NCBI RefSeq assembly: GCF_003626755.1
Contig: NZ_RBCJ01000001.1
Location: 558,001-622,000 of the forward strand
Length of the DNA: 64,000 bases
Source: Ulvibacterium marinum
Lineage (GTDB): Bacteria > Bacteroidota > Bacteroidia > Flavobacteriales > Flavobacteriaceae
Direction of reading: 5' to 3'
Below, in pieces: positions 1 through 64,000 of the stretch. The notes under the pieces were generated by a model. The model worked only from the letters and a program-made list of their open reading frames with translations, was not told the origin of the DNA and ran no database searches. Both the position numbers and the translations under genes were made by a program. Within the stretch, counting starts at the first letter, position 1. Every line of letters begins with the position of its first letter.

Positions 1-386
1 GAACTTCCCTGCTTCAGGATAATATTTACCAAAGTATCCAAATACCAAAGATTTTCAGGTTCTGCATTCAGTGCATCTATTCCATATTCCTCGGCCAAGG
101 TATATTGTTTGTCAGCTAAGTATACCTTGGCAAGTTCATGATCTATCACGTGGCCATCGGTATTCATTTGTCTACACTCCAAGAAAAGGTTTATGGCCTT
201 GTCATAATTCTCGATACTTTTCTGCTTTAAGGCTTCAAAAAACTTCTCCTGGAAAGCATCGGAGTATTCCTCTAAGAAAACTTCAGCACTTTCTTCAACT
301 TCTATGGGCTTTTCTTGTGCATAGATTAGAACTGGCATCAAAAGAAGCCCCATAAAAATCATAGTTATGGAAAATACATATTTCAT
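1..386 (-). CDS. TPR-containing periplasmic/secreted protein (partial, 3' end outside window)
   Basis: The first ATG is at 386 on the minus strand and the frame stays open to the window edge, giving 128 visible residues. The N-terminus has a hydrophobic stretch at about residues 5-22 ending in IYA-QE, a plausible signal peptide I cleavage site. The visible body is helical: one helix-turn-helix unit with the pattern YDKAINLFLECRQMN and a second, LAKVYLADKQYTLAEEYG, both fit tetratricopeptide repeats. It follows dut by 96 bp on the same strand and may be co-transcribed. TPR proteins are scaffolds, so no specific partner can be inferred. The C-terminal extent is unknown. Confidence 0.75.
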   Translation of the reverse strand, partial: MKYVFSITMIFMGLLLMPVLIYAQEKPIEVEESAEVFLEEYSDAFQEKFFEALKQKSIENYDKAINLFLECRQMNTDGHVIDHELAKVYLADKQYTLAEEYGIDALNAEPENLWYLDTLVNIILKQGS

Positions 387-482
387 ATATCAAACTTCTC
401 GTTTGGTGTATTCAGGAAGTAAAAACGATGCTATGTTCTGCATTTCGGCATGGTTATATTCTCAACTTGTTCAATTGGGTTC

Positions 483-917
483 TCACTTAGTACCAGTACT
501 TCCAAAGCCCCCGGACCCACGAACGGTTTCAGATAATTCCGCAACCTCAGTCCAATCCGCTCGTTCATGTTTGGCAACGACCAATTGTGCGATTCGTTCC
601 CCATTTTCGATTGTAAAGGGAACATCGGAAATATTTACAAGAATCACGCCAATTTCTCCCCTATAATCGGCATCAATTGTTCCTGGGGCATTTAATACGG
701 TTATCCCCTTTTTTGCGGCCAATCCGCTCCTGGGGCGAACTTGTGCCTCAACCCCTAAGGGAAGTTCTATAAAAAGTCCTGTTGGTACAATGGCCCTCTT
801 TAAAGGTTGTAACGTTATCCGTTCTGAAATATTGGCCCTTAAATCCATTCCCGCCGATGCTTTTGTTTCATAGTGGGGCAGTGGGTGAGCCGATTTGTTA
901 ATAATCCTAATCTTCAT
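483..917 (-). CDS. dut: dUTP diphosphatase
   Basis: The trimeric dUTPase hydrolyses dUTP to dUMP and pyrophosphate, keeping uracil out of DNA and feeding thymidylate synthesis. All five family motifs are visible in 144 aa, the normal length: AGMDLRA (22-28), RPRSGLA (61-67), [10 protein letters not shown] (79-88, with the catalytic Asp and the Tyr of the uracil pocket), ERIAQLV (107-113) and the glycine-rich C-terminal arm [10 protein letters not shown] (133-142). The ATG overlaps the stop of the upstream flippase gene (ATGA), so the two are translationally coupled. Confidence 0.97.
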
Positions 918-2374
918 TTTTTAAAAAATATCTGTTTTAATTTATCATTTTCCATCTTGTAAATCAAGCCTAAGAACAATATGAGCAAAGTTGATCCCAA
1001 CAACAGGTTCCCATTGAAAACATAAAATGATAGTGCGGAAAACAGGATCGATAGTCCTAGATAGAATATAATTTTTCTGAAGTTATAGGGAATAGGATAG
1101 TACATACGTCCAAAAAAGAAAGACATAATCATCATAGACCCATATGCTACCAAGGTCGCCACCGCAGACGCAACATATCCAAAACGAGGAATAAACGCCA
1201 TATTAATTACTATGGTGAGCAAAGCACCTATCAATGATATGTAGGCCCCAATCCTTGTTTTATCCGTTACCTTGTACCAAACGGATAAATTGTGATAAAT
1301 TCCCAGAAAAAAACTGGCCAGGACAATAAGGGGCACAATGGACATGGCTTCCCAATAGGCCTCATTACGAACGAAAATAACCTTCAACACATCCGCAAAA
1401 ACCACTACGGACAATAAAATAATACTTCCTAAAACCACAAAATAATTGGTTACCTGTGCATACGCCTTTTGAGGGTTTTCGGTTTTAAAATGATTAAAAA
1501 AGAAAGGTTCAATTCCCATACGAAAAGCGGTGGCGAACAAGGTCATAAAAAGAGCTAATTTGTAGCATGCGGAATACTTTCCCACTTCGCTTTTAGCGAT
1601 ATCCTCCGGCAACAGCCATTCTAAAAGAATACGGTCAAAAACTTCATTGATTGTAAAGGCCACTCCAGCGATCATAATGGGCATGGAATACCGTATCATC
1701 TTGTGCCATAGCACCTTATCAAAAAAGAAAGGCTGTTGCAAATAGAGATGGGACATTAATATAAGCGTTACGCCGCTCGCCACGAGATTGGATATGAATA
1801 TATACGAAATTTCGAAATTTTCTTGGTACAATCCGCTAAATATGCTTTCAGGATTCCCCTGGGCAATTTTGGGCAGTAATAAAAGAAAGAAAATATTCAA
1901 CCCAAAGTTTAGGGATACGTTCAAAATTTTTATAACAGCATATCTCGTTGGCCTCTCGTTAGCCCTAAGCCATGCAAATGGAATGATGACCAAGGCGTCC
2001 AAAGCAAGAATAAAAATGGCGTAACGAACATATTTGACCTCTATCCCGGTAATTTGGGCCATGCTCTCCTGAAAAAGTAATGCAGCAAAAACAAAAAATG
2101 CCGTGGTTCCCAAGATGGAAAGCAAAGATGTGGAGATAACCTTGTTCTTATCTTCCTCTTGACTATAGAAGCGGAAAAAGGCCGTTTCCATGCCGTAGGC
2201 CAACAATACATTGAATATGGCGAACCATGCGAAAATAACAGAAACCTCACCATAACCGGCAGTATTCAAAAGTGCAGTATAAAGAGGCAATAGCAGAAAG
2301 GAAAGCATTCTAGGCAATACGGTGGCCAAGCCATAGATTGCGGTCTGCTTAAATAGTTTTTTAAGTGGATTCAA
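914..2374 (-). CDS. Polysaccharide flippase / MATE-like membrane protein (Wzx family)
   Basis: A 486-aa integral membrane protein with about 14 hydrophobic segments, typical of Wzx/MurJ-type lipid-linked oligosaccharide exporters. The start is taken at TTG 2374 because the usual N-terminus ([16 protein letters not shown]) begins there and the next Met lies inside the first membrane helix. A promoter candidate, TACTTTTG on the minus strand, lies at 2394-2401. It overlaps dut by 4 bp. It is distant from the main polysaccharide locus and could export another lipid-linked glycan. The exact substrate cannot be read from sequence. Confidence 0.85.
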
Positions 2375-2393
2375 GAAATCGATGATTGAAATT

Positions 2394-2401
2394 CAAAAGT
2401 A
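2394..2401 (-). promoter_or_regulatory. Candidate -7 promoter element for flippase-dut
   Basis: On the minus strand this reads TACTTTTG, matching the Bacteroidota -7 consensus TAnnTTTG. It ends about 20 nt before the TTG start of the flippase. No clear -33 TTTG is visible at the right distance, so this is a weak call. Confidence 0.35.
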
Positions 2402-2456
2402 CCGATTTCCCTTCTTGTATAAAAGGCCTATCTTTTTTATGGCCATATTTACCTAA

Positions 2457-2960
2457 TCACTCGAAATTTCGCAAGGATAGCGAAGAGTAGGACATAATTG
2501 GGTTCTGCCTGATACCCTCGATTTTAAAATACTTGATTTCACCGTCTTCAAGATATGTCAAAACGGCTTGTGTCCTCGATATTTTAAAAGGCAACAAGGA
2601 TTCGTTAAAAATGCCTTCATTGCCATTAGGCGAGCTGTCCCTAATACTTGTATTTGTTTTATCTAAAATTCCCATAGGGTACTCGGCTATGGCCACCGCA
2701 CCAATTTTCCGAAGCTCAATTTTCACATTGATTGCTTTACCCCGGTGATACAGCTTTTGCAGAGTAGCTCTTCTTGTATTTAAACTTCGAATGGGTATTA
2801 TTACATCATACCCTATTTCCTCTGGATTCTCTTCTATAATCCATCTCTGGGCATAAACCTGCCCTAATCGAAAGGGCAATTCGGTCTTTAACTCCTTTTT
2901 GGAAGCACATCCAAATAGGATAAATACAACCGTAATCAGACCACAGATTGGACGTTTCAT
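2457..2960 (-). CDS. Small lipoprotein of unknown function
   Basis: The start is set at the ATG at 2960 (MKRPICGLITVVFILFGCASKK), which puts a signal peptide II with lipobox LFGC at residues 15-18, so the mature protein begins at the Cys and is membrane anchored. An in-frame upstream start at 2999 would place the signal sequence too far in. The mature part of about 150 aa is rich in beta-prone segments and contains no motif I recognise. It stands alone, with an inverted repeat at 2983-3007 just upstream of the start and the flippase gene starting 82 bp downstream. Confidence 0.7.
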   Translation of the reverse strand: MKRPICGLITVVFILFGCASKKELKTELPFRLGQVYAQRWIIEENPEEIGYDVIIPIRSLNTRRATLQKLYHRGKAINVKIELRKIGAVAIAEYPMGILDKTNTSIRDSSPNGNEGIFNESLLPFKISRTQAVLTYLEDGEIKYFKIEGIRQNPIMSYSSLSLRNFE

Positions 2961-2982
2961 AGGTACATTGGCAATCGACCTA

Positions 2983-3007
2983 CATATTGATTTTAACAAT
3001 CAATATG
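2983..3007. promoter_or_regulatory. Perfect 10-bp inverted repeat upstream of the small lipoprotein gene
   Basis: CATATTGATT and AATCAATATG are exact reverse complements separated by 5 nt (TTAAC). It sits 22 bp upstream of the lipoprotein ATG, where an operator would be expected. It lacks a following T-run on either strand, so a terminator is less likely. Confidence 0.45.
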
Positions 3008-3032
3008 CGGACATGCCATAAAAAAGGTTACA

Positions 3033-3071
3033 AAAAAGGGAAACCTCACAAATATAGGGTTTCCTATTTTT
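3033..3071 (-). terminator. Candidate Rho-independent terminator of the atp transcription unit
   Basis: GGAAACC (3039-3045) and GGTTTCC (3058-3064) form a 7-bp stem. On the minus strand the stem is followed by a T-rich tract, and on the plus strand by TATTTTTTT, so it could act in both directions. It lies after the 52-bp repeats and would place them in the 3' untranslated part of the atp mRNA. Confidence 0.55.
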
Positions 3072-3102
3072 TTGAGTTCTTTATACGTAGAAAATGTGAA
3101 TC

Positions 3103-3600
3103 GCTTCGCCCAATTATTGGGTGATTCCGCACTGATGCATTTGGCTCCGCTAACGCTTCGCCTAATTGTCGGGTGATTCCGCACTGATGCATTTGGCTCC
3201 GCTAACGCTTCGCCTAATTGTCGGGTGATTCCGCACTGATGCATTTGGCTCCGCTAACGCTTCGCCTAATTGTCGGGTGATTCCGCACTGATGCATTTGG
3301 CTCCGCTAACGCTTCGCCTAATTGTCGGGTGATTCCGCACTGATGCATTTGGCTCCGCTAACGCTTCGCCTAATTGTCGGGTGATTCCGCACTGATGCAT
3401 TTGGCTCCGCTAACGCTTCGCCTAATTGTCGGGTGATTCCGCACAGAGGTAATTTGGCTCCGCTAACGCTTCGCCCAATTGTCGGGTGCTTCCGCACTGA
3501 TGCATTTGGCTCCGCTAACGCTTCGCCTAATTGTCGGGTGCTTCCGCACTGATGCATTTGGCTCCGCTAACGCTTCGCCTAATTGTTGAGTGCTTCCGCA
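3103..3600 (-). repeat. Tandem array of about ten 52-bp units growing out of the atpG 3' end
   Basis: Unit starts (GCTTCGCC on the plus strand) are at 3103, 3155, 3207, 3259, 3311, 3363, 3415, 3468, 3520 and 3572, a period of 52 bp with one 53-bp variant at 3415-3467. The last, incomplete unit (3572-3600) contains the final codons and stop of atpG. On the minus strand each unit holds a GTGCGGAAGCAC or GTGCGGAATCAC segment, then ACAATTAG matching the atpG end, then GGCGAAGCGTTAGCGGAGCC. Units next to atpG keep the atpG-like base (GAAGCAC) and distal units carry GAATCAC. There are no spacers, so it is not a CRISPR. The frames open across it are by-products of the period. Confidence 0.95.
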
Positions 3601-4439
3601 CCTCCAACAATTTCCAAAATTTCGTTGGTGATTGCAGCCTGTCTGGCCTTATTGTAAGTAAGTTTTAATTGGTCACGTAATTCGGTAGCATTATCCGTGG
3701 CCTTATGCATAGCCGTCATACGTGCACCGTGTTCACTGGCAAAGGAATCCCGAATCGCTTTGTATAATTGCGTTTTCAAGGATTTAGGAATCAGCTCTTC
3801 CACGATTTCCTCCTTGGAAGGCTCAAAAATGTAATCTGTAACGGATGTTTCGTCTTCCTCGGCGGGGACAATAGGCAAAAACTGCTCCGTCATTACAATC
3901 TGAGTGGCAGCATTCTTGAATTTATTATAGACCAATTCAACCCTATCATAAGAACCGCTGGTAAAGTGCTCCATGAGTTCTTCCGCAATAAGGGTTACGC
4001 TGTCAAAAGTCAATGCATCGTAAACCTCACTATGGTTGGCCATTATATTGAACTTTTTTCGCAAGATATCATTGCCCTTCTTTCCAATGGCCATGAAATC
4101 TACCTGCTTGTCCCCATACGTTCCTTGCAATAAGGAAACGCACTGCTTGATAATATTGGAATTAAAAGCGCCACAGAGTCCACGATTGGAGGTAATGGCT
4201 ACCACCAATATTTTTTGGACCTCCCTATTATCTGAGAATTTCCCTCCCGCATCAGCATCCAGGCTTGCACTCAAACTTTGCAGAAGTTCCGTAAGCTTAT
4301 CCGCATAAGGCCGCATTTGGGTAATAGCATCCTGTGCTTTCTTCAACTTGGCCGCCGATACCATTTTCATGGCACTGGTAATCTGCATGGTTGAAGATAC
4401 CGTTGCTATTCTACTGCGTATTTCCTTTAAGTTCGCCAT
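3579..4439 (-). CDS. atpG: ATP synthase F1 subunit gamma
   Basis: The 286-aa central stalk subunit of F1 couples rotation of the c-ring to catalysis in the alpha/beta hexamer. The N-terminal helix MANLKEIRSRIATVSSTMQITSAMKMVSAAKLKKAQ and the C-terminal helix ending in RQAAITNEILEIVGGAEAL are the two ends of the family's coiled coil, and the length is normal. It is the last gene of the operon, 87 bp after atpA. Its final codons (GGAEALNN and TAG) lie inside the first unit of the 52-bp tandem repeat array, which continues downstream. Confidence 0.98.
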   Translation of the reverse strand: MANLKEIRSRIATVSSTMQITSAMKMVSAAKLKKAQDAITQMRPYADKLTELLQSLSASLDADAGGKFSDNREVQKILVVAITSNRGLCGAFNSNIIKQCVSLLQGTYGDKQVDFMAIGKKGNDILRKKFNIMANHSEVYDALTFDSVTLIAEELMEHFTSGSYDRVELVYNKFKNAATQIVMTEQFLPIVPAEEDETSVTDYIFEPSKEEIVEELIPKSLKTQLYKAIRDSFASEHGARMTAMHKATDNATELRDQLKLTYNKARQAAITNEILEIVGGAEALNN

Positions 4440-4526
4440 TTTTTAAGTTAAGGGTTCGGAGGACTAGATTATGGGATTTTAGTAGGGCTACTACAATCCA
4501 TACCGGCACTCCACACTTCTACTTCA

Positions 4527-6107
4527 CTAACTTCTATATTTTCCGGACAAATCTTTGGCCAAGGTCGTTAACGTATCCGTAACCTCATCGGTTAATTTGC
4601 CTGCCTTAAGGGTATCCAGAACATCGCGGTGCTTTGCATTTAGAAGTTCTAGGTAATCCCTTTCAAATTCTTTTACCTTTTCAACGGGTACGTCACGCAA
4701 CAAATTCTTGGAACCTACATAGATAATCGCCACCTGATCTTCCACAGTAAATGGATCGTTCTGGGCCTGTTTCAATATTTCAACGTTTCTACGCCCCTTT
4801 TCGATTACGTTTAAGGTAGCGGCATCCAAATCAGATCCGAATTTGGCAAAAGCTTCCAATTCACGGAATTGCGCCTGATCCAATTTCAAGGTTCCGGCTA
4901 CTTTTTTCATGGATTTTATCTGCGCCGATCCTCCCACACGGGATACGGAAATACCCACGTTTATCGCTGGCCGAACTCCTTGGTTAAAAAGGTCTTGCTC
5001 TAAAAATATCTGTCCATCCGTAATGGAAATTACATTGGTGGGGATATATGCGGATACGTCTCCTGCCTGTGTTTCTATTATCGGTAATGCCGTTAAGGAG
5101 CCTCCCCCCTTTACCATTGGTTTTAGAGGTTCCGGCAAATCGTTCATGTTTTGTGCAATAGCATCATCGTTAATGACCTTGGCAGCACGTTCCAACAACC
5201 TGGAATGTAAATAGAACACGTCCCCGGGGTAGGCCTCTCGTCCTGGCGGCCTTCTCAACAATAGGGAAACTTCCCGATAGGCTACGGCCTGCTTGGAAAG
5301 GTCGTCATATATAATCAATGCGGGACGGCCGGTATCCCTAAAATACTCCCCGATAGCTGCTCCCGCAAAAGGGGCATACACCTGCATAGGTGCCGGGTCT
5401 GAGGCATTGGCGGCTACAATGGTCGTATAGGCCAAAGCACCTTTATCCTCCAAAGTTTTTGCTATAGCAGCAACCGTGGATGCCTTCTGCCCTATGGCCA
5501 CGTAGATACAATATACGGGCTCACCTGCATCATAAAATTCTTTTTGATTGATAATCGTATCTATACAAACCGTAGTCTTACCGGTCTGGCGATCACCAAT
5601 GACCAGCTCCCTCTGTCCTCTTCCGATAGGTATCATGGCATCAACCGCCTTTACCCCAGTTTGAAGAGGTTCGTTAACCGGTTGTCGGAAAATAACCCCA
5701 GGTGCTTTTCTTTCCAAAGGCATTTCATAGAGTTCGCCGGAAATAGCGCCTTTACCATCAATAGGTAATCCTAAAGTATCCACAACCCGACCAACAATGC
5801 CTTCTCCCACATTAATGGAGGCAATACGCTGGGTACGTTTTACCGTCGCACCCTCCTTGATTTCCTTTGAGGGGCCCAATAATACAACCCCAACGTTGTC
5901 TTCTTCCAGGTTCAAAACAATACCTTCCAATCCTCCTTCGAATTCAACCAATTCCCCATACTGAGCATTGGAAAGACCATATACACGGGCTATACCGTCC
6001 CCTACCTGTAGTACAGTCCCCACTTCGTCCAAGGTAGCGGTAGCTTCAAATCCTGATAATTGCTTCTTTAATATCGCCGATACTTCAGCGGCTTTTACTC
6101 CTGCCAT
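4527..6107 (-). CDS. atpA: ATP synthase F1 subunit alpha
   Basis: Alpha subunit of F1 (526 aa), binding nucleotide at non-catalytic sites and completing the catalytic site at the beta interface. The start is the ATG at 6107 ([17 protein letters not shown]); an open frame reaches 6134 but the extra residues are not family-like. The beta-barrel domain covers about 25-95, the Walker A motif GDRQTGKT is at 171-178, and the arginine-finger region ([12 protein letters not shown]) follows near 370. It lies 61 bp after atpH. Beta (atpD) is not in the window, as in other Bacteroidota where atpD-atpC are separate. Confidence 0.98.
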
Positions 6108-6168
6108 TTTTTCTAGATGTAAGAGGTAAGACAAAAGACGTTAGCATGTCCGTTGCCTTAACTTCGTT

Positions 6169-6708
6169 TTATAGACTATTCGTAAATTCTCGTTTAATAT
6201 TGTTCAATTTATTGGCGATACTGGCATCATATTGCAAATCGCCTACGCGAAGGATAAACCCTCCAATTATGCTATCGTCAACCGTATTCTCAAGGGTTAC
6301 CTTGTTTCCGGTAATTTGGCCAAGTTGTTTTAATACTTTCTTTTCCAGTTCTTTCGTCAATGGAACCGCAGTGGTCACAAAAGCTACATCCTCACCCTTT
6401 AGCCGCTCATTTAAGATGATGTATTTAAGCGCGACCTCATTTAGCATATCGATTCGTCTATTATCCACCAATAGGTTGATTAAGCCTTCCGTGATAGGGT
6501 GACTGCCCTCAAAAACGGCCAATATGACTTTCTTTTTGGCAGTACCTCCAACAATAGGGCTACCCAATATGTCCTTAAGCTCTTTGCTTTCGGAAACGGT
6601 CTGCGTTATTGTACGCATATCCTTTTCTACGACATCCGTAGCTTTACCCTCCATTGCCAAATCCAAAATTGCCTTGGCGTACCGTATAGCCGCTCTAGAA
6701 TCTTTCAT
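6169..6708 (-). CDS. atpH: ATP synthase F1 subunit delta
   Basis: The 179-aa delta subunit (OSCP homologue) joins the top of F1 to the peripheral stalk. The N-terminal helical domain begins with AAIRYAKAILDLA, and the C-terminal part contains the family's TAVPLT-ELEKKVLKQL and IIGGFILRVGD segments. Length and position between atpF and atpA are normal. It follows atpF by 6 bp, so translation is probably coupled. Confidence 0.96.
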   Translation of the reverse strand: MKDSRAAIRYAKAILDLAMEGKATDVVEKDMRTITQTVSESKELKDILGSPIVGGTAKKKVILAVFEGSHPITEGLINLLVDNRRIDMLNEVALKYIILNERLKGEDVAFVTTAVPLTKELEKKVLKQLGQITGNKVTLENTVDDSIIGGFILRVGDLQYDASIANKLNNIKREFTNSL

Positions 6709-6714
6709 TCTGGA

Positions 6715-7215
6715 CTAGTTCAATTTAATATCACCCAACATATCGTCAACCATCTTCAATTGCTTGTCCTTGTTGGAGAGTTGTTCCTTAATCACTTTCT
6801 CGGCAATCTCAACGGATAGCTCGGCCACTTGATTTTTGATATCGGCTACGGCTGCTTTCTTTTCACTTTCAATCGTTGCCTGGGCCTGCTTGATCATCTT
6901 ATCGCCCTCAATCTTGGCCTGCTCTTTGGAATCAGCAATCATCTTGTCCTTGATTTCCCTTGCTTCCTTAAGCATGGTCTCACGTTCATTTCGCGCCTCC
7001 TGCAAGAGCTTTTCACTGTCCGCAGTTACATTTTGCATTTCTTTTTTGGCCTCTTCAGCAGCGGCCAATGCATTTTTTATACCTTCCTCGCGATCGTTGA
7101 CCGCATCCAAAATCGGCTTCCACGCATATTTGCGGAGCAATAACAATAATAGGATGAACAATAGGGTCAACCAAACGAACAGTCCTAACGAAAATTCATT
7201 TAATAATTTCTCCAT
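6715..7215 (-). CDS. atpF: ATP synthase F0 subunit b
   Basis: The 166-aa peripheral stalk subunit has one N-terminal membrane helix (about residues 8-27, LGLFVWLTLLFILLLLLL) and then a long charged, alanine- and lysine-rich coiled coil reaching the C-terminus, where it binds delta. Length and position after atpE are standard. A strong hairpin lies in the 75-bp gap between atpE and this start. Confidence 0.97.
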   Translation of the reverse strand: MEKLLNEFSLGLFVWLTLLFILLLLLLRKYAWKPILDAVNDREEGIKNALAAAEEAKKEMQNVTADSEKLLQEARNERETMLKEAREIKDKMIADSKEQAKIEGDKMIKQAQATIESEKKAAVADIKNQVAELSVEIAEKVIKEQLSNKDKQLKMVDDMLGDIKLN

Positions 7216-7246
7216 ACTTTTATTTTAAGTCAATCTTTAAACTTTG

Positions 7247-7281
7247 GGCAATGGCCATAACCAACCGTTATAGCCATTGCC
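7247..7281 (-). promoter_or_regulatory. Strong intercistronic hairpin between atpE and atpF
   Basis: GGCAATGGCCATAAC (7247-7261) pairs with GTTATAGCCATTGCC (7267-7281) over 15 positions with one G-T pair and a 5-nt loop. There is no T-run after it, so it is not a classical terminator. It follows the gene for the c subunit, needed in about ten or more copies per enzyme, and so could protect the atpE 3' end or reduce read-through into atpF. Confidence 0.7.
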
Positions 7282-7290
7282 TAAGATTGT

Positions 7291-7485
7291 TTAACCTACT
7301 GCGAATAAGGCAGCAAATCCAATACCTTCAATAAGCGCCGCTGCAATCAACATTGCTGTTTGAATTTTTCCGTAAGCTTCAGGTTGACGGGCAATGGCCT
7401 CCATGGCAGATCCTCCGATCTTACCAATACCAAGACCAACACCGATAACTACCAAACCTGCACCTACCATAATTGGAATTTCCAT
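7291..7485 (-). CDS. atpE: ATP synthase F0 subunit c
   Basis: The 64-aa ring subunit has two membrane helices joined by the polar loop R33-Q34-P35. The ion-binding carboxylate is E53 in the second helix (ALIEGIGFAALF). The residue after it is Gly, not the Ser/Thr seen in sodium-binding c subunits, so proton coupling is the likely mode. Helix 1 has the glycine-rich packing pattern GVGLGIGKIGGSA. It lies 68 bp after atpB and is followed by the hairpin at 7247-7281. Confidence 0.98.
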   Translation of the reverse strand: MEIPIMVGAGLVVIGVGLGIGKIGGSAMEAIARQPEAYGKIQTAMLIAAALIEGIGFAALFAVG

Positions 7486-7553
7486 AATCTATCTAGTTTA
7501 AAAATTAAAAATTCAATCTAAAACTCCCTTTTACAGGAATTACATACTACTAT

Positions 7554-8690
7554 TTATAAATGGGCCAACTCCGGCTCATCTTCATGCTCATGATGATCAT
7601 GTTCCTCTGAGGCAAAACCGAAATACAGGGCGGACAACATGGTGAAAATATAGGCCTGTAGCAATGCCACAAGAATCTCGATCAATGAAATGGCAAACGC
7701 CAAGGCGAATGACAAGGGGCTTCCCAACCAACTTTTGAAAAGGAACATAAGCCCGATTAAGCTCATTAAAACAATATGGCCTGCCTGCATATTGGCATAT
7801 AAACGAATTAAAAGTGAAAAAGGCTTAATTATCAATCCCAATAGTTCTATGGGCACTAATATGATATACAAAGGTATTTTTGCATACCAAGGCATGGTAT
7901 CCCCTAATGGGTCGAACAGGTGTTTCCAATAATCCTTTGTTCCTGTAAAGTTCGTAATCAAGAAGGTCAACAGGGCCAATCCACAAGTGATGGCAATATT
8001 TCCGGTTACATTAATTCCTAATGGTGTTAAACCAAAAATGTTCAGGAACCATATAAAAAAGAATACGGTCAACAGAAAGGGCATATACTTTCTATAATTT
8101 TTCTCCCCAATATTGGGCCTTGCAATATCATCCCTTATATATAGCACAATGGGCTCAAAGAAACGACCTGCTCCCTTGGGAATCCCCCCATTTTTGGCGT
8201 AAGACCTCGCCAAGCTTGTAAAAAGCCAAAACATCAAAAGCCCCGTGATAAAAATCATGGCCACATTCTTGGTAATGGAAAAGTCCAGGGGTTTTATGTT
8301 GGTGGGATGTTCTTCCGCATCATAATCAATGGTTCCCTTGGCATCGGTCTTATATATTTTGCCATGGTAAAGCTTATAATAGTTTCCATCCGCTTCGGCA
8401 AGCTCTTCCCCATGATGAAATTTGGAGGACGAGAATACTTTAAGCCCGTCATCCCATAAAATGACCGGCAATGGGAGCCCTACATAAACATGTTCCCCAT
8501 TTTCCTTAGTGTAGGAGAACAGTGAAAAATCATGGGAATCCAGTAGGTGATGTTGAATGTATTCCTTAATCTCGGTCTTAAGGTCTTTCTGTGGTTCGTC
8601 CGAGTGTTGCTCCTTGTCTTTTCCGAACATGTTTGCACTCAATAAAAGTACTATGGCCAAAAGAAAATTTGCAAAGTATGTCTTTTGCAT
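7554..8690 (-). CDS. atpB: ATP synthase F0 subunit a
   Basis: Subunit a forms the proton half-channels against the c-ring. The essential arginine is R296 in LLIRLYANMQAGH. At 378 aa it is longer than the enterobacterial protein because of an N-terminal extension typical of Bacteroidota: a signal-like helix (7-20) and about 110 residues of periplasmic sequence before the first core helix at about 143. The C-terminus is histidine- and acid-rich (HDHHEHEDEPE), a possible metal-binding tail. A promoter candidate sits at 8725-8732, so the enzyme genes could be transcribed separately from atpZ and DUF6168. Confidence 0.97.
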   Translation of the reverse strand: MQKTYFANFLLAIVLLLSANMFGKDKEQHSDEPQKDLKTEIKEYIQHHLLDSHDFSLFSYTKENGEHVYVGLPLPVILWDDGLKVFSSSKFHHGEELAEADGNYYKLYHGKIYKTDAKGTIDYDAEEHPTNIKPLDFSITKNVAMIFITGLLMFWLFTSLARSYAKNGGIPKGAGRFFEPIVLYIRDDIARPNIGEKNYRKYMPFLLTVFFFIWFLNIFGLTPLGINVTGNIAITCGLALLTFLITNFTGTKDYWKHLFDPLGDTMPWYAKIPLYIILVPIELLGLIIKPFSLLIRLYANMQAGHIVLMSLIGLMFLFKSWLGSPLSFALAFAISLIEILVALLQAYIFTMLSALYFGFASEEHDHHEHEDEPELAHL

Positions 8691-8724
8691 AAAGCTCTAA
8701 AGTATCGGTCTTTAAAAATCGGTG

Positions 8725-8732
8725 CAAATGTA
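8725..8732 (-). promoter_or_regulatory. Candidate -7 promoter element for atpB-E-F-H-A-G
   Basis: The minus strand reads TACATTTG, an exact TAnnTTTG match, 34 nt upstream of the atpB ATG in a 107-bp gap. The expected -33 region is T-rich but has no exact TTTG. The same octamer occurs upstream of tatA. Confidence 0.5.
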
Positions 8733-8797
8733 AGGTATTCCATTAAAAAGAAAAAAGCTTTTAAGCGTTTATTTCGGAGTACCTTAAGAAAAGAAAA

Positions 8798-9190
8798 TCA
8801 AGACATTTTTTGAAGCATTTTGGCCGTAAAAACAGTTTCCAAAATTAGACAAATCGCATAGGGCACAAAGAAAGCGGCGAACTCCAATTTGTTCATGTCT
8901 CCATCAATCTTATACGAGGGATAGAAGACTATAAAAAAAACGATGAACTTTAAGAAACTGCCCGCCATAAAAAGAAAACCGATGCTATTCTTTAACTTTT
9001 TTCGAAAGACGTAGAGCAAAATGAATATTGCAGCCGCCAAAAGGCCGTTAACAAGATAGGACCATACCAACATATTGCCATAAGGAGGAAATCCCGAGCT
9101 ACGTAGGAGGGCAACATGTATAAAAAAAAGAAGTCCCAATACTGCTATTAGGACTATAAGAAATTGAATTGTGGGATTGGTTTTGGACAT
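8798..9190 (-). CDS. DUF6168 family membrane protein of the ATP synthase locus
   Basis: The start is the ATG at 9190 (MSKTNPTIQFLIVLIAVLG); an open frame extends to 9232 but overlaps atpZ. The 130-aa product has four hydrophobic segments (about 8-27, 40-62, 72-95 and 105-125), an organisation like AtpI. It lies 2 bp after atpZ and upstream of atpB, where other phyla carry atpI, so a role in F0 assembly or ion supply is a reasonable inference. The family has no assigned function that I know of. Confidence 0.75.
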   Translation of the reverse strand: MSKTNPTIQFLIVLIAVLGLLFFIHVALLRSSGFPPYGNMLVWSYLVNGLLAAAIFILLYVFRKKLKNSIGFLFMAGSFLKFIVFFIVFYPSYKIDGDMNKLEFAAFFVPYAICLILETVFTAKMLQKMS

Positions 9191-9192
9191 AA

Positions 9193-9423
9193 TCAATATT
9201 CGATCCGTTTTAATTGTCGCAAAACTACCCAAATTGAAACGGCTACGCCAAAAATTGTGGAAATAGCCGTAAAAATTCTTTTCTCGGTCTCGTAATGTTG
9301 ATCCAACCAGATACCGCCTTTGGCCGCCAGAAAAATAATGGCCCCCATTTGAAAGGCAATACCTGAAAGCACCGCTACATTCTTTAGGGTGTTTTTCTTT
9401 TTAGGAAACTTTTGCCCGCTCAT
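9193..9423 (-). CDS. AtpZ/AtpI family protein
   Basis: A 76-aa protein with two membrane helices (about 16-35 and 48-67) and the family pattern FQMGAIIFLAAKGGIWLDQ followed by a short hairpin. AtpZ/AtpI proteins sit at the head of ATP synthase operons and help c-ring assembly or magnesium/calcium supply in species where they were studied. Its start lies inside the last 23 bp of the bactofilin gene and its stop is 2 bp before the DUF6168 gene, so the three are translationally linked. Confidence 0.88.
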   Translation of the reverse strand: MSGQKFPKKKNTLKNVAVLSGIAFQMGAIIFLAAKGGIWLDQHYETEKRIFTAISTIFGVAVSIWVVLRQLKRIEY

Positions 9424-9895
9424 TGCTAGTGCTGGAACTACCTACTGAGGACTTATAGCTACTGGAGGCGGTACTACTTGTACTGGAACTGCTACTACTG
9501 GAGCTAGGACTACTGCTGCTACTTAGGGAACCGCTCTTTCCTTTCATGCTACAAGAGGCATTGAAAGCAGCTCCCGGCTCTACGGCCAATTTGGATACGG
9601 AAACCGTTCCTTCTATAACTGCCGAGGATTTTAGTGAAAGTAGGTCGGAAACAAGAAGTTCTCCATTGAAACTTCCTTCAATATCCGCATTTACACATTC
9701 CACTTTCCCTTTAATAAGACCGTCTTTTCCAATAACTACTTTTCCGGAAGTCTTTACATTTCCATCCAATTTACCATCGATTCTAAAGTCTGCTTCGGAA
9801 ACGATGTCTCCTTTGATCCTGGTGTTTTTTTCAATTCTGTTGGGCTGTCCACTGATTTCGTTCATAGTTCTAGGTTTTTTGTTGTCTGAAAACAT
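9401..9895 (-). CDS. Bactofilin (polymer-forming cytoskeletal protein)
   Basis: Residues about 18-115 form the bactofilin beta-helix, seen as short repeats such as IKGDIVSEADFRIDGKLDG and VVIGKDGLIKGKVE; such proteins polymerise without nucleotide under the membrane. The N-terminal 15 residues are a short tail with possible membrane contact. From about 120 to 155 the chain is almost all serine, a low-complexity linker that may be modified or act as an entropic spacer. It overlaps atpZ by 23 bp and follows sprE by 6 bp. It is an unusual partner for an ATP synthase operon, though this neighbourhood recurs in flavobacteria as far as I recall. Confidence 0.92.
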   Translation of the reverse strand: MFSDNKKPRTMNEISGQPNRIEKNTRIKGDIVSEADFRIDGKLDGNVKTSGKVVIGKDGLIKGKVECVNADIEGSFNGELLVSDLLSLKSSAVIEGTVSVSKLAVEPGAAFNASCSMKGKSGSLSSSSSPSSSSSSSSTSSTASSSYKSSVGSSSTSNERAKVS

Positions 9896-9901
9896 TGTTG
9901 T

Positions 9902-12457
9902 TCATGGTTTTGGGGTTAACAATTTATTTCTATATTCCTCTACATTTTTATGTACTTGAAGGATTTTATAGTTGGAAGATAAAATTACAAAATTCTCATT
10001 ATCAACCTTATAATCCTTGTTAATATTTAGCAATTCTACATAGCCTAAGGCAAAATCCTTGGACTTAAAGCCATGTACTACTACAAATTGATCTTCTAGA
10101 TTGTACACGTCCTTGGAAACAATGTTCCTGTACCTTAGATCCTTGATCGATTTCTTTAACTTCTCCAATAGTTTTTGGGCCACTTCGTCATTTTTCCTTT
10201 TGAACGGAAAAACAACCTTCCAATTTCCAGCACCCGAAGATCCGATTTCAGGGGAAAATTCCTTAGGCTCCAACTTGGGTAATTGTTCGGCTACCATTTG
10301 TTCTGCCTTTTTACCCTCCGGATTATTGGGATATGTTAAGGCTACATAGTTCAATGCCTCCTTAAAGGGCTCATACCCTTGCAGCCTACCAATGGCATTG
10401 GCCTTTAGCATTTCAAATTTTGGCACAATAGGGTCCCCTGTATATCTATTTATATTCTCTTCCGCTCCGGTAATCACTTTTAGGAATTCCTGATTTTTAT
10501 ATTGTTTGTACAGGGCGGCATATCGGGCATCCGGGCTATCGGCACTCCCGGTCAGAATGGCCTGCGGATTCAACAAAATCTCGGCATATCTGGAATCCCC
10601 ATGATTTTGAATAATGTTCTGTTTCATTTCGGCCGCCAATGTGCTTCCTTCTTCTTCATAAATCTTGTACAAGTTGTACTTTGAAGGAAGAACCAGACGT
10701 TCCTCAGGATTCGACTTTAAAACATCCTCCAACTTTCCGGCAGCTAATAGATTCTCTTTGAACTTTTCCTTGTAAATAAGACCCAACTGATAATTGGCAA
10801 AGTTCCTTTCATTACTAAGACTATCAATAACGGAAACATCCTTGGGAACCCGCTCCATATAAAAATCAAGGTCGTATTTTTCATCTCCAATAGGTTCATC
10901 AGAAATAGTGGTTCCGTCCGCTAACAATTCACCAGTGGCCTCTGATGGCAATGCTCTGGTCTTATTGCTCCAACGCCAGTCATCCTCTAATTGACGGTTA
11001 CCCCATTTGGTGGTAAAATCATTCTTGCCGTAGCCTAAACTTGTTATATTATAAAAATAGAACTTTCCTTTGTTTTCCTTGCCGCCCTTACTTTTAACAA
11101 AAGAAGCAAAACCAGCTGTTATCCGCTCCTCTTCCTTTTTTGCCGCCTCCTCTTCCGCTTTTCTTATCTCGGCGATGTAGTTTTCAAAATAGGCTATCTG
11201 TTCATCCTCGGGCATCTTATACAGCGTTATGACACTGTCCGCATACTGTACAATGTCTTCATAGGTAATGACATCTTCCAAATTGTCCAGTTTCTTTTTG
11301 ACGGATCGATACTTCTTGGTGTTTTCAGCTAGGTTAGTCAAGACACTATCATAATAAGCCCCAGCTACTTTATAGTTGTTTCCGTCAAAATTATATTCCG
11401 CAAGGTTTTCGTAGTTGAGTGCATTCAACTTTGGTTCGTTTTGTGTGGCACGAAGTGATTTGTTGAAGTACAACAGGGCAAGGCTATCAGAACCCCGATC
11501 CAAGTGAAACTCTGCAACCTGTCTATAAATCTTGTCCAGAAATGGTCTGTTTTCCCTATTCTCTTCCAAATCTGTTAGGTACTCTAAGAGCTCTTCCTCG
11601 TTTTCCGGATTGATTTCTATATTTCGGATTTTCTGGATTTCAGCATTGATCATATAGACCCTCGGCGACTTTCTATTCAATTCTATGACCTTGTCAAAAG
11701 CGTAGTTGGCACTATCCTTATGGTCTAATTGATTGTATAACTGTCCAATAATGTAGTAATAGCGTCCCTTTTCAGGGTTCTTTTTGGTATAGTAGGATGC
11801 TATCTTTAGTTGTTGTATGGCCGTATCCGGTGCATTGAGATTAATGTAGGCCTGGGCCATCATTGCCCTGGCATCGGCATAGTCCTGGTCTTTAAGCTCC
11901 TCCAGTTTCATTAAACGTTTTAGGTTCTTTATGGCCAGCTCCTCGTTTTCTAGGCGAATGTTGACTTTTTCCCGCCAAATATGCGCTTCGTTTAGTTTAT
12001 CGCTGTAAGTATACTTTTTTATAACATAGTTGAATGCTTCCAGGGCCGGAATATAGCGCTGATCAAAATAACGGGCCTTGCCTAATAAAAGAAAAGCCTC
12101 ATCCGTTTGTGGATTGCGCTCTTCATCCTTAATGTCCATACTGTGTTTCTGAATCGCCTTGGTAGCCTTGTCCTCGGCTATGATGAAGTTGGGATTGTTG
12201 TCCTCGGAATCCAGTTTTATGTCATCGGTAACTTCCAAACGTTCAATGGGAAGAATTTCCCAATAATCGTCCTTATAGCTTGCATTGAGTTCTTCCCTCC
12301 CTTGTTCGAATGCGATATTGCCATTGTACAGCACATTGTATTTTGTATTGAGTGCATGCCAATTGCGATTGATGAATGCATCTTTTTTGGTAGAGCAAGC
12401 GCTAAAAACAATGCCCCCCAATGATATGAAAAGAATAAGCTTATAATGAAGTTTCAA
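9902..12457 (-). CDS. sprE: SprE/PorW-like TPR lipoprotein, type IX secretion and gliding
   Basis: A lipoprotein of 851 aa. The start is a TTG at 12457, supported because it gives a complete signal peptide II (hydrophobic 6-18, lipobox FSAC ending at Cys21) and no ATG lies nearby. From about 120 to 400 there are many TPR-like helical pairs; a lysine/glutamate-rich helix follows near 440, then a second TPR region to about 740 and a C-terminal SPOR-like segment with AVxLTYPNNPEGKKAEQMV just before. Length and layout match SprE (Flavobacterium johnsoniae) and PorW (Porphyromonas gingivalis), needed for type IX secretion. It heads the bactofilin-atpZ gene chain. Confidence 0.85.
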   Translation of the reverse strand: MKLHYKLILFISLGGIVFSACSTKKDAFINRNWHALNTKYNVLYNGNIAFEQGREELNASYKDDYWEILPIERLEVTDDIKLDSEDNNPNFIIAEDKATKAIQKHSMDIKDEERNPQTDEAFLLLGKARYFDQRYIPALEAFNYVIKKYTYSDKLNEAHIWREKVNIRLENEELAIKNLKRLMKLEELKDQDYADARAMMAQAYINLNAPDTAIQQLKIASYYTKKNPEKGRYYYIIGQLYNQLDHKDSANYAFDKVIELNRKSPRVYMINAEIQKIRNIEINPENEEELLEYLTDLEENRENRPFLDKIYRQVAEFHLDRGSDSLALLYFNKSLRATQNEPKLNALNYENLAEYNFDGNNYKVAGAYYDSVLTNLAENTKKYRSVKKKLDNLEDVITYEDIVQYADSVITLYKMPEDEQIAYFENYIAEIRKAEEEAAKKEEERITAGFASFVKSKGGKENKGKFYFYNITSLGYGKNDFTTKWGNRQLEDDWRWSNKTRALPSEATGELLADGTTISDEPIGDEKYDLDFYMERVPKDVSVIDSLSNERNFANYQLGLIYKEKFKENLLAAGKLEDVLKSNPEERLVLPSKYNLYKIYEEEGSTLAAEMKQNIIQNHGDSRYAEILLNPQAILTGSADSPDARYAALYKQYKNQEFLKVITGAEENINRYTGDPIVPKFEMLKANAIGRLQGYEPFKEALNYVALTYPNNPEGKKAEQMVAEQLPKLEPKEFSPEIGSSGAGNWKVVFPFKRKNDEVAQKLLEKLKKSIKDLRYRNIVSKDVYNLEDQFVVVHGFKSKDFALGYVELLNINKDYKVDNENFVILSSNYKILQVHKNVEEYRNKLLTPKP

Positions 12458-12824
12458 AATTCCGATTGTACTTACATAAGGTTAACTTAAAAACAACGGG
12501 ATTATTATGTAGTTGGTCGATAAAAAGTAAAAAAGAAAGGGGCTGGCCCAGATTGGTAAATCCTCTGTACTAACCAAAAAATAAAGGATATTCGCTAGCA
12601 TGAAGGAAAACAGGTGAGTCATAACAGACTATACGGTCCATACCATTACGGAGCTACCCGGTGCAGGATGCCTATATGAACTGCTTATGGATAATTTACA
12701 GTAGAACATCGGGGGAAACCAAATTGCCAATATCAAGACCAAATTTAGAATAAACCAGGTGGTCTGTTTTTTAAAAAAATGTCTCCTACAAAAGATTTTA
12801 AGATCTTATTGCTCAATATGTCCC
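12458..12824. other. Intergenic region upstream of sprE (367 bp), one shared 17-mer
   Basis: I see no convincing reading frame here on either strand. It must hold the sprE promoter (minus strand), but no clean TAnnTTTG is visible. ACAGACTATACGGTCCA at 12624-12640 recurs with one change at 23455-23471 upstream of the arsenosugar cluster. Confidence 0.5.
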
Positions 12825-13838
12825 TTACCACGCCGTAGGACTACGGAAATCAGAGAAGTTTCTATTGTATTTATTCTTATACGCCACGGGGGAAAGGCCT
12901 ACGTATTTTTTGAAAATAGTCCGAAAAGCCTTTTGATCGGTATATCCTACTTGGTACATAACCTCATTAACGTTATGTTGGGTAGATTCAAAACTCCGTT
13001 TTGCCCACTCCATCTTAACGCGTTGAATATACTCCAAAGGGGTATTCTGTGTGGCTTTTTTAAATCGACGTACAAAATTACGCCTACTAATAGCATGTTT
13101 TTTTGCTAAATTTTCAACCGAGATTTTCTCTGCCACATTACCTTCAATATAATTCTGGGCTTGCCGTATGGCTTCATCCTCATGGTCTTTCTGTGCTTGG
13201 AATATGGCAAACTGATTTTGATTTTCCCTGTCAAAATCGATTTCGAAAAATTTGGAGATGTAGATTGCCGGCCCCCGGCCACAGTACTTTTCAATCAAGT
13301 GCAACATCAGGTTCAAAAAAGAAAATGCCCCTCCGCTGGTATAAATTCCATCTTCATCGGTAACTACTTTATTTGAGACCAAATTTACTTGGGGATACAT
13401 TTTTTTAAACAGATCCATTCCCGCCCAATGGGTTGCACATTGTTTGCCATCCACCAATCCGGTCCGGGCCAATACAAAAGCACCCATACACATACTGGCC
13501 ACCTCAGCCTGATGTTTGTTGCGTTGTTCCAATATCCACGGCACAAAGTCTTGATTTTGGTCCAGGTCTTCATTCAACTTGTCCGGTCTTAGCGCGGGAA
13601 TTAAAATTAAATCCGTCTTTTTTATATCATCTATTGTACTATCGCAATGAATACTGAACAATCCATGGTACAGTGACAGGTCTTTTTTGAGACCTACTAG
13701 ATGAACTTCAAAAAAATCATCTTCCCGGGCACCGGTCTGCTTCAAAAACTGGTTGGTGGCCAACAATACCTTGAACGTCCCTATCACATTACTCAAAATA
13801 GCATTGCCTTTAGGCACCAAAATACTTACGTGCTTCAT
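12825..13838 (-). CDS. GlxA-family transcriptional regulator (DJ-1/PfpI domain plus AraC HTH)
   Basis: A 337-aa two-domain protein. Residues about 1-200 form a class I glutamine amidotransferase-like (DJ-1/PfpI) fold with a nucleophile-elbow Cys in SMCMGAF. Residues about 225-325 form the AraC double helix-turn-helix, with the usual NPLEYIQRVKMEWAKRSFE and EVMYQVGYTDQKAFRTIFKKYVGLSP pattern. Such proteins sense small molecules and activate neighbouring genes. The nearest candidates are its own gene and the divergent gene at 14052; the target cannot be fixed from sequence. It is monocistronic. Confidence 0.9.
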   Translation of the reverse strand: MKHVSILVPKGNAILSNVIGTFKVLLATNQFLKQTGAREDDFFEVHLVGLKKDLSLYHGLFSIHCDSTIDDIKKTDLILIPALRPDKLNEDLDQNQDFVPWILEQRNKHQAEVASMCMGAFVLARTGLVDGKQCATHWAGMDLFKKMYPQVNLVSNKVVTDEDGIYTSGGAFSFLNLMLHLIEKYCGRGPAIYISKFFEIDFDRENQNQFAIFQAQKDHEDEAIRQAQNYIEGNVAEKISVENLAKKHAISRRNFVRRFKKATQNTPLEYIQRVKMEWAKRSFESTQHNVNEVMYQVGYTDQKAFRTIFKKYVGLSPVAYKNKYNRNFSDFRSPTAW

Positions 13839-14051
13839 ATATCTAAATTCTAATGGGTCAGAACCGGCAATATGCCGACGAACATGGAATTAGTCATAAA
13901 ACAACGTCACTATCGACTTGTTATGACGGATTGTTCATTATCCTTGATTTTAACCTTATAAAGGTAGTGATCCTACATGGCACAAACAACCCTTAAAAGT
14001 GGCGGATTTTACCTCATCCGTATACTCATTGCTTTTGTAGCTTTGATTCCT

Positions 14052-14369
14052 ATGGAGTTGGAAAAGTTCGAGGAAATTAGGAGTCGTTTCTGTGCGAAAT
14101 ATAAAGATGTGACCGTAGGTAAAATGATGAGTTCCCCGGCAATTCACTTTAAGAAAAAGGTATTCGCCTTCTTGTCGAGAAAAAATAAAATGGTGTTCAG
14201 GTTAGGAAAGGATTATCCCACTCATCATCTGGACGCCAACATGCAAGAATTCAGTCCTTTTAAAACCAAGAAACCTTTAGCAGGGTGGTATGAGGTAGGA
14301 TATGGTGAAAATGGAAAATGGGAGAATCTTGCCGAGATAGCACTACGGCTAATAGAAGAAAAAAGTTGA
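14052..14369 (+). CDS. Small TfoX/YjbR-like protein (hypothetical)
   Basis: I prefer the ATG at 14052 (MELEKFEEIRSRFC), which gives 105 aa; an in-frame ATG at 13977 adds a hydrophobic stretch that looks like upstream non-coding sequence. The pattern MMSSPAIHFKKKVFAFLSRKNKMVFRLG followed by PLAGWYEV resembles the alpha/beta fold of TfoX N-terminal and YjbR/MmcQ proteins, with no catalytic residues known. It is divergent from the GlxA-type regulator and could be its target. Confidence 0.55.
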   Translation: MELEKFEEIRSRFCAKYKDVTVGKMMSSPAIHFKKKVFAFLSRKNKMVFRLGKDYPTHHLDANMQEFSPFKTKKPLAGWYEVGYGENGKWENLAEIALRLIEEKS

Positions 14370-14451
14370 TACACTATATTATTTGGGTCGTTTTGTCCAT
14401 AAAACAAAAATACGATCGTCATTAGCATAAGAAACCGCAAAAATTCTAAGA

Positions 14452-15111
14452 ATGATTACTCCCGCTTATATCTCTTTCTTTAAGGAACTTCAAAAAAACA
14501 ATCACAAGGAATGGTTCCATGCCAACAAGAAAAGATATGAAAATGATGTAAAAGCTCCTTTCATTACTTTGCTTGAAGAAATCCTTCCCATATTGGCACA
14601 ATGGGACGACCGTATTCTACCGGATCCCAAAAAGGCGATGTTCCGCATTAATCGTGATGTGCGCTTTTCAAAGGACAAATCGCCTTACAATCTCATCATG
14701 AAGGCCGGGTTTTCCCCTAATGGGAAAAAATCGGAACTCCCAGGTTACTATTTGGGTATTGATGCCGAAAACGTACATGTGGGTGGTGGCCTTTTTATGA
14801 TCAGCACCCCCCAGCTCAAAAAGGTAAGAAATCACATCGCTTCGCGAACAGCCGATCTTCTTAACATTATTGAACACCAAGATTTTAAAAATGCCTTTGG
14901 TCAACTTAAGGGCGAAAAAGCAAAACGCTTGGATAAAAACCTGATGGCCGCCGCTGAGAAAACGGAACATATTTACAACAAACAATTCTATGCCTTTGCC
15001 GAATTTCCAATTGAGCCATTCTTTGGTTCCGATGCATTGACCAATGAGATTCTGAGCCATTTTGAGGCCATAAAACCTTTGAATTCCTTTTTAAACCAGT
15101 CGTTTGACTAA
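14452..15111 (+). CDS. DUF2461 family protein
   Basis: A 219-aa protein with the DUF2461 signature: F-ELQKNNHKEWFHANKKRYE near the N-terminus, FRINRDVRFSKDKSPYN at about 65-81 and GGGLFMISTPQLKKVRNHI at about 111-129. The family is widespread in bacteria and fungi and has no proven biochemical role. It is followed 32 bp later by a SnoaL-like gene on the same strand, so the two may share a transcript. Confidence 0.88.
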   Translation: MITPAYISFFKELQKNNHKEWFHANKKRYENDVKAPFITLLEEILPILAQWDDRILPDPKKAMFRINRDVRFSKDKSPYNLIMKAGFSPNGKKSELPGYYLGIDAENVHVGGGLFMISTPQLKKVRNHIASRTADLLNIIEHQDFKNAFGQLKGEKAKRLDKNLMAAAEKTEHIYNKQFYAFAEFPIEPFFGSDALTNEILSHFEAIKPLNSFLNQSFD

Positions 15112-15143
15112 AACCTAATTTATTAATCAAAAAAAGAAGACAA

Positions 15144-15515
15144 ATGAGTACACAAGAAGTTGCGGACAAATTAGTAAGCCTTTGTAGGGAAGGCAAGTAT
15201 GATGAAGCCTACGGTTTATATGCGGATGATGCCATTAGCGTAGAAATGCCAGGTGTTCCTAATGAAAGAACAGAAGGAATAGATAACATTATAAAAGGCT
15301 ACCAAGAGTGGGCCAGCAATATTCAAGAAGCGCATGGAGGTACTGTTGGAGACCCAATCGTGGTCGACAACCATTTTGTAGTTCCCATGACCAGTGATGT
15401 AACTTTCAAAAATGGAGGTCGTGTAAATATGGAGGAGCTTTGTATGTATCAGGTCGAGAACGGGAAAATTAAGAAGGTGTCTTTTCATTATGACCCTTCG
15501 GCCATGTTCGGTTGA
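15144..15515 (+). CDS. SnoaL-like / nuclear transport factor 2 family protein
   Basis: A 123-aa single-domain protein with the cone-shaped alpha+beta barrel pattern of the NTF2/SnoaL superfamily: an N-terminal helix (STQEVADKLVSLCREGKYDEAYGLYADDA), a GIDNIIKGYQEW helix and C-terminal strands ending KKVSFHYDPSAMFG. Members are isomerases, hydrolases or ligand-binding proteins and the active site is not conserved, so no reaction can be given. A hairpin terminator follows at 15529-15563. Confidence 0.8.
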   Translation: MSTQEVADKLVSLCREGKYDEAYGLYADDAISVEMPGVPNERTEGIDNIIKGYQEWASNIQEAHGGTVGDPIVVDNHFVVPMTSDVTFKNGGRVNMEELCMYQVENGKIKKVSFHYDPSAMFG

Positions 15516-15528
15516 TTATATGTTTTTG

Positions 15529-15563
15529 AAATGGGCATCCTGTACTAAACAAGATGCCCATTT
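15529..15563. terminator. Bidirectional terminator between convergent genes
   Basis: AAATGGGCATC (15529-15539) and GATGCCCATTT (15553-15563) are exact reverse complements, with a 13-nt loop. It lies between the convergent SnoaL-like gene and the ABC ATPase gene, overlapping the last base of the latter's stop, and has short T/A tails on both sides. Confidence 0.75.
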
Positions 15564-16258
15564 TAAGTGGCAAAAAAACGCTCTAATTCCCGTAAGGTCT
15601 CCGCTGAGGTCTGAATATCCTTTACTATTTCGCCTTTGTCCAGTACTACGATGCGCTCACAGACCTCCGTTATATGAATGAGGTCGTGGCTCGAAATTAA
15701 AACCGTAGTTTCGCTATGGTCCGTTAAGTCCTTAATAATCCCTTTTAATCTAATTTGGGTAGTAGGATCAAGATTGGCGAAGGGCTCGTCCAATATGACC
15801 ACCTCCGGGTTTCCAATAAAAGAGGCCACAATACCGGCCTTTTTTTGATTGCCTTTGGACAAATCCCTTAGGTACTTCTTTTGTTCCAGAATTTCACCGT
15901 TAAAGAAATTATTAAATTTGGACAAAAGCGCATCTACATCTGCTTTGTTCCGATTGCGAAGCTCCCCGATAAAATAGAAGTATTCTTCCGGCGTCAAATA
16001 GCCGATTAAAAAGGTTTCATCAATAAAAGAAGCAGTAAAGGGTTTCCATGCTTCACTCGTATCTACACGAACATCATGATTTAGAATATGGCCCGTAGTG
16101 GGTCTTATCAAATCCAGTATAATACTAAAAAATGTCGTTTTCCCAGCCCCATTGTTGCCGACCAATCCGAAACTTTGCCCTTTGGGAATTTCCAATCGTT
16201 CCAAATTTAAAACGATTTGGTTTCCATATTTTTTGGTCAGATTTTGTGCAATAATCAT
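15563..16258 (-). CDS. ABC transporter ATP-binding protein
   Basis: A 231-aa ATPase with Walker A GNNGAGKT (34-41), a signature motif in the degenerate form LSKGNQKKAG, Walker B VVILDEPFANLD and a switch His in TTVLISSHDL. The short form and sequence order are typical of ABC-2-like exporters. It lies 21 bp after the DUF5687 permease gene, its probable membrane partner. Confidence 0.92.
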   Translation of the reverse strand: MIIAQNLTKKYGNQIVLNLERLEIPKGQSFGLVGNNGAGKTTFFSIILDLIRPTTGHILNHDVRVDTSEAWKPFTASFIDETFLIGYLTPEEYFYFIGELRNRNKADVDALLSKFNNFFNGEILEQKKYLRDLSKGNQKKAGIVASFIGNPEVVILDEPFANLDPTTQIRLKGIIKDLTDHSETTVLISSHDLIHITEVCERIVVLDKGEIVKDIQTSAETLRELERFFAT

Positions 16259-16279
16259 GGTGCAAATATCTTGTTTTAC

Positions 16280-17749
16280 CTAACTATTTTTTTCCTTAAA
16301 TCCGGCTATCATACCGTACTTCTTTTTTCTATAAAGCTCAGTAATGATGTCCAAAAGCTTATTTCGGAGGACAAAACCCAATAGACCCAATACGGCCATA
16401 ACGGTAAGCCCAACCTCAAAGGAAACCAAAAACTTAAAAAGGCCGAAAATTAGCACAGGAAGTCCCAATAGAGGTACAATAACCAAAAATTGTGCGGCTC
16501 CGGTGCCTTGCATGTTGGAAAAGGCGCTTTTGTCCAAATCGATACGCTTTTTGTTTAAGGAACCAAAAAGTAGTATTACCGGAATATTTACCCCAAGGTT
16601 ATAGATTGCAGCACTTAGGTTAATGGCCAAAGCTTGCCAACCAAAATACACGTATGGAATAGACAGTAGGAACATGATCACAATGCTAAACGAAATCAAT
16701 CTCGCCTTGGACTCCAGATATTTCCGCAACGGTATGTTCTGGGACATTAGCATACTGTAGTAAGCACTATCCCAAGCCGGGACAAATTGGCCAAAATTGG
16801 CCAAAAAAATACCCGTAATAAAAACGCCCGCAAATACCATCATACTAGAGGTAAGGGCAAAATCACCCATCGTATAAAAGACCAATCCGTATAAAATCAT
16901 GGCCAAGGATATAAATACTTGTGTTTTTGTTCGTTTATTCCGCCATATCATCCTTAGATCCAGCTGCAAAAACGGGGCGATACTTCCAAAATGTTTGGTC
17001 CATGTCAAATCTGAGGCAATGACCTCTTTGGCTTTTTCACCAAGGGAGGCATCCAAAAAAATCCTTCCTCTCAAAAACCTATAATTAATAATGTAAGCCA
17101 CTACAAACAGGAATAGAGGAATTATAAAAAGCAATTGATATTCATAAAATGCATAAAAGATAGTTCCTATATGTCCGGTAGTATGAAGAATTCCAAAATA
17201 CTCCAAAACAAAAAGTGCAATCAGTAGTACCGTTAAAATAATGAATACTCTATCACTTTTATTGATGATGAAATTGATGTAGTTCACCATTAGGATTAGA
17301 AAAACAACCGAAAGCAACCAAAAGCCAACTTTTATGGCAGGATATCCTTGGGTTAAAAGCACCATGGAAAAAGGAACAAATATGAACAGACCCATGAAAT
17401 TATAGAACGACATTCCGGACCTGCCCAAGATATAGTGGGTGATGGTGCTCTTCTTTATGGGCAACACAAGCAAGGGCTTTACTTCCATTACCGGAAGTTT
17501 TTGCATAAAATACCGGATAAACAGTTCCGCGAGCAACCAGTAGGGCATAAGCTCGCTCAATTTTCGCAAAGGGTCCGCATCTGGAAAAACCTTTTGTAGA
17601 AGGAAAAAAAGGCCCGATCCGGCCAAAACGAGGGAAACCATCATGTATATCCCAAAGAAAAGCATCAAAATTTTTAAGGCAAGCCCCTTAACCAGGGAGG
17701 CCGACCTAAAAAATGACTTCCATTGCAGCTTAATGAAGTAATTGAACAT
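16280..17749 (-). CDS. DUF5687 family ABC transporter permease
   Basis: I set the start at the ATG at 17749 (MFNYFIKLQWKSFFRSASL), giving 489 aa; the frame is open back to 18025 but that part overlaps the divergent PaaE-like gene and is not membrane-like. The protein has about 12 hydrophobic segments and begins with the amphipathic WKSFFRS elbow helix typical of ABC-2-type permeases. Together with the adjacent ATPase it probably forms a two-gene exporter of unknown substrate. The upstream region is shared with the divergent reductase gene. Confidence 0.82.
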   Translation of the reverse strand: MFNYFIKLQWKSFFRSASLVKGLALKILMLFFGIYMMVSLVLAGSGLFFLLQKVFPDADPLRKLSELMPYWLLAELFIRYFMQKLPVMEVKPLLVLPIKKSTITHYILGRSGMSFYNFMGLFIFVPFSMVLLTQGYPAIKVGFWLLSVVFLILMVNYINFIINKSDRVFIILTVLLIALFVLEYFGILHTTGHIGTIFYAFYEYQLLFIIPLFLFVVAYIINYRFLRGRIFLDASLGEKAKEVIASDLTWTKHFGSIAPFLQLDLRMIWRNKRTKTQVFISLAMILYGLVFYTMGDFALTSSMMVFAGVFITGIFLANFGQFVPAWDSAYYSMLMSQNIPLRKYLESKARLISFSIVIMFLLSIPYVYFGWQALAINLSAAIYNLGVNIPVILLFGSLNKKRIDLDKSAFSNMQGTGAAQFLVIVPLLGLPVLIFGLFKFLVSFEVGLTVMAVLGLLGFVLRNKLLDIITELYRKKKYGMIAGFKEKNS

Positions 17750-17854
17750 TCCAGTTGGTGTTCTTTTTGGCAAGTTAGTGCGGCTAAGTCCGTATTTGTT
17801 ACAATAAGCTGTTATTTTTTTAACATTCCGGTCCAAAATGGGAATTCCTTTATG

Positions 17855-17862
17855 TAGTTTTG
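17855..17862 (+). promoter_or_regulatory. Candidate -7 promoter element for the PaaE-like reductase gene
   Basis: TAGTTTTG matches TAnnTTTG and lies 17 nt before the ATG at 17880. A -33 TTG is not evident, so confidence is limited. Confidence 0.4.
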
Positions 17863-17879
17863 CAAAAATTTTTTTGAAT

Positions 17880-18929
17880 ATGCCTAATTTCCATTCTCTA
17901 ACTGTAAAGCATATAAAATCGTTAACTCCCAATTCGGTGGCGATTACCCTGGAAATTCCCAAGGACTTATTACAGACCTTCGATTTTGATTCGGGGCAAT
18001 ACATAACCATCAAAAAGGAAATCAAAGGACAGGAACTACGGAGGGCCTACTCCATTAGTTCCTCACCAAAAAAGGATAGTATTACCATTGGGGTAAAAAA
18101 AGTGGACAAGGGCGGGTTTTCTGATTATGCCAATACCAAATTAGCTGTAGGGGACATTTTAGAAGTTATGCCTCCTGAAGGTCGTTTTGTATTTAAAGCT
18201 TCGGATACTCCAAAAAGTATCGTTGCCTTTGCCGCCGGTAGTGGCATTACACCTATTATGAGCATTGTTCGTACTGTTTTAGAGAGTAATCCCAAGAATC
18301 AGTTTGTATTGGTCTATGGGAACCGATCCTATGAGGAAACCATGTTCTACACGGACCTTGTAAAACTACAACTAGATTATGCCAATCGGTTTTTTGTCTA
18401 TTTCATCAATAGCCGAACGCACGAAAGTGATTCCTTATTCGGACGCATCGATGTCTCCACCATCAACTATGTATTAAAGAACAAACATAAAAATGAGGTT
18501 TTTGACGCCTATTATCTTTGCGGGCCGGAGGCTATGATCAATCTAGTAAGCGATACTCTAAAGGAAAAGGAGGTTCCTGAGGACAAAATCCATTTTGAAC
18601 TGTTTACCACTACAGAGATCCTAGATGAGATACCGAAAACCGGCGAGGGGCAGACCCAACTTACCGTAATCCTCGAAGATGAGGAATTTACCCTATCAAT
18701 GGACAAGAAAACCCTTGTATTGGATGCTGTTCTTAAGGAGAATTTAGACGCCCCCTACTCATGTCAAGGCGGTGTATGCAGCAGTTGTATCGCTAGGATT
18801 ACCGAAGGTAAGGCCGAAATGGTAAAGAACCAGATTTTAACAGATGGTGAAATTGAAGAAGGGTTTATCCTTACCTGCCAGGCACATCCCACAACAGCGA
18901 CCTTGACCGTGGACTACGACGATGTCTAA
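17880..18929 (+). CDS. PaaE-like ferredoxin-type NAD(P)H oxidoreductase
   Basis: The start is taken at ATG 17880 (MPNFHSLTVKHIKSL), 349 aa. Domains in order: an FAD-binding barrel (about 1-100, with RRAYSISS as the flavin motif), a ferredoxin reductase-type NAD(P)H domain (about 105-235, GSGITPIMS and YLCGPEAMI), and a C-terminal plant-type 2Fe-2S domain with CQGGVCSSC and a final Cys in LTCQAHP. The same order occurs in PaaE, the reductase of phenylacetyl-CoA epoxidase, but no paaABC genes are present here, so it probably donates electrons to another oxygenase or desaturase. Confidence 0.9.
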   Translation: MPNFHSLTVKHIKSLTPNSVAITLEIPKDLLQTFDFDSGQYITIKKEIKGQELRRAYSISSSPKKDSITIGVKKVDKGGFSDYANTKLAVGDILEVMPPEGRFVFKASDTPKSIVAFAAGSGITPIMSIVRTVLESNPKNQFVLVYGNRSYEETMFYTDLVKLQLDYANRFFVYFINSRTHESDSLFGRIDVSTINYVLKNKHKNEVFDAYYLCGPEAMINLVSDTLKEKEVPEDKIHFELFTTTEILDEIPKTGEGQTQLTVILEDEEFTLSMDKKTLVLDAVLKENLDAPYSCQGGVCSSCIARITEGKAEMVKNQILTDGEIEEGFILTCQAHPTTATLTVDYDDV

Positions 18930-19159
18930 AACTAGCTAGCTACTTATTTTCTTCAGAAGAGTTTTCCTAAAAAAAGAGTGCGGCGGACCAAGGTTTTGGG
19001 ACTACACCTGACTTTAGCCAAAAAATCAGAGCCAATAAAGGTCCGTTATAAAAGACCATTTGGTTTGTGAGCAAGATGTATTTGGCATCCTTTGTTCGAT
19101 TATGTGCATTTTATCGAGGCCTTTGATCAAATCCCCTCTTTTTAGAAAATCAGGAAAAT

Positions 19160-19175
19160 TTGAATTTAAATTCAA
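19160..19175. repeat. Perfect 16-bp palindrome downstream of the patatin gene
   Basis: TTGAATTTAAATTCAA reads the same on both strands. It lies between the convergent reductase and patatin genes, 9 bp from the patatin stop. It is followed by GACCGTTTAGTCGGTT, a half-symmetric sequence that partly codes for the end of the patatin. The pair might be a binding site or part of a terminator. Confidence 0.4.
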
Positions 19176-19183
19176 GAGACCGT

Positions 19184-19966
19184 TTAGTCGGTTTGCTTTA
19201 GTTTCCTTTCCAGGGTTTTTATGGCCACGTCATATCCCATGGCATAGGCCTTTTCAATCCCTGTACGATCCAATACCCCTATTTTTTCCAATTCTTTATA
19301 TTCCAATAGCAAGTCACAGGAGTGTAATTTTTTCTTGTTAATGGCATAAATCATAAGGCTTGTTACCCTACCTGTAAGTTGTATGGAATTTTTAAGGGCG
19401 TTTTTATGAAGTTCTCCCACTACCGATACGTTACTTCCGATTACATAATTCGAACTGTCTTGTATAGGTTCTGAAGGAAAGTTATTCATTATACCCCCAT
19501 CCGCATAGAGTCTGCCATTAAGCTCCACGGGACTAAAAACCGGAGGCAAGGCCGCGGATGCCAATAAGGGCCGTATCAATTGGCCTTTCGAGAAAAATTG
19601 TTGCTCCCCTTTTTGAAGATCGGTGGCCACCACGTGTAAATCCTTTTCCAGTGAACTGAAGGTATCTTTAGGAAAGTATCCCTTAAAAATTTCAAAGTAT
19701 CTATCCGTATCGATAAATCCTGGCTTAAGGATGGTCAAAAAATTGTACTTGAACAAAGGGGTTTCCTTAAAAAAGGAAAGCATATCCGAAACCGAATTTC
19801 CATTGGCATACAATGCCCCGACCAAGGCTCCCACACTACTTCCACTGACTACTTGGGCAGAAATCCCCAATTCTTCCATAGCCTTTATAAGTCCTATATG
19901 TGCCATGCCCCGGACACCGCCTCCTGAGAGTACCAATCCAATGGATGGATGGTTCGTAAACAACAT
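19184..19966 (-). CDS. Patatin-like phospholipase family protein
   Basis: I choose the ATG at 19966 (MLFTNHPSIGLVLSGGGVRG), 260 aa, over a TTG three codons upstream. The catalytic features of bacterial patatins are all visible: the oxyanion loop GGGVRG (15-20), the nucleophile serine in GSSVG (42-46, S44) and the catalytic Asp in ADGGIMNNFP. It hydrolyses acyl esters, probably of membrane lipids; no signal peptide is seen, so it acts in the cytoplasm or at the inner membrane face. Promoter candidate at 19993-20000. Confidence 0.92.
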   Translation of the reverse strand: MLFTNHPSIGLVLSGGGVRGMAHIGLIKAMEELGISAQVVSGSSVGALVGALYANGNSVSDMLSFFKETPLFKYNFLTILKPGFIDTDRYFEIFKGYFPKDTFSSLEKDLHVVATDLQKGEQQFFSKGQLIRPLLASAALPPVFSPVELNGRLYADGGIMNNFPSEPIQDSSNYVIGSNVSVVGELHKNALKNSIQLTGRVTSLMIYAINKKKLHSCDLLLEYKELEKIGVLDRTGIEKAYAMGYDVAIKTLERKLKQTD

Positions 19967-19992
19967 CGTTCCCAAGACCCTAGTTTTATTTG

Positions 19993-20000
19993 CAAAGCTA
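19993..20000 (-). promoter_or_regulatory. Candidate -7 promoter element for the patatin gene
   Basis: The minus strand reads TAGCTTTG, an exact TAnnTTTG match, 26 nt before the chosen ATG. The -33 region has ATG instead of TTG at the expected spacing. Confidence 0.4.
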
Positions 20001-20054
20001 CTTAAAAGCCCTGTGTATTACATTTAACCTAAAATAAAATGGTTGCCTATTCTA

Positions 20055-20357
20055 TTATCCAGAATTCCTATCTATTAGTCCTACCAATTGTGCCTTGTCC
20101 GTTACTCCGGAATGCCTCCAGATTACTTCTCCTTTTCTAAAGAGTATCAGTGTGGGTACTCCCCTTACCTGAAATCTGTTGGCTATATTTTGGTTTTTGT
20201 CCACGTCAATTTTTATAATCTTGGCCTTTTCCCCCACTTGTGCGGCTACCTCTTTAAGAATAGGAGCCTGCATTTTGCAGGGTCCACACCAATCTGCATG
20301 GAAGTCGACCAAAACTGGTTTATCCGACTGTATCAAATTAGCAAAGTTTCCTTTCAT
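20055..20357 (-). CDS. Thioredoxin
   Basis: A 100-aa single-domain thioredoxin with the redox-active W23-C24-G25-P26-C27 motif and the cis-Pro segment GVPTLILF. It reduces disulfides in the cytoplasm. It lies 21 bp after the dnaJ-like gene and 3' of degP, so it may be part of a protein-quality-control transcript. In related genomes a MerR-type CbpM regulator often follows the J-protein; none is present here. Confidence 0.95.
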   Translation of the reverse strand: MKGNFANLIQSDKPVLVDFHADWCGPCKMQAPILKEVAAQVGEKAKIIKIDVDKNQNIANRFQVRGVPTLILFRKGEVIWRHSGVTDKAQLVGLIDRNSG

Positions 20358-20378
20358 TATTTATCGCTTTTTGGGCCT

Positions 20379-21293
20379 TTAATGGCCATTTTGAATTTCT
20401 CTTATCAGTTCCTTTTGCCTGGGGGTAAGCTTCGTAGGCAGTTGTATATTGATAGTTACGAACAAATCTCCATATTGTCCCGGTTTTCCATATTTGGGCA
20501 TCCCTTTGCCCCTTAAACGGATGATCTTGCCATTTTGAGTACCTTCCTTGATTGGAATCTTAACCTTACCGGATAGGGTTAACACATCTTGTTTCCCTCC
20601 TAAAAGGGCTTTGAAAACATCTACCGACAAATTCATATTCAGGTGATCTCCTTCTCTTTTATAGATGGCATGTTCCCGCACCCTGATATCGACATAAAGA
20701 TCTCCGGCCTGTCCCCTGCCCCCTTTTTGACCTTTACCCTTGGCCCGCAACCGCAGCCCAGTATAGGCGCCAGGTTTAATTTTTAGTTTTATCCTTTCCC
20801 CGTCCCATTCAAGTATCCGTTCCGTTCCGTGGTAGGCTTCGGTAAGATCAATGGTTACCTCGCCTGATACATCCCCGCCTGGAAACCCATATACACCTTC
20901 GTTCCGGGCACCACTACCGAAAAAAGCTTCGAAAAAATCCGAAAAACCACTTCCGTTCCCGAAACCGGAATCTGCATTCGCATGGGCATATCGTTGTCGA
21001 TTTCTGTAGTGTTGGTATTGGTTACGTTGCTGCATAAATTCATCATAGCTGGCGCCGGACCGTTGAAATTGTTCCCAATCCGACCCTAAGGCATCATATT
21101 GTTTTCGCTTTTCAGCATTCCCCAACACCTGATAGGCCTCGGAAATTTCCTTGAATTTTTCTTCAGCCACCTTATCTCCCTTTGTTTTATCTGGATGATA
21201 TTGTGTAGCCAGTTTGCGATAGGCCTTTTTAATCTCCTTATCGCTGGCTTTCCTGTCTACATTTAATATGTTGTAATACTCCTTAAACTTCAT
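20379..21293 (-). CDS. CbpA/DnaJ-type J-domain co-chaperone
   Basis: A 304-aa class B J-protein. The J domain covers residues 1-70 with the HPD motif at 33-35. A Gly/Phe-rich linker (about 100-140, rich in FGNGSG and FFEAFFGSG) is followed by the two C-terminal substrate-binding barrels (about 140-290). The zinc-finger region of true DnaJ is missing, so it resembles CbpA. It stimulates DnaK ATP hydrolysis. It is followed closely by a thioredoxin gene and preceded by degP with a terminator in between. Confidence 0.93.
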
Positions 21294-21371
21294 ATATCTC
21301 CGATGGATTTATTGACCAAAGTACCCAGTACTTTATATCCCAACCAATGACCTTCATCATATGCGAAAATT

Positions 21372-21400
21372 AAAAAGGGGGCAAATAACGCCCCCTTTTA
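21372..21400 (-). terminator. Rho-independent terminator of degP
   Basis: AAAAGGGGGC (21373-21382) pairs with GCCCCCTTTT (21390-21399) across a 7-nt loop. On the minus strand the stem directly follows the degP stop codon and continues into a T-rich tail. Confidence 0.88.
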
Positions 21401-22927
21401 TTATGAACCCATTCCAAAGGCATAATAGTGTTTTCCGGGACGGTCTTCGTAAACTCCCTCCAGCATTACGCCGCCCTCCTTGTTTTCCAAGGCTTTGGAC
21501 ACATCTTTTATATCAACTACTTTTTTGCCGTCAATATGTGTAATAATAAAACCTTCCTGCATTTGGGTCTCCTTGCGCAACTTTCCAGCGTAAAGATGGG
21601 TTACCTTTACACCCCCATCCAAATTCAGTTTTTCGGCTTCTTCCTTTCCGAGGTTCTCAAAATCGGCGCCCAAAAGGTTTAATACCTCCTTTTTCTCCTT
21701 TCTTATAATTTCCGTGTTTCCCCTGGCATTTTCCAAAACCACATCGAATTCTATTTCCTTACCGTCCCTATTGACCGTAACCATAACCTTATCCCCAGGC
21801 CTATGGCGGGCAATGATTTCCTGAAGTCTTGGGGAAGTCAAGGTTTCATTTTCATCTACTTTTACAATGATATCGCCCTTTTCGATACCCGCTTTCTCAG
21901 CGGCACTATCCTCTCCAACGTTTTCTACCCAAACCCCTTTGGTGAAGTCGACATCCTTTTCCTTGGCCAAATTACCGTCCATGGTCCGTATAGAAACCCC
22001 TAACATACCTCTTTGTACGTTTCCATATTTTAAAAGATCTTCCACTACTTTAGATACGATATTACTGGGGACTGCAAATCCGTAACCGTTATAGGTACCG
22101 GTTCTACTGGCAATGGCTGTATTGATACCAATAAGATTGCCCTCCAAATTTACCAAGGCACCGCCGCTATTTCCAGGATTGATGGCAGCATCCGTTTGGA
22201 TAAAGCTTTCTACCGCAAATTTTTCCCGGTTGATATTGATGTTTCGACCCTTGGCACTTACGATTCCTGCCGTGACCGTAGAAGTAAGACTAAAGGGATT
22301 GCCCACGGCCAAGACCCATTCCCCGATTTGAACATCGTCCGAGTTTACCAAAGCCAATGGGCTTAAGTTATCCGCCTTAATTTGGATAAGGGCCAAATCC
22401 GTGGTTGGATCGGTACCGATTACGGTTGCTTTGTAGGTGCCATTATCATGTAAGGTAACCTCAATTTCATCTGCGTTGGCAATTACATGGTTGTTGGTTA
22501 CGATATACCCTTGATCATTGATAATAACACCGGATCCGGCCCCATACATGGGCTGGGGACGCGATCCTTCACCTTGGGGCAAATCCTTGAACATATCCCC
22601 AAAGAAATCCTTAAAGGGATCGGGCAATTGGCGATATTCTCCTTGTCCATCATATCTTTTTCCGCTTTGAGTGGATTTAATGTTTACCACAGCATCCAAG
22701 ACCTTATCGGCCGTTACTGTAAAGTCCAGGGGTTTTAGGTTGCCCTCGTTATCCGCAGTATACAACACATTTTTCCCTTCCGTTCCTTGTACCTGGTGTA
22801 TGGTCACCACCGGTTTCTCCTTGACCAAAAGATAACCTCCGATAGCTCCAAAGCTTACTACTAATGCTATCAAGGCAGCGAAAAGATACACTCTCATTTC
22901 TGTTCGATGATGATCTCTATTCTTCAT
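21401..22927 (-). CDS. DegP/HtrA-family periplasmic serine protease
   Basis: A 508-aa Do-type protease-chaperone. An N-terminal membrane anchor or uncleaved signal (about 12-34) is followed by the trypsin-like domain with catalytic His in NNHVIAN, Asp in TTDLALIQI and Ser in NPGNSGGALV. A first PDZ domain (about 310-400, RGMLGVSIRTMD) and a shorter second PDZ follow. It degrades or refolds misfolded envelope proteins. It ends with a strong terminator and starts after a 637-bp non-coding region that may hold stress-responsive control. Confidence 0.93.
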   Translation of the reverse strand: MKNRDHHRTEMRVYLFAALIALVVSFGAIGGYLLVKEKPVVTIHQVQGTEGKNVLYTADNEGNLKPLDFTVTADKVLDAVVNIKSTQSGKRYDGQGEYRQLPDPFKDFFGDMFKDLPQGEGSRPQPMYGAGSGVIINDQGYIVTNNHVIANADEIEVTLHDNGTYKATVIGTDPTTDLALIQIKADNLSPLALVNSDDVQIGEWVLAVGNPFSLTSTVTAGIVSAKGRNININREKFAVESFIQTDAAINPGNSGGALVNLEGNLIGINTAIASRTGTYNGYGFAVPSNIVSKVVEDLLKYGNVQRGMLGVSIRTMDGNLAKEKDVDFTKGVWVENVGEDSAAEKAGIEKGDIIVKVDENETLTSPRLQEIIARHRPGDKVMVTVNRDGKEIEFDVVLENARGNTEIIRKEKKEVLNLLGADFENLGKEEAEKLNLDGGVKVTHLYAGKLRKETQMQEGFIITHIDGKKVVDIKDVSKALENKEGGVMLEGVYEDRPGKHYYAFGMGS

Positions 22928-23048
22928 ATTCTAAAACTGTTTTAATTATTTGTTTGTATTCATTACTATGACTTGGCGACTATTGAAATGATATCGTTTT
23001 GGATGTGAACAAACATTGACTGAAAATCTGTCACTTTTTCGCGTCAAA

Positions 23049-23072
23049 GTGTCAAATACTTGTTTTTGACAC
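23049..23072. promoter_or_regulatory. Inverted repeat GTGTCAAA-N8-TTTGACAC upstream of degP
   Basis: The two 8-bp arms (23049-23056 and 23065-23072) are exact reverse complements. A further overlapping pair, CACTTT...AAAGTG, lies just left of it. The distance to the degP start is about 120 bp. It has the look of a regulator binding site but no known protein can be named. Confidence 0.4.
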
Positions 23073-23213
23073 GTGTACTACACTTTTATTTATTCTGGTG
23101 AAAACAAATGCCCAATCATGTATCCCATTCCTTGCGATGAATTTAGCAATGAAGTATAAAAAAGCGATATTCAAGATAAACAATATTGCGAAATCAAACC
23201 CCAACATTTCCAT
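23052..23213 (-). CDS. Possible small single-pass membrane protein (53 aa)
   Basis: An ATG at 23213 opens a 53-codon frame with stop at 23052. Residues about 6-26 (DFAILFILNIAFLYFIAKFI) form a good hydrophobic helix, followed by a positively charged tail. I see no homologue from memory, and the frame ends inside the inverted repeat at 23049-23072. It could be chance in AT-rich DNA. Confidence 0.3.
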   Translation of the reverse strand: MEMLGFDFAILFILNIAFLYFIAKFIARNGIHDWAFVFTRINKSVVHVSKTSI

Positions 23214-23564
23214 AATTCATATAGTTTAAGCCTACATAATAGCTCGGAGTAAATGGGACAAATGCTGTGCCAGAAACCAAGATCATTTTATTAAAATTTT
23301 TCTAAAATTTTATTTGCCTATGTGGTTCCAAACCAACTATTCAGTCTTTTTTAGTTATGGGTAATCACAAATTTGAAATATTCTTGCCTTTGGTCGTTCA
23401 TAAAGCTCAATTATCCTTTAATTACCCTTTTGTATTCCACTTAGAATAACTCGGACAGACTATCCGGTCCAATAAAATGTTTAAAGTGTTGTAATTAACC
23501 TTTTTCCTTTTCGACCGATGACACAAATACTTTTTGTTGTAATTTTATTATCATAAATGAAATA

Positions 23565-24248
23565 ATGGTACGCGATACTCATCAAAAAACAGCGATACTT
23601 CTCTTTGCTAATTCCGGCAGGGAAGAGTTGAAGCACAAGCCTATTGAAAATGGGGCCAATCTTTTTGATGAGCTGACAAAACATACTTTAGGCGAGGTCG
23701 AAAAAACGGGTTTGCCTTTTTTTCATCTCACGGAAAAGCAGCAAAAAGGAAATTCTTTTGGGGAACGTTTTACCAATGCTATCCAGATTATTTTTGATAA
23801 GGGCTATGATAGCATCATTACCCTTGGTAACGATACCCCACATCTTCGGGTCAACCATATTCTAGAAGCGCATGCACTGCTCAAATCCAAAAAACTGGTC
23901 CTTGGACCTTCTGTGGATGGCGGGTTTTATCTTATGGGCATACACCGATCTCAGTTTCATACCGTTTCCTTCGCTAATTTGCCCTGGCAAACCTCCGAGC
24001 TGTTTAAGGCGGTCATGGATTTGGTGGATGTTGGGGAAGAGGAATTAACCCGGTTACGACCTTTGATCGATTTAGATCAATTTCATGATGTACGGAATCT
24101 GCTATCCCGTTTCCGTACTTTCCCGAAAGCCATTCTTCGGTTGCTTGTCCAAATCTTATCCCGAAAAGTACAAAAGTATGGCTTCGTACCTACTTTTATC
24201 GATTCTCATTTTCTTCACATCCCTTTTAATAAGGGTTCCCCAGCTTAA
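23565..24248 (+). CDS. DUF2064 glycosyltransferase-like protein, arsenosugar cluster
   Basis: A 227-aa GT-A-like protein related to the TIGR04282 family found with arsenosugar genes. Visible features are the Rossmann-like core with GYDSIITLGNDTPHLRVNHI in place of the usual DxD region, and the substrate loop LGPSVDGGFYLMGI. These enzymes are thought to add a sugar or sugar-phosphate group to the arsenical, but this is not shown for this protein. It is the first gene of a plus-strand cluster, followed 136 bp later by the CMD-like gene. An alternative is a mobA-like nucleotidyltransferase fold without known substrate. Confidence 0.8.
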   Translation: MVRDTHQKTAILLFANSGREELKHKPIENGANLFDELTKHTLGEVEKTGLPFFHLTEKQQKGNSFGERFTNAIQIIFDKGYDSIITLGNDTPHLRVNHILEAHALLKSKKLVLGPSVDGGFYLMGIHRSQFHTVSFANLPWQTSELFKAVMDLVDVGEEELTRLRPLIDLDQFHDVRNLLSRFRTFPKAILRLLVQILSRKVQKYGFVPTFIDSHFLHIPFNKGSPA

Positions 24249-24384
24249 TTCGCAGTTAGGGTTCCTAAGCGTTATAGCGCTTTCATCACCAAAAATCATT
24301 CTTAAATAGAATTATGGGAACAGGTTCGTGGCCTTGCTCGGGCTATTCTGGATTCCATATTCAATACATATATATAAAACTATC

Positions 24385-24720
24385 ATGGCGAATACATATT
24401 ATGATGCAGCGGATTTAAGAAAATTCGGAAAAATTACAGAATGGAGCGAAGAACTGGGAAACAAGTTTTTTGAGTATTACGGAAAAGTCTTTGAGGAAGG
24501 TGCATTAAGTGCACGTGAAAAATCATTAATCGCATTGGCCGTGGCACATGTGGTGAAATGTCCCTATTGCATCGATGCCTATACAAAGGATGGCCTACAA
24601 CGTGGTATAACCAAAGAAGAAATGATGGAAGCCGTACATGCGGGAGCGGCCATTGAAAGTGGTGCCACCTTAGTACACGGTGTGCAAATGATGAACAAGT
24701 ATAACAAATTGAGCATGTAA
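24385..24720 (+). CDS. Arsenosugar-cluster carboxymuconolactone decarboxylase-like protein
   Basis: The start is the ATG at 24385 (MANTYYDAADLRKFG), 111 aa; an open frame reaches 24328 but lacks family-like residues. The AhpD-like redox motif CPYCIDAYTKDGLQRG is present (C-x-x-C plus downstream acidic/His pattern), as is the helix EMMEAVHAGAAIESGATLVHG. The family is annotated as an arsenosugar-associated peroxidase-like protein. The CxxC pair suggests it reduces or protects an arsenic intermediate. It lies 84 bp before arsS. Confidence 0.88.
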   Translation: MANTYYDAADLRKFGKITEWSEELGNKFFEYYGKVFEEGALSAREKSLIALAVAHVVKCPYCIDAYTKDGLQRGITKEEMMEAVHAGAAIESGATLVHGVQMMNKYNKLSM

Positions 24721-24722
24721 AT

Positions 24723-24750
24723 CCGTTGTTGATTGACCGTTGTTGGTTGA
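24723..24750 (+). repeat. Two tandem 14-bp units in the arsS leader
   Basis: CCGTTGTTGATTGA (24723-24736) is followed at once by CCGTTGTTGGTTGA, one base different. A partly complementary stretch, CACCAACCAATAACAA, lies near 24786-24801 just before the arsS ATG, so a stem could form and cover the start region. Whether it matters is unknown. Confidence 0.4.
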
Positions 24751-24804
24751 AGGCAATCCTGTCTATAACCTAATAACTGCAAGTCACCAACCAATAACAA
24801 TAGT

Positions 24805-25860
24805 ATGGCTACGAAATCATTAAAAGCTAGGCAAAAGGATCTTGCCAAGACCAATAAACAGTTGGAAATTCTGAATGGGGGAATCTTTGCTGAAGGGGAG
24901 CTCCCTTATTTTAAGGACAAACTTGCCAACATTGGAAATTTTCCGTTACGGCCCAAAAAAATGGAGATCTTACAAATCAATGTTGGGTATATGTGTAACC
25001 AGGTATGTGAGCATTGCCATGTGGACGCTGGTCCTGACCGAAAAGAAATCATGACGCGCGAGACCATGGAGCAATGTTTGGATGTTATTCGCAATACAGG
25101 TGCCCATACCCTAGATCTTACAGGAGGAGCCCCGGAAATGAACCCTAATTTTCGATGGTTTGTTGAAGAAGCCGCCAAAGCTGGGATTCAAGATTTTATT
25201 GTGCGATCCAATTTGACCATTATCCGTGCGAACAAGAAATATTATGACCTGCCCAAGTTCTTTAAGAAGCATAATGTACATGTGGTCTCTTCCATGCCAC
25301 ACTACACCCGTGGAAAGACCGACAAGCAACGCGGCGATGGAGTTTTTGACAAAAGTATTAGGGCCTTACAGGAATTGAATGCAGTTGGATACGGAATGCC
25401 CGGCCAAGATTTGCGATTGGATCTGGTGTATAATCCCTCTGGAGCTTATTTACCTGGTGATCAGGCTGCGTTGGAAAAGGATTTCAAAAAAGCGCTGGAT
25501 GAAGATTTCGGCATTCAGTTCCATAATCTATTTGCCATTACAAACCTGCCTATATCCCGCTTTTTGGATTACCTCATCGCCTCTGAAAACTATGAAGATT
25601 ATATGTATGCATTGGTAGAGGCCTACAATTCTGAAGCGGTGGAAAATGTAATGTGTACCAACACCATTTCGGTAAGTTGGGATGGATGGCTTTACGACTG
25701 CGACTTCAATCAAATGTTAGGGCTTAAAGTCGCTAGCAAAATAAAGCACATCAAGGATTACAATGAGGACATATTGAATGACCGAAACATCATTATTTCA
25801 CAACATTGTTATGGCTGTACCGCCGGAGCGGGTAGCAGTTGCCAAGGTACAGTAATATAG
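24805..25860 (+). CDS. arsS: Arsenosugar biosynthesis radical SAM protein ArsS
   Basis: A 351-aa radical SAM enzyme. The 4Fe-4S cluster cysteines are C64-x3-C68-x2-C71 (MCNQVCEHCH), followed by the SAM-binding LDLTGGAPEMNP segment near 115. The C-terminal DUF3641 domain carries further cysteines (YDCDF, HCYGCTAGAGSSC). ArsS joins a dimethylated arsenical to the 5'-deoxyadenosyl group of SAM, giving the precursor of arsenosugars. No selenocysteine codon is used: the frame runs without internal TGA. It sits between the CMD-like gene and arsM, with a hairpin (25898-25914) before arsM. Confidence 0.95.
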   Translation: MATKSLKARQKDLAKTNKQLEILNGGIFAEGELPYFKDKLANIGNFPLRPKKMEILQINVGYMCNQVCEHCHVDAGPDRKEIMTRETMEQCLDVIRNTGAHTLDLTGGAPEMNPNFRWFVEEAAKAGIQDFIVRSNLTIIRANKKYYDLPKFFKKHNVHVVSSMPHYTRGKTDKQRGDGVFDKSIRALQELNAVGYGMPGQDLRLDLVYNPSGAYLPGDQAALEKDFKKALDEDFGIQFHNLFAITNLPISRFLDYLIASENYEDYMYALVEAYNSEAVENVMCTNTISVSWDGWLYDCDFNQMLGLKVASKIKHIKDYNEDILNDRNIIISQHCYGCTAGAGSSCQGTVI

Positions 25861-25897
25861 GAAGTGTTTCTTCCTTAACTATATTTCAATAATAAGG

Positions 25898-25914
25898 CTC
25901 CGCGAAAGGCGGAG
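25898..25914 (+). promoter_or_regulatory. Hairpin between arsS and arsM
   Basis: CTCCGC (25898-25903) and GCGGAG (25909-25914) form a perfect 6-bp GC-rich stem with loop GAAAG. It lies 23 bp before the arsM ATG without a T-run, so it is more likely an mRNA stability or translation element than a terminator. Confidence 0.5.
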
Positions 25915-25937
25915 GATATTCAAAAAAAGAAAACGAT

Positions 25938-26906
25938 ATGAGTTATTTACAAGCTACAAACGACCTTTATAAGGAAGCCGCACTTACGCCTGATGTGGGC
26001 TTGTGCTGTACCACCAATCCCATATGGGAATTACCGGGGCTGACCGTACCAAAAATCATGCAGGAAATGAACTATGGTTGCGGTAGTACGGTGCATGCCA
26101 GAGATCTCGTCAAAAATCCAAAAATATTGTATGTTGGAGTAGGCGGCGGCATGGAATTGTTACAGTTTTCCTATTTCAGTCGTCAAAAATCGGGGGTTAT
26201 TGGTGTAGATGTCGTTGATGAAATGCTGGAGGCCAGTAGAAAAAACTTTACAATCGCTGAAGAAGAAAATGATTGGTTCAAATCCGATTTTGTAACCTTG
26301 CTTAAAGGGGATGCGTTGAACCTTCCGGTAGAAGATGGCAGCATAGACGTAGCAGCCCAGAATTGCCTGTTCAACATCTTTAAGGAAGATGACCTAAAAC
26401 GGGCCATTGAGGAAATGTATCGAGTGTTGAAGCCACGGGGTAGGCTCGTTATGAGCGACCCTGTTTGCGAGCAAGAGATGAATACGGACTTGAGAAACGA
26501 TGACCGGTTGAGGGCCTTGTGCCTTAGTGGAAGCCTACCCATTGACAAATATATCAAAGCATTGACTGATGTAGGTTTTGGTACCGTTGAGGTAAGGGCC
26601 AGGAAACCATACCGCATCTTGGACCCGAAAAATTATCCTACCGATGAATTGATTTATATCGAATCCATTGAAGTGGCAGCAATTAAAGATCCTATGCCTG
26701 ACGATGGCCCATGCGTATTTACAGGAAAAGCGGCCATCTATTATGGCAGCCAAGACTATTTTGATGATGCAAAAGGGCATGTCCTGTTAAAAAATCAACC
26801 TTTGGCGGTTTGTGATAAAACCGCGGCTGCTCTGGCTGCTTTGGATAGGGATGATATTTTTATAAGTAAATCAACCTATCATTATGATGGCGGCGGTTGT
26901 TGCTAA
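25938..26906 (+). CDS. arsM: Arsenite S-adenosylmethionine methyltransferase ArsM
   Basis: A 322-aa class I methyltransferase that methylates As(III), here probably supplying dimethylarsenite to ArsS. The SAM site is LYVGVGGGMELLQF (about 59-72) with acidic GVDVVDEM following. Cysteines that can bind arsenic are C23-C24 (GLCCTTNP), C48 (NYGCGS), C136 region (AQNCLFN) and the C-terminal pair GGGCC. The domain after about 200 is the arsenosugar-type ArsM extension. It is the last gene of the cluster. Confidence 0.93.
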   Translation: MSYLQATNDLYKEAALTPDVGLCCTTNPIWELPGLTVPKIMQEMNYGCGSTVHARDLVKNPKILYVGVGGGMELLQFSYFSRQKSGVIGVDVVDEMLEASRKNFTIAEEENDWFKSDFVTLLKGDALNLPVEDGSIDVAAQNCLFNIFKEDDLKRAIEEMYRVLKPRGRLVMSDPVCEQEMNTDLRNDDRLRALCLSGSLPIDKYIKALTDVGFGTVEVRARKPYRILDPKNYPTDELIYIESIEVAAIKDPMPDDGPCVFTGKAAIYYGSQDYFDDAKGHVLLKNQPLAVCDKTAAALAALDRDDIFISKSTYHYDGGGCC

Positions 26907-26969
26907 ATGAAGCATTGTCTTTGGTTCCTACGGCCACCAACTTCAATTCGGATTCCCATTGTCATGTTG

Positions 26970-27015
26970 TTAAACCGACATTAATTACACTTAAACCGAC
27001 TGCTTGGTCGGTTTA
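26970..27015. promoter_or_regulatory. TetR-type operator candidate, overlapping a possible arsM terminator
   Basis: TAAACCGAC (26992-27000) and GTCGGTTTA (27007-27015) form a 9-bp inverted repeat with a 6-nt centre, the form of many TetR operators. The half-site TTAAACCGAC is repeated 21 bp upstream (26970-26979), about two helical turns. On the plus strand the stem is followed by a T-rich run, so it may also act as a terminator for arsM. It lies 145 bp before the TetR gene. Confidence 0.6.
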
Positions 27016-27159
27016 TTTTTTTAAAAGGGGTACGTTCATCGAGATTTTGTCAATTAAACGATTTTTTCTGTGGCTTTGTCCTTAAATATTGAGCCAAAGT
27101 AAGGTTCGGGGGTTCTTTGTTCTAGACTCAACGGTCTTTTAACCCAAAACACAAATCTT

Positions 27160-27777
27160 ATGGACAAAAACCTAAAACGTATGGCTACCATGCAACGTAT
27201 GCAAGTCACAGGCTTGGAATTGTTTTACAAAAAAGGATATTACAATACCAGCGTAGATGACATTCTTAAAGAACTTTCCCTTTCCAAAGGTGCATTTTAC
27301 TATCATTTTAGTTCCAAGGAAGATTTTTTCATTCAAATCGTAGAGAATCTCGTGGTTCGAAAAATATATAGTATGCTTATAGAGCCCATCGAAGGACATG
27401 AAAATCCTTTGGATCTCATAACCAACTGTTTTGAGGATGCCTTGGAGACGGCCGTTCATAACGAGCTTGACTATGGTTTTGTTTTGAGCAACTTTATCAA
27501 TGAGTTCAATGGGAGGAATCCGAAAATCATGAAGCATTTGAGCGATATCCTTAAAATATGGGAAGTAAACCTGGTTTCTTCCATACAGAAAGGAAAGTTT
27601 AATGGTCACATCGATAGGCATGTGGATGCCGAGGGTGTAGCGATTTATTTGATGAGCTCTTATGTCGGTATCCGCACCTTAATGGTAGAAATGGCCCCGA
27701 GCGCCCGTAAGTACCGTTTTATGACACAATTGCGTCAATATTTTAAATCCATTCAAACCAAGCCACAAACGGTATAG
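27160..27777 (+). CDS. TetR/AcrR family transcriptional regulator
   Basis: A 205-aa repressor with the N-terminal helix-turn-helix (about 15-60, ATMQRMQVTGLELFYKKGYY followed by SVDDILKELSLSKGAFYYHFSSKEDFF). The C-terminal half is the helical ligand domain, with no sign of a particular ligand. It is monocistronic and ends 7 bp from the convergent GT9 gene. The inverted repeat at 26992-27015 is a likely self-operator; control of the upstream arsenosugar cluster is possible but not shown. Confidence 0.93.
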   Translation: MDKNLKRMATMQRMQVTGLELFYKKGYYNTSVDDILKELSLSKGAFYYHFSSKEDFFIQIVENLVVRKIYSMLIEPIEGHENPLDLITNCFEDALETAVHNELDYGFVLSNFINEFNGRNPKIMKHLSDILKIWEVNLVSSIQKGKFNGHIDRHVDAEGVAIYLMSSYVGIRTLMVEMAPSARKYRFMTQLRQYFKSIQTKPQTV

Positions 27778-27784
27778 CGGAAAA

Positions 27785-28834
27785 CTATTTTTTAAAGCAT
27801 ACGGATTCTATTTTTTTAACAACCATTTTGGCCGGGATTGTGCGCATGACATCCTGATACCCATTGGGACACTTATTACCATAGACGGAAGTTGGAATAA
27901 ATGGGTACTCATCTCTATTGGAAAGTAAAGCGTTGCGGGCATCTTGCCCAAAAGGGGCAAACCCCGCATATGGGTGGGTAATGCCCCAAAGCGTAATAAC
28001 CGGTATACCGTACATGGCAGCCAGATGACCATTTCCACTATCCATAGAAAGCATAACATCCAAGTTGGAAATCAGGGCCAGTTCGTCCTTAAAGGAAAGT
28101 TCTCCTGCCACATTGATGCATTGATCAAATGTGCTTGCCCAAGTATCCAAAAACTGGATTTCTTTTTGGCCGCCACCAAAAAGCATGATTTTATACCTAT
28201 CGGTTTTCAAGGTTTGACATATAACATCCTCCATTGAATCCAAAGGGTACTGTTTTCCCGAAAAGGCGGCAAAAGGAGCTATTCCCAACCATTTCCGTGT
28301 TTTGGGATCTATAAGTTCAATAGTCTTGTTCGATAGTTTTTCTTTATGTAATGGAATGGAATTGGACAAATCCAACGAAAAACCAAGTCTTGCAAACACA
28401 TCCGCATAACGTTCATGGGTAGTTTTCAAGGGTAGAAAGACTTTGTTCTTTTCCCGAGTCAAAGCTTTTTTTTCCTTTCTTCCTTTGTCTATCTGATAAA
28501 ACGGGATTCCTCCAAAAAAAAAGAACTGTTTTAAAATTTGGGTCCTTAGTACATTGTGTAGGTCAGCTACTACATCTATACCTTTTCCTTTCAACTCTCC
28601 GGATAATCTCCATAACCCAAGAAATCCTTTATGTTTTCCTTTGAAATCTGCTTCATGGACTTTCACATTTGGCAATGCCGCAAACATGGGAGCAAAAAAA
28701 GTACGAGTCAATACGGTTATCCTTAAGTTAGGATATTGGTGCACTAAAGCGGAAAGAACGGGTACGGTCATCGCTACATCACCCATGGCGGAGAGACGGA
28801 TTACCAGAATATGTCGGGTGTTATTTTTGAGCAC
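27785..28834 (-). CDS. Glycosyltransferase family 9 (ADP-heptose transferase-like)
   Basis: A 349-aa GT-B enzyme of the lipopolysaccharide heptosyltransferase family. The start is a GTG at 28834, chosen because the family N-terminus (ILVIRLSAMGDVAMTVPVL) follows immediately and no ATG precedes it; it overlaps the DUF4254 gene by 14 bp. The C-terminal donor site is seen in SMDSGNGHLAAMYGIPVITLWG. It transfers a sugar, probably heptose-like, to the lipid A core. Donor specificity cannot be proved. Confidence 0.9.
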   Translation of the reverse strand: MLKNNTRHILVIRLSAMGDVAMTVPVLSALVHQYPNLRITVLTRTFFAPMFAALPNVKVHEADFKGKHKGFLGLWRLSGELKGKGIDVVADLHNVLRTQILKQFFFFGGIPFYQIDKGRKEKKALTREKNKVFLPLKTTHERYADVFARLGFSLDLSNSIPLHKEKLSNKTIELIDPKTRKWLGIAPFAAFSGKQYPLDSMEDVICQTLKTDRYKIMLFGGGQKEIQFLDTWASTFDQCINVAGELSFKDELALISNLDVMLSMDSGNGHLAAMYGIPVITLWGITHPYAGFAPFGQDARNALLSNRDEYPFIPTSVYGNKCPNGYQDVMRTIPAKMVVKKIESVCFKK

Positions 28835-29423
28835 GAAGGACCGGGTTTAGTTCCTCGTCATTGTACATCTTCATTTGTTTGTAGACCTTCATAAATTTTC
28901 GTCCGGCCTCTATATCGGCCAATAATTGATCTATTGCCATGGAAAGGTCCTTTTTCTGCTCCTGTAATACCATCAATTTAGCTGTACATTTTTCAATATG
29001 TTCCTTTGCAGCGTCTGTACGCTCCACCTCAACCTTCATATGGTAGATCTTAAGTGCCAAAATTGAAAGTCGATCTAGTGCCCATGCCGGACTCTCGGTA
29101 TTGATGGTTGCGTTCTTCAAGATTTTGACCGATCGGTATTTATCCAAAAAAAAACTGTCGATATACTCTACCAAATCTGTTCGGTCCTGGTTGCTTGCAT
29201 CAATCTTTCGTTTTATTTCCAGGGCCTTTTTTGGTTCAATATCCGGATAACGAATAATATCCTCATAATGCCATTGTACGGTATCTATCCAGTTTTTTCG
29301 ATACAATAAATGAGCGATATCATTTTTGGGGTATTGATTTTCAAAAGGTTGGTCTACCTCATCTTCAATATGATAATTTCGGATACTTTCCTCAAAAATT
29401 CCGAAGGCGAATTCACTGAACAT
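28821..29423 (-). CDS. DUF4254 domain-containing protein
   Basis: A 200-aa all-helical protein with the family pattern YRKNWIDTVQWHYEDIIRYPDI near residues 42-61 and a long helix with coiled-coil heptads at about 140-180. DUF4254 genes sit beside lipopolysaccharide core genes in Bacteroidota; the function is unknown. Overlap with the GT9 gene supports a shared role in envelope glycan synthesis. Confidence 0.85.
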   Translation of the reverse strand: MFSEFAFGIFEESIRNYHIEDEVDQPFENQYPKNDIAHLLYRKNWIDTVQWHYEDIIRYPDIEPKKALEIKRKIDASNQDRTDLVEYIDSFFLDKYRSVKILKNATINTESPAWALDRLSILALKIYHMKVEVERTDAAKEHIEKCTAKLMVLQEQKKDLSMAIDQLLADIEAGRKFMKVYKQMKMYNDEELNPVLRAQK

Positions 29424-29453
29424 AATTTGATGCTTTTTTCAAATATACCCCAT

Positions 29454-30392
29454 TTATTTTAAGATCAAACCGATAAAAAAGACCATAATCGGAATGAAAA
29501 CCGTAAGCATTAAAATAACCTCCTTGATGTTCGGTCGCTTTACGGATTCCAAGTAATTGGTCATGAAAACTACAGCGGGAAAGAAGGTTAAAATTACCGG
29601 ATACGTATTTTCGGAGGTGGTCAAGATTTTTAAAACAATGCCAATGCCAAACGAAAGTGCTATGAGACGCATAGTAATTATTTTGCCCAATCCGGACTTG
29701 CCTAATTTAATAAAGGCCAACAAGGCGGCCAACGAAGTCGCCAAAATATAAATAATCAATCTGGTGCTATTGTTCCAATCAAAAAAGTACTGCGAATTGA
29801 AATTCACGGAAAATTTATAATGCTCGCCTAGCAGATGAGGTTTTTCTATCAAGATCAAAACACAGTAGGCAATAGCAAAAACCGTAAAAATTCCAGCAAA
29901 AGGCACTAACCAATTCCTGATGTTCTTAGGTTCATAAATGTATATTGCCGCTAAAACAAGAAGTAAATAAAGAATGGCCCAGTTATAAAAAAGGCTAGAA
30001 GTCATAATCCAAATTGTAGCGTCAAAAATTTTCAATTTTATATTTCTAAGGGACTTAAGGCTTATTATCCTGCGAGTTGCCAGAAGCAAAAAAAAGCTGC
30101 AAAGTATGGCACTACTATCCGTCATGGTTTCCGGAAAAACCAACATAAGCATGGCATAGAACAGCAAAGCATAGGAATTTGTGCCGGTAATTTTATTTCT
30201 ATGACAAATAAAATTGACTACAAACAGGCTGAACAGAAGCGCCCCCAAAACAAATAGCTGCCAGATCAATTCCTCAGGATCGTGGCCCCTGCTAAATAGT
30301 AAAAAATGTGCCAGCCAGTAAAAAACAGCCAGGAAACCAAATACAATGACGTAGTTTATAGGTTTTGTTTTTTCAAAAATGCTTGAAATCAT
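29454..30392 (-). CDS. DUF6427 family membrane protein
   Basis: A 312-aa protein with about 10 hydrophobic helices and short loops. The N-terminus MISSIFEKTKPINYVIVFGFLAVFYWLAHFLLF is characteristic of this Bacteroidota family. It heads a chain of DUF4254 and GT9 genes on the minus strand, 30 bp upstream of DUF4254. Function is unknown; a transport or polymer-handling role in the envelope is only an inference from neighbours and topology. The divergent DUF6341 gene starts 39 bp away. Confidence 0.8.
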   Translation of the reverse strand: MISSIFEKTKPINYVIVFGFLAVFYWLAHFLLFSRGHDPEELIWQLFVLGALLFSLFVVNFICHRNKITGTNSYALLFYAMLMLVFPETMTDSSAILCSFFLLLATRRIISLKSLRNIKLKIFDATIWIMTSSLFYNWAILYLLLVLAAIYIYEPKNIRNWLVPFAGIFTVFAIAYCVLILIEKPHLLGEHYKFSVNFNSQYFFDWNNSTRLIIYILATSLAALLAFIKLGKSGLGKIITMRLIALSFGIGIVLKILTTSENTYPVILTFFPAVVFMTNYLESVKRPNIKEVILMLTVFIPIMVFFIGLILK

Positions 30393-30412
30393 CCCGGCTT
30401 TTTATACTTTTG
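30383..30412 (+). promoter_or_regulatory. Promoter of the DUF6341 gene (TTG-N19-TACTTTTG)
   Basis: TTG at 30383-30385 and TACTTTTG at 30405-30412, separated by 19 nt, fit the Bacteroidota -33/-7 promoter form. The -7 element ends 19 nt before the ATG at 30432. The -33 element lies inside the start of the divergent DUF6427 gene. Confidence 0.6.
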
Positions 30413-30431
30413 TAGGTAAATATACAGCAAG

Positions 30432-30653
30432 ATGACTTCATTTTTCAGAGGGATAGAGACTTTGTTCGTTGATTACCTTTTTGCTCCGTATGATATACTT
30501 CGCGGATTGGACAGTTGGTGGGTGGCAAACATCGTGAATTGGTTATTATTTATCATTGGAGCCGTGGCATTCGTTTACTGGATGTTACAGCTAAAGAATT
30601 TCAATGACAACAACGAAGAGGACAAGAGCATTACCTCTCATTCCTATCTATAG
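30432..30653 (+). CDS. DUF6341 family small membrane protein
   Basis: A 73-aa protein with one clear membrane helix (about 34-53, IVNWLLFIIGAVAFVYWMLQL) preceded by an amphipathic, aromatic N-terminus (FFRGIETLFVDYLFAPYDILRGLDSWW) and followed by an acidic tail. This family is found beside purD in flavobacteria and has sometimes been labelled uracil phosphoribosyltransferase by mistake; it has no such domain. Its stop overlaps the convergent purD stop by 6 bp. Confidence 0.85.
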   Translation: MTSFFRGIETLFVDYLFAPYDILRGLDSWWVANIVNWLLFIIGAVAFVYWMLQLKNFNDNNEEDKSITSHSYL

Positions 30654-31919
30654 ATCAAAACCGATATCCTTTCTATAGTTTAGTCTATCGAAACATATTT
30701 TTTTTATGCTTTCGTAGGATTTTTCCAACGCATCCTGAAAATTGGTTCCAAAGGAAGTAAATGCCATTACCCGGCCTCCATTGGTAACTACTTTGCCATT
30801 CTCCAATTTTGTGCCGGCGTGGAAGATTAAAGAATCCGAAACGTTCTCCAAACCAAAAATCTCGTAACCCTTTTCATAGGCTTCAGGATAACCTCCGGAT
30901 ACGGTCATAACGGTTGTAGCTGAATCCTCATCTATTTCAAGATTTACGGTGTCCAAGGTTTGATCTGCGACCGCTTGAAAAATCTCGACAAAATCATTCT
31001 TGATTCTCGGGAGCACTACCTCGGTCTCGGGATCTCCCATACGCACATTATATTCAATAACAAAAGGATCATTGTCCACCTTGATCAATCCTATAAAGAT
31101 GAATCCTTTGTACGGTAGATTGTCTGTTTTAAGCCCCTCTACAGTTGGTTCAATGATTCTCGTGTACACTTTGTCCATGAAATCTTTTTCGGCAAAGGGA
31201 ACAGGGGAAATAGCACCCATACCACCTGTATTGAGTCCCGTATCGCCCTCGCCAATGCGTTTATAGTCCTTGGCGGTAGGTAGGACTTTGAAATTCTTTC
31301 CATCTGTTAGTACAAAAACGCTTAATTCCAACCCGGACAAAAATTCCTCTATGACTACGGTTTTGCTGGCGGTTCCAAACTTTTCATTTTTTAGCATGGA
31401 GGTCAGTTCTTGTTTTGCCTTCTCCAAATCATTTAGAATCACCACTCCTTTACCAGCGGCCAAGCCATCAGCCTTTAATACATATGGAGGGGACAATGTT
31501 TCCAAAAAAGCTAAGCCCTTTTCCAACTGCGCTGCAGTAAAGCTCTGATAGGCCGCAGTAGGGATATTATGCCGTTGCATGAATTGCTTTGCAAATTCCT
31601 TACTGCCCTCCAAATTTGCGGCTGCCTTTTGAGGACCTATTACTGGGACACTTTTAAGCTCCGGGTCTTCCAGGAAAAAATCGTGAACTCCATTGACTAA
31701 AGGGTCTTCCGGTCCAACCACGACCATGCTTATTTTGTGAGACAATACTATTTCCTTTATGCCTTGGAAGTCATTTACGCCAATTGGTATGTTTTCAGCA
31801 AGGGAAGACGTTCCGGCATTTCCCGGTGCTACAAAAAGTTTACCCAATTTAGGGCTCTGGGACAATTTCCAGGCGAAAGTATGTTCGCGACCTCCCGAAC
31901 CAAGAATCAAAATGTTCAT
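30648..31919 (-). CDS. purD: Phosphoribosylamine--glycine ligase
   Basis: The second step of de novo purine synthesis joins glycine to 5-phosphoribosylamine with ATP. The 423-aa length is normal. The N-terminal domain begins with MNILILGSGGREHTFAWKL, the ATP-grasp core follows with PYVLKADGLAAGKGVVI and IEEFLSGLELS, and the metal-binding end is YNVRMGDPETEVVLPR. It is preceded by the ligase-like gene at 33326 (99 bp). A TATTTTTG match to TAnnTTTG lies at 31945-31952 and could give it an own promoter. Confidence 0.97.
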   Translation of the reverse strand: MNILILGSGGREHTFAWKLSQSPKLGKLFVAPGNAGTSSLAENIPIGVNDFQGIKEIVLSHKISMVVVGPEDPLVNGVHDFFLEDPELKSVPVIGPQKAAANLEGSKEFAKQFMQRHNIPTAAYQSFTAAQLEKGLAFLETLSPPYVLKADGLAAGKGVVILNDLEKAKQELTSMLKNEKFGTASKTVVIEEFLSGLELSVFVLTDGKNFKVLPTAKDYKRIGEGDTGLNTGGMGAISPVPFAEKDFMDKVYTRIIEPTVEGLKTDNLPYKGFIFIGLIKVDNDPFVIEYNVRMGDPETEVVLPRIKNDFVEIFQAVADQTLDTVNLEIDEDSATTVMTVSGGYPEAYEKGYEIFGLENVSDSLIFHAGTKLENGKVVTNGGRVMAFTSFGTNFQDALEKSYESIKKICFDRLNYRKDIGFDL

Positions 31920-32018
31920 AAAATCTCTATGCTTATGTATGAATCAAAAATAGTCTTTTCCCTCTTGTGCTACTAATGCCTGCCTAGAAAAATGAATCTT
32001 CTCCGAAGTCCTTTGAAA

Positions 32019-33326
32019 TTACCTCCTTGTTTTTAGTGGTATGACTTTTTCGGTGTTCCTAATTACCCTACCCCCTAGGATACTTCGCTTCTTTAGGAGT
32101 AAAGGAACCACAATTGAAAAGAACACGATACCATTGAATCGGACCAACATAGATTCGACCAATATGGAAATAAAAAGAATCAAAAAAACGGAAAATTCAT
32201 GGCGGCTGCTGTTTAATCGTAAAGCCAAAAGCGCAAAAATGCCCATTAAAATTGCAAAGCCAATGATTCCTATCTGCAGATAGGTCTGAAAAAACTGATT
32301 GTGGGCGTTATACTCGTTTTCAGAATTGAAGCTATACCCAAGCTCATTATATTTTTCGAACAAGGCCGCATTTGCGTCCCCAGTGCCATATCCCAGTATA
32401 GGGGCCTCTTTAATCAATTCTATGCTCGTATACCATGATAAAACCTTTGCCTTTCCTAAAATGATGACCTCTTGATTATCAGTTTGATTATACTCCTTAA
32501 CAAGTGTATGAAAACCGGATACTCTTGGATTATTTAGAAATACAATGGCACCTAAAAGGAAGATTACGAATCCGGTATATTTCTTTTCCTTGCCTATCTT
32601 ATCAATAATTAGTAAAACGGACATCAAAGCCAAAATTAGATAGGCGGCAATGGAAGCCAATAAGAAGATATAGATAAACAGTAGTATTACTATTGCCAAG
32701 CGTTCTCTGGAAATCAATTTGTTTTTGAGATAATAACTCAGCACCAGCAGTATATAGATGGAAACATAGTTGGGGTTTACCGATTTTGAAAGTGCAGATC
32801 CCAAATAAAATCTATCCCATTCTTCAATAACCAAATCAAAAATCGGAAATACACCAACGCCAGAGGTATTCCCTGAAACATATGTTACCAGGTCTACGGT
32901 AGCAACACCAAAATTAACACAAAATGAGACTAGAAGCCCTGCAAGCAAAAAGTCAAACAACCTTCGCACCGCTGAGGCGTCCTCTTTTACGAACATAAAA
33001 ATGATGGGAAATAGAAATAAGGATAGGGAGCGCTGTACCAAATCTAACCCCACATGTAAGTTCTGGGTATATATAAGTCCAAGGCACATAAGTATGAAAT
33101 ACAATGGAAAAAGAAGTAAGGCTGATTCAAAAACAAACTTTTTCCTATCCCTCAGGACTATTGCCAACCCAAAAACCATAGAAGCAATAAAAAACGGAGA
33201 GGGCAAATTAATTCCACAAGGCATTAGGAAAAAAGCAACAAAAAGGCTATTCCAAAAGGTTTTTGTTACCCAATCCCCTTCCGTGTAGAACATATCAAGC
33301 CCCCAGTAAATCCTTAATTTTAGCAT
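32019..33326 (-). CDS. O-antigen ligase/polymerase-like membrane protein (1 of 3)
   Basis: A 435-aa protein with about 11 membrane helices. The large periplasmic loop with EAPILGYGTGDANAALFEKYNELGY and NEYNAHNQFFQTYLQIGI is the WaaL/Wzy-C signature, including the conserved His in NAHNQF. It either polymerises the repeat unit (Wzy) or ligates it to lipid A core (WaaL). It is the last polysaccharide gene before purD and is separated from the next one by 301 bp, so it may be a more stable, ligase-type member. Confidence 0.85.
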   Translation of the reverse strand: MLKLRIYWGLDMFYTEGDWVTKTFWNSLFVAFFLMPCGINLPSPFFIASMVFGLAIVLRDRKKFVFESALLLFPLYFILMCLGLIYTQNLHVGLDLVQRSLSLFLFPIIFMFVKEDASAVRRLFDFLLAGLLVSFCVNFGVATVDLVTYVSGNTSGVGVFPIFDLVIEEWDRFYLGSALSKSVNPNYVSIYILLVLSYYLKNKLISRERLAIVILLFIYIFLLASIAAYLILALMSVLLIIDKIGKEKKYTGFVIFLLGAIVFLNNPRVSGFHTLVKEYNQTDNQEVIILGKAKVLSWYTSIELIKEAPILGYGTGDANAALFEKYNELGYSFNSENEYNAHNQFFQTYLQIGIIGFAILMGIFALLALRLNSSRHEFSVFLILFISILVESMLVRFNGIVFFSIVVPLLLKKRSILGGRVIRNTEKVIPLKTRR

Positions 33327-33627
33327 TTGGGAATATTATAAATGCGGTTGGCGGTTTTCACATTTCATTTTCAACAGGATAGTTCGCAAACTTGCCGCTG
33401 TTTGAAAACCAATATACAAATACATTGGTTTTTAAGCGGCTCGTATAAGTACACTTCTCATATTTATTTGCCAAATCCCGAAAGGTGTTTTGTCCATCCA
33501 AAATCGGATAAAAAATTAAACTTTTTGGTATATTCCAAGGTGCCCGATTTCGCTCTTTCAAATTTCTGTTCTTAAAAAATACTGTCCTTTCACATTCCTT
33601 GAAAATTTGCTCCTTACCCACTATGGA
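33327..33627. other. 301-bp gap in the polysaccharide locus with a nested hairpin
   Basis: No convincing reading frame: the frames that stay open have GTG starts and no family-like features. It contains a nested inverted repeat at 33394-33440: GCCGC/GCGGC outside and AAAACCAAT/ATTGGTTTT inside. I see no clear promoter for the downstream ligase-like gene. Confidence 0.5.
33394..33440 (-). promoter_or_regulatory. Nested inverted repeat between SDR and ligase-like genes
   Basis: Inner arms AAAACCAAT (33405-33413) and ATTGGTTTT (33424-33432) with a 10-nt loop; outer arms GCCGC (33394-33398) and GCGGC (33436-33440). In RNA from the minus strand this would be a two-part stem with small internal loops. 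It might limit transcription into the ligase-like gene or bind a regulator. Confidence 0.5.
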
Positions 33628-34599
33628 CTAAGCAAAATTCCTGTGTTCCCTTCTTTGAAGTTCCTCAGGATCAAGGGACTTGAAGTAATCGTATACGATT
33701 TTTAAGCCCTCTTTTCGTTTTACCTTAGGCTCCCATCCCAATATCTCCTTAGCCCGGGTTATGTCTGGTTGGCGTTGTAAGGGATCATCTTGGGGTAAAG
33801 GTTTGTAGACAATTTTTTGATTGGTTCCTGTGAGCTTAATAATCTCCTCGGCGAGCTCCTTAATAGTAATCTCGTGGGGGTTTCCTATATTAATAGGATT
33901 CCTATAATCGCTAAATAGCAATCGGTATATTCCTTCGATTTGATCGTCAATATAACAAAAGGATCGGGTCTGGGAGCCATCCCCAAAAATCGATAAACCC
34001 TCTCCACGTAAAGCCTGCCCCATAAAAGCCGGAACTACCCGACCATCATTTAGCCGCATTCTGGAACCATAGGTATTAAAAATGCGTACGATTCGCGTAT
34101 CCAGTCCATGAAAACGATGATAAGCCATGGTTATGGATTCCATAAAACGTTTGGCTTCATCATATACCCCTCTTGGACCCACCGGACTAACATTGCCATA
34201 ATAGTCTTCATTTTGTGGATGAACCAACGGGTCTCCATATACTTCCGAAGTGGAAGCGACCAAAATCGTGGCTTTCTTTGACTTGGCCAAACCTAGTAGA
34301 TTCAAAGTTCCTAAAGAACCCACCTTTAGGGTCTGTATGGGTATTTTCAAATAATCTATGGGGCTTGCCGGAGAGGCGAAGTGCAGAATATAGTCCAGTT
34401 TACCAGAAACATGGACAAATTTAGATACATCGTGATGGCAAAACTCAAACTGTTCCAACGGAAAAAGGTGTTCGATATTCTTAAGATCGCCCGTAATCAG
34501 ATTATCCATGGCGATGACATAAAAACCCTCCTTCACAAAACGATCACAAAGATGAGATCCCAAAAAGCCCGCAGCTCCAGTTATTAAAACCTTTTTCAT
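33628..34599 (-). CDS. UDP-glucuronate decarboxylase-like SDR (UDP-xylose synthase family)
   Basis: The start is the ATG at 34599 ([18 protein letters not shown]), 323 aa; a TTG five codons upstream is less likely. It has the NAD-binding GAAGFLGS motif, SEVYGDP, the catalytic Y-x3-K in [12 protein letters not shown] and the decarboxylase-type [11 protein letters not shown]. The close match to UXS suggests it turns UDP-glucuronate into UDP-xylose, though related enzymes make other 4-keto sugars. It lies 65 bp after the initiating transferase gene. Confidence 0.88.
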
Positions 34600-34664
34600 C
34601 GGTATGTTTTTCAATTAGTATTTCTCAAACAAAATATACATGACAATGAAGCATTATGAGGTTG

Positions 34665-36017
34665 TTAATATGCCTTTTCCTCGCCGGAGAAGGCATTAAT
34701 TACGGTTTGAACTATAATCTTAATATCCAAAAAGAATGACCAGTTCTCTACATAAAAAATATCGAATTTAATTCTATTCTGAATATCACTGTCCTTTTCG
34801 ATTTCACCTCTATATCCTCTAACCTGTGCCAAACCTGTAATCCCAGGCTTTACAAAATGCCGTAGCATATACTTGTCTACTTTACTGGCATACTCATCCG
34901 TATGCTTGAGCATGTGAGGACGGGGGCCGACTACTGACATATTGCCAAAGAATACATTGTAGAACTGCGGGAGTTCATCAATGCTGGTACGACGTATAAA
35001 CCTACCAATTTTGGTTACCCGCATGTCGTTCTTTTCTGCCTGAATTGCATCCGCCCTACTGTTCACGGTCATTGATCGAAACTTAAAACATTGAAATTCC
35101 CGATTATCAAAACCCGTTCGTTTTTGTATGAAAAAGATGGGGCCTTTGGACTCCAAACGAATCAATATGGCCAAAAGAGGGCCTAACCATAATAAAATAC
35201 CTAATATCGTAACTAATGAAAATACAATGTCAAAAGTTCTTTTAAAAAAGGCATTAAAACTATTATGCAAGGGTATATCTCTTAAGGAAAGTATGGGCAG
35301 GTAATCATAATATTCAAACTTCAATTTTTTTGAGAATATTTTTTTGTTGTCCGGTAAAAATTTAAGTGTTTTCAGATTATTGTCAGCATAATCAATGAAT
35401 TCCGTAATTTCAAAATCCGTTAATTCAGAAACCGAGCAGTATATTTCATCGATTTTGTTCTCCGAAATATATTCAAAAGTGGTGGCGGTGCTAAAGTCTC
35501 TGGCATTGGGACTAAATTGTTTCACGAATTGATATCCAAATTCCGTTCTTTCATTGAAAACCTTAATTAGTTGGTGGGTCTTTTTATTCTTCCCAATTAC
35601 TACAACTCTTCTGATATTACCTCTGACACGACGCCTATATTTCATTAATAGAATGTAGTTCAGGAATTTTATGGAAAATACCGCAATGAAAGTGAAAATG
35701 AAATACTGGCCTAAAGAAAGCCTACTAATATTGGGTTGTTTAAAAAACCCTATAAACGCATATAATAGGAGAAAAAAAAACACAAACTGTACAAAAAGTA
35801 ACTTTAAAATATGTACTACCTTGGTATATCGATGAACTTTGTAAAACTCGTTCCTAAAAGAAATTATAATCCAAGCTAATGAAATATAGCTATGGAAAAG
35901 AATTGGAAATTGGAACTGAATGGGAAGATAGTGGGCAAGGAGGTTGACAACCAGTAAATCTATTACATATGAAATTGGGGTAATAAATCCAGAATATCTT
36001 CCTTGTTTAAAAAACAT
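34665..36017 (-). CDS. Initiating polyprenyl-phosphate sugar-1-phosphate transferase (WbaP/WcaJ type)
   Basis: A 450-aa enzyme of the bacterial sugar transferase family. Four N-terminal helices (about 12-120) and a CoA-binding-like domain (about 135-250) precede the catalytic domain, which starts with the re-entrant helix KRTFDIVFSLVTILGILLW and contains FKFRSM, RRTSIDELPQFYNV and VKPGITGLAQVRG. It loads the first sugar phosphate onto undecaprenyl phosphate and so starts each repeat unit. It lies between the DUF1972 transferase and the SDR gene. Confidence 0.93.
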   Translation of the reverse strand: MFFKQGRYSGFITPISYVIDLLVVNLLAHYLPIQFQFPILFHSYISLAWIIISFRNEFYKVHRYTKVVHILKLLFVQFVFFFLLLYAFIGFFKQPNISRLSLGQYFIFTFIAVFSIKFLNYILLMKYRRRVRGNIRRVVVIGKNKKTHQLIKVFNERTEFGYQFVKQFSPNARDFSTATTFEYISENKIDEIYCSVSELTDFEITEFIDYADNNLKTLKFLPDNKKIFSKKLKFEYYDYLPILSLRDIPLHNSFNAFFKRTFDIVFSLVTILGILLWLGPLLAILIRLESKGPIFFIQKRTGFDNREFQCFKFRSMTVNSRADAIQAEKNDMRVTKIGRFIRRTSIDELPQFYNVFFGNMSVVGPRPHMLKHTDEYASKVDKYMLRHFVKPGITGLAQVRGYRGEIEKDSDIQNRIKFDIFYVENWSFFLDIKIIVQTVINAFSGEEKAY

Positions 36018-36070
36018 ATTTTGTCTAAAATTAAATATTTGTCAGGCGGCCCTAAATAATTACTTGGTTA

Positions 36071-37168
36071 CTATTCATTTTTCATCTTCCTACACTTTAT
36101 GATAAAGCTCTCGTATTTGCTATTAATTAAATTCCAATTGAATTTTTCTTCAATCTTCCTTTTGTTATTTTCTACAAAATTCTCATAATCCTGTTTTCGT
36201 AGGCACATTTTTATGGATACATCATTTGCCGTTTTAAAATAGTGCGCATCTTCCCCTAAAATACTTCTATTAAATATATTATCATTTGAAACTATTAAAC
36301 AGCCGGAAGCCATTGCCTCCAATAAAGAAGGATTTGTACCCCCTACAGAATGGCCATGAAAATACAAATTTGAAAAATATCTTAAATTATTCAAATGTTC
36401 CATATTATAGATTCCCCCAAGGAACCTTATATGAGTTGCAGATTTGAATTTTGCTTTAATATATTTACCAAACTTGGTTTCATGTTTTCCAATTACCAAA
36501 AGCGGCTTATTTGATTTACTGGATACGACACCTTGAAGGATGACCTCAATATTATTTTCTGGTTCAAGCCTGGCAATTAGCATATCATATTGATAAGATT
36601 TAACCCCAAATTTTTGAAGCACTTTGCAATTGGGTGATTGAAACAATTCCGCTCCGTAGGGGATATATAAGGATTCTTCCTTATATTTCTTCTTTAGATA
36701 CTCCTGTATGCCTAAGGAATCCGCTACTAGATGGTCGCTAGTTTTGATGGCAAGACATTCTGCAATTTTTAAAAATATTCGAGTTGGTTTTGAATATTTA
36801 CTTCTCTTCCATTCCAACCCATCCATATTGGTTACTATTATTGAGTTCTTTGGCAGTAACCATCCCCAAATAGAACTACTAGTATATCCCAGTTGAAGAA
36901 TAACATCCAAATGTCTCTTCCTACTATCCAAAATACAGTTGAAATCGTATACAAATTGCCCGGCTGTTCCAATTTTATCCTCCGGATCATTCTTATGGGC
37001 TATGTTCACTCCTCTCCAAATCTTATCTTGATAGGGATGCGTATGTGAATTGTAAACAAAAACATCATGCCCTTTGTTGGCCAAATATTCTGAAAGATAT
37101 TCTGCAAATTGTTCAAACCCTCCATGATTATTTGGTATACCTCTCGTTCCCAGAATCGCTATTTTCAA
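36071..37168 (-). CDS. DUF1972 family glycosyltransferase (GT4-like)
   Basis: A 365-aa GT-B enzyme. The start is a TTG at 37168: the canonical N-terminus MKIAILGTRGIPNNHGGFEQFAEYL begins there and an in-frame stop lies a few codons upstream. The DUF1972 domain covers about 1-180; the C-terminal donor domain has LLEAMASGCLIVSND. Relatives are rhamnosyltransferases, which would fit the rmlABC genes in this locus, but the donor is inferred. It overlaps the ligase-like gene upstream by 41 bp. Confidence 0.88.
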   Translation of the reverse strand: MKIAILGTRGIPNNHGGFEQFAEYLSEYLANKGHDVFVYNSHTHPYQDKIWRGVNIAHKNDPEDKIGTAGQFVYDFNCILDSRKRHLDVILQLGYTSSSIWGWLLPKNSIIVTNMDGLEWKRSKYSKPTRIFLKIAECLAIKTSDHLVADSLGIQEYLKKKYKEESLYIPYGAELFQSPNCKVLQKFGVKSYQYDMLIARLEPENNIEVILQGVVSSKSNKPLLVIGKHETKFGKYIKAKFKSATHIRFLGGIYNMEHLNNLRYFSNLYFHGHSVGGTNPSLLEAMASGCLIVSNDNIFNRSILGEDAHYFKTANDVSIKMCLRKQDYENFVENNKRKIEEKFNWNLINSKYESFIIKCRKMKNE

Positions 37169-38423
37169 TATTTCTATGATTTAGAAGAAAAAAAGTATTG
37201 AAAAAATAAAAGAAAATTATTCCTTTATTTCTCAATAAGGGCACCTCAAAGATAAAGACAAAGCACGCTGCTATCAAGAAAAACAAGTGCATCTTGTCTC
37301 TATGATTTATTGCATGCTTAAAACTGCATATTAAATACCACAAAAAAAATAACAAAACAAAAAACCCATAGTTAATCAGTATATGCACAAATTGGTTGTG
37401 GACATTGAATCCTTCATACCAATTAGGCCCCAAATTATAAGAGAAATAATAATAGTCCAGATAGTCCTGAACATCACCTTGTCCATAACCAACAAAAAGT
37501 TTGTTATCTTGAACCAAATGATATATTGCTATACGAAGAAAAATGTATCTTAATTCTAGATCACTTATTCCCATTTTTTCATCATAGGTAAACCTCTTTT
37601 TCTGATGAAAATTATTTGTTGGTTCAAAGGATGCAATGTTCGAATCAAAAGTCAAACCATCCAAGAACCGGTTTTTAATTACCGGAATCGTAAAAACTCC
37701 ACTTGTTACAATCAAAAGAGCGAAAACATAAAATATTCTTCTTTTAGATCGCTTTAATTGATAAAAAAACATACCCAAAAAGAAGATGGAATCAATAAAG
37801 AGTACCGCTTTCGAGGCGCAAAACAAAAGTCCAAGAGCTAGTATTACTATAGAGGTTGCAATTGAAATACTCTCTCTCCTCGAAACACAATAAATCTTAT
37901 TCAGGCCATAAAACATAGACAATGAAAGATATAAAGAATAGTAAACTGGATGCTGGTCATATAAGGATGTAAAACTATGAAAAGTTAGTTCTTCTAATGT
38001 GGCCCCATTAAATGCAATGAATATGGCGTGACACAATAAAACAAGTGTGCCTACAACTGTTGCGATGAAAAAGGTGCTCAAAACCCTATTTACGTTTTGT
38101 TTTCTTAAATCGGCATTTGATAAGATTATTACTAATACCCATAGAAGTAACTGTCGGTCAAGTTGGGCAAGCCCTTTTACATAGTCCTTGCTCAACAGGC
38201 CACTAGCGGCAGAAATTAAAAAAAAACATATAGGGAATAACAATGAAAGTGATTTAAGCTTATATAAGTTCGCTTTGTCAAAAAAGCAAAGGTTAAATAC
38301 AAGTGCTAAAATTAAGGCAATGTTGCCAAAATTAATTTTAAATGGCATTGCAACCACTATAAGGCACAGCAAAAGGATTTTTACTCTTTGTTTGTGTAGG
38401 AAATAGTTTGTAATGACACTCAT
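37128..38423 (-). CDS. O-antigen ligase/polymerase-like membrane protein (2 of 3)
   Basis: A 431-aa protein with about 11 hydrophobic helices and the WaaL/Wzy-C type loop: LFVGYGQGDVQDYL and NVHNQFVHILINYGF, with the conserved His-Asn-Gln. It overlaps the neighbouring glycosyltransferase genes on both sides (4 bp and 41 bp), so it belongs to the same unit. Whether it is Wzy or WaaL cannot be settled; there are three such proteins in the locus. Confidence 0.83.
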   Translation of the reverse strand: MSVITNYFLHKQRVKILLLCLIVVAMPFKINFGNIALILALVFNLCFFDKANLYKLKSLSLLFPICFFLISAASGLLSKDYVKGLAQLDRQLLLWVLVIILSNADLRKQNVNRVLSTFFIATVVGTLVLLCHAIFIAFNGATLEELTFHSFTSLYDQHPVYYSLYLSLSMFYGLNKIYCVSRRESISIATSIVILALGLLFCASKAVLFIDSIFFLGMFFYQLKRSKRRIFYVFALLIVTSGVFTIPVIKNRFLDGLTFDSNIASFEPTNNFHQKKRFTYDEKMGISDLELRYIFLRIAIYHLVQDNKLFVGYGQGDVQDYLDYYYFSYNLGPNWYEGFNVHNQFVHILINYGFFVLLFFLWYLICSFKHAINHRDKMHLFFLIAACFVFIFEVPLLRNKGIIFFYFFNTFFLLNHRNIENSDSGNERYTK

Positions 38424-39601
38424 AAAGTTTGCTGAAGTAGTGTCAAAAGTTCATTGGTCTTTGTTTGCCAAGAATGTGAATCAGAATTGATTTTTACACG
38501 ATTATTTTCTTTGTTCATTATTTCGTGAGCAAATTCCTCTGCACTATGTATAATATATAGATGCTCTATTAAATCTTCCAATCCATTGGAATTTGTTCCT
38601 ACCACTTTCTTGTTAGTTGCCAAATATTCATAGCCTTTAATGGTGTTAGCACCAGATTTTCTTTCCTCTTCAACTACATAGGGTACAATACAAACATCGA
38701 AATTCTTCACATAATTTGGATAATCGTCATAATGTTTGTCCCCTAGATAATGAAAATTATTTCCCTTTTCGATGCTCTTAAAAACATTTTTATCCAATAT
38801 TTGACCCACAAACACAAAAGAAACATTCTCTGCCAGTTTCATGGTTTCATTTAATAGCCCAACATCGATCAGCTGTGTAATCTTTCCTCCAAAACCAACT
38901 ATTGGTTTTGGTATACTTTTGAGGTCTTCCGGCATTTCTTCCTTATCGCTTTCCTTGGCAAACCTAACCACGTCTACACCATTACTTATCAAATGAATTT
39001 TCTGGGGCTTATAGGTGTTCTTGAAAGTACGCCGATTGTCCTTTGAATTGGTTATCCAAAAATCACACCTTTTAGCGAAATACTCATAGTATTTGACAAT
39101 TTCGTCCTTTAAATGGAAATACACCCCGAATTTTGCAAAATTGTCCCACGCATCGAATAAAGATATTTCTGGATTTAAATTTTCAGAAATTTGATAGGCA
39201 AAAATATTTTGGTTCAACAAAAAATATTGGTTTTGAATACCAAGTTTCTGAAAAGCATTGTTAATGAACTTAATATACCTGGGCTCACCATATTTTTGTA
39301 TAAACCACCGGTATCCCTTGAAAATTTGACCCAAAATGTCATAGGATACAAAATCTATCAAGTACGAACCTTCTTCAATTTCATAAAGTTTAAAATTATC
39401 TCTGGCATAAATTACTTTTCCTTGTATTAACCCTAACTTTTTCTTTAAAACTATCTCGAGTATGGTGGTCGGTCGATTAATTATTACTTTTAAAATTTTC
39501 TTGTTTTTATTAAGTTCTTCAATGAAATGAGCATCTCTGGTTCTAAAACCTTCTAACTGTATTTTTCGCCAATCATGAAAAGGAACAACTACTATATTCA
39601 T
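38420..39601 (-). CDS. Glycosyltransferase, GT4-like
   Basis: The start is the ATG at 39601 (MNIVVVPFHDWRKIQLEGF), 393 aa; an open frame reaches a TTG at 39655 but would overlap the lipoprotein end region. The GT-B fold is seen from the acceptor domain and the C-terminal segment PIVGFGGKITQLIDVGLLNETM, then the donor end VCIVPYVVEEERKSGANTIKGYEYLA with the E-x7-E-like acidic pair. Donor and acceptor are unknown. It overlaps the downstream ligase-like gene by 4 bp. Confidence 0.82.
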   Translation of the reverse strand: MNIVVVPFHDWRKIQLEGFRTRDAHFIEELNKNKKILKVIINRPTTILEIVLKKKLGLIQGKVIYARDNFKLYEIEEGSYLIDFVSYDILGQIFKGYRWFIQKYGEPRYIKFINNAFQKLGIQNQYFLLNQNIFAYQISENLNPEISLFDAWDNFAKFGVYFHLKDEIVKYYEYFAKRCDFWITNSKDNRRTFKNTYKPQKIHLISNGVDVVRFAKESDKEEMPEDLKSIPKPIVGFGGKITQLIDVGLLNETMKLAENVSFVFVGQILDKNVFKSIEKGNNFHYLGDKHYDDYPNYVKNFDVCIVPYVVEEERKSGANTIKGYEYLATNKKVVGTNSNGLEDLIEHLYIIHSAEEFAHEIMNKENNRVKINSDSHSWQTKTNELLTLLQQTL

Positions 39602-39644
39602 GTGGTTCTTAATTTTATTAGGATGATTTTTCAAAGGCTTTGTT

Positions 39645-40184
39645 TTAAAATTCAATTTTTATCTTCTTATTCAATACAGGATGAGAGATTATAAATGGAT
39701 CTCTTCTATTCTTTTTTTCAACAAAACCAAACCTTCCACTATTGCCTTTCAACTTAAGATACTCATTGGGGACAAAAAAATATGGGATTAAACTGTCCTT
39801 TATTTGTATGACATTTTGCTTGTACTTGAGCTTTATTTCGGTTATGCTAACCTCTTTTTGTTGAGTATTTTCTCCCAAATCAATTCTAAAACTAACAGGT
39901 ACAACTCGCTCAGGTAATTCAAACCGTATTTCTTGAAATAAAGAATCTCCCAACACTTTTTGTCTTATTTTTTTGTCTGAATGAAACGAATTTACAGATT
40001 GTTCTTCTATAAAATACAACTCAAGTACATCATCCTTTTCAATTTTCAACCTTAAGGAGATTTCAAAACTATTGCCCAATTCTTGATTTATAAACCTATC
40101 CACGCATGAAGTTGTCTCCCAATTTTTATTAAAGGAACAAGCCGTCACAGAAAAGGAAATAAATATGAGAACCTTGAAATTCAT
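39645..40184 (-). CDS. Lipoprotein made of the AlgJ-like protein's N-terminal domain alone
   Basis: A 179-aa lipoprotein: signal peptide 3-15, lipobox SVTAC with Cys16. The mature part matches, by eye, residues about 30-165 of the AlgJ-like protein at 51807-53516: DDVLELYFIEE against EDIFQLYYRE, SFRIDLGEN against HFRFDYGNR, VSITEIKLKY against VLINEITFAY, and DPFIISHPVL against NPFLLSRDLE. The spacing of these blocks is kept. It is beta-rich and may be a carbohydrate-binding or docking domain. It lies between Wzy-like and GT4-like genes. Confidence 0.72.
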   Translation of the reverse strand: MNFKVLIFISFSVTACSFNKNWETTSCVDRFINQELGNSFEISLRLKIEKDDVLELYFIEEQSVNSFHSDKKIRQKVLGDSLFQEIRFELPERVVPVSFRIDLGENTQQKEVSITEIKLKYKQNVIQIKDSLIPYFFVPNEYLKLKGNSGRFGFVEKKNRRDPFIISHPVLNKKIKIEF

Positions 40185-40221
40185 TTCAGCAATTTATGCG
40201 GTGATAAGTACTACTCTGGTT

Positions 40222-41442
40222 TCATTCTTGGGTTATTTTAGACTGCAGAAGTTTACTTCTACTATTTCTTATAAGTAAAAAAGAGAGCATCATTGCAAGG
40301 TCGGAATACGCATTGGTCATAAACAAATACATAAGAAACACTAGAGAAAGCAACAAAGCTGATTCCTTTTTCAAGTTTAAGGATTTTATTAGAGTGAAAG
40401 CCAAAAATATCACTATTAAAAGACCTAATAACCCCAAATCATTGTATGTCCATATTAGCTGAGAAAAATGCTTTGTTTGCTTAAATTTTCCAGTGAAAAT
40501 ATCGAAGTAGTCATAGGGGCCATTTCCCATAACCTTTAAATCCTTTTTAGCTGCGTAGACGACCACAATTTGTGGCCTCTTTGCATATGTTTTATCAAAG
40601 GCTATTTGAGACTCTTGAGGGGTGTATTTATTCTTAAAAAAATAATATTGTCCATCTATTTCTGGGATGAGAAGTGCAGTGTTGAATAATAGATATCCTA
40701 CAAATACCATTATAAACATTCCTATAAAGTTTATTTTTTTGTACAACCAGATTAAAAGATAGTACCCCAGTATCATAATCAAAACAAGCTTGGTAAGGTT
40801 AGACTCCATAATAAATATGGTCAAAGCTAGATAGCCAATTAAGAACCACTCATAACTTCGTAAGGGGCTGAACTTGCGTTTATAAACCAAATTAAGCATA
40901 TATATTAAAAGAAAAAATCCCAAGGAATGGTCCCCTTTTATAAAAAATGAACCGAACATAAAATCATATTCTCCAATACCTTGATTTGAATTGTTCAACA
41001 AAATTAGAAAGTCGTAGCCAAATTTCTGAAGTAAAATTATGGGCAATTGTATAAGCACAACAAATTCAAAAAATTTGTTCAAAAAACCATGAATCTTGAT
41101 GCTTCTTCTTTCAAAAATCTTGAAAATATAAAATACACTGAACGGCATTATTGGAAATATACAATAAAGCAGCGTTCTGGACATCCCTTTATCATGAATT
41201 ATTCCTGTAATTACAATTATCAGGAGATAGGCAAAACACCATATGAAAATACGATCAAAAAAGAATGTTTTGGTCGCTATTATATGTGCAAAAACCAAAA
41301 AGATAAACAATATCAAGATTAGAAGAGTAAGTGCCGTATTCGGTATTCCGAAAAAATACTGAATTGTACCACCAAACAGAAAAACCAAAAACAAAAGGCC
41401 TATGAAAACGACTTTAAAGAATATGTTCAGTTTTAAATTCAT
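40222..41442 (-). CDS. Wzy-like O-antigen polymerase candidate (3 of 3)
   Basis: A 406-aa protein with about 11 to 12 membrane helices and strongly AT-rich coding. The central periplasmic loop contains KDLKVMGNGPYDYFDIFTGKFKQTKHFSQLIWTYNDLGLLGL, resembling the Wzy/WaaL loop but lacking the canonical NxHNxF. Its place directly next to Wzx makes it the best Wzy candidate for the pseudaminic acid repeat unit. It lies 12 bp after wzx. Confidence 0.7.
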   Translation of the reverse strand: MNLKLNIFFKVVFIGLLFLVFLFGGTIQYFFGIPNTALTLLILILFIFLVFAHIIATKTFFFDRIFIWCFAYLLIIVITGIIHDKGMSRTLLYCIFPIMPFSVFYIFKIFERRSIKIHGFLNKFFEFVVLIQLPIILLQKFGYDFLILLNNSNQGIGEYDFMFGSFFIKGDHSLGFFLLIYMLNLVYKRKFSPLRSYEWFLIGYLALTIFIMESNLTKLVLIMILGYYLLIWLYKKINFIGMFIMVFVGYLLFNTALLIPEIDGQYYFFKNKYTPQESQIAFDKTYAKRPQIVVVYAAKKDLKVMGNGPYDYFDIFTGKFKQTKHFSQLIWTYNDLGLLGLLIVIFLAFTLIKSLNLKKESALLLSLVFLMYLFMTNAYSDLAMMLSFLLIRNSRSKLLQSKITQE

Positions 41443-41454
41443 TATGTAACAAAA

Positions 41455-42879
41455 CTAAAGTTTCATTATTCTAATAATTTTCAATTCTTTTCGTGCATGC
41501 CACAAGGTTAGAAGTAGAATAACTAAAAATATTAAGATACGCACTAGGATATTGTCGAAATTCGTAAAATAAAATACGGCCAGGGATATTAGAAAGAAAA
41601 GTGCTGGAACCACTATCAAAATTACCGTTGAATACGCAATAGATACAAATTTTTTGTAGGCCCTGCTCAAACCTAAAACCAAAATAAGTTTAGTAATTAG
41701 GGTTGCGCCCGAAGCCCCCACCATCCCATATTTTATAATCAAAAAATAATTCAAAATCATGTTCAGAATAGCGGCCGATATTGTAAATAGGGGTAAAACC
41801 CTACTTCCGTTTTTCTCTATGTTGTAGAAGAGTGGGGCAGAGAAAAAATAATAGACGCCGTGATACACAAAAGCAAATGAAATGAATGGCAAAACCAACC
41901 AAGCATCGTGATATTCTTCGGGAGTTACCCAAGCGATTACTTCCTTACCAAAAAACGATATCCCTAAAGCCACTAGACAATAGCACAACACCAATAGCTC
42001 CGCAACCCTCGGTATTTTTTCATGGTTGTTCATTTTCACTAGCCCATTGAACCATGGCACAAACGCTTGGTTCACTCCTGATGAAATAAGAAAGATTATA
42101 CCGCCAAAAGTACTCCCTAAAGTGTAGATGCCCGTTATGGATGTAGACAAAAGGTGATTAATAAATAATCGGTCTATGATTGCGGTAGCAACCCCTGAAA
42201 GCGAATGCGGTACAAGTGGCAGTGAATAATTTAATGCTTGTTTTAAGAAGAATTTATCAACACCAAATGAAAATTCATTTCTATAACGAACTACAGTAAG
42301 TGCACAAAAGATAATGTTTGTTAAACTTAATGCTCCGATTACCCCCTTTGCACCGAGTCTTAGAACGACTACACCAATGAGAATAAAAGTAAGATTGGTC
42401 AGGAAAAAGAATAGATTGTTCTTGCCGTATTCCTTGCCTCGCTGCTTCGCCTGAAGAATAGTTTGGTATATCGCAAAAATTGGATTAAAAAGTACGGAAA
42501 CCATGCCCAAAAGCATGTACGGAAAAAATGTTACGTTATCAAGGAAAGGATCTAATAAATACTGGTGCCCGACACCCAATATCACTGATAAGGAAATACT
42601 TATCAGGATGACGAAAGTGATAATTGTGCCAAAAAATCGCTTTATCTTTTCTTTATCATCCTTGTACTCATAGTAAAACCTATTTGCACTGCCATTGAGC
42701 GATAAGGTATACAAAATGCTCAGGAAAGCACTGATTGCAGTGACAACGGCAACGATTCCATAATCGAAAGGGGTAAGATAAATGGTCAAAATCGGGACCA
42801 TCAAAAAGTTGATCCCCTTTTGGAGGAGAGCCAACAAGCTATATATACTTGAATTTTGAAGGATTTTACTATTTCTCAT
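41455..42879 (-). CDS. wzx: Oligosaccharide flippase (Wzx)
   Basis: I choose the ATG at 42879 (MRNSKILQNSSIYSLLALLQ), 474 aa; an upstream TTG at 42900 adds seven residues. It has about 14 hydrophobic helices and the usual MVPILTIYLTPFDYGIVAVV start of polysaccharide flippases. It moves undecaprenyl-linked repeat units across the inner membrane. It overlaps the upstream glycosyltransferase-like gene by 11 bp and is followed by the Wzy candidate. Confidence 0.9.
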   Translation of the reverse strand: MRNSKILQNSSIYSLLALLQKGINFLMVPILTIYLTPFDYGIVAVVTAISAFLSILYTLSLNGSANRFYYEYKDDKEKIKRFFGTIITFVILISISLSVILGVGHQYLLDPFLDNVTFFPYMLLGMVSVLFNPIFAIYQTILQAKQRGKEYGKNNLFFFLTNLTFILIGVVVLRLGAKGVIGALSLTNIIFCALTVVRYRNEFSFGVDKFFLKQALNYSLPLVPHSLSGVATAIIDRLFINHLLSTSITGIYTLGSTFGGIIFLISSGVNQAFVPWFNGLVKMNNHEKIPRVAELLVLCYCLVALGISFFGKEVIAWVTPEEYHDAWLVLPFISFAFVYHGVYYFFSAPLFYNIEKNGSRVLPLFTISAAILNMILNYFLIIKYGMVGASGATLITKLILVLGLSRAYKKFVSIAYSTVILIVVPALFFLISLAVFYFTNFDNILVRILIFLVILLLTLWHARKELKIIRIMKL

Positions 42880-44125
42880 CCACTTGATTGATAGTCTCAA
42901 AAACCATGTCTACAATTTTATTCGTGGACTGTCCGTAAAAATCGGAATTAACCGCAGCATTATAAAATGCTGCCCTATTTCTTATATCTGGTTTTGCCAA
43001 TCTCAGTTGTGCGATTTTCAATTTTAATTCATCTATGTTTTTACAAAAATCTACAAGTCCGTTTCTGACGTATCCATAATAATCCAAAGCTTCACCCCGT
43101 TCAAAATTGTAGTACAGAGGGTATACGTTGAGCAAAGCCGCCTCCAAGTGAATCGAAGAATCTGCACAAATAATCCCATCCGTTCTTGCTAAAAATTGAA
43201 ATGCATTTTCACGGGATGGATCTGATAGTGAATAGCTGGCAAACTGGGATAAATCCCGTTGGTCACCAGGGTGTGGCCTAATTATTACTTCCAGATTTGG
43301 ATATTCTGCCTTTAACCATTCAACCAGCTTATTAATAACCTCTAAATCATCTAAAAGATTAAAAGGTATACCTACGGTGGTTAACTTTTCATTATTGTTA
43401 ACGTGATTGATATATTTATCAAACTTTGGCATGCCGACCAAAATGACTTCTGAATCGATTTGGCCACATTTTTTATACTTTACCAAGGCATCTTCACCTT
43501 CTAGGAACGCATAGCTAAACTCTAAAGGCGGAAAGTACTCCGATACCGATGCGTGCTGCACATAATAGGTTTTTATGCTCAGTTTCTTAGCTGCCAACAA
43601 CATGGCCCGAGCAATAATAAGATGATCGTTTGAAAATAGAATTGCTTTGGGCCTACTTTTTTTTAACAACCGCAAACACTCTTCGTATGAGCCATTGACC
43701 GCCAGCAACAGGTCATAATGCTCAATCGCCCTTTGTCGATTCTTCAAACTATAAAGGAATAGGGCAAATGGATAGATTAGATGGTAAAAGAACTTTAGCG
43801 GCAAATTGAAATATAGTGTGCCTGAATTAATTGTGGATCTAAACCTAAAAAAAGAAACAAACACCGAGCCTGGAATCCTTTCTTGAATATCTTTAAGAGC
43901 CACATAGTTATTTTGGGTCAAAGCCAAAAACCAAACTTGAGACTTCTCAAACTTCGTATTTCTAAAAATTCTTAAAAAGTCAGCGACTAGGTCTTTGGCA
44001 ATTAGACGAAGCTTTAGTTTTCTTGCCTTTGGTGAATATCGGTTTCTATGACTATCAGGAACTATTTCTAAAATTCCGCTTGCCCATAAGTAAATTATAT
44101 TGTTCCACCTTTCAAAAAGATTCAT
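42869..44125 (-). CDS. GT-B-fold glycosyltransferase, candidate nonulosonic acid transferase
   Basis: The start is the ATG at 44125 (MNLFERWNNIIYLW), 418 aa. The C-terminal half looks like the CDP-glycerol/sialyltransferase-type GT-B donor domain: IKTYYVQHASVSEYFPPLEFSYAFLEGEDAL, VILVGMPKFDKY, VIIRPHPGD and ICADSSIHLEAAL. The RPHPGD and DSS-x-H-LEA patterns recall polysialyltransferase-like enzymes. Next to pseI and wzx, it is the best candidate for moving CMP-pseudaminic acid onto the growing chain. Function is inferred. Confidence 0.65.
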   Translation of the reverse strand: MNLFERWNNIIYLWASGILEIVPDSHRNRYSPKARKLKLRLIAKDLVADFLRIFRNTKFEKSQVWFLALTQNNYVALKDIQERIPGSVFVSFFRFRSTINSGTLYFNLPLKFFYHLIYPFALFLYSLKNRQRAIEHYDLLLAVNGSYEECLRLLKKSRPKAILFSNDHLIIARAMLLAAKKLSIKTYYVQHASVSEYFPPLEFSYAFLEGEDALVKYKKCGQIDSEVILVGMPKFDKYINHVNNNEKLTTVGIPFNLLDDLEVINKLVEWLKAEYPNLEVIIRPHPGDQRDLSQFASYSLSDPSRENAFQFLARTDGIICADSSIHLEAALLNVYPLYYNFERGEALDYYGYVRNGLVDFCKNIDELKLKIAQLRLAKPDIRNRAAFYNAAVNSDFYGQSTNKIVDMVFETINQVDEK

Positions 44126-44188
44126 TGTCTTCAATAACTTTAGATGAAACTTCCGTTCTTATCTTTTCATCACAGGATGAAACAACAA

Positions 44189-45226
44189 TTATTCTTGAAA
44201 TTCTTCAATTAAATCCGAATGTAGCGGGGTTCCCTTTTTAAATGCCCCGTTAAATGTTTTCCCCAATACTGTTTCATAGTATTTTGGGTGCATGCCAAAA
44301 CCAGGGCGAATCGAACGAATGTTTTCTTGAGTCACTATCTCTCCTTTTTTAACATCTGTAACAACAAAAAGAGACCTTGAAAATTCTCTGCTCTTTTTCT
44401 TTTTCCTAGTCATTTCATAATCTACTTTACCCATCATTTTTTCTGCCAATCGTACAGCATCGACCATCTGTTTAAACTCATTTTCATCCAAGGAAAAGTG
44501 GGCGTCTGGCCCGCCGACCGACTTATCCAAAATAAAATGCTTTTCAATTACTTTAGCTCCCATTGCTGCAGCGATCATTGGTGCTTCAATCCCCAAGGTA
44601 TGATCCGACAAACCTGAATTAACACCAAATCGTTCTACTATATCTGGAATTGTAAGCAAATTTGTGTCTTCCAATGATGCCGGGTAAGCAGAAGTACACT
44701 TTAGAATTGTAACATTTTCATTTCCAGCTTCTTTACAGGTTTGAATTGCTAATTCAATATCCTCGATTGTTGCAATACCTGTTGAAATTATAATTGGTTT
44801 GTTCTTGGCAGCTATATATTTTATCAATGGAATGTCTGTTATTTCGAACGAAGCTACTTTGTAAATTGGAGTGTTTAGTTCTTCTAAAAAATCCACTGCC
44901 GAAAAATCAAATGGAGATGAAAAGCAAACAAGTCCCTGCTGTTTTGCTAAATCAAATAATTCTTTATGCCATTCCCATGGAGTAAAAGCTTTTAAGTAAA
45001 GATCATAAAGATATTGCCCATCCCAGGTGGTTCCTTTGTCTATTATAAAATAATCATTTTTGACATCCATTGTCATCGTATCAGCAGTATAAGTTTGCAA
45101 TTTAATTGCATCTGCTCCCGCCCTTTTAGCTGCTCTTATTGTTTCCTTTGCCACCTCTATGCTTCCACCATGATTGGCTGAAAGTTCTGCAATAATAAAA
45201 CATTTATCTTCTATAAAACTCTTCAT
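44189..45226 (-). CDS. pseI: Pseudaminic acid synthase
   Basis: PseI condenses 2,4-diacetamido-2,4,6-trideoxy-L-altrose with phosphoenolpyruvate to pseudaminic acid. The 345-aa protein has the NeuB TIM barrel (about 1-280), with FIIAELSANHGGS, the family mark KLQTYTADTMT and HFILDKSVGGPDAHFS, and a C-terminal SAF (antifreeze-like) domain from about 285 (RSLFVVTDVKKGE). The TADTMT segment favours pseudaminic over sialic or legionaminic acid. It lies 26 bp after the deacetylase gene. Confidence 0.93.
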   Translation of the reverse strand: MKSFIEDKCFIIAELSANHGGSIEVAKETIRAAKRAGADAIKLQTYTADTMTMDVKNDYFIIDKGTTWDGQYLYDLYLKAFTPWEWHKELFDLAKQQGLVCFSSPFDFSAVDFLEELNTPIYKVASFEITDIPLIKYIAAKNKPIIISTGIATIEDIELAIQTCKEAGNENVTILKCTSAYPASLEDTNLLTIPDIVERFGVNSGLSDHTLGIEAPMIAAAMGAKVIEKHFILDKSVGGPDAHFSLDENEFKQMVDAVRLAEKMMGKVDYEMTRKKKKSREFSRSLFVVTDVKKGEIVTQENIRSIRPGFGMHPKYYETVLGKTFNGAFKKGTPLHSDLIEEFQE

Positions 45227-45252
45227 TTTTTGTGATTTAATGATAATATCGA

Positions 45253-45963
45253 TTAAGCAATCAATCTAATAATCATAAATGATTCAACTAAATTTTTACC
45301 CACGGTTATTCCTCGTTGCTTTGCCAAAATAGTTAAGGCTTCTGGCGATCTGGGATGCGGAAAATCTCTTTTTTCAAATTCGTAACTTTGCATGCCATCT
45401 ATCTTAGCTCTTAAATTTTCTTCGAATATTTCAATATAGAAATTCGGAATGAATTGTTTTGGATCAGAGGAGGCCCTCCATTCTGTGCCAGATGGTGTTT
45501 CGAAGGTAATAATAGTATGCACACTTTCATGTTCCATAGGTCTGGCAGCGGTAATTACCGCCTCAAAAGTCCGTTGATGGTCTATATTAACATCTCCTCC
45601 ATGATGGGTAAATATTATTTCAGGATTAAAGTTCTCTTTTTCTGCCTCTACAACTTTAATTATATCCAAAAGATCCACTCCATCAAATCTATTATCGGGA
45701 AAATCATATACTCCAACAGATTCATAACCAATAATTTTTCGAGCGGCTTCTATATTTTCTTTATGTCTTTTCAATTTCAATTTCCATTCTTCTAAATCTC
45801 TTTTTTCTCCTCTTGAAGTGATTCCTTCTCCTAAAATGACCGTTCTAATTTTACAATTATAACTATGAATTAATCTATGCATACTAGAACCTAGCCCTAA
45901 TAATTCATCATCTGGATGTGCAACTACAACCAGAATTTTTTTATTTCTTAATGATTCTAACAT
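45253..45963 (-). CDS. PIG-L family N-deacetylase
   Basis: A 236-aa zinc-dependent deacetylase with the motif AHPDDE at residues 15-20 (zinc ligands H16, D19) and the second part FTHHGGDVNIDHQRT. PIG-L enzymes remove N-acetyl groups from sugars. It overlaps the pseH-formyltransferase gene by 23 bp, so the two are made together; a simple reading is that an acetamido group of the sugar is opened and then N-formylated. The order of steps is inferred. Confidence 0.9.
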   Translation of the reverse strand: MLESLRNKKILVVVAHPDDELLGLGSSMHRLIHSYNCKIRTVILGEGITSRGEKRDLEEWKLKLKRHKENIEAARKIIGYESVGVYDFPDNRFDGVDLLDIIKVVEAEKENFNPEIIFTHHGGDVNIDHQRTFEAVITAARPMEHESVHTIITFETPSGTEWRASSDPKQFIPNFYIEIFEENLRAKIDGMQSYEFEKRDFPHPRSPEALTILAKQRGITVGKNLVESFMIIRLIA

Positions 45964-47089
45964 CTGCTATTATTTTTTCGCCAGTTTTTAACGACGCCCT
46001 TGTAAATTCGTATTTAAAAAATTCTGTCTCCAAGTATGCATTTGGATAGCCATCTGCATCTAACATTCTGATTTGATCATATAATGCTTCAATGGTATCT
46101 AGTTTCGTATCAATTTTGCTCATTTCAGGAGTTCTTCTTTTAAAAAAGAAAGGAACCCCTTGTTGGTCCTTTGGTTGAAGACCATGAGCTATAATCTCAA
46201 AAATCATATTTTCAACAATTGTATTGGCTCTTATGAAAATCTCTTCAGCTGTACCTAATAAGTTCATTTTTTTCTTTAAGAAGATGGGGCCTGCATCAAT
46301 CTCCTGCACAACTTTTAATGCGGATATCTTTGTAGATTTTTTTCCTTGAACAATTAAGTTTTGCAATGGACTGCCCCCTCTGCCATAAGGCAGGTCTGTC
46401 ATATGGAAAACAATACATTCATATTTGGTGAAAATTTCTTGGGGAATTATGTAAGACCAATGCGGTATAAAAACCGTATGTGGTTTAATTTTTTCTAGAT
46501 TCTGCAACAAGAAATCCTTCCTGTCAATTATCTCCACGAAATTATAATGCGGAAATTTTCTTTTTAATGAAAAAACCAATTCTGCATTCCACTTTTGTGA
46601 TGATAAGATTACGTACGTTTTAGCAACAAGTCTATATTCATAGATTATGTAACGTAATTCATTTATTACTTCGCTACCAACTTCCATAAAAGAACTTTTA
46701 AGAAAAGTCTTGCTTGAGGCTATATTGTCTTCCTGAACCAAACCTCGTAGAATGGCCGTACTTTCTTCGTGTTGATAGAACTTAGTAATTCCTAACTGAA
46801 TTATTTTACTTCCATATCCTTTCCCCCTATAGTTCTCATCAATGGAGTAGTCTATTTCGAAAAGATTTTCATTTATTCTGTCAAATCTTATTTGTCCAAT
46901 ACTAACTGTCTCATCCTCTAAAATAAAAATATGACTATTTGCAGCATTCATCTTCTTTTTAAACCAAACTTGATGATGCTCCCATTTAATTTCTTGTTTA
47001 TTAAGAGCATTTTTCCTTACTGTAAAATTATTGGCCCAGTCAAACAGGAGTTTAAGGTCATTCTTATGTAAGTCTCTTAAAGTTATCAT
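45941..47089 (-). CDS. pseH: PseH acetyltransferase fused to a formyltransferase domain
   Basis: A 382-aa fusion. Residues about 1-155 form a GNAT domain (ITLRDLHKNDLKLLFDWANN, then the acetyl-CoA loop YRGKGYGSKII), the usual PseH that acetylates the 4-amino group. Residues about 160-382 form a methionyl-tRNA formyltransferase-like domain with CIVFHMTDLPYGRGGSP and ALKVVQEIDAGPIF, i.e. the catalytic His and Asp; the Asn two residues before the His is replaced by Val. This domain would transfer formyl from 10-formyl-tetrahydrofolate to a sugar amine. It lies 3 bp after pseG. Confidence 0.85.
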   Translation of the reverse strand: MITLRDLHKNDLKLLFDWANNFTVRKNALNKQEIKWEHHQVWFKKKMNAANSHIFILEDETVSIGQIRFDRINENLFEIDYSIDENYRGKGYGSKIIQLGITKFYQHEESTAILRGLVQEDNIASSKTFLKSSFMEVGSEVINELRYIIYEYRLVAKTYVILSSQKWNAELVFSLKRKFPHYNFVEIIDRKDFLLQNLEKIKPHTVFIPHWSYIIPQEIFTKYECIVFHMTDLPYGRGGSPLQNLIVQGKKSTKISALKVVQEIDAGPIFLKKKMNLLGTAEEIFIRANTIVENMIFEIIAHGLQPKDQQGVPFFFKRRTPEMSKIDTKLDTIEALYDQIRMLDADGYPNAYLETEFFKYEFTRASLKTGEKIIADVRIIKK

Positions 47090-47092
47090 CAG

Positions 47093-48115
47093 TTACACTA
47101 TCTTTTCTATTAATAATTGAAAACGCGATTTCTGTTTGCCATCAAAAAAAAACTTTTGTTTATCTAATTTTTGTTGATGCCTGAATAAGGGGTCATTCAA
47201 AACAGATTGGATAAGTGTTTTGTAATCTAAATCCGATAATTGGGTAAAATCACCTGCTGGGTAAATAATATCATTAGCCACAAGTCCATTATAGATATTC
47301 TTCTGATTATCTACATAATAACCTCCAATTATTGCCAATTTCACAGCACAAGCCTCGTAACAAATAGTGCTTGTCGGTAAAATGGCCAATTGACATTCTT
47401 CCATCAAATTTAATATCTCTGCTTCTGCAAGATTTCGATGAATTTTAACTTTACCTTGGTCATTGGCCACAGTATTAAATATTTCAATATGTTTGTATGC
47501 CTCTCCTAACACAGCATGAATGCGTTCAATCGAATCAACCTGCAAGGCTCCTTTAACACATATATTGGTTAGATTAAAAAAATCGGATCCTCCAAAACAA
47601 ACAAAGAGGCTATTAATCACCTTAGCATGTTTTCTTTTCTTTGCCCGCTCCAAAAACAAAGGTCTTAAAATTGTATATTCTGTTCCCAATGCAAAAATAG
47701 TACTGGATTTTGACTTATAATTCTTTTCTGTAATGCCAACAGAATGATTAACAACAATATCAGCATACATTTCTTCCTTGACCAAATCATCAATATACAT
47801 TAAATTAAAGCCTGCCTCCGTTATTAATCTTTGATACCCACTATCAAAGTGATATCCATCAGCAACTATTATGTGTTCCGAGGAATTAAATCGATTCGAG
47901 AGCCATTCGGGTTCATCTTTAATTGATATGGATTCAGGTATGAGATTTAAATTATATTCTTTAGGAACAACCCTCCAAGAAGAGGATGCCTGGGTTACAA
48001 AACAATATTCGAAATGACTTTTATAGACCTCAACCAAGGCAAATAAGCGGTATAAATGCCCCAACCCGGTCTCTGAATTGCCATCGGCCCTAAAAAGGAT
48101 TCTCTTTTTTGTCAT
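47093..48115 (-). CDS. pseG: UDP-2,4-diacetamido-2,4,6-trideoxy-beta-L-altropyranose hydrolase
   Basis: PseG removes UDP from the PseH product to free the sugar for PseI. The 340-aa GT-B-like protein begins with ILFRADGNSETGLGHLYRLFAL, where the G-x-GH motif and the following Arg are typical, and has the C-terminal nucleotide segment LAILPTSTICYEACAVKLA. It sits between the methylase and pseH genes. Confidence 0.9.
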   Translation of the reverse strand: MTKKRILFRADGNSETGLGHLYRLFALVEVYKSHFEYCFVTQASSSWRVVPKEYNLNLIPESISIKDEPEWLSNRFNSSEHIIVADGYHFDSGYQRLITEAGFNLMYIDDLVKEEMYADIVVNHSVGITEKNYKSKSSTIFALGTEYTILRPLFLERAKKRKHAKVINSLFVCFGGSDFFNLTNICVKGALQVDSIERIHAVLGEAYKHIEIFNTVANDQGKVKIHRNLAEAEILNLMEECQLAILPTSTICYEACAVKLAIIGGYYVDNQKNIYNGLVANDIIYPAGDFTQLSDLDYKTLIQSVLNDPLFRHQQKLDKQKFFFDGKQKSRFQLLIEKIV

Positions 48116-48196
48116 CCGTTATCATGTAATGTCGAAAACCTTAAAAGTGTATCGGTATTGAGTCAATTAATCAACTTGGCAGATGGCCAGAGTCTT

Positions 48197-48820
48197 TTAC
48201 TTTTTAAGCAAAAACCAAGTGATGTCATCTTGTGGAAAATTGATATCCTTCCGATATGAAAATCCATAATCAGCCAATTGCAAAGAAGGATATTTGGCCA
48301 TCATTTCCCCTGCAAAATCTCTTTTGAACAATCGATCTTTATGCCCTCGATAATTAATGGTTACAGGGGATGGATTATAATATTCTGCAATAAGGATATG
48401 CTTTTTGGAGGCTGCATACAACTTTTCATAAACGACATCCAACATCTCGGGGTTAATGTGTATCAAAACACCTTTGATCATGGCCACATCAAATTTTTCC
48501 TCCGAGGTGAAATCGAAAATAGATTGGTTGAAAACATTAGCATCGCCTATTGTTTTCTTTAATTGATCGGCCGCTTTTTTATTGATTTCTATTCCTTTTA
48601 ATAGGCTGTCGGGAAACAATAATTTTAAAGCTTTTAGATTCATTCCGATGTTAGCTCCGAATTCAAGTATCGAAGCCGGTTTTTGCACCTGTTTTAGACA
48701 TAGGTTGAAGAAATTCAAATTCGACGCCAGCAAATGCTTTCCCTGATTTCTTTCAATGTATTCTTCTCCAAATTCTCCTGCCCAAAACTCTTCTTGGGGT
48801 GTTTTAAACTTCTCATTCAT
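48197..48820 (-). CDS. Pseudaminic acid biosynthesis-associated methylase
   Basis: A 207-aa SAM-dependent methyltransferase of the family found with pseudaminic acid genes (TIGR03587 type). It starts with FKTPQEEFWAGEFGEEYIERN, has the SAM-binding motif SILEFGANIGMNLKAL (about 50-65), FDVAMIKGVLIHINPE and YYNPSPVTINYRGHKDRLFKRDFAGEM. The methylated atom is unknown; it may modify the sugar or a precursor. It lies 10 bp after pseF and 81 bp before pseG. Confidence 0.88.
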   Translation of the reverse strand: MNEKFKTPQEEFWAGEFGEEYIERNQGKHLLASNLNFFNLCLKQVQKPASILEFGANIGMNLKALKLLFPDSLLKGIEINKKAADQLKKTIGDANVFNQSIFDFTSEEKFDVAMIKGVLIHINPEMLDVVYEKLYAASKKHILIAEYYNPSPVTINYRGHKDRLFKRDFAGEMMAKYPSLQLADYGFSYRKDINFPQDDITWFLLKK

Positions 48821-48830
48821 TTTGCCTAAT

Positions 48831-49523
48831 TTATTTATTTTTCAATTTATACTTTAGTTCTGCCAGTTTCCAATCGGTGGCGTTGTCTATATCCTGTGCC
48901 ATGAGTTCGTTGGTCTCTATATAACCGCTATTGTCCGCCCAAAGTTTTTTATGCCTTTTTAAAGCCTCTATTTTGAACCAATAAAACTGGCCTGCATCAT
49001 GGAAAGAGGCTTCCAAATCTTGAGATCTAGTGTTTATGTGCTCGGGGCTGAACATTCGTATCTTGCCCGTTTTATCATCAACACATAGAGCTCTTTGAAC
49101 GGGAAAGCTAAATCGAACTATCGGGAAAACAGTATCAAATTTCCCAAAAATCATCTGTTCATAGCCTTTGGCCAGAACATCTTTTGTCACAAAAGGAGCT
49201 GTTGGATAGATGCAACAACCGTATTCAAAAATGGCTTCAGCTTTTTCATAGGTCTCGATTACCTCCAATAGTACATCAACGGTGGTCGAAAAATCATTAG
49301 CATTCCTTTCACTTCTTAAAAATGGCACTTTGGCTCCATACCTTTTTGCAACATCTGCTATCTCAGCGTCATCGGTGGAAACCATTACTGCTTCAAAAAG
49401 GTTCGATTCCAAGGCAGCCTCTATGGAATATGCGATTATCGGTTTCCCAAAAAACGGTTTGATATTTTTTCTAGGAATACGCTTGCTTCCTCCACGAGCT
49501 GGTATTATTGCTACTCTAGCCAT
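48831..49523 (-). CDS. pseF: Pseudaminic acid cytidylyltransferase
   Basis: PseF activates pseudaminic acid with CTP to CMP-Pse, the donor for transferases. The start is the ATG at 49523 (MARVAIIPARGGSKRIPRKN), 230 aa; a TTG two codons upstream is not needed. The P-loop ARGGSKRIPRKN (9-20) and VSTDDAEIADVAKRYGA are family marks. It overlaps the end of pseC by 8 bp. Confidence 0.93.
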   Translation of the reverse strand: MARVAIIPARGGSKRIPRKNIKPFFGKPIIAYSIEAALESNLFEAVMVSTDDAEIADVAKRYGAKVPFLRSERNANDFSTTVDVLLEVIETYEKAEAIFEYGCCIYPTAPFVTKDVLAKGYEQMIFGKFDTVFPIVRFSFPVQRALCVDDKTGKIRMFSPEHINTRSQDLEASFHDAGQFYWFKIEALKRHKKLWADNSGYIETNELMAQDIDNATDWKLAELKYKLKNK

Positions 49524-50661
49524 TGACAAAATATAACGTTTTTTCGATTACAAAACGTTGCTCTTCTTCGGTCAACGTTGGGTACATGGGTAAGCTAAGA
49601 CATTTTAAATAGTAATTTTCTGCGTTTTTTAAATCTGCATTTCCATATCCTATTTTTTTGTAATAGGGTAAAGTATGCACTGGGATATAATGTACTTGCG
49701 TAAATATTTTCTGCGTTCTCAAAAAATCATAAAGCCCTTTTCGATCGTTTACTTCGATTATAAATAAATGATGCGCGTTCAATACCCCCTCTGGGAGGTA
49801 CTGGTACTTAATCTTGCCGTTAAATGCCTTTTTGTACCTATCGGCTATTTTATTTCTTTTTTTAACCCCTTCAATATTCTTGGCAAGCTGTGTAATCCCT
49901 AAAGCTGCTTGTATATCTGTCAATCTATAATTGAATCCTAATTCCTGCATTTCGTAATACCAACCGCCATGGTTCTGGATCATGTTTTCTTTCGTAATAC
50001 CATGGGTCCGTAGGCGTATTAATTTCTCATACAATTGCTTAGAATTTGTGGTCACCATTCCGCCCTCCCCACATGCAATATGCTTTACGGGATGAAATGA
50101 AAAAATACCTAAATCAGCATATTCTGCGTTACCACACATTTGCTTAATTCCTTTAGAATTATAAAAATACCCTCCAGGTGCATGACAGGCATCCTCTATC
50201 ATCCAAAGGTCATGTTCAAAGGCAAGCGTTCTAAAATCTTCCAAATTCACGGGCAGGCCACCAAAGTCAACAGGAATAATTCCTTTAAAAAAGCCGTTGG
50301 GTTTACTTTCGATAAGTCTTCGGGTACTTTCCAAAGAAAGGACATAACTATCTCTATCAATATCGGCAAACCAAACTTCGCCCCCTGCATAACGCACACA
50401 ATTTGCGGAAGCAGCAAAGGTAATAGGTGTGGTAATTACACGTTCGCCAGGTTTTAGGCCTAGTGCCATGACACCTATATGTAAACCTGCGGTCGCATTG
50501 CTTACAGCTACTGCATATTCACTTCCTACATATGAGGAAAACCTCTCTTCAAATTCTTGAATTTTTGGTCCTTGGGTTAAAAAATCTCCCGTAAGGGTTT
50601 TGACAACCGCATCTATATCGCTTTGATCGATGGCTTGCTTTCCGTAAGGTATTACTTTCAT
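49516..50661 (-). CDS. pseC: UDP-4-amino-4,6-dideoxy-N-acetyl-beta-L-altrosamine transaminase
   Basis: PseC is a PLP enzyme that aminates C4 of the PseB product using glutamate. The 381-aa DegT/DnrJ/EryC1-fold protein shows D157 in IEDACHA, which binds the pyridine nitrogen, and the PLP lysine K193 in FSFHPVKHIACGEGG, the exact PseC-type sequence. It lies 4 bp after pseB. Confidence 0.96.
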   Translation of the reverse strand: MKVIPYGKQAIDQSDIDAVVKTLTGDFLTQGPKIQEFEERFSSYVGSEYAVAVSNATAGLHIGVMALGLKPGERVITTPITFAASANCVRYAGGEVWFADIDRDSYVLSLESTRRLIESKPNGFFKGIIPVDFGGLPVNLEDFRTLAFEHDLWMIEDACHAPGGYFYNSKGIKQMCGNAEYADLGIFSFHPVKHIACGEGGMVTTNSKQLYEKLIRLRTHGITKENMIQNHGGWYYEMQELGFNYRLTDIQAALGITQLAKNIEGVKKRNKIADRYKKAFNGKIKYQYLPEGVLNAHHLFIIEVNDRKGLYDFLRTQKIFTQVHYIPVHTLPYYKKIGYGNADLKNAENYYLKCLSLPMYPTLTEEEQRFVIEKTLYFVNG

Positions 50662-50665
50662 TTGG

Positions 50666-51673
50666 CTAAAAATTGGGGTCCACGTGTTTTTTTATAAGCT
50701 TCCTTAGGCTATCTACGGTTTCCCATTCTTCATTTTCGCCAGAATTATAGCTGAAGTTGGGTGCTACTGGCTGTGCCTTGAACTCCTTTTTAAAATCTTC
50801 TGTTTTCCAATTAGGCGTAGCTGGTAAGATTGTATAATATTTGCCTAAATCATATGTGTAAAACGAATCAGATGGCGTTATCATCTCCTCATGTATTTTT
50901 TCACCTGGTCGAATGCCAACTATTGGCTTTTTAGCTTCAGGGGCGATGGCTTGAGCAACATCCAAAATTTTATACGAAGGGATTTTAGGTACAAATATTT
51001 CTCCTCCCCAGGCGTATTCCATCGCATGCATTACCATATCAACACCACCTTGAAGGGAAATATTGAACCTGGTCATATCTGGATCTGTTATCGGTAAACT
51101 TCCTTCTTTTCTTTTGTTTATAAAAAAAGGAATGACCGAGCCATTAGATCCCATTACATTCCCATACCTCACTACCGAAAAGCGTATGGGATTATCCCCT
51201 TTAATATTATTAGCTGCCACAAAAAGCTTGTCCGAAGTTAGTTTAGTCGCTCCGTATAAATTTATAGGGGCGCACGCCTTATCGGTCGAGAGCGCAACTA
51301 CTCTTTGAACATTGGTTTCAAAACAAGCATCAACCACATTTTGAGCACCTCCAATATTTGTTTTAATGCATTCTTCGGGGTTGTATTCCGCTAAATGAAC
51401 ATGCTTCATGGCGGCTGCATGAATAACGTAATCAACCCCCTGAAAAGCACGTTTCAATCTGGGCTTATCACGTACATCTCCAATAAAAAATCGCAACTGG
51501 GGAAACTCAATAGACGTAAACTCTTGTGCCATCTGAAACTGCTTCTGCTCATCCCTAGAAAAAATAATCAATCTTCTTATTCCTGGGTAATTGGATAAAA
51601 TATGGGTGGTCAAAGCCTTTCCCAAGGACCCAGTTCCTCCTGTTATTAATAGTGATTTTCCTTTAAAATCCAT
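50666..51673 (-). CDS. pseB: UDP-N-acetylglucosamine 4,6-dehydratase (inverting)
   Basis: PseB makes UDP-2-acetamido-2,6-dideoxy-L-arabino-hexos-4-ulose, the first step to pseudaminic acid. The 335-aa SDR has ITGGTGSLGKAL at 10-21, AAMKHVHLAEYNP and the catalytic Y-x3-K in NLYGATKLTSDKLF. It is the first gene of the pse block; a promoter of Bacteroidota type lies upstream (51717-51747). Confidence 0.97.
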   Translation of the reverse strand: MDFKGKSLLITGGTGSLGKALTTHILSNYPGIRRLIIFSRDEQKQFQMAQEFTSIEFPQLRFFIGDVRDKPRLKRAFQGVDYVIHAAAMKHVHLAEYNPEECIKTNIGGAQNVVDACFETNVQRVVALSTDKACAPINLYGATKLTSDKLFVAANNIKGDNPIRFSVVRYGNVMGSNGSVIPFFINKRKEGSLPITDPDMTRFNISLQGGVDMVMHAMEYAWGGEIFVPKIPSYKILDVAQAIAPEAKKPIVGIRPGEKIHEEMITPSDSFYTYDLGKYYTILPATPNWKTEDFKKEFKAQPVAPNFSYNSGENEEWETVDSLRKLIKKHVDPNF

Positions 51674-51716
51674 ATCATTTCTTGTAATTAAAATCTTTAT
51701 GCTGGTTTTCTTTTAA

Positions 51717-51747
51717 CAAAACTACCATTAATTATATCGGCCGTCAA
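51717..51747 (-). promoter_or_regulatory. Promoter of the pse block
   Basis: On the minus strand: TTG at 51745-51747, 20 nt gap, then TAGTTTTG at 51724-51717, matching the -33/-7 form. The -7 element ends 43 nt before the pseB ATG in the 133-bp gap after the AlgJ-like gene. It is the clearest internal promoter candidate in the polysaccharide locus. Confidence 0.6.
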
Positions 51748-51806
51748 GTTTTGAAAATTTTAGTCCAGCACCTATTTCCTCCTATTTTCGGTTCAAATAC
51801 CCTGTT

Positions 51807-53516
51807 CTATTCAAAATTTTCTAGGTTTCTTTCAACTATGCCATATACAATGATGTCAGGATTAATATCTTCTAACCATGCTTTTTTAAGTTGAATACTA
51901 CTGATCAACACCGTTTTTCTAAAATGAAGTGGTATGAATTTAATAAGCTCTTTTGAATAGGAATCTCCAAAAAATACCGCAGTTTTTAGATTATCGGATT
52001 TGAGATTCTCTATTAATAATGTGCCCTTGCCATATGCGCTTTCAGTACTTTTAAAATGTGGCTCCCGAGGCGGATGTTTAATATAAGTGTCGGTAAAAAA
52101 CTCAAAGCTATTATCAATTCCCAATATGGGCAATAAATCGCCTCCTTTATAGTTTTCAACCTCAATCAATTTGAATTCCTTTCTTGGCAAGGGGGGTGAA
52201 ATCATACTATCGTATTCCGATATCATTTTTAGTATATGGAAATACGCATAATAAGCGCCATTCGCATTCCAGTGTGAATCGTTTTTTAAGTACAATTGAT
52301 GGTTGTCTTTGGATGCCATCAACGTGTCTCTGTGGTCGACATTTAAAACTTTATTCTTATTTAAGAAGGCATAAAATTGATTTATTCGTTCGTTGGTATC
52401 CTTTTTTATTTTTCCAATCCTTTTTGGTATTTTATCCTCATATATCGTATGTTTATTGGGATAGACTGTAGCAAGAAAGAACTTATTCTTTTGTAGACAA
52501 AAATTCTTCATCTCCAAGATACTATTTCCATATGTCCCTAAATCTTCCTTAGAGAATGGGTTTTTGTTTAAATAGGAGTTTTTTATAATATCACTTTTCC
52601 AATAAAATAGCCAATCTTCGTTCCCTACGATTACATTATTCGAATTGGGTGTTGAATTAAAAAGTTTGATTTTGAGCATTGCCCCAATCGATACCATTCT
52701 TTTACGAAATCCGAAGTTATCATTATAGTAGTTTTCGAACTCTTTAGGATATTCATCATAATTCTCAACTGTAAGTTCCGGCTTTTTTTGAAGGTCTCTT
52801 TTTTCTGAAATGGCTATAGTATCAAGATTGAAATATTCGTCCATGTGAGGAAGTATCAGTAGTAACATAAATGCGAAGACAAATATGAAATCAATAGAAA
52901 CAAGGATGCTTTTTTTCTTCGAATAAAACAAAAGAGCAATAATGACACTAAAAGCCAATACCGCTGAAAGTAGAATATTCAAAGTTACCCTACTATAATT
53001 GGGTTTTTCCTTTAAACAATTAATTAGTTTTTCAAGATCACGGGAAAGCAAAAATGGATTAGAAAGACCCTCTATGGTTTTTCTAGAAAATCTATTTTCA
53101 CGTTTTTCCGAATAACGGTTTATCCTAAAAAATTCTGTTATTAGGTTAGAACTAATTATCTCTTTGTTCCCATTGTAAGCAAAGGTTATTTCATTAATTA
53201 GCACATCCGATTTTCGCCCCCTGTTTCCATAATCAAACCTGAAATGTGAAACGTTGAGTGAATCAGGTATATCGAATTTCAACTTTTGAACTTCTTCAGA
53301 AGCTTCAATTTTAATCTTTTGTGATAGACTTTCGTTTAACTTGCCATCTACCTCACGATAATAAAGTTGAAAAATGTCTTCTTCTGTACTAATAACTTCA
53401 ATGTATACTTTTAACTTTTTGGGCTGATAATTAATTACAATATATTTTGCATTAAAAACAAAAAGTATAACAAACAAAAAGCAAAATAGGATGCTGTACA
53501 AAGTAATTTTTTTCAT
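51807..53516 (-). CDS. AlgJ/AlgX-like O-acetyltransferase with N-terminal beta domain
   Basis: A 569-aa membrane-bound periplasmic protein. A first membrane helix (5-24) is followed by a beta-rich domain (about 30-165) that matches the separate lipoprotein at 39645-40184. Two further hydrophobic segments lie at about 180-200 and 208-226. The C-terminal SGNH-type domain of AlgJ/AlgX carries the DxxH-like pair in KNDSHWNANGAYYAY and the nucleophile in FFGDSYSKEL. It probably moves acetyl groups delivered by the MBOAT protein onto the polysaccharide. It starts directly after the MBOAT gene. Confidence 0.85.
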   Translation of the reverse strand: MKKITLYSILFCFLFVILFVFNAKYIVINYQPKKLKVYIEVISTEEDIFQLYYREVDGKLNESLSQKIKIEASEEVQKLKFDIPDSLNVSHFRFDYGNRGRKSDVLINEITFAYNGNKEIISSNLITEFFRINRYSEKRENRFSRKTIEGLSNPFLLSRDLEKLINCLKEKPNYSRVTLNILLSAVLAFSVIIALLFYSKKKSILVSIDFIFVFAFMLLLILPHMDEYFNLDTIAISEKRDLQKKPELTVENYDEYPKEFENYYNDNFGFRKRMVSIGAMLKIKLFNSTPNSNNVIVGNEDWLFYWKSDIIKNSYLNKNPFSKEDLGTYGNSILEMKNFCLQKNKFFLATVYPNKHTIYEDKIPKRIGKIKKDTNERINQFYAFLNKNKVLNVDHRDTLMASKDNHQLYLKNDSHWNANGAYYAYFHILKMISEYDSMISPPLPRKEFKLIEVENYKGGDLLPILGIDNSFEFFTDTYIKHPPREPHFKSTESAYGKGTLLIENLKSDNLKTAVFFGDSYSKELIKFIPLHFRKTVLISSIQLKKAWLEDINPDIIVYGIVERNLENFE

Positions 53517-54932
53517 CTAAAATCTGAAATAAATAAATGGGTTATAATTACTTTCCGCTAATTCAAGTATTGTAAAGAAGAACAGGAACAGTACAATAGG
53601 ATACACAATAATTCTTTGTTTTGATTTTGAAATATGATTGGAAACAAGGTTAGAGAAATAGTTCTTTATAGGGGTCGAAAATGCAAGGGCCAGTACTAAA
53701 ACAAAAACAAAATATAAATTCAGATATTGAAAGACAAGCTCATTACCCATAGTGCTGGTGATAAACATTCCTTTCATATAAACCATTGCCTCTTCGAGCG
53801 TTTCCGCTCTAAACAACACCCAACCGAACAAGACGACGAGTAACGTATAGACATGGGATACTAATTTAGGTGCCTTGGAAAGAAAATTTCCCAAAAACAA
53901 TCTTTCAAGAATCAAAAAGAAACCATGATATAAGCCCCAAATTACAAAATTCCAGCTGGCACCATGCCATAGGCCCGTTATAAAAAAGACTATAATCAAA
54001 TTAATATAAGTTCTTGACACTCCCTTTCTATTTCCTCCAAGGGGTATATATAGGTAATCTCGAAACCAACTTGACAGCGAGATGTGCCATCTTCTCCAAA
54101 ATTCCTGGATAGATTGACTAATATAGGGGTAGTCAAAGTTTTCTAAAAAGTCAAACCCGAACATTTTGCCCAACCCTATGGCCATGTCGGAATATCCCGA
54201 GAAATCGAAATAAATCTGAAAGGCATAACAGACAACACCTATCCATAAAGAGAGCAAGCCCACTTCATGGCTATTATTAAAAACGAAATCGGCAATAAAG
54301 CCCATTTGGTTAGCAATAATGACCTTCTTGAACAAACCGATTATGAACCTTTTAGTTCCTTGTTGAAATTGTGCGGTATTAAACCGTCTTATGGCCTCTA
54401 TTTGTTTTGAAACATCAATATACCGAACAATGGGGCCGGCAATCAATTGTGGGAACATTGAGATATATAAGGCTAGTGATATCAGGTTTTTTTGGGCTTT
54501 GACCCTCCGATAATAAACATCAATGAGATAAGACATCCCTTGAAAGGTGAAAAACGAAATGCCTATGGGAAGAATTATTTCTGCCAAGCTTGATATTCTC
54601 AAAAGCCCTAAGTTGTTAAAGCTATTGATGAAAAAATCAATGTACTTGAAATAGCCCAATACCAAAATATTAATAGAAACAAAGAAAAATAATGAAATTC
54701 TGGTCCATTTTTTTCTTCCGGTTTCTTCCATATGTTCGATAGACAGTCCGCCCAAATAGTTAACGGCTATTGAAAAAATCATTAGCATAACAAGCTCCTG
54801 TTCACCCCATGCATAGAAGAACAAACTGGAGACGGTTAGAAATATATTCCGGAACTTAGTGCTGACAAGGTAATACCCCAAAAGTACCAATGGCAAAAAA
54901 ATAAAAAGAAAGGTGACGGAGCTAAAAACCAT
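53517..54932 (-). CDS. MBOAT family O-acyltransferase (AlgI-like)
   Basis: A 471-aa polytopic protein with about 11 helices. The start MVFSSVTFLFIFLPLVLLGYYLV, the RDYLYIPLGGNRKG segment and the catalytic His in LWHGASWNFVIWG are typical of AlgI. It passes acetyl groups from cytoplasmic acetyl-CoA across the membrane to the AlgJ-like partner, whose gene follows with no gap. It begins 6 bp after the small reading frame at 54939-55064. Confidence 0.93.
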   Translation of the reverse strand: MVFSSVTFLFIFLPLVLLGYYLVSTKFRNIFLTVSSLFFYAWGEQELVMLMIFSIAVNYLGGLSIEHMEETGRKKWTRISLFFFVSINILVLGYFKYIDFFINSFNNLGLLRISSLAEIILPIGISFFTFQGMSYLIDVYYRRVKAQKNLISLALYISMFPQLIAGPIVRYIDVSKQIEAIRRFNTAQFQQGTKRFIIGLFKKVIIANQMGFIADFVFNNSHEVGLLSLWIGVVCYAFQIYFDFSGYSDMAIGLGKMFGFDFLENFDYPYISQSIQEFWRRWHISLSSWFRDYLYIPLGGNRKGVSRTYINLIIVFFITGLWHGASWNFVIWGLYHGFFLILERLFLGNFLSKAPKLVSHVYTLLVVLFGWVLFRAETLEEAMVYMKGMFITSTMGNELVFQYLNLYFVFVLVLALAFSTPIKNYFSNLVSNHISKSKQRIIVYPIVLFLFFFTILELAESNYNPFIYFRF

Positions 54933-54938
54933 GGTATG

Positions 54939-55064
54939 CTATTGCAATTTTTTTAATATGGCGTTGACCTTACTAGCATTCTTAATTTCTAAATCTTTGC
55001 AGTCGATAAAAGAAAAATCCAGGTCTCCACGAATCTTTTCAACGTGTTCAATAAAGCTAGCCAT
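54939..55064 (-). CDS. 41-codon micro-gene or gene remnant between rmlC and algI
   Basis: An ATG at 55064 opens 41 codons (MASFIEHVEKIRGDLDFS... ending KVNAILKKLQ) and stops 6 bp before the AlgI-like start. The eleven codons between the rmlC stop and this ATG are also free of stops and in the same frame as rmlC, and read like protein (REKFWFPEGKS). It could be a coupling peptide, or the C-terminal scar of a lost gene such as the missing rmlD, although I cannot align it to RmlD. Confidence 0.4.
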   Translation of the reverse strand: MASFIEHVEKIRGDLDFSFIDCKDLEIKNASKVNAILKKLQ

Positions 55065-55097
55065 GCTCTTTCCCTCTGGGAACCAAAACTTTTCTCG

Positions 55098-55643
55098 CTA
55101 TAGGTGTGCATTTCGTAATATGGGTAAATTAAGGTCTTTGACAGATAGCCTTATTTCATTCGGTGATAATTTCCAATCGATGCCCAAGGCGGGGTCATTA
55201 AACAATATTCCCCTTTCGGATTCCTTATTATAATAATTATCACATTTATAGAAAAACTCAGCTTTATTGCTTAAAACAGAAAAGCCATGGGCAAATCCTC
55301 TCGGAATAAAAAGTTGTTTTTTGTTTTTAGAACTGAGTTCGACAGAAATATGCTCTCCAAATGTTGGCGAATCCTTTCTTAGGTCTACTGCTACATCGAG
55401 GACTCTACCCTGTAAAACCCGGACTAGCTTGGCTTGAGAATATTTCCCAATTTGATAATGTAGGGCACGTACAACACCTTTTATGGAGTATGATTGATTG
55501 TCCTGCACAAAATGGATGGTTCTACCAATACTTTTATTAAACCTATCTTGGTTGAAGGGTTCCATGAAATAGCCACGTTCATCTTCGAAAACTTTAGGCT
55601 CCAAAACAAAACATCCCTTAAATTTGGTTTGAGTTACCTTCAT
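55098..55643 (-). CDS. rmlC: dTDP-4-dehydrorhamnose 3,5-epimerase
   Basis: RmlC epimerises dTDP-4-keto-6-deoxyglucose to the L-rhamno form. The 181-aa cupin has the catalytic His H62 in VVRALHYQ, the Asp/Tyr partners in [14 protein letters not shown] and the [11 protein letters not shown] segment. Length is normal. It overlaps rmlA by 4 bp. The usual fourth gene, rmlD, is not found in the window. Confidence 0.95.
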
Positions 55644-56509
55644 TGATTCCTCCTTAGGATTCCCAATAAATTTTTACCATAACCGCTTTTCATTAGGGGT
55701 TCTGCCAGACGTTTGAACTGGTCTTTGTTGATAAAGCCCATTTCATAGGCAGCGGCCTCAATAGCGCCTATTTTAAGGCCTTGTCGCTCTTCAATTACCT
55801 CAACAAATTGAGAGGCCTGCATCAAAGATTGGAAAGTTCCAGTATCTAACCAAGCGGTGCCTCTATCTAAGATGCTTACACTAAGTTTTTTTCGCTCAAG
55901 GTATGCTTTGTTAACATCGGTAATTTCCAACTCTCCTCGATTACTTGGCGGTATATTCTTGGCTATTTCAACAACATCGTTATCATAAAAATAGATTCCT
56001 GGAACGGCGTAATTCGACTTGGGACGTTCAGGTTTTTCCTCAATACTAATAGCCTTGCCTTTTTCATTGAATTCTACCACTCCATAGCGTTCAGGGTCAT
56101 ATACGCGATATGCATAAATAATACCTCCATCAGGGTCATTGTTGGACTGCAACAGTTTTGCCAGCCCAGATCCATAGAAGATATTATCGCCCAGGATTAG
56201 GGCCACTTTGTCGTCCCCAATAAAGTCAGCGCCGATAATAAACGCTTCTGCCAGTCCATTGGGAGCCTCTTGAACAGCATAAGAAAAACTACATCCATAT
56301 TTTTCACCATTCCCCAGAAGTTCCTTGAAAAGTGGCAGGTCCTTTGGGGTAGAAATAATTAAAATTTCCCGAATATCAGCATACATGAGGGTCGACAAGG
56401 GGTAATAAATCATGGGTTTATCGTAAATAGGCATTAACTGCTTACTTACCGAAAGTGTTAAGGGATGTAGTCGAGTTCCCGAGCCTCCCGCGAGTATAAT
56501 TCCCTTCAT
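55640..56509 (-). CDS. rmlA: Glucose-1-phosphate thymidylyltransferase
   Basis: RmlA makes dTDP-glucose from glucose-1-phosphate and dTTP. The 289-aa protein has the nucleotidyltransferase motif [13 protein letters not shown] near the N-terminus, [23 protein letters not shown] and [19 protein letters not shown], all typical. It lies 4 bp after rmlB and its stop overlaps the rmlC start. Confidence 0.97.
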
Positions 56510-56513
56510 TTAT

Positions 56514-57563
56514 CTAAACTTTGGCGTACATTTTCTGATAATATTCCTGATAATCCCCCGAAGTCACATTGTTAAGCCATTCTTTGTTTTGGAGGTACCA
56601 GTCAATAGTGCGGTCAAGCCCCTGCTCAAATGTTACCGAGGGCTCCCAACCCAGTTCCTTGTTAATCTTGCTCGCATCAATTGCGTAACGTAAATCATGC
56701 CCGGGACGGTCATTGACATAGGCAATCAACTTTTCGGAAAAACCTTTGGGTCGACCTAATTTCTGATCCATAAGCCTACACAATAGCCTAACCAAATCGA
56801 TATTTTTCCATTCATTAAAACCCCCTATGTTATATGTTTCGTGATTTTTTCCTTTATGAAATACCAAATCAATGGCTCTAGCATGATCCTCCACGAACAA
56901 CCAATCCCTAGTGTTTTCTCCATCCCCATAAACAGGAAGTGGTCTCTCTTCAATAATGTTGTTAATAAAAAGTGGAATGAGCTTTTCCGGAAAATGATTT
57001 GGCCCATAGTTATTGGAACAATTGGTTATTACATAGGGCAACCCATAGGTCTCTCCATATGCACGCACGAAATGGTCTGAACTTGCCTTTGAAGCTGAAT
57101 ACGGAGAATTGGGATCATAAGCAGTCGTTTCCAAAAACAGTCCTTCCGTACCTAGGGACCCATAGACTTCATCCGTACTGATATGGTAAAAGCGCTTATT
57201 TGCTTCTTCTCCTTTCCAGAAACTGCAAGCCGTATTCAGTAAGTTTACGGTACCTATAATATTGGTTTTTACAAATGCGAGTGGATCAGCAATTGATCGG
57301 TCTACATGAGATTCCGCTGCCAAATGGATGACCCCATCAAAATGGTACGAATCAAATATTTTATTAATATACCCGTCATCCACAATATCACCCTTTAAGA
57401 ATGTATAGTTGGGTTCAGTATCTATATCCCTCAAATTTTCCAGGTTACCTGCGTAGGTCAGTGCATCAAGGTTAAAAATGTTGTAAGTAGGATAGTTCCT
57501 TACCAAACGGCGCACGACATGTGAGCCTATAAAACCTGCTCCCCCTGTTATCAATATATTCAT
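56514..57563 (-). CDS. rmlB: dTDP-glucose 4,6-dehydratase
   Basis: RmlB forms dTDP-4-keto-6-deoxyglucose. The 349-aa SDR has the NAD motif GGAGFIGS, HLAAESHVDRSI, STDEVYG and the catalytic Tyr-Lys in PYSASKASSDH, and the family ending EWLNNVTSGDYQEYY. It overlaps the wzz gene by 4 bp. Confidence 0.98.
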   Translation of the reverse strand: MNILITGGAGFIGSHVVRRLVRNYPTYNIFNLDALTYAGNLENLRDIDTEPNYTFLKGDIVDDGYINKIFDSYHFDGVIHLAAESHVDRSIADPLAFVKTNIIGTVNLLNTACSFWKGEEANKRFYHISTDEVYGSLGTEGLFLETTAYDPNSPYSASKASSDHFVRAYGETYGLPYVITNCSNNYGPNHFPEKLIPLFINNIIEERPLPVYGDGENTRDWLFVEDHARAIDLVFHKGKNHETYNIGGFNEWKNIDLVRLLCRLMDQKLGRPKGFSEKLIAYVNDRPGHDLRYAIDASKINKELGWEPSVTFEQGLDRTIDWYLQNKEWLNNVTSGDYQEYYQKMYAKV

Positions 57564-58588
57564 TGTGACCTTTCTGTGTTTAAAACTTCTATTTCTGAGG
57601 CTTTTTTGTTAAGATATTTAATTACGGAGTAAATGAAGAACAGACAAACTAAAAGTGTAGGTAATAGCACAATATTCTTTCCAAAAAAAGCTTTCTGTAC
57701 TTGCTGGGGCCTGCCAAAATTTATGATGCTAACCGTGCTTGTCTGTTCTTTGAGTTCGAGTCTTTTTCTTTCGTTATCTCGGATTAAATTGTTTTTTAAC
57801 TCAAAAAGGCCCTTCATATCCAAGCTTTCTTCATTATCCAAAAATATTTTGCCCTCTCCAATGGGATTATCATTTTTCCCGATTTTTTCTGAGTAATTGG
57901 AGATTAGATTATCCAACTGTTTTATAACGGCTTCATTTTTTTTTATTCGCTCGTTGGCATTTTCATGATAAATATGAATTAGCTCCTTAAAATACGGATT
58001 GGAATTGATGTAATCCATTAGTTTTTTTGCACATTTTTGACCATAGACCGCATCTTTATAGAAAAAGCTTATTCGGTGATTGAGTGAACTGTTATTCAAG
58101 ATTTCAGTGCGGACCACATCCGAAATAATGGCTGTATTCTCAAAATTCTGTAGGGTTTCCAGATATTTCATTTGATCCTCTAAGTTCTTACCTCCCTGTT
58201 TTACCTCTACAGGTTCTATTTCAACTTTAAACCCTTTAAGCCTGTCAAGTGATATTCCCAAGGATCGGAAAAAAGAGGTGTCCTGTGCTTTAATATTAGA
58301 CTGGATTTCGTCAATCACACTATATAGGTAATTCTTGCTCTCCAAATTAGGTTTTACAATTACATCGGTCTTCATTCCTCTGGTTACAATTTGATTGAGC
58401 CCAAAACCTATTGCCACTCCCAAAACGACTAATCCGATTAAAATCAAGACGTTTTTCTTCAGATATAAAAACAGCCTAAGGAAGCTCCTAAAGACTCTGT
58501 CAAAACCTTTTCCCATCATCTGAAATAGTTGCCCCAAGTCTATTTCATCAGAAGAATTCTGGTTGTTATGTGATTGTTTATCCGCCAT
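57560..58588 (-). CDS. Wzz-like chain length determinant
   Basis: A 342-aa protein with a membrane helix at about 46-66 and another at about 306-325, and a long helical periplasmic domain with coiled-coil character (about 200-285), the layout of Wzz/polysaccharide co-polymerases. No kinase domain follows. It would set chain length with a Wzy protein. It lies 4 bp after the DUF6909 gene and overlaps rmlB by 4 bp, so it links the upstream conserved genes to the polysaccharide genes. Confidence 0.82.
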   Translation of the reverse strand: MADKQSHNNQNSSDEIDLGQLFQMMGKGFDRVFRSFLRLFLYLKKNVLILIGLVVLGVAIGFGLNQIVTRGMKTDVIVKPNLESKNYLYSVIDEIQSNIKAQDTSFFRSLGISLDRLKGFKVEIEPVEVKQGGKNLEDQMKYLETLQNFENTAIISDVVRTEILNNSSLNHRISFFYKDAVYGQKCAKKLMDYINSNPYFKELIHIYHENANERIKKNEAVIKQLDNLISNYSEKIGKNDNPIGEGKIFLDNEESLDMKGLFELKNNLIRDNERKRLELKEQTSTVSIINFGRPQQVQKAFFGKNIVLLPTLLVCLFFIYSVIKYLNKKASEIEVLNTERSQ

Positions 58589-58592
58589 ATAT

Positions 58593-60281
58593 CTATGAAT
58601 TGAAAATTTGTTCTAAAATTCGGTCTGTTATTAGGTATGTAGGTTTTACGCCTGTGGTGCCAAGGCCTCCAGAAGACAACGTACTACCAGTTTCCAAAGG
58701 ATTGTCCGAAGCATAATAGGCATAACGCACCTTTACGTCTTCCTTAATGCTCTTTCTTATCTTAGAAGCGGATTGAATGGCCTTTTGATAGTGTACGCCC
58801 TCCATTTCTAAACCTATGACATTCCAGGTGGATTGATGAAAAAACTTGAGAATGTCCTTATTCTGAAGGGATGTGCCCAAGACCGTTACCATGGCACCTT
58901 CAAAAACTTGTAATCCATACCCTTCAAAATCTTCCTTACAAAGTTCATTCTTAAAAGGATAATTATCCGCTGTTCCTTCAAAAATATGTGCGGATGGAAT
59001 CATTAAATCGCCTTTGCCCCCTTCCAATATGCCAGCTTTCCCCATAATGGATACAGATGCAATGTTCAAAAAAACAGGTTTCTTTTTCTTTGCCTTATAT
59101 GGTTTTAAAAACTCGTCTATGGTCTCATAAGCTTGTTCCCCAAAGGCATAATCCATTACAAAGATAACAGGTTTTTCTTCATCCGGAATGTCCTTGGCCA
59201 ATTCGTAACAACAGGCATCCGTGCCCAATCTGGCCAAGTCGAAAATCTGAACATCAATGTTTGTTCCCGATGCATCATCAATGACCAGCATTCCATTTTT
59301 TTTAGCTATAGCCATTACTTTGTCCCGTAGCTTTTGGTTCTTAGGTAAGCTCAATGCTTCATATAATTCCAAGGAGTCATTAATGTTCGGAAACTCTTTT
59401 TTTAGGGCATTATGCGCAAATAGTGTGTTCATTACACTATGCATATTGGCACTGATTATATGAATCGGCCTTCCTAAAAGGGAATGCTTTGCCAAAACTT
59501 CCTTGATTGTATGGGCCCATTGCTCTCCATGGATGTGATGGCCCAGTCTTTCTCTCAATAAGGCACTAAAAGTAATGGAGCGTTTATTACCCGTAACTTC
59601 TTTTTCGATAGCCAATTTTCCCAACCAGTACACTATCTCCAAAAATCGGTTGGGGTTTTTACTGGTTCCCAGTTCTCCATAAACCTCAAGTATCTCTTCA
59701 AAGGAACGGCCTAAAATTTGTGCGGTGTGAATCAATGCTACTTCTCTTTCTACTTCGGTGAGCTCTTCTTTCTTAACGGCTTCCTCAAGTTTTACCCAAT
59801 CGCGTATGGTCTTATCGGTGTCCTCAATCAAAACACGCTTACATATCTTTTCGGATTCTATGAAAAGAAACGTAAGATGGGTAAGGATATCATAAATATC
59901 CGAACGACCACGGGTAATTTCTATATTCATCTGCTCATCATCGATACGATAGCAGTTGCGCCTCCTTTTTGGGGGCACTATGGCCTTGAAGTGGGATTTC
60001 CCATAACCTTCGTCCGAGGTTAGATTTATAAATCGGCATTGTTCTATGCCTTGTGGTAAACGTTCCAAAACATAGATAAGCCCTTTCAACTCTGCTTTTT
60101 CCTCCGTTATGGAACCATATATTTCTGGCCGCAAAAGTAACAATGCATTTTTTAGAGACTCTCCAGAAACCCCGCCGGGTTTATAAAACCCCCGGTTGAA
60201 CAAATGACGCATGGTGATGTAAAGCCGTTCTATGGCATTCGTAGATTCTTGAGCCCTGGTTGTAACAATCGTTTTGCCCAT
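58593..60281 (-). CDS. DUF6909 family protein, nucleoside-phosphorylase-like C-terminal half
   Basis: A 562-aa protein restricted, as far as I know, to Bacteroidota. Residues 1-190 are helical with a motif HLFNRGFYKPGGVSGESLKNALLLL. The C-terminal half contains strand-helix blocks such as IHIISANMHSVMNTL, KPVFLNIASVSIMGKAG and GLEMEGVHYQKAI; the EMEGV string resembles the substrate-binding glutamate of nucleoside phosphorylases (MEG/A). Enzyme activity is unproven. It sits 52 bp after the GH3 gene and 4 bp before wzz. Confidence 0.75.
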   Translation of the reverse strand: MGKTIVTTRAQESTNAIERLYITMRHLFNRGFYKPGGVSGESLKNALLLLRPEIYGSITEEKAELKGLIYVLERLPQGIEQCRFINLTSDEGYGKSHFKAIVPPKRRRNCYRIDDEQMNIEITRGRSDIYDILTHLTFLFIESEKICKRVLIEDTDKTIRDWVKLEEAVKKEELTEVEREVALIHTAQILGRSFEEILEVYGELGTSKNPNRFLEIVYWLGKLAIEKEVTGNKRSITFSALLRERLGHHIHGEQWAHTIKEVLAKHSLLGRPIHIISANMHSVMNTLFAHNALKKEFPNINDSLELYEALSLPKNQKLRDKVMAIAKKNGMLVIDDASGTNIDVQIFDLARLGTDACCYELAKDIPDEEKPVIFVMDYAFGEQAYETIDEFLKPYKAKKKKPVFLNIASVSIMGKAGILEGGKGDLMIPSAHIFEGTADNYPFKNELCKEDFEGYGLQVFEGAMVTVLGTSLQNKDILKFFHQSTWNVIGLEMEGVHYQKAIQSASKIRKSIKEDVKVRYAYYASDNPLETGSTLSSGGLGTTGVKPTYLITDRILEQIFNS

Positions 60282-60333
60282 TGAAGAATTTCATGCAAAA
60301 TTACAATTTAAAATTAATGTGGAATTAATTGTC

Positions 60334-61833
60334 CTAGGCTTTCTTATAGGCGGATAGCACATCTGCAACCTTTCGGTCATTGGCCAAACGCTGTACTTTG
60401 TTTTGGCCTCCTAATTTTCCAATGGATTTCATGTACTTCTGAAATCCACCTTTTTGGATTTGAGTGATTTTCAAGGGTTGAAGGATCTTCCCATCAATCA
60501 GGTCAAAATAATAACTGTTCTGTTTTTGTAGTGATATATCCAAGGTTTCAATGAACTTTCCCATTTCGGATGGTTCGTTCTCAAACTCGATCAACCATTC
60601 ATGGTAGGGGAGTTCGTCCTTTGCCGGACTTATTTGTGGAGCTACGGTAAATTCATTTATTCTGGCATCTGTGGCAACAATAGCTTGTTGCATGGCTTCT
60701 TCCACCTCCTTGGCAATGACATGTTCCCCAAAGGCAGATAAGAAATGTTTTATACGCCCCGAAACAATTACCTTATAGGGATTAACAGAAATAAACTGAA
60801 CGGTATCCCCAAGGTTGTAGGCCCATAAACCGGCATCCGTTGAGACAATCATTACATAGTTAACACCGATTTCCACCTCCTTGATCGTAATCCGTTTTGC
60901 TCCCTCATCAAAATATTCATCAGCCTTTACAAACTCATAGAAAATTCCAGAGTCCAACAGAAGGAGCATCCCTTTTTCTTCTTGGGAATCTTGATAAGCA
61001 AAAAATCCTTCACTGGCAGGAAAGAGTTCTATGCTATCTACCTTGCGCCCTATCAAGTTTTCAAATTTTGCCCTATAGGGCTCATAATTCAACCCACCAT
61101 AAATGAATAATTGAAAATTCGGGAACAAGCTACCGATGTCCTGATTCGTTTTTTCATGGAGCTTTTCAAAATACATCTGTACCCAAGAAGGAATACCAGC
61201 GATAACGGTCATGTTCTCATTAACCGTCTCTTCCACAATAGTATTTACCTTGGTTTCCCAATCATCTATGCAATTGGTTTCCCAACTGGGCAAGCGGTTC
61301 TTTTGAAGATAGTTGGGAACATAATGGGCGGATATTCCGGACAACCTTCCCAATTTTACACCGTTCTTTTCCTGAAGTACTGGACTTCCTTGTAGAAAAA
61401 TCCACCGGCCATTCACAAAATCGGAGTTTCCGGTTTCATGAATATAATTTAAAATGGCATTTCGAGATGCCTCAACTTGGTGTTTGATGGATTCTTTAGT
61501 AATCGGAATATACTTCGCCCCGGAAGTAGTTCCTGAGGTCTTTGCAAAATAAATGGGTTTTCCAGGCCATAAGACATCCTCCTTCCCCTCTACCACTTTT
61601 TCTACATAACCTTTAATTTGCTCGTAGTCCCGAATGGGTACGTTACGGACAAAATCTATGTGTGAGTCAATATTGTCGAAATCATGGTCCTTGCCAAATT
61701 GTGTTTTTGAAGCTTTCTGGATAATTTCTTTAAATACCTTTTCTTGCATAGCTATCGGACGGTTGGCCCAATGAGCTGTTTTCTTGGCCACACGTCTAGC
61801 AAATATTTTGGCAGCAAAAGATTTTAAGGACAT
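60334..61833 (-). CDS. GH3 family acyl-adenylate/amide synthetase-like protein
   Basis: A 499-aa member of the GH3 superfamily, known in plants for joining auxin or jasmonate to amino acids by acyl-adenylation. The ATP motif FAKTSGTTSGAKYIPIT (about 108-124) and the second motif FIYGGLNYEPYRAKFE, then ELFPASEGFFAYQD and VVSGRIKHFLSAFGEHVI, are intact. A bacterial substrate is unknown. It lies 5 bp after the M23 peptidase gene. Confidence 0.9.
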   Translation of the reverse strand: MSLKSFAAKIFARRVAKKTAHWANRPIAMQEKVFKEIIQKASKTQFGKDHDFDNIDSHIDFVRNVPIRDYEQIKGYVEKVVEGKEDVLWPGKPIYFAKTSGTTSGAKYIPITKESIKHQVEASRNAILNYIHETGNSDFVNGRWIFLQGSPVLQEKNGVKLGRLSGISAHYVPNYLQKNRLPSWETNCIDDWETKVNTIVEETVNENMTVIAGIPSWVQMYFEKLHEKTNQDIGSLFPNFQLFIYGGLNYEPYRAKFENLIGRKVDSIELFPASEGFFAYQDSQEEKGMLLLLDSGIFYEFVKADEYFDEGAKRITIKEVEIGVNYVMIVSTDAGLWAYNLGDTVQFISVNPYKVIVSGRIKHFLSAFGEHVIAKEVEEAMQQAIVATDARINEFTVAPQISPAKDELPYHEWLIEFENEPSEMGKFIETLDISLQKQNSYYFDLIDGKILQPLKITQIQKGGFQKYMKSIGKLGGQNKVQRLANDRKVADVLSAYKKA

Positions 61834-61838
61834 TTGTA

Positions 61839-62708
61839 TTAATTAAAATCTATGAAGTTCATCGGATCTACCGGGGTTCCATTATCCCAAATTTCAAAAT
61901 GTAGATGTGGGCCTGTAGTGAATTTACCTGTATTTCCGACGGATGCAATGACCTCTCCTGCCCTTACAATATCACCCTGTACCTTACTTAAGGACCCATT
62001 ATGTTTATAGACACTAAGAAGGCCGTCCTCGTGTTCCAAAATCATAACATATCCCGTATCCGCTGTCCATTCCGAAAAAATGACCATCCCATTGGCCACT
62101 GCTTTTACTGGAGTGTCCCTGGGTGCCACTACATCAACTGCAAAATGCCTTTTCTCAGCGTCATATTGCTCTGAAATTGTACCATTAACTGGAGGGAACA
62201 ATACCAAATCCGATTTTTCCATATTCCTTTCGAACAAGTTGTATTTATCTTCCAGGGCCACTTCCGCTCTAAGCATAGAGTCTTCCCGAATCGGAGTAAG
62301 GTTTATCGTTGACGGATCCAATTTAAATTGCTCAAAAAGCGAGTCCCTATTAATTTCATTGTTTTCAATATCACCTCTGAGAACCATTCGGATATTATTC
62401 AAGTACCTATTGGTATAATCTAGTGTTCGGACCAAAGAATCCGTTTTATAGGTAAGCTCGGTGGCCTGTCTTTTAAGTTTGGTGGAAGAATAACCAGGTA
62501 TATATTCGCGTAACGGAGTAAAAGCAATGAGCAAGGTGGTAAGGCCTATTAACCCGATAATGCAAAGAGATCCTGTTACAAAAACATTAAGCCGGCTTAA
62601 TTTGAAGGATATCTTTTCCTCAAAAGTGCTTTCATTAAGTATCACCAAACGATACTTGTGCAGTAGCTTTCTTCTGATTTCCTTACGTTTTTTGACTTTT
62701 TTGGCCAT
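61839..62708 (-). CDS. M23 family metallopeptidase
   Basis: The start is the ATG at 62708 (MAKKVKKRKEIRRKLLHKY), 289 aa. A basic N-terminus is followed by a membrane helix (about 43-68) and a coiled coil (about 78-110), then the LytM domain with zinc ligands in KRHFAVDVVA (HxxxD) and GPHLHFEIW (HxH). It probably cuts peptidoglycan cross-links or, if tied to the chain below it, acts at sites of envelope export. It is the first gene of the minus-strand chain and is divergent from tatA. TATCTTTG at 62715-62722 could be its -7 element, with almost no leader. Confidence 0.93.
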   Translation of the reverse strand: MAKKVKKRKEIRRKLLHKYRLVILNESTFEEKISFKLSRLNVFVTGSLCIIGLIGLTTLLIAFTPLREYIPGYSSTKLKRQATELTYKTDSLVRTLDYTNRYLNNIRMVLRGDIENNEINRDSLFEQFKLDPSTINLTPIREDSMLRAEVALEDKYNLFERNMEKSDLVLFPPVNGTISEQYDAEKRHFAVDVVAPRDTPVKAVANGMVIFSEWTADTGYVMILEHEDGLLSVYKHNGSLSKVQGDIVRAGEVIASVGNTGKFTTGPHLHFEIWDNGTPVDPMNFIDFN

Positions 62709-62861
62709 AGTATACAAAGATAAGGATGCAAATGAATTTTGTCCGGTTCCAATCTAAAAATTGGCTTCACCCTTAGATACGGAAAAAGTCGGATAAAAGT
62801 CCATGCAATTTAATTATGCCGCTTTCGTTGTTATTAACAATGAACTAATTACATTATTTCG

Positions 62862-62869
62862 TACATTTG
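62862..62869 (+). promoter_or_regulatory. Candidate -7 promoter element for tatA
   Basis: TACATTTG is an exact TAnnTTTG match, 22 nt before the tatA ATG, and equals the octamer found upstream of atpB. The expected -33 region has ATG in place of TTG. Confidence 0.5.
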
Positions 62870-62891
62870 TTATCTATCTAATTCATAAACT

Positions 62892-63074
62892 ATGACAGCT
62901 TTACATATATTTCTGGCCATTGGCCCATGGCAGATAGCCATAATTGTTATGGTAGTACTTCTTTTGTTCGGTGGCAAAAAAATACCGGAATTGATGCGTG
63001 GTCTCGGTAGCGGCATCAAGGAGTTCAAGGATGCTTCCAAGGAAGATGAGAAATTGGAAGAGAAAAAAGAGTAG
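62892..63074 (+). CDS. tatA: Sec-independent translocase subunit TatA/E
   Basis: A 60-aa twin-arginine translocase component: one N-terminal membrane helix (about 10-26, [20 protein letters not shown]), the hinge FGGKKIPEL, and an amphipathic helix with [13 protein letters not shown], then a charged tail. It forms the size-fitting pore ring used to export folded proteins. It is monocistronic, with a terminator after it; tatC is not in the window. Confidence 0.95.
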
Positions 63075-63098
63075 AAAATTATATTCAATATGCATTCC

Positions 63099-63126
63099 AA
63101 ACCCGGTGAATTCACCGGGTTTTTTA
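63099..63126 (+). terminator. Rho-independent terminator of tatA
   Basis: AAACCCGGTG AATT CACCGGGTTT forms a perfect palindromic stem (63099-63122) followed by a T-run. It lies 25 bp after the tatA stop. Confidence 0.92.
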
Positions 63127-63383
63127 TCTCAACTGTATTTTATATACCTTTTGGTTTATTTTGAGGCCTCTTCTTTCTCGTTGTTGCTTCTAATTTCACT
63201 TTCCCGTAAAAAGCGTTGGGAAACTATAATAATATTCCTCTACACGACAAAAAATATGCCTTTCACAACAAAAAATCACTAGGGCATACAGGAAACACTA
63301 TTTTCAACGTTTACAAGCATGTGCGCATGTTATATCATTACATGACGTATTTGGAAATAGCAATCAACCCATCCCCCTTTCCC
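63127..63383. other. Gap before the right-edge SPOR/TPR gene
   Basis: No reading frame of interest and no clear TAnnTTTG element. A small symmetric sequence CATGTGCGCATG lies near 63319-63330. The start of the next gene follows at 63384. Confidence 0.4.
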
Positions 63384-64000
63384 ATGAAAAAACTGATTTT
63401 GGCTTATGTGCTTTTGCTTTCCCTTGGTTTAATCGCCCAAAACGATTCCCAAGTTGGTATAGCGGGCATCAATCAGGAAATCGGCGAAGACTCTTATTTG
63501 GACACAGACAGCACGCCTTCCATTGCCTTCAGCGAAACCTTTGAAGAAGCAGCAAAAAGGAACAATATTGCCCATAGAAAGATGACTAACCTGATGGACA
63601 TCGAGGACGGTTATTATATTATTGCGGGTATCTTCAGTAGAAAGGAGAATCTTAAAAAAACAATTAAAAAATTTACCAGAAAAGGATTTTCCTCAGGATC
63701 CATAGCCAATTCCGAAAACGGCCTTAACTACGTATATCTGGAATACCATCCTTTTGGGCTGGAAGCGGTGGATGCCTGTGCATCAAAATTAAATGGTAAA
63801 TACAAGGGAGATGTTTGGATATTGGAGGCAGAAAAAGAAGTCTTCGCAGAAGAGCCTATTGCCTTGGAAAAGGTAGACTATGAAATGTTGAACACTAAAA
63901 ATTCCGTTGCCCCTAACGTCGTGCAAAAGGAAATCCACAGCCCCAGAAAAAATTTACTTATTCAAAAGGCAGATCAATATTTTGAGAAAATGTGGTATGC
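63384..64000 (+). CDS. SPOR-like and TPR protein, possibly OmpA-family (partial, runs off the window)
   Basis: The ATG at 63384 opens a frame that stays open to the window end (205 residues). A signal peptide covers about 1-18 (LILAYVLLLSLGLIAQ). Residues about 78-145 look like a SPOR-type domain (GYYIIAGIFSRKENLKKTIKKF, then LNYVYLEYHPF and GDVWILEAE). The visible end, NLLIQKADQYFEKMWYA, resembles the first helix of a TPR. In flavobacteria such an N-terminus often precedes TPR, PD40 and OmpA domains of gliding/T9SS-type envelope proteins; the rest is outside the window. Confidence 0.7.
   Translation, partial: MKKLILAYVLLLSLGLIAQNDSQVGIAGINQEIGEDSYLDTDSTPSIAFSETFEEAAKRNNIAHRKMTNLMDIEDGYYIIAGIFSRKENLKKTIKKFTRKGFSSGSIANSENGLNYVYLEYHPFGLEAVDACASKLNGKYKGDVWILEAEKEVFAEEPIALEKVDYEMLNTKNSVAPNVVQKEIHSPRKNLLIQKADQYFEKMWY

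Follow-up and report, generated by a model that had tools for sequence, protein, structure and literature searches.

The window, i.e. the whole stretch of 64,000 nucleotides of Ulvibacterium marinum DNA that was analysed, carries the gene of the ATP synthase gamma subunit, atpG, followed by a tandem repeat with a period of 52 bp at 3102-3601 for which TRF gave 9.6 copies, 96% matches and a score of 907. Unit-by-unit reading resolved the repeat into nine complete units, eight of 52 bp and one of 53 bp, and a partial tenth that consists of a tail copy and GGCGAAGCG. Since atpG lies on the minus strand at 3579-4439, the first repeat copy, which reads GCG GAA GCA CTC AAC AAT TAG, is the own end of the gene and the array extends from the gene toward lower coordinates. 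The features are as follows.

3579-4439, minus strand: atpG, ATP synthase gamma subunit, open reading frame (PF00231, E 1.6e-101)
within 3579-4439, minus strand: last codons and stop of atpG, which are the first tail copy (D1)
3548-3599, minus strand: unit 1, coding tail GCGGAAGCACTCAACAATTAG, hairpin GGC..GCC, AAAT and spacer
3496-3547, minus strand: unit 2, tail copy with CCCGAC, non-coding
3443-3495, minus strand: unit 3, 53 bp, with AATTGG and a deviating spacer
3131-3442, minus strand: units 4-9, six mutually identical 52-bp copies of the GAATCAC variant
3102-3130, minus strand: partial unit 10, tail copy and first half of the hairpin, then unique flank
3033-3065, minus strand: terminator-like inverted repeat, GGAAACC..GGTTTCC followed by Ts, past the array (by eye)

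The sequence-only reading had described a 52-bp array of about nine further units behind atpG, with GAAGCAC near the gene and GAATCAC in the distal units. This description holds: tail copies 1-3 contain GAAGCAC and tail copies 4-10 GAATCAC. Tail copies 2-9 carry CCCGAC, as compared to CTCAAC in atpG itself. The copy number was taken from one assembly and may be miscounted there. A CRISPR-like or interspersed repeat was ruled out, since the array is a single locus in the 5.9-Mb genome and has no foreign spacers. A terminator had also been placed beyond the array; the inverted repeat at approximately 3033-3065 agrees with this by eye, but it was not listed by the automatic scan, which covered loops of 3-8 only, because its loop is too long. 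A small putative lipoprotein gene, for which Pfam gave no match, follows at 2457-2999 on the minus strand and, by eye, also lies after atpG in several relatives. An array in a genome named as a Maribacter MAG (locus L034, genome G062) shares with the window the CCCGAC of the inner tail copies and the CTCAAC of the gene; it ends with an atpG tail of different coding.

The array in the window is not a private oddity: units built alike follow atpG in at least 54 of the 397 sampled Flavobacteriaceae genomes. A covariance model (R1, tail and hairpin, 46 positions) matched 100 of the 397 at E ≤ 0.01. The atpG end was inspected in 68 of these, the remaining 32 all having matches of E 3.8e-4 or worse, and 54 of the 68 carried one or more additional tail copies, in part decayed; the other 14 had a hairpin only, were too decayed or had a plain atpG end. 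Named carriers include Arenibacter palladensis, Maribacter halichondriae, Flagellimonas pacifica, Allomuricauda abyssi, Flavivirga algicola and Hanstruepera ponticola. With this architecture in dozens of genomes, a chance repeat or assembly noise was ruled out. A class-wide survey of 395 genomes gave two weak matches outside the family, both atpG tails without a hairpin, and a match within the family (G651) that was due to chance and not at atpG. An order-wide survey of 395 genomes at E ≤ 1e-4 gave one array outside the Flavobacteriaceae (G038); both surveys used stricter filters, by which weak matches are lost. A comparison of copy number among relatives was a check proposed along with the sequence-only reading, and 10, 8 and 3 tail copies were counted in the three sampled species of the window's genus. 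None of the open-licence PMC papers that literature searches listed, judged by titles and the starts of abstracts, describes repeats at the atpG end.

For a description of the unit, 169 distinct atpG ends were collected, a sample enriched for model matches. A loose criterion for a tail copy (≤ 8/21 mismatches) let 10 of 167 control stretches pass by chance and, therefore, a stricter one was used. It left 62 loci with a confident tail copy which, together with 23 more (22 from the genus of genome G423 and one other), made 85 loci with 80 distinct atpG ends and 73 distinct first-unit hairpins. As read from these sequences, the unit consists of D, the 3' end of atpG with about six codons and the stop, a small stem-loop, and I, an imperfect inverted copy of D; arrays have the form D-I-D-I-..-D. 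The stem between D and I is mostly RRC..GYY with a G..A closure. An outer stem of at least 3 bp was found in 64 of the 73 hairpins, compared with a mean of 2.8 and a maximum of 9 in 200 shuffles and a mean of 39.7 and a maximum of 47 in 500 swaps of the 3' halves. GGC/GCC (24) and GAC/GTC (23) were the most frequent first-unit stems, followed by AGC/GCT (5), AAC/GTT (3) and others; the closure was G..A in 57 of the 64 stemmed hairpins and the loops were short (GAA, GTA, GTAA, GTTA, GAGA, GATA, GAAA, also AAA). In the 14-sequence alignment from which the covariance model was made, 98.1% of the cells pair versus 93.0% after shuffling, and the covariation score was 0.183 versus 0.092 (0/500 shuffles as high in both cases); two pairs were changed on both sides, which is not above shuffles (124/500 reach it). 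Behind AAAT, the spacer complements the tail codons of its own host, with a mean duplex energy of -4.73 kcal/mol for own and -3.72 kcal/mol for swapped partners (z -5.5, 0/2000 as low, 76 distinct); in empty loci this complementarity is absent (z -0.35). Stem-loop and complementary spacer together therefore make the unit a quasi-palindrome. The inverted arm is only slightly more complementary to the coding tail (D1) than to the displaced one (D2) (48 loci, p 0.044; p 0.11 where D1 and D2 differ most).

The whole units also fold better than expected by chance. Compared with dinucleotide shuffles, the mean z was -1.90 in 76 filled ends (36 below -2) and -0.35 in 148 other atpG ends (16 below -2; p 1.7e-13), of which at least one, L179, does hold an array. 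The stop is TAG in 62 of 80 filled ends versus 46 of the 148 others (p 2e-11, relatedness ignored). RNA folding had been suggested as a check on the array, and its outcome was divided: pooled over all species, the units fold better than chance, but the single unit of the window folds weakly (RNA z -1.40; DNA z 0.22, no better than chance) and a 601-nt region of the window no better than shuffles (z -1.07, 3/20 as good).

As far as searched, the units are restricted to the atpG end. A hairpin pattern matched 14 of 299 family genomes, its reversed control one genome. In 13 of the 14 the match was the atpG array; eight of these were looked at directly and five (G000, G001, G062, G153, G256) coincide with R1 matches. 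The fourteenth, G198, has an unrelated palindrome. This long palindrome (L183, G198:C1:1983719), GAATGAGAT..GACGAAGCTTGCGAAGTC..ATCTCATTC, has a GAA/GAA internal loop of the same kind as in the atpG hairpins. Other genes were searched in 864 kb of three array-bearing genomes, the window included (696 open reading frames of at least 110 amino acids). At ≤ 6 mismatches, three of the 696 including atpG had a tail match, with 2.6 expected from swapped controls, and atpG was the only one with a tail copy at ≤ 5 mismatches. A hairpin after the stop was likewise found at atpG only, a second regex match having no stem by eye. Thus, copies of the unit elsewhere, with atpG as only one insertion site among others, were looked for and not found, neither in the genome of the window nor at other genes in the 864 kb.

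How the unit comes and goes was followed in the genus of G423, which includes Flagellimonas and Allomuricauda, as seen from atpG ends identical to those of named loci. Of its 71 genomes, 70 yielded atpG, and by regex and eye the unit is present in 23 of the 70 species and absent in 47. On an atpG tree from which the tail was excluded, presence and absence require 18 changes, at least ten of them forced by well-supported branches; shuffled labels gave a mean of 19.5-19.6 with 120-127 of 500 as low. Presence is therefore scattered over the genus tree about like shuffled labels, and units turn over at the species scale. This distribution bears on a functional RNA, in which the hairpins behind the stop would stabilise the 3' end of the atp operon mRNA or take part in its processing, their pairing being kept by selection. 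The covarying stems, the better fold of the filled ends and the position on the sense strand between atpG and the terminator-like repeat point in this direction, but 47 of 70 species of the genus live without the unit, its presence is scattered, the window unit folds weakly and the array has no Rfam match (window 2900-3800: one chance match, outside the array and on the other strand, E 0.13). We regard a functional RNA as an unlikely explanation, which would also have to account for the many species that do without units.

Filled and empty sister species were then compared in 16 chosen pairs, 15 in the genus of G423 and one in another genus (L268 and L293 each provided the filled locus in two comparisons, and L267 and L307 each the empty one in two). 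Eight of the 16 comparisons, with the seven filled loci L270, L274, L293, L301, L320, L330 and L336, differed by a single clean gap of 50-52 bp, located at GCNGARGC in the end of atpG; one unit of about 51 bp is thus present in one species and absent in its sister. L314 differed from its empty partner by 101 bp, i.e. two units; the remaining seven comparisons (L268 twice, L286, L298, L296, L322, L324) align less cleanly. Divergence upstream of the tail was flat over all 16; counted in nt from the stop, it was 10% at 21-51, 8% at 51-201, 9% at 201-401 and 8% at 401-801, versus 16% in the tail. The sample comprises one genome per species, and since loci and pairs are mutually related, the p values come out too strong. 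Gain and loss would leave equally clean boundaries; polarisation by protein sequence is available for the clade with the LNG* end only.

In this clade the replacement of a gene end is seen most clearly. The empty locus L304 ends with AEALNG*, the filled locus L301 ends with AEALNN* and a unit, and downstream of that unit there follows an AEALNG* end with a flank that agrees in 49 of 50 bases with that of L304 after the gap. The change from LNG* to LNN* separates L301 and L293 from the empty loci L302, L304 and L308. Comparison of displaced and coding tail in 50 single-unit loci revealed 118 synonymous and 42 non-synonymous differences, where duplication followed by drift should give about one third synonymous (our own estimate, from 0.20); the excess has p 1.7e-25 with relatedness ignored. 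EAL..stop can still be read in 34 of the 50 displaced tails. This synonymous excess shows that many displaced tails were coding until a short time ago and that the coding tail ahead of them has a different history; the second tail behind a single unit is thus a recently replaced gene end. When all 62 loci including the long arrays were taken, the last copies had 131:109 synonymous to non-synonymous differences, a few of them admitted by a criterion that requires E-A-L, and the inner copies 51:106 (Fisher 1.5e-5). The latter ratio agrees with drift.

The sequence-only reading had stated that the repeat contains the atpG tail, and the arrays of other species indeed carry the tail of their own host, even where AtpG ends differently: ALAQ* in the proximal part of L219, ALAG* in L243, ALNG* in L249 and ALSN* in L241. 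L130 has the AtpG end AMNN* and array copies of that end; L226 has the same AtpG end, but array copies of the common kind. In L180 the unit core is flanked on either side by the same host tail. Arrays are thus also rewritten from the gene, which speaks against a purely foreign origin. Further, in a family-wide comparison of 27 pairs (≥ 80% identity), the tail of the nearest empty species resembled the first copy more in 13 and the last copy more in five, which argues against a simple rule that the last copy is the original; the pairs are only 80-90% identical and include old arrays, many of them long with decayed last copies. These observations, together with the drift in the inner copies and the more gene-like proximal units of the window, would suit outward growth by tandem duplication, in which each species copies the atpG end that it has itself and the non-coding copies drift and are occasionally homogenised. 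We nevertheless consider this origin unlikely: it is at odds with the synonymous excess in displaced tails, with the replacement of LNG* by LNN* and with the similar hairpin cores in different genera, and it leaves hairpin and inverted arm unexplained. Outward growth from the gene, as proposed from the sequence alone, is therefore half right. The gene tail is the raw material, but sisters differ by one clean unit in half of the comparisons, the differences in displaced tails are mainly synonymous and presence is scattered, so that species also gain and lose units, which can take the place of the gene end.

Units are alike within a genome and different between genomes. Their identity was 0.93 where atpG is more than 90% identical and decreased to 0.83 at 85-90%, 0.69 at 80-85% and 0.66 at 75-80%. 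This decrease with atpG divergence fits an exchange limited by homology; it also fits vertical inheritance with frequent loss. In the latter case, however, turnover at the species scale should long since have left the family without units, had these not been regained. Transfer between species is thus suggested by the pattern, and recombination between tails is the leading mechanism that we infer. We see about an even chance that the array is made of atpG-anchored palindromic tail units which spread by recombination and were amplified in the window to ten tail copies. The first unit would plausibly have arisen by a micro tandem-inversion-duplication of the gene end (D-I-D). Homologous recombination or single-strand annealing would then carry units from one related species to another, since the two D copies of a D-I-D fragment allow it to pair with a plain end of atpG. 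Such pairing would leave one extra unit, give atpG a new end and push the old end downstream; loss would be the reverse. Slippage or unequal crossing-over between D copies, assisted by the hairpin, may multiply or remove units, as in the window, and template switching within the palindrome may maintain the complementarity of the arms. Among the observations that weigh against this explanation, half of the 15 comparisons within the genus and one outside it do not align as one clean segment, and in the clean cases the foreign tracts are below 100 bp, which is short for classical recombination.

The fixed site and length of the insertion could also point to an enzyme. The unit would then be a gene-less, site-specific mobile element of about 51 bp that homes to the end of atpG, likened to elements that integrate in tRNA genes: its hairpin would be recognised, perhaps as a folded single strand, by a trans-acting recombinase or an HUH-type enzyme and inserted at GCNGARGC, where it supplies the last codons and the stop and displaces the native end. 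A repeatable site with a sharp upstream boundary in the clean comparisons, the conserved stem with its G..A closure and short loops, the occurrence at atpG only, as far as searched, and the displaced gene tails all agree with this, and if it were true an extremely small element would have colonised at least one in seven sampled Flavobacteriaceae species at this site. However, long-range jumps were not seen, the best unit identity between loci with atpG less than 82% identical being 0.91, and a Y1/REP-type transposase (PF01797) is not associated, as it was found in 5 of 23 filled and 8 of 47 empty genomes. Of the 23 filled genomes of the genus, 18 had no PF01797 match, though a divergent enzyme could escape this profile. 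A phage or plasmid carrier was rejected: no phage record matches the array, the two weak plasmid matches are a plasmid-borne atpG coding end and a chance match, and 17 viral contigs that match two short patterns have neither an atpG tail nor a hairpin partner around. In sum, we judge an enzyme-mobilised element to be rather unlikely.

In these bacteria a tiny palindromic unit repeatedly exchanges the C-terminal end of a conserved core enzyme, and the old end stays beside it as a fossil. The region after atpG in Flavobacteriaceae can hold displaced gene ends. The many filled and empty sister species, and an event that is readable in synonymous codons, make origin, movement and amplification of a short palindrome testable here. 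The array might serve as a fast marker in these marine bacteria.

The atpG units are filed under no existing family. There are integrative elements whose attachment site is the 3' end of a tRNA or tmRNA gene, which they restore. Like these, the atpG unit places a replacement end upstream and displaces the native end downstream at a fixed site; unlike them, it has about 51 bp, is gene-less, has no linked integrase that was seen and occurs in tandem arrays. By eye, no gene was seen within the units, which have approximately 40-60 bp, and the genes that follow the array vary from genus to genus; cassette genes as in integron attC arrays were not found between the copies. Fungal mitochondrial elements replace the C-terminus of atp6 and encode a homing endonuclease; in both cases the gene receives a foreign end and its old one stays downstream, but the atpG unit is non-coding and bacterial. 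Tandem inversion duplications and quasi-palindrome template switching give copies in direct-inverted-direct order with arms that are kept complementary. The atpG units share both features, but on a 20-bp scale, at one gene end, recurrently over the family and apparently transferred; a search of open-licence PMC papers for these processes gave no match. The closest repeats described are REP and BIME sequences, small palindromic stem-loops beside genes that are often grouped or tandem, for which mobilisation has been proposed, with RAYT (Y1) transposases (PMC2817692, PMC3733652). The atpG units are small imperfect palindromic stem-loops, too, but REP, REPIN and BIME sequences are interspersed in more than 100 copies, whereas atpG units lie at one locus. 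They also lack the GTAG or CGTC tag at the base of the stem, the tetranucleotide that closes with the stop being TTAG in 65, TTAA in 18 and ATAA in 2 of 85 loci. Unlike REP, they include the last codons and stop of the gene itself, and in the genus tested they show no association with a Y1 transposase. With ordinary VNTRs or minisatellites they have in common the tandem arrangement, the identical distal copies and a copy number that differs between species, as in the three species of the window's genus (one genome each), but a unit architecture that is kept over many genera at the same gene end sets them apart.

Arrays can also be heterogeneous within a locus. L240 (G272) and L226 (G332) are mosaics of two unlike hairpin types, GAAAATT..AATTTTTC and the GRC..GYC kind. 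The array of L069 (G413) has 12 tail copies at ≤ 4/18 mismatches, in which units of 53 and 43 bp with different hairpins are mixed.
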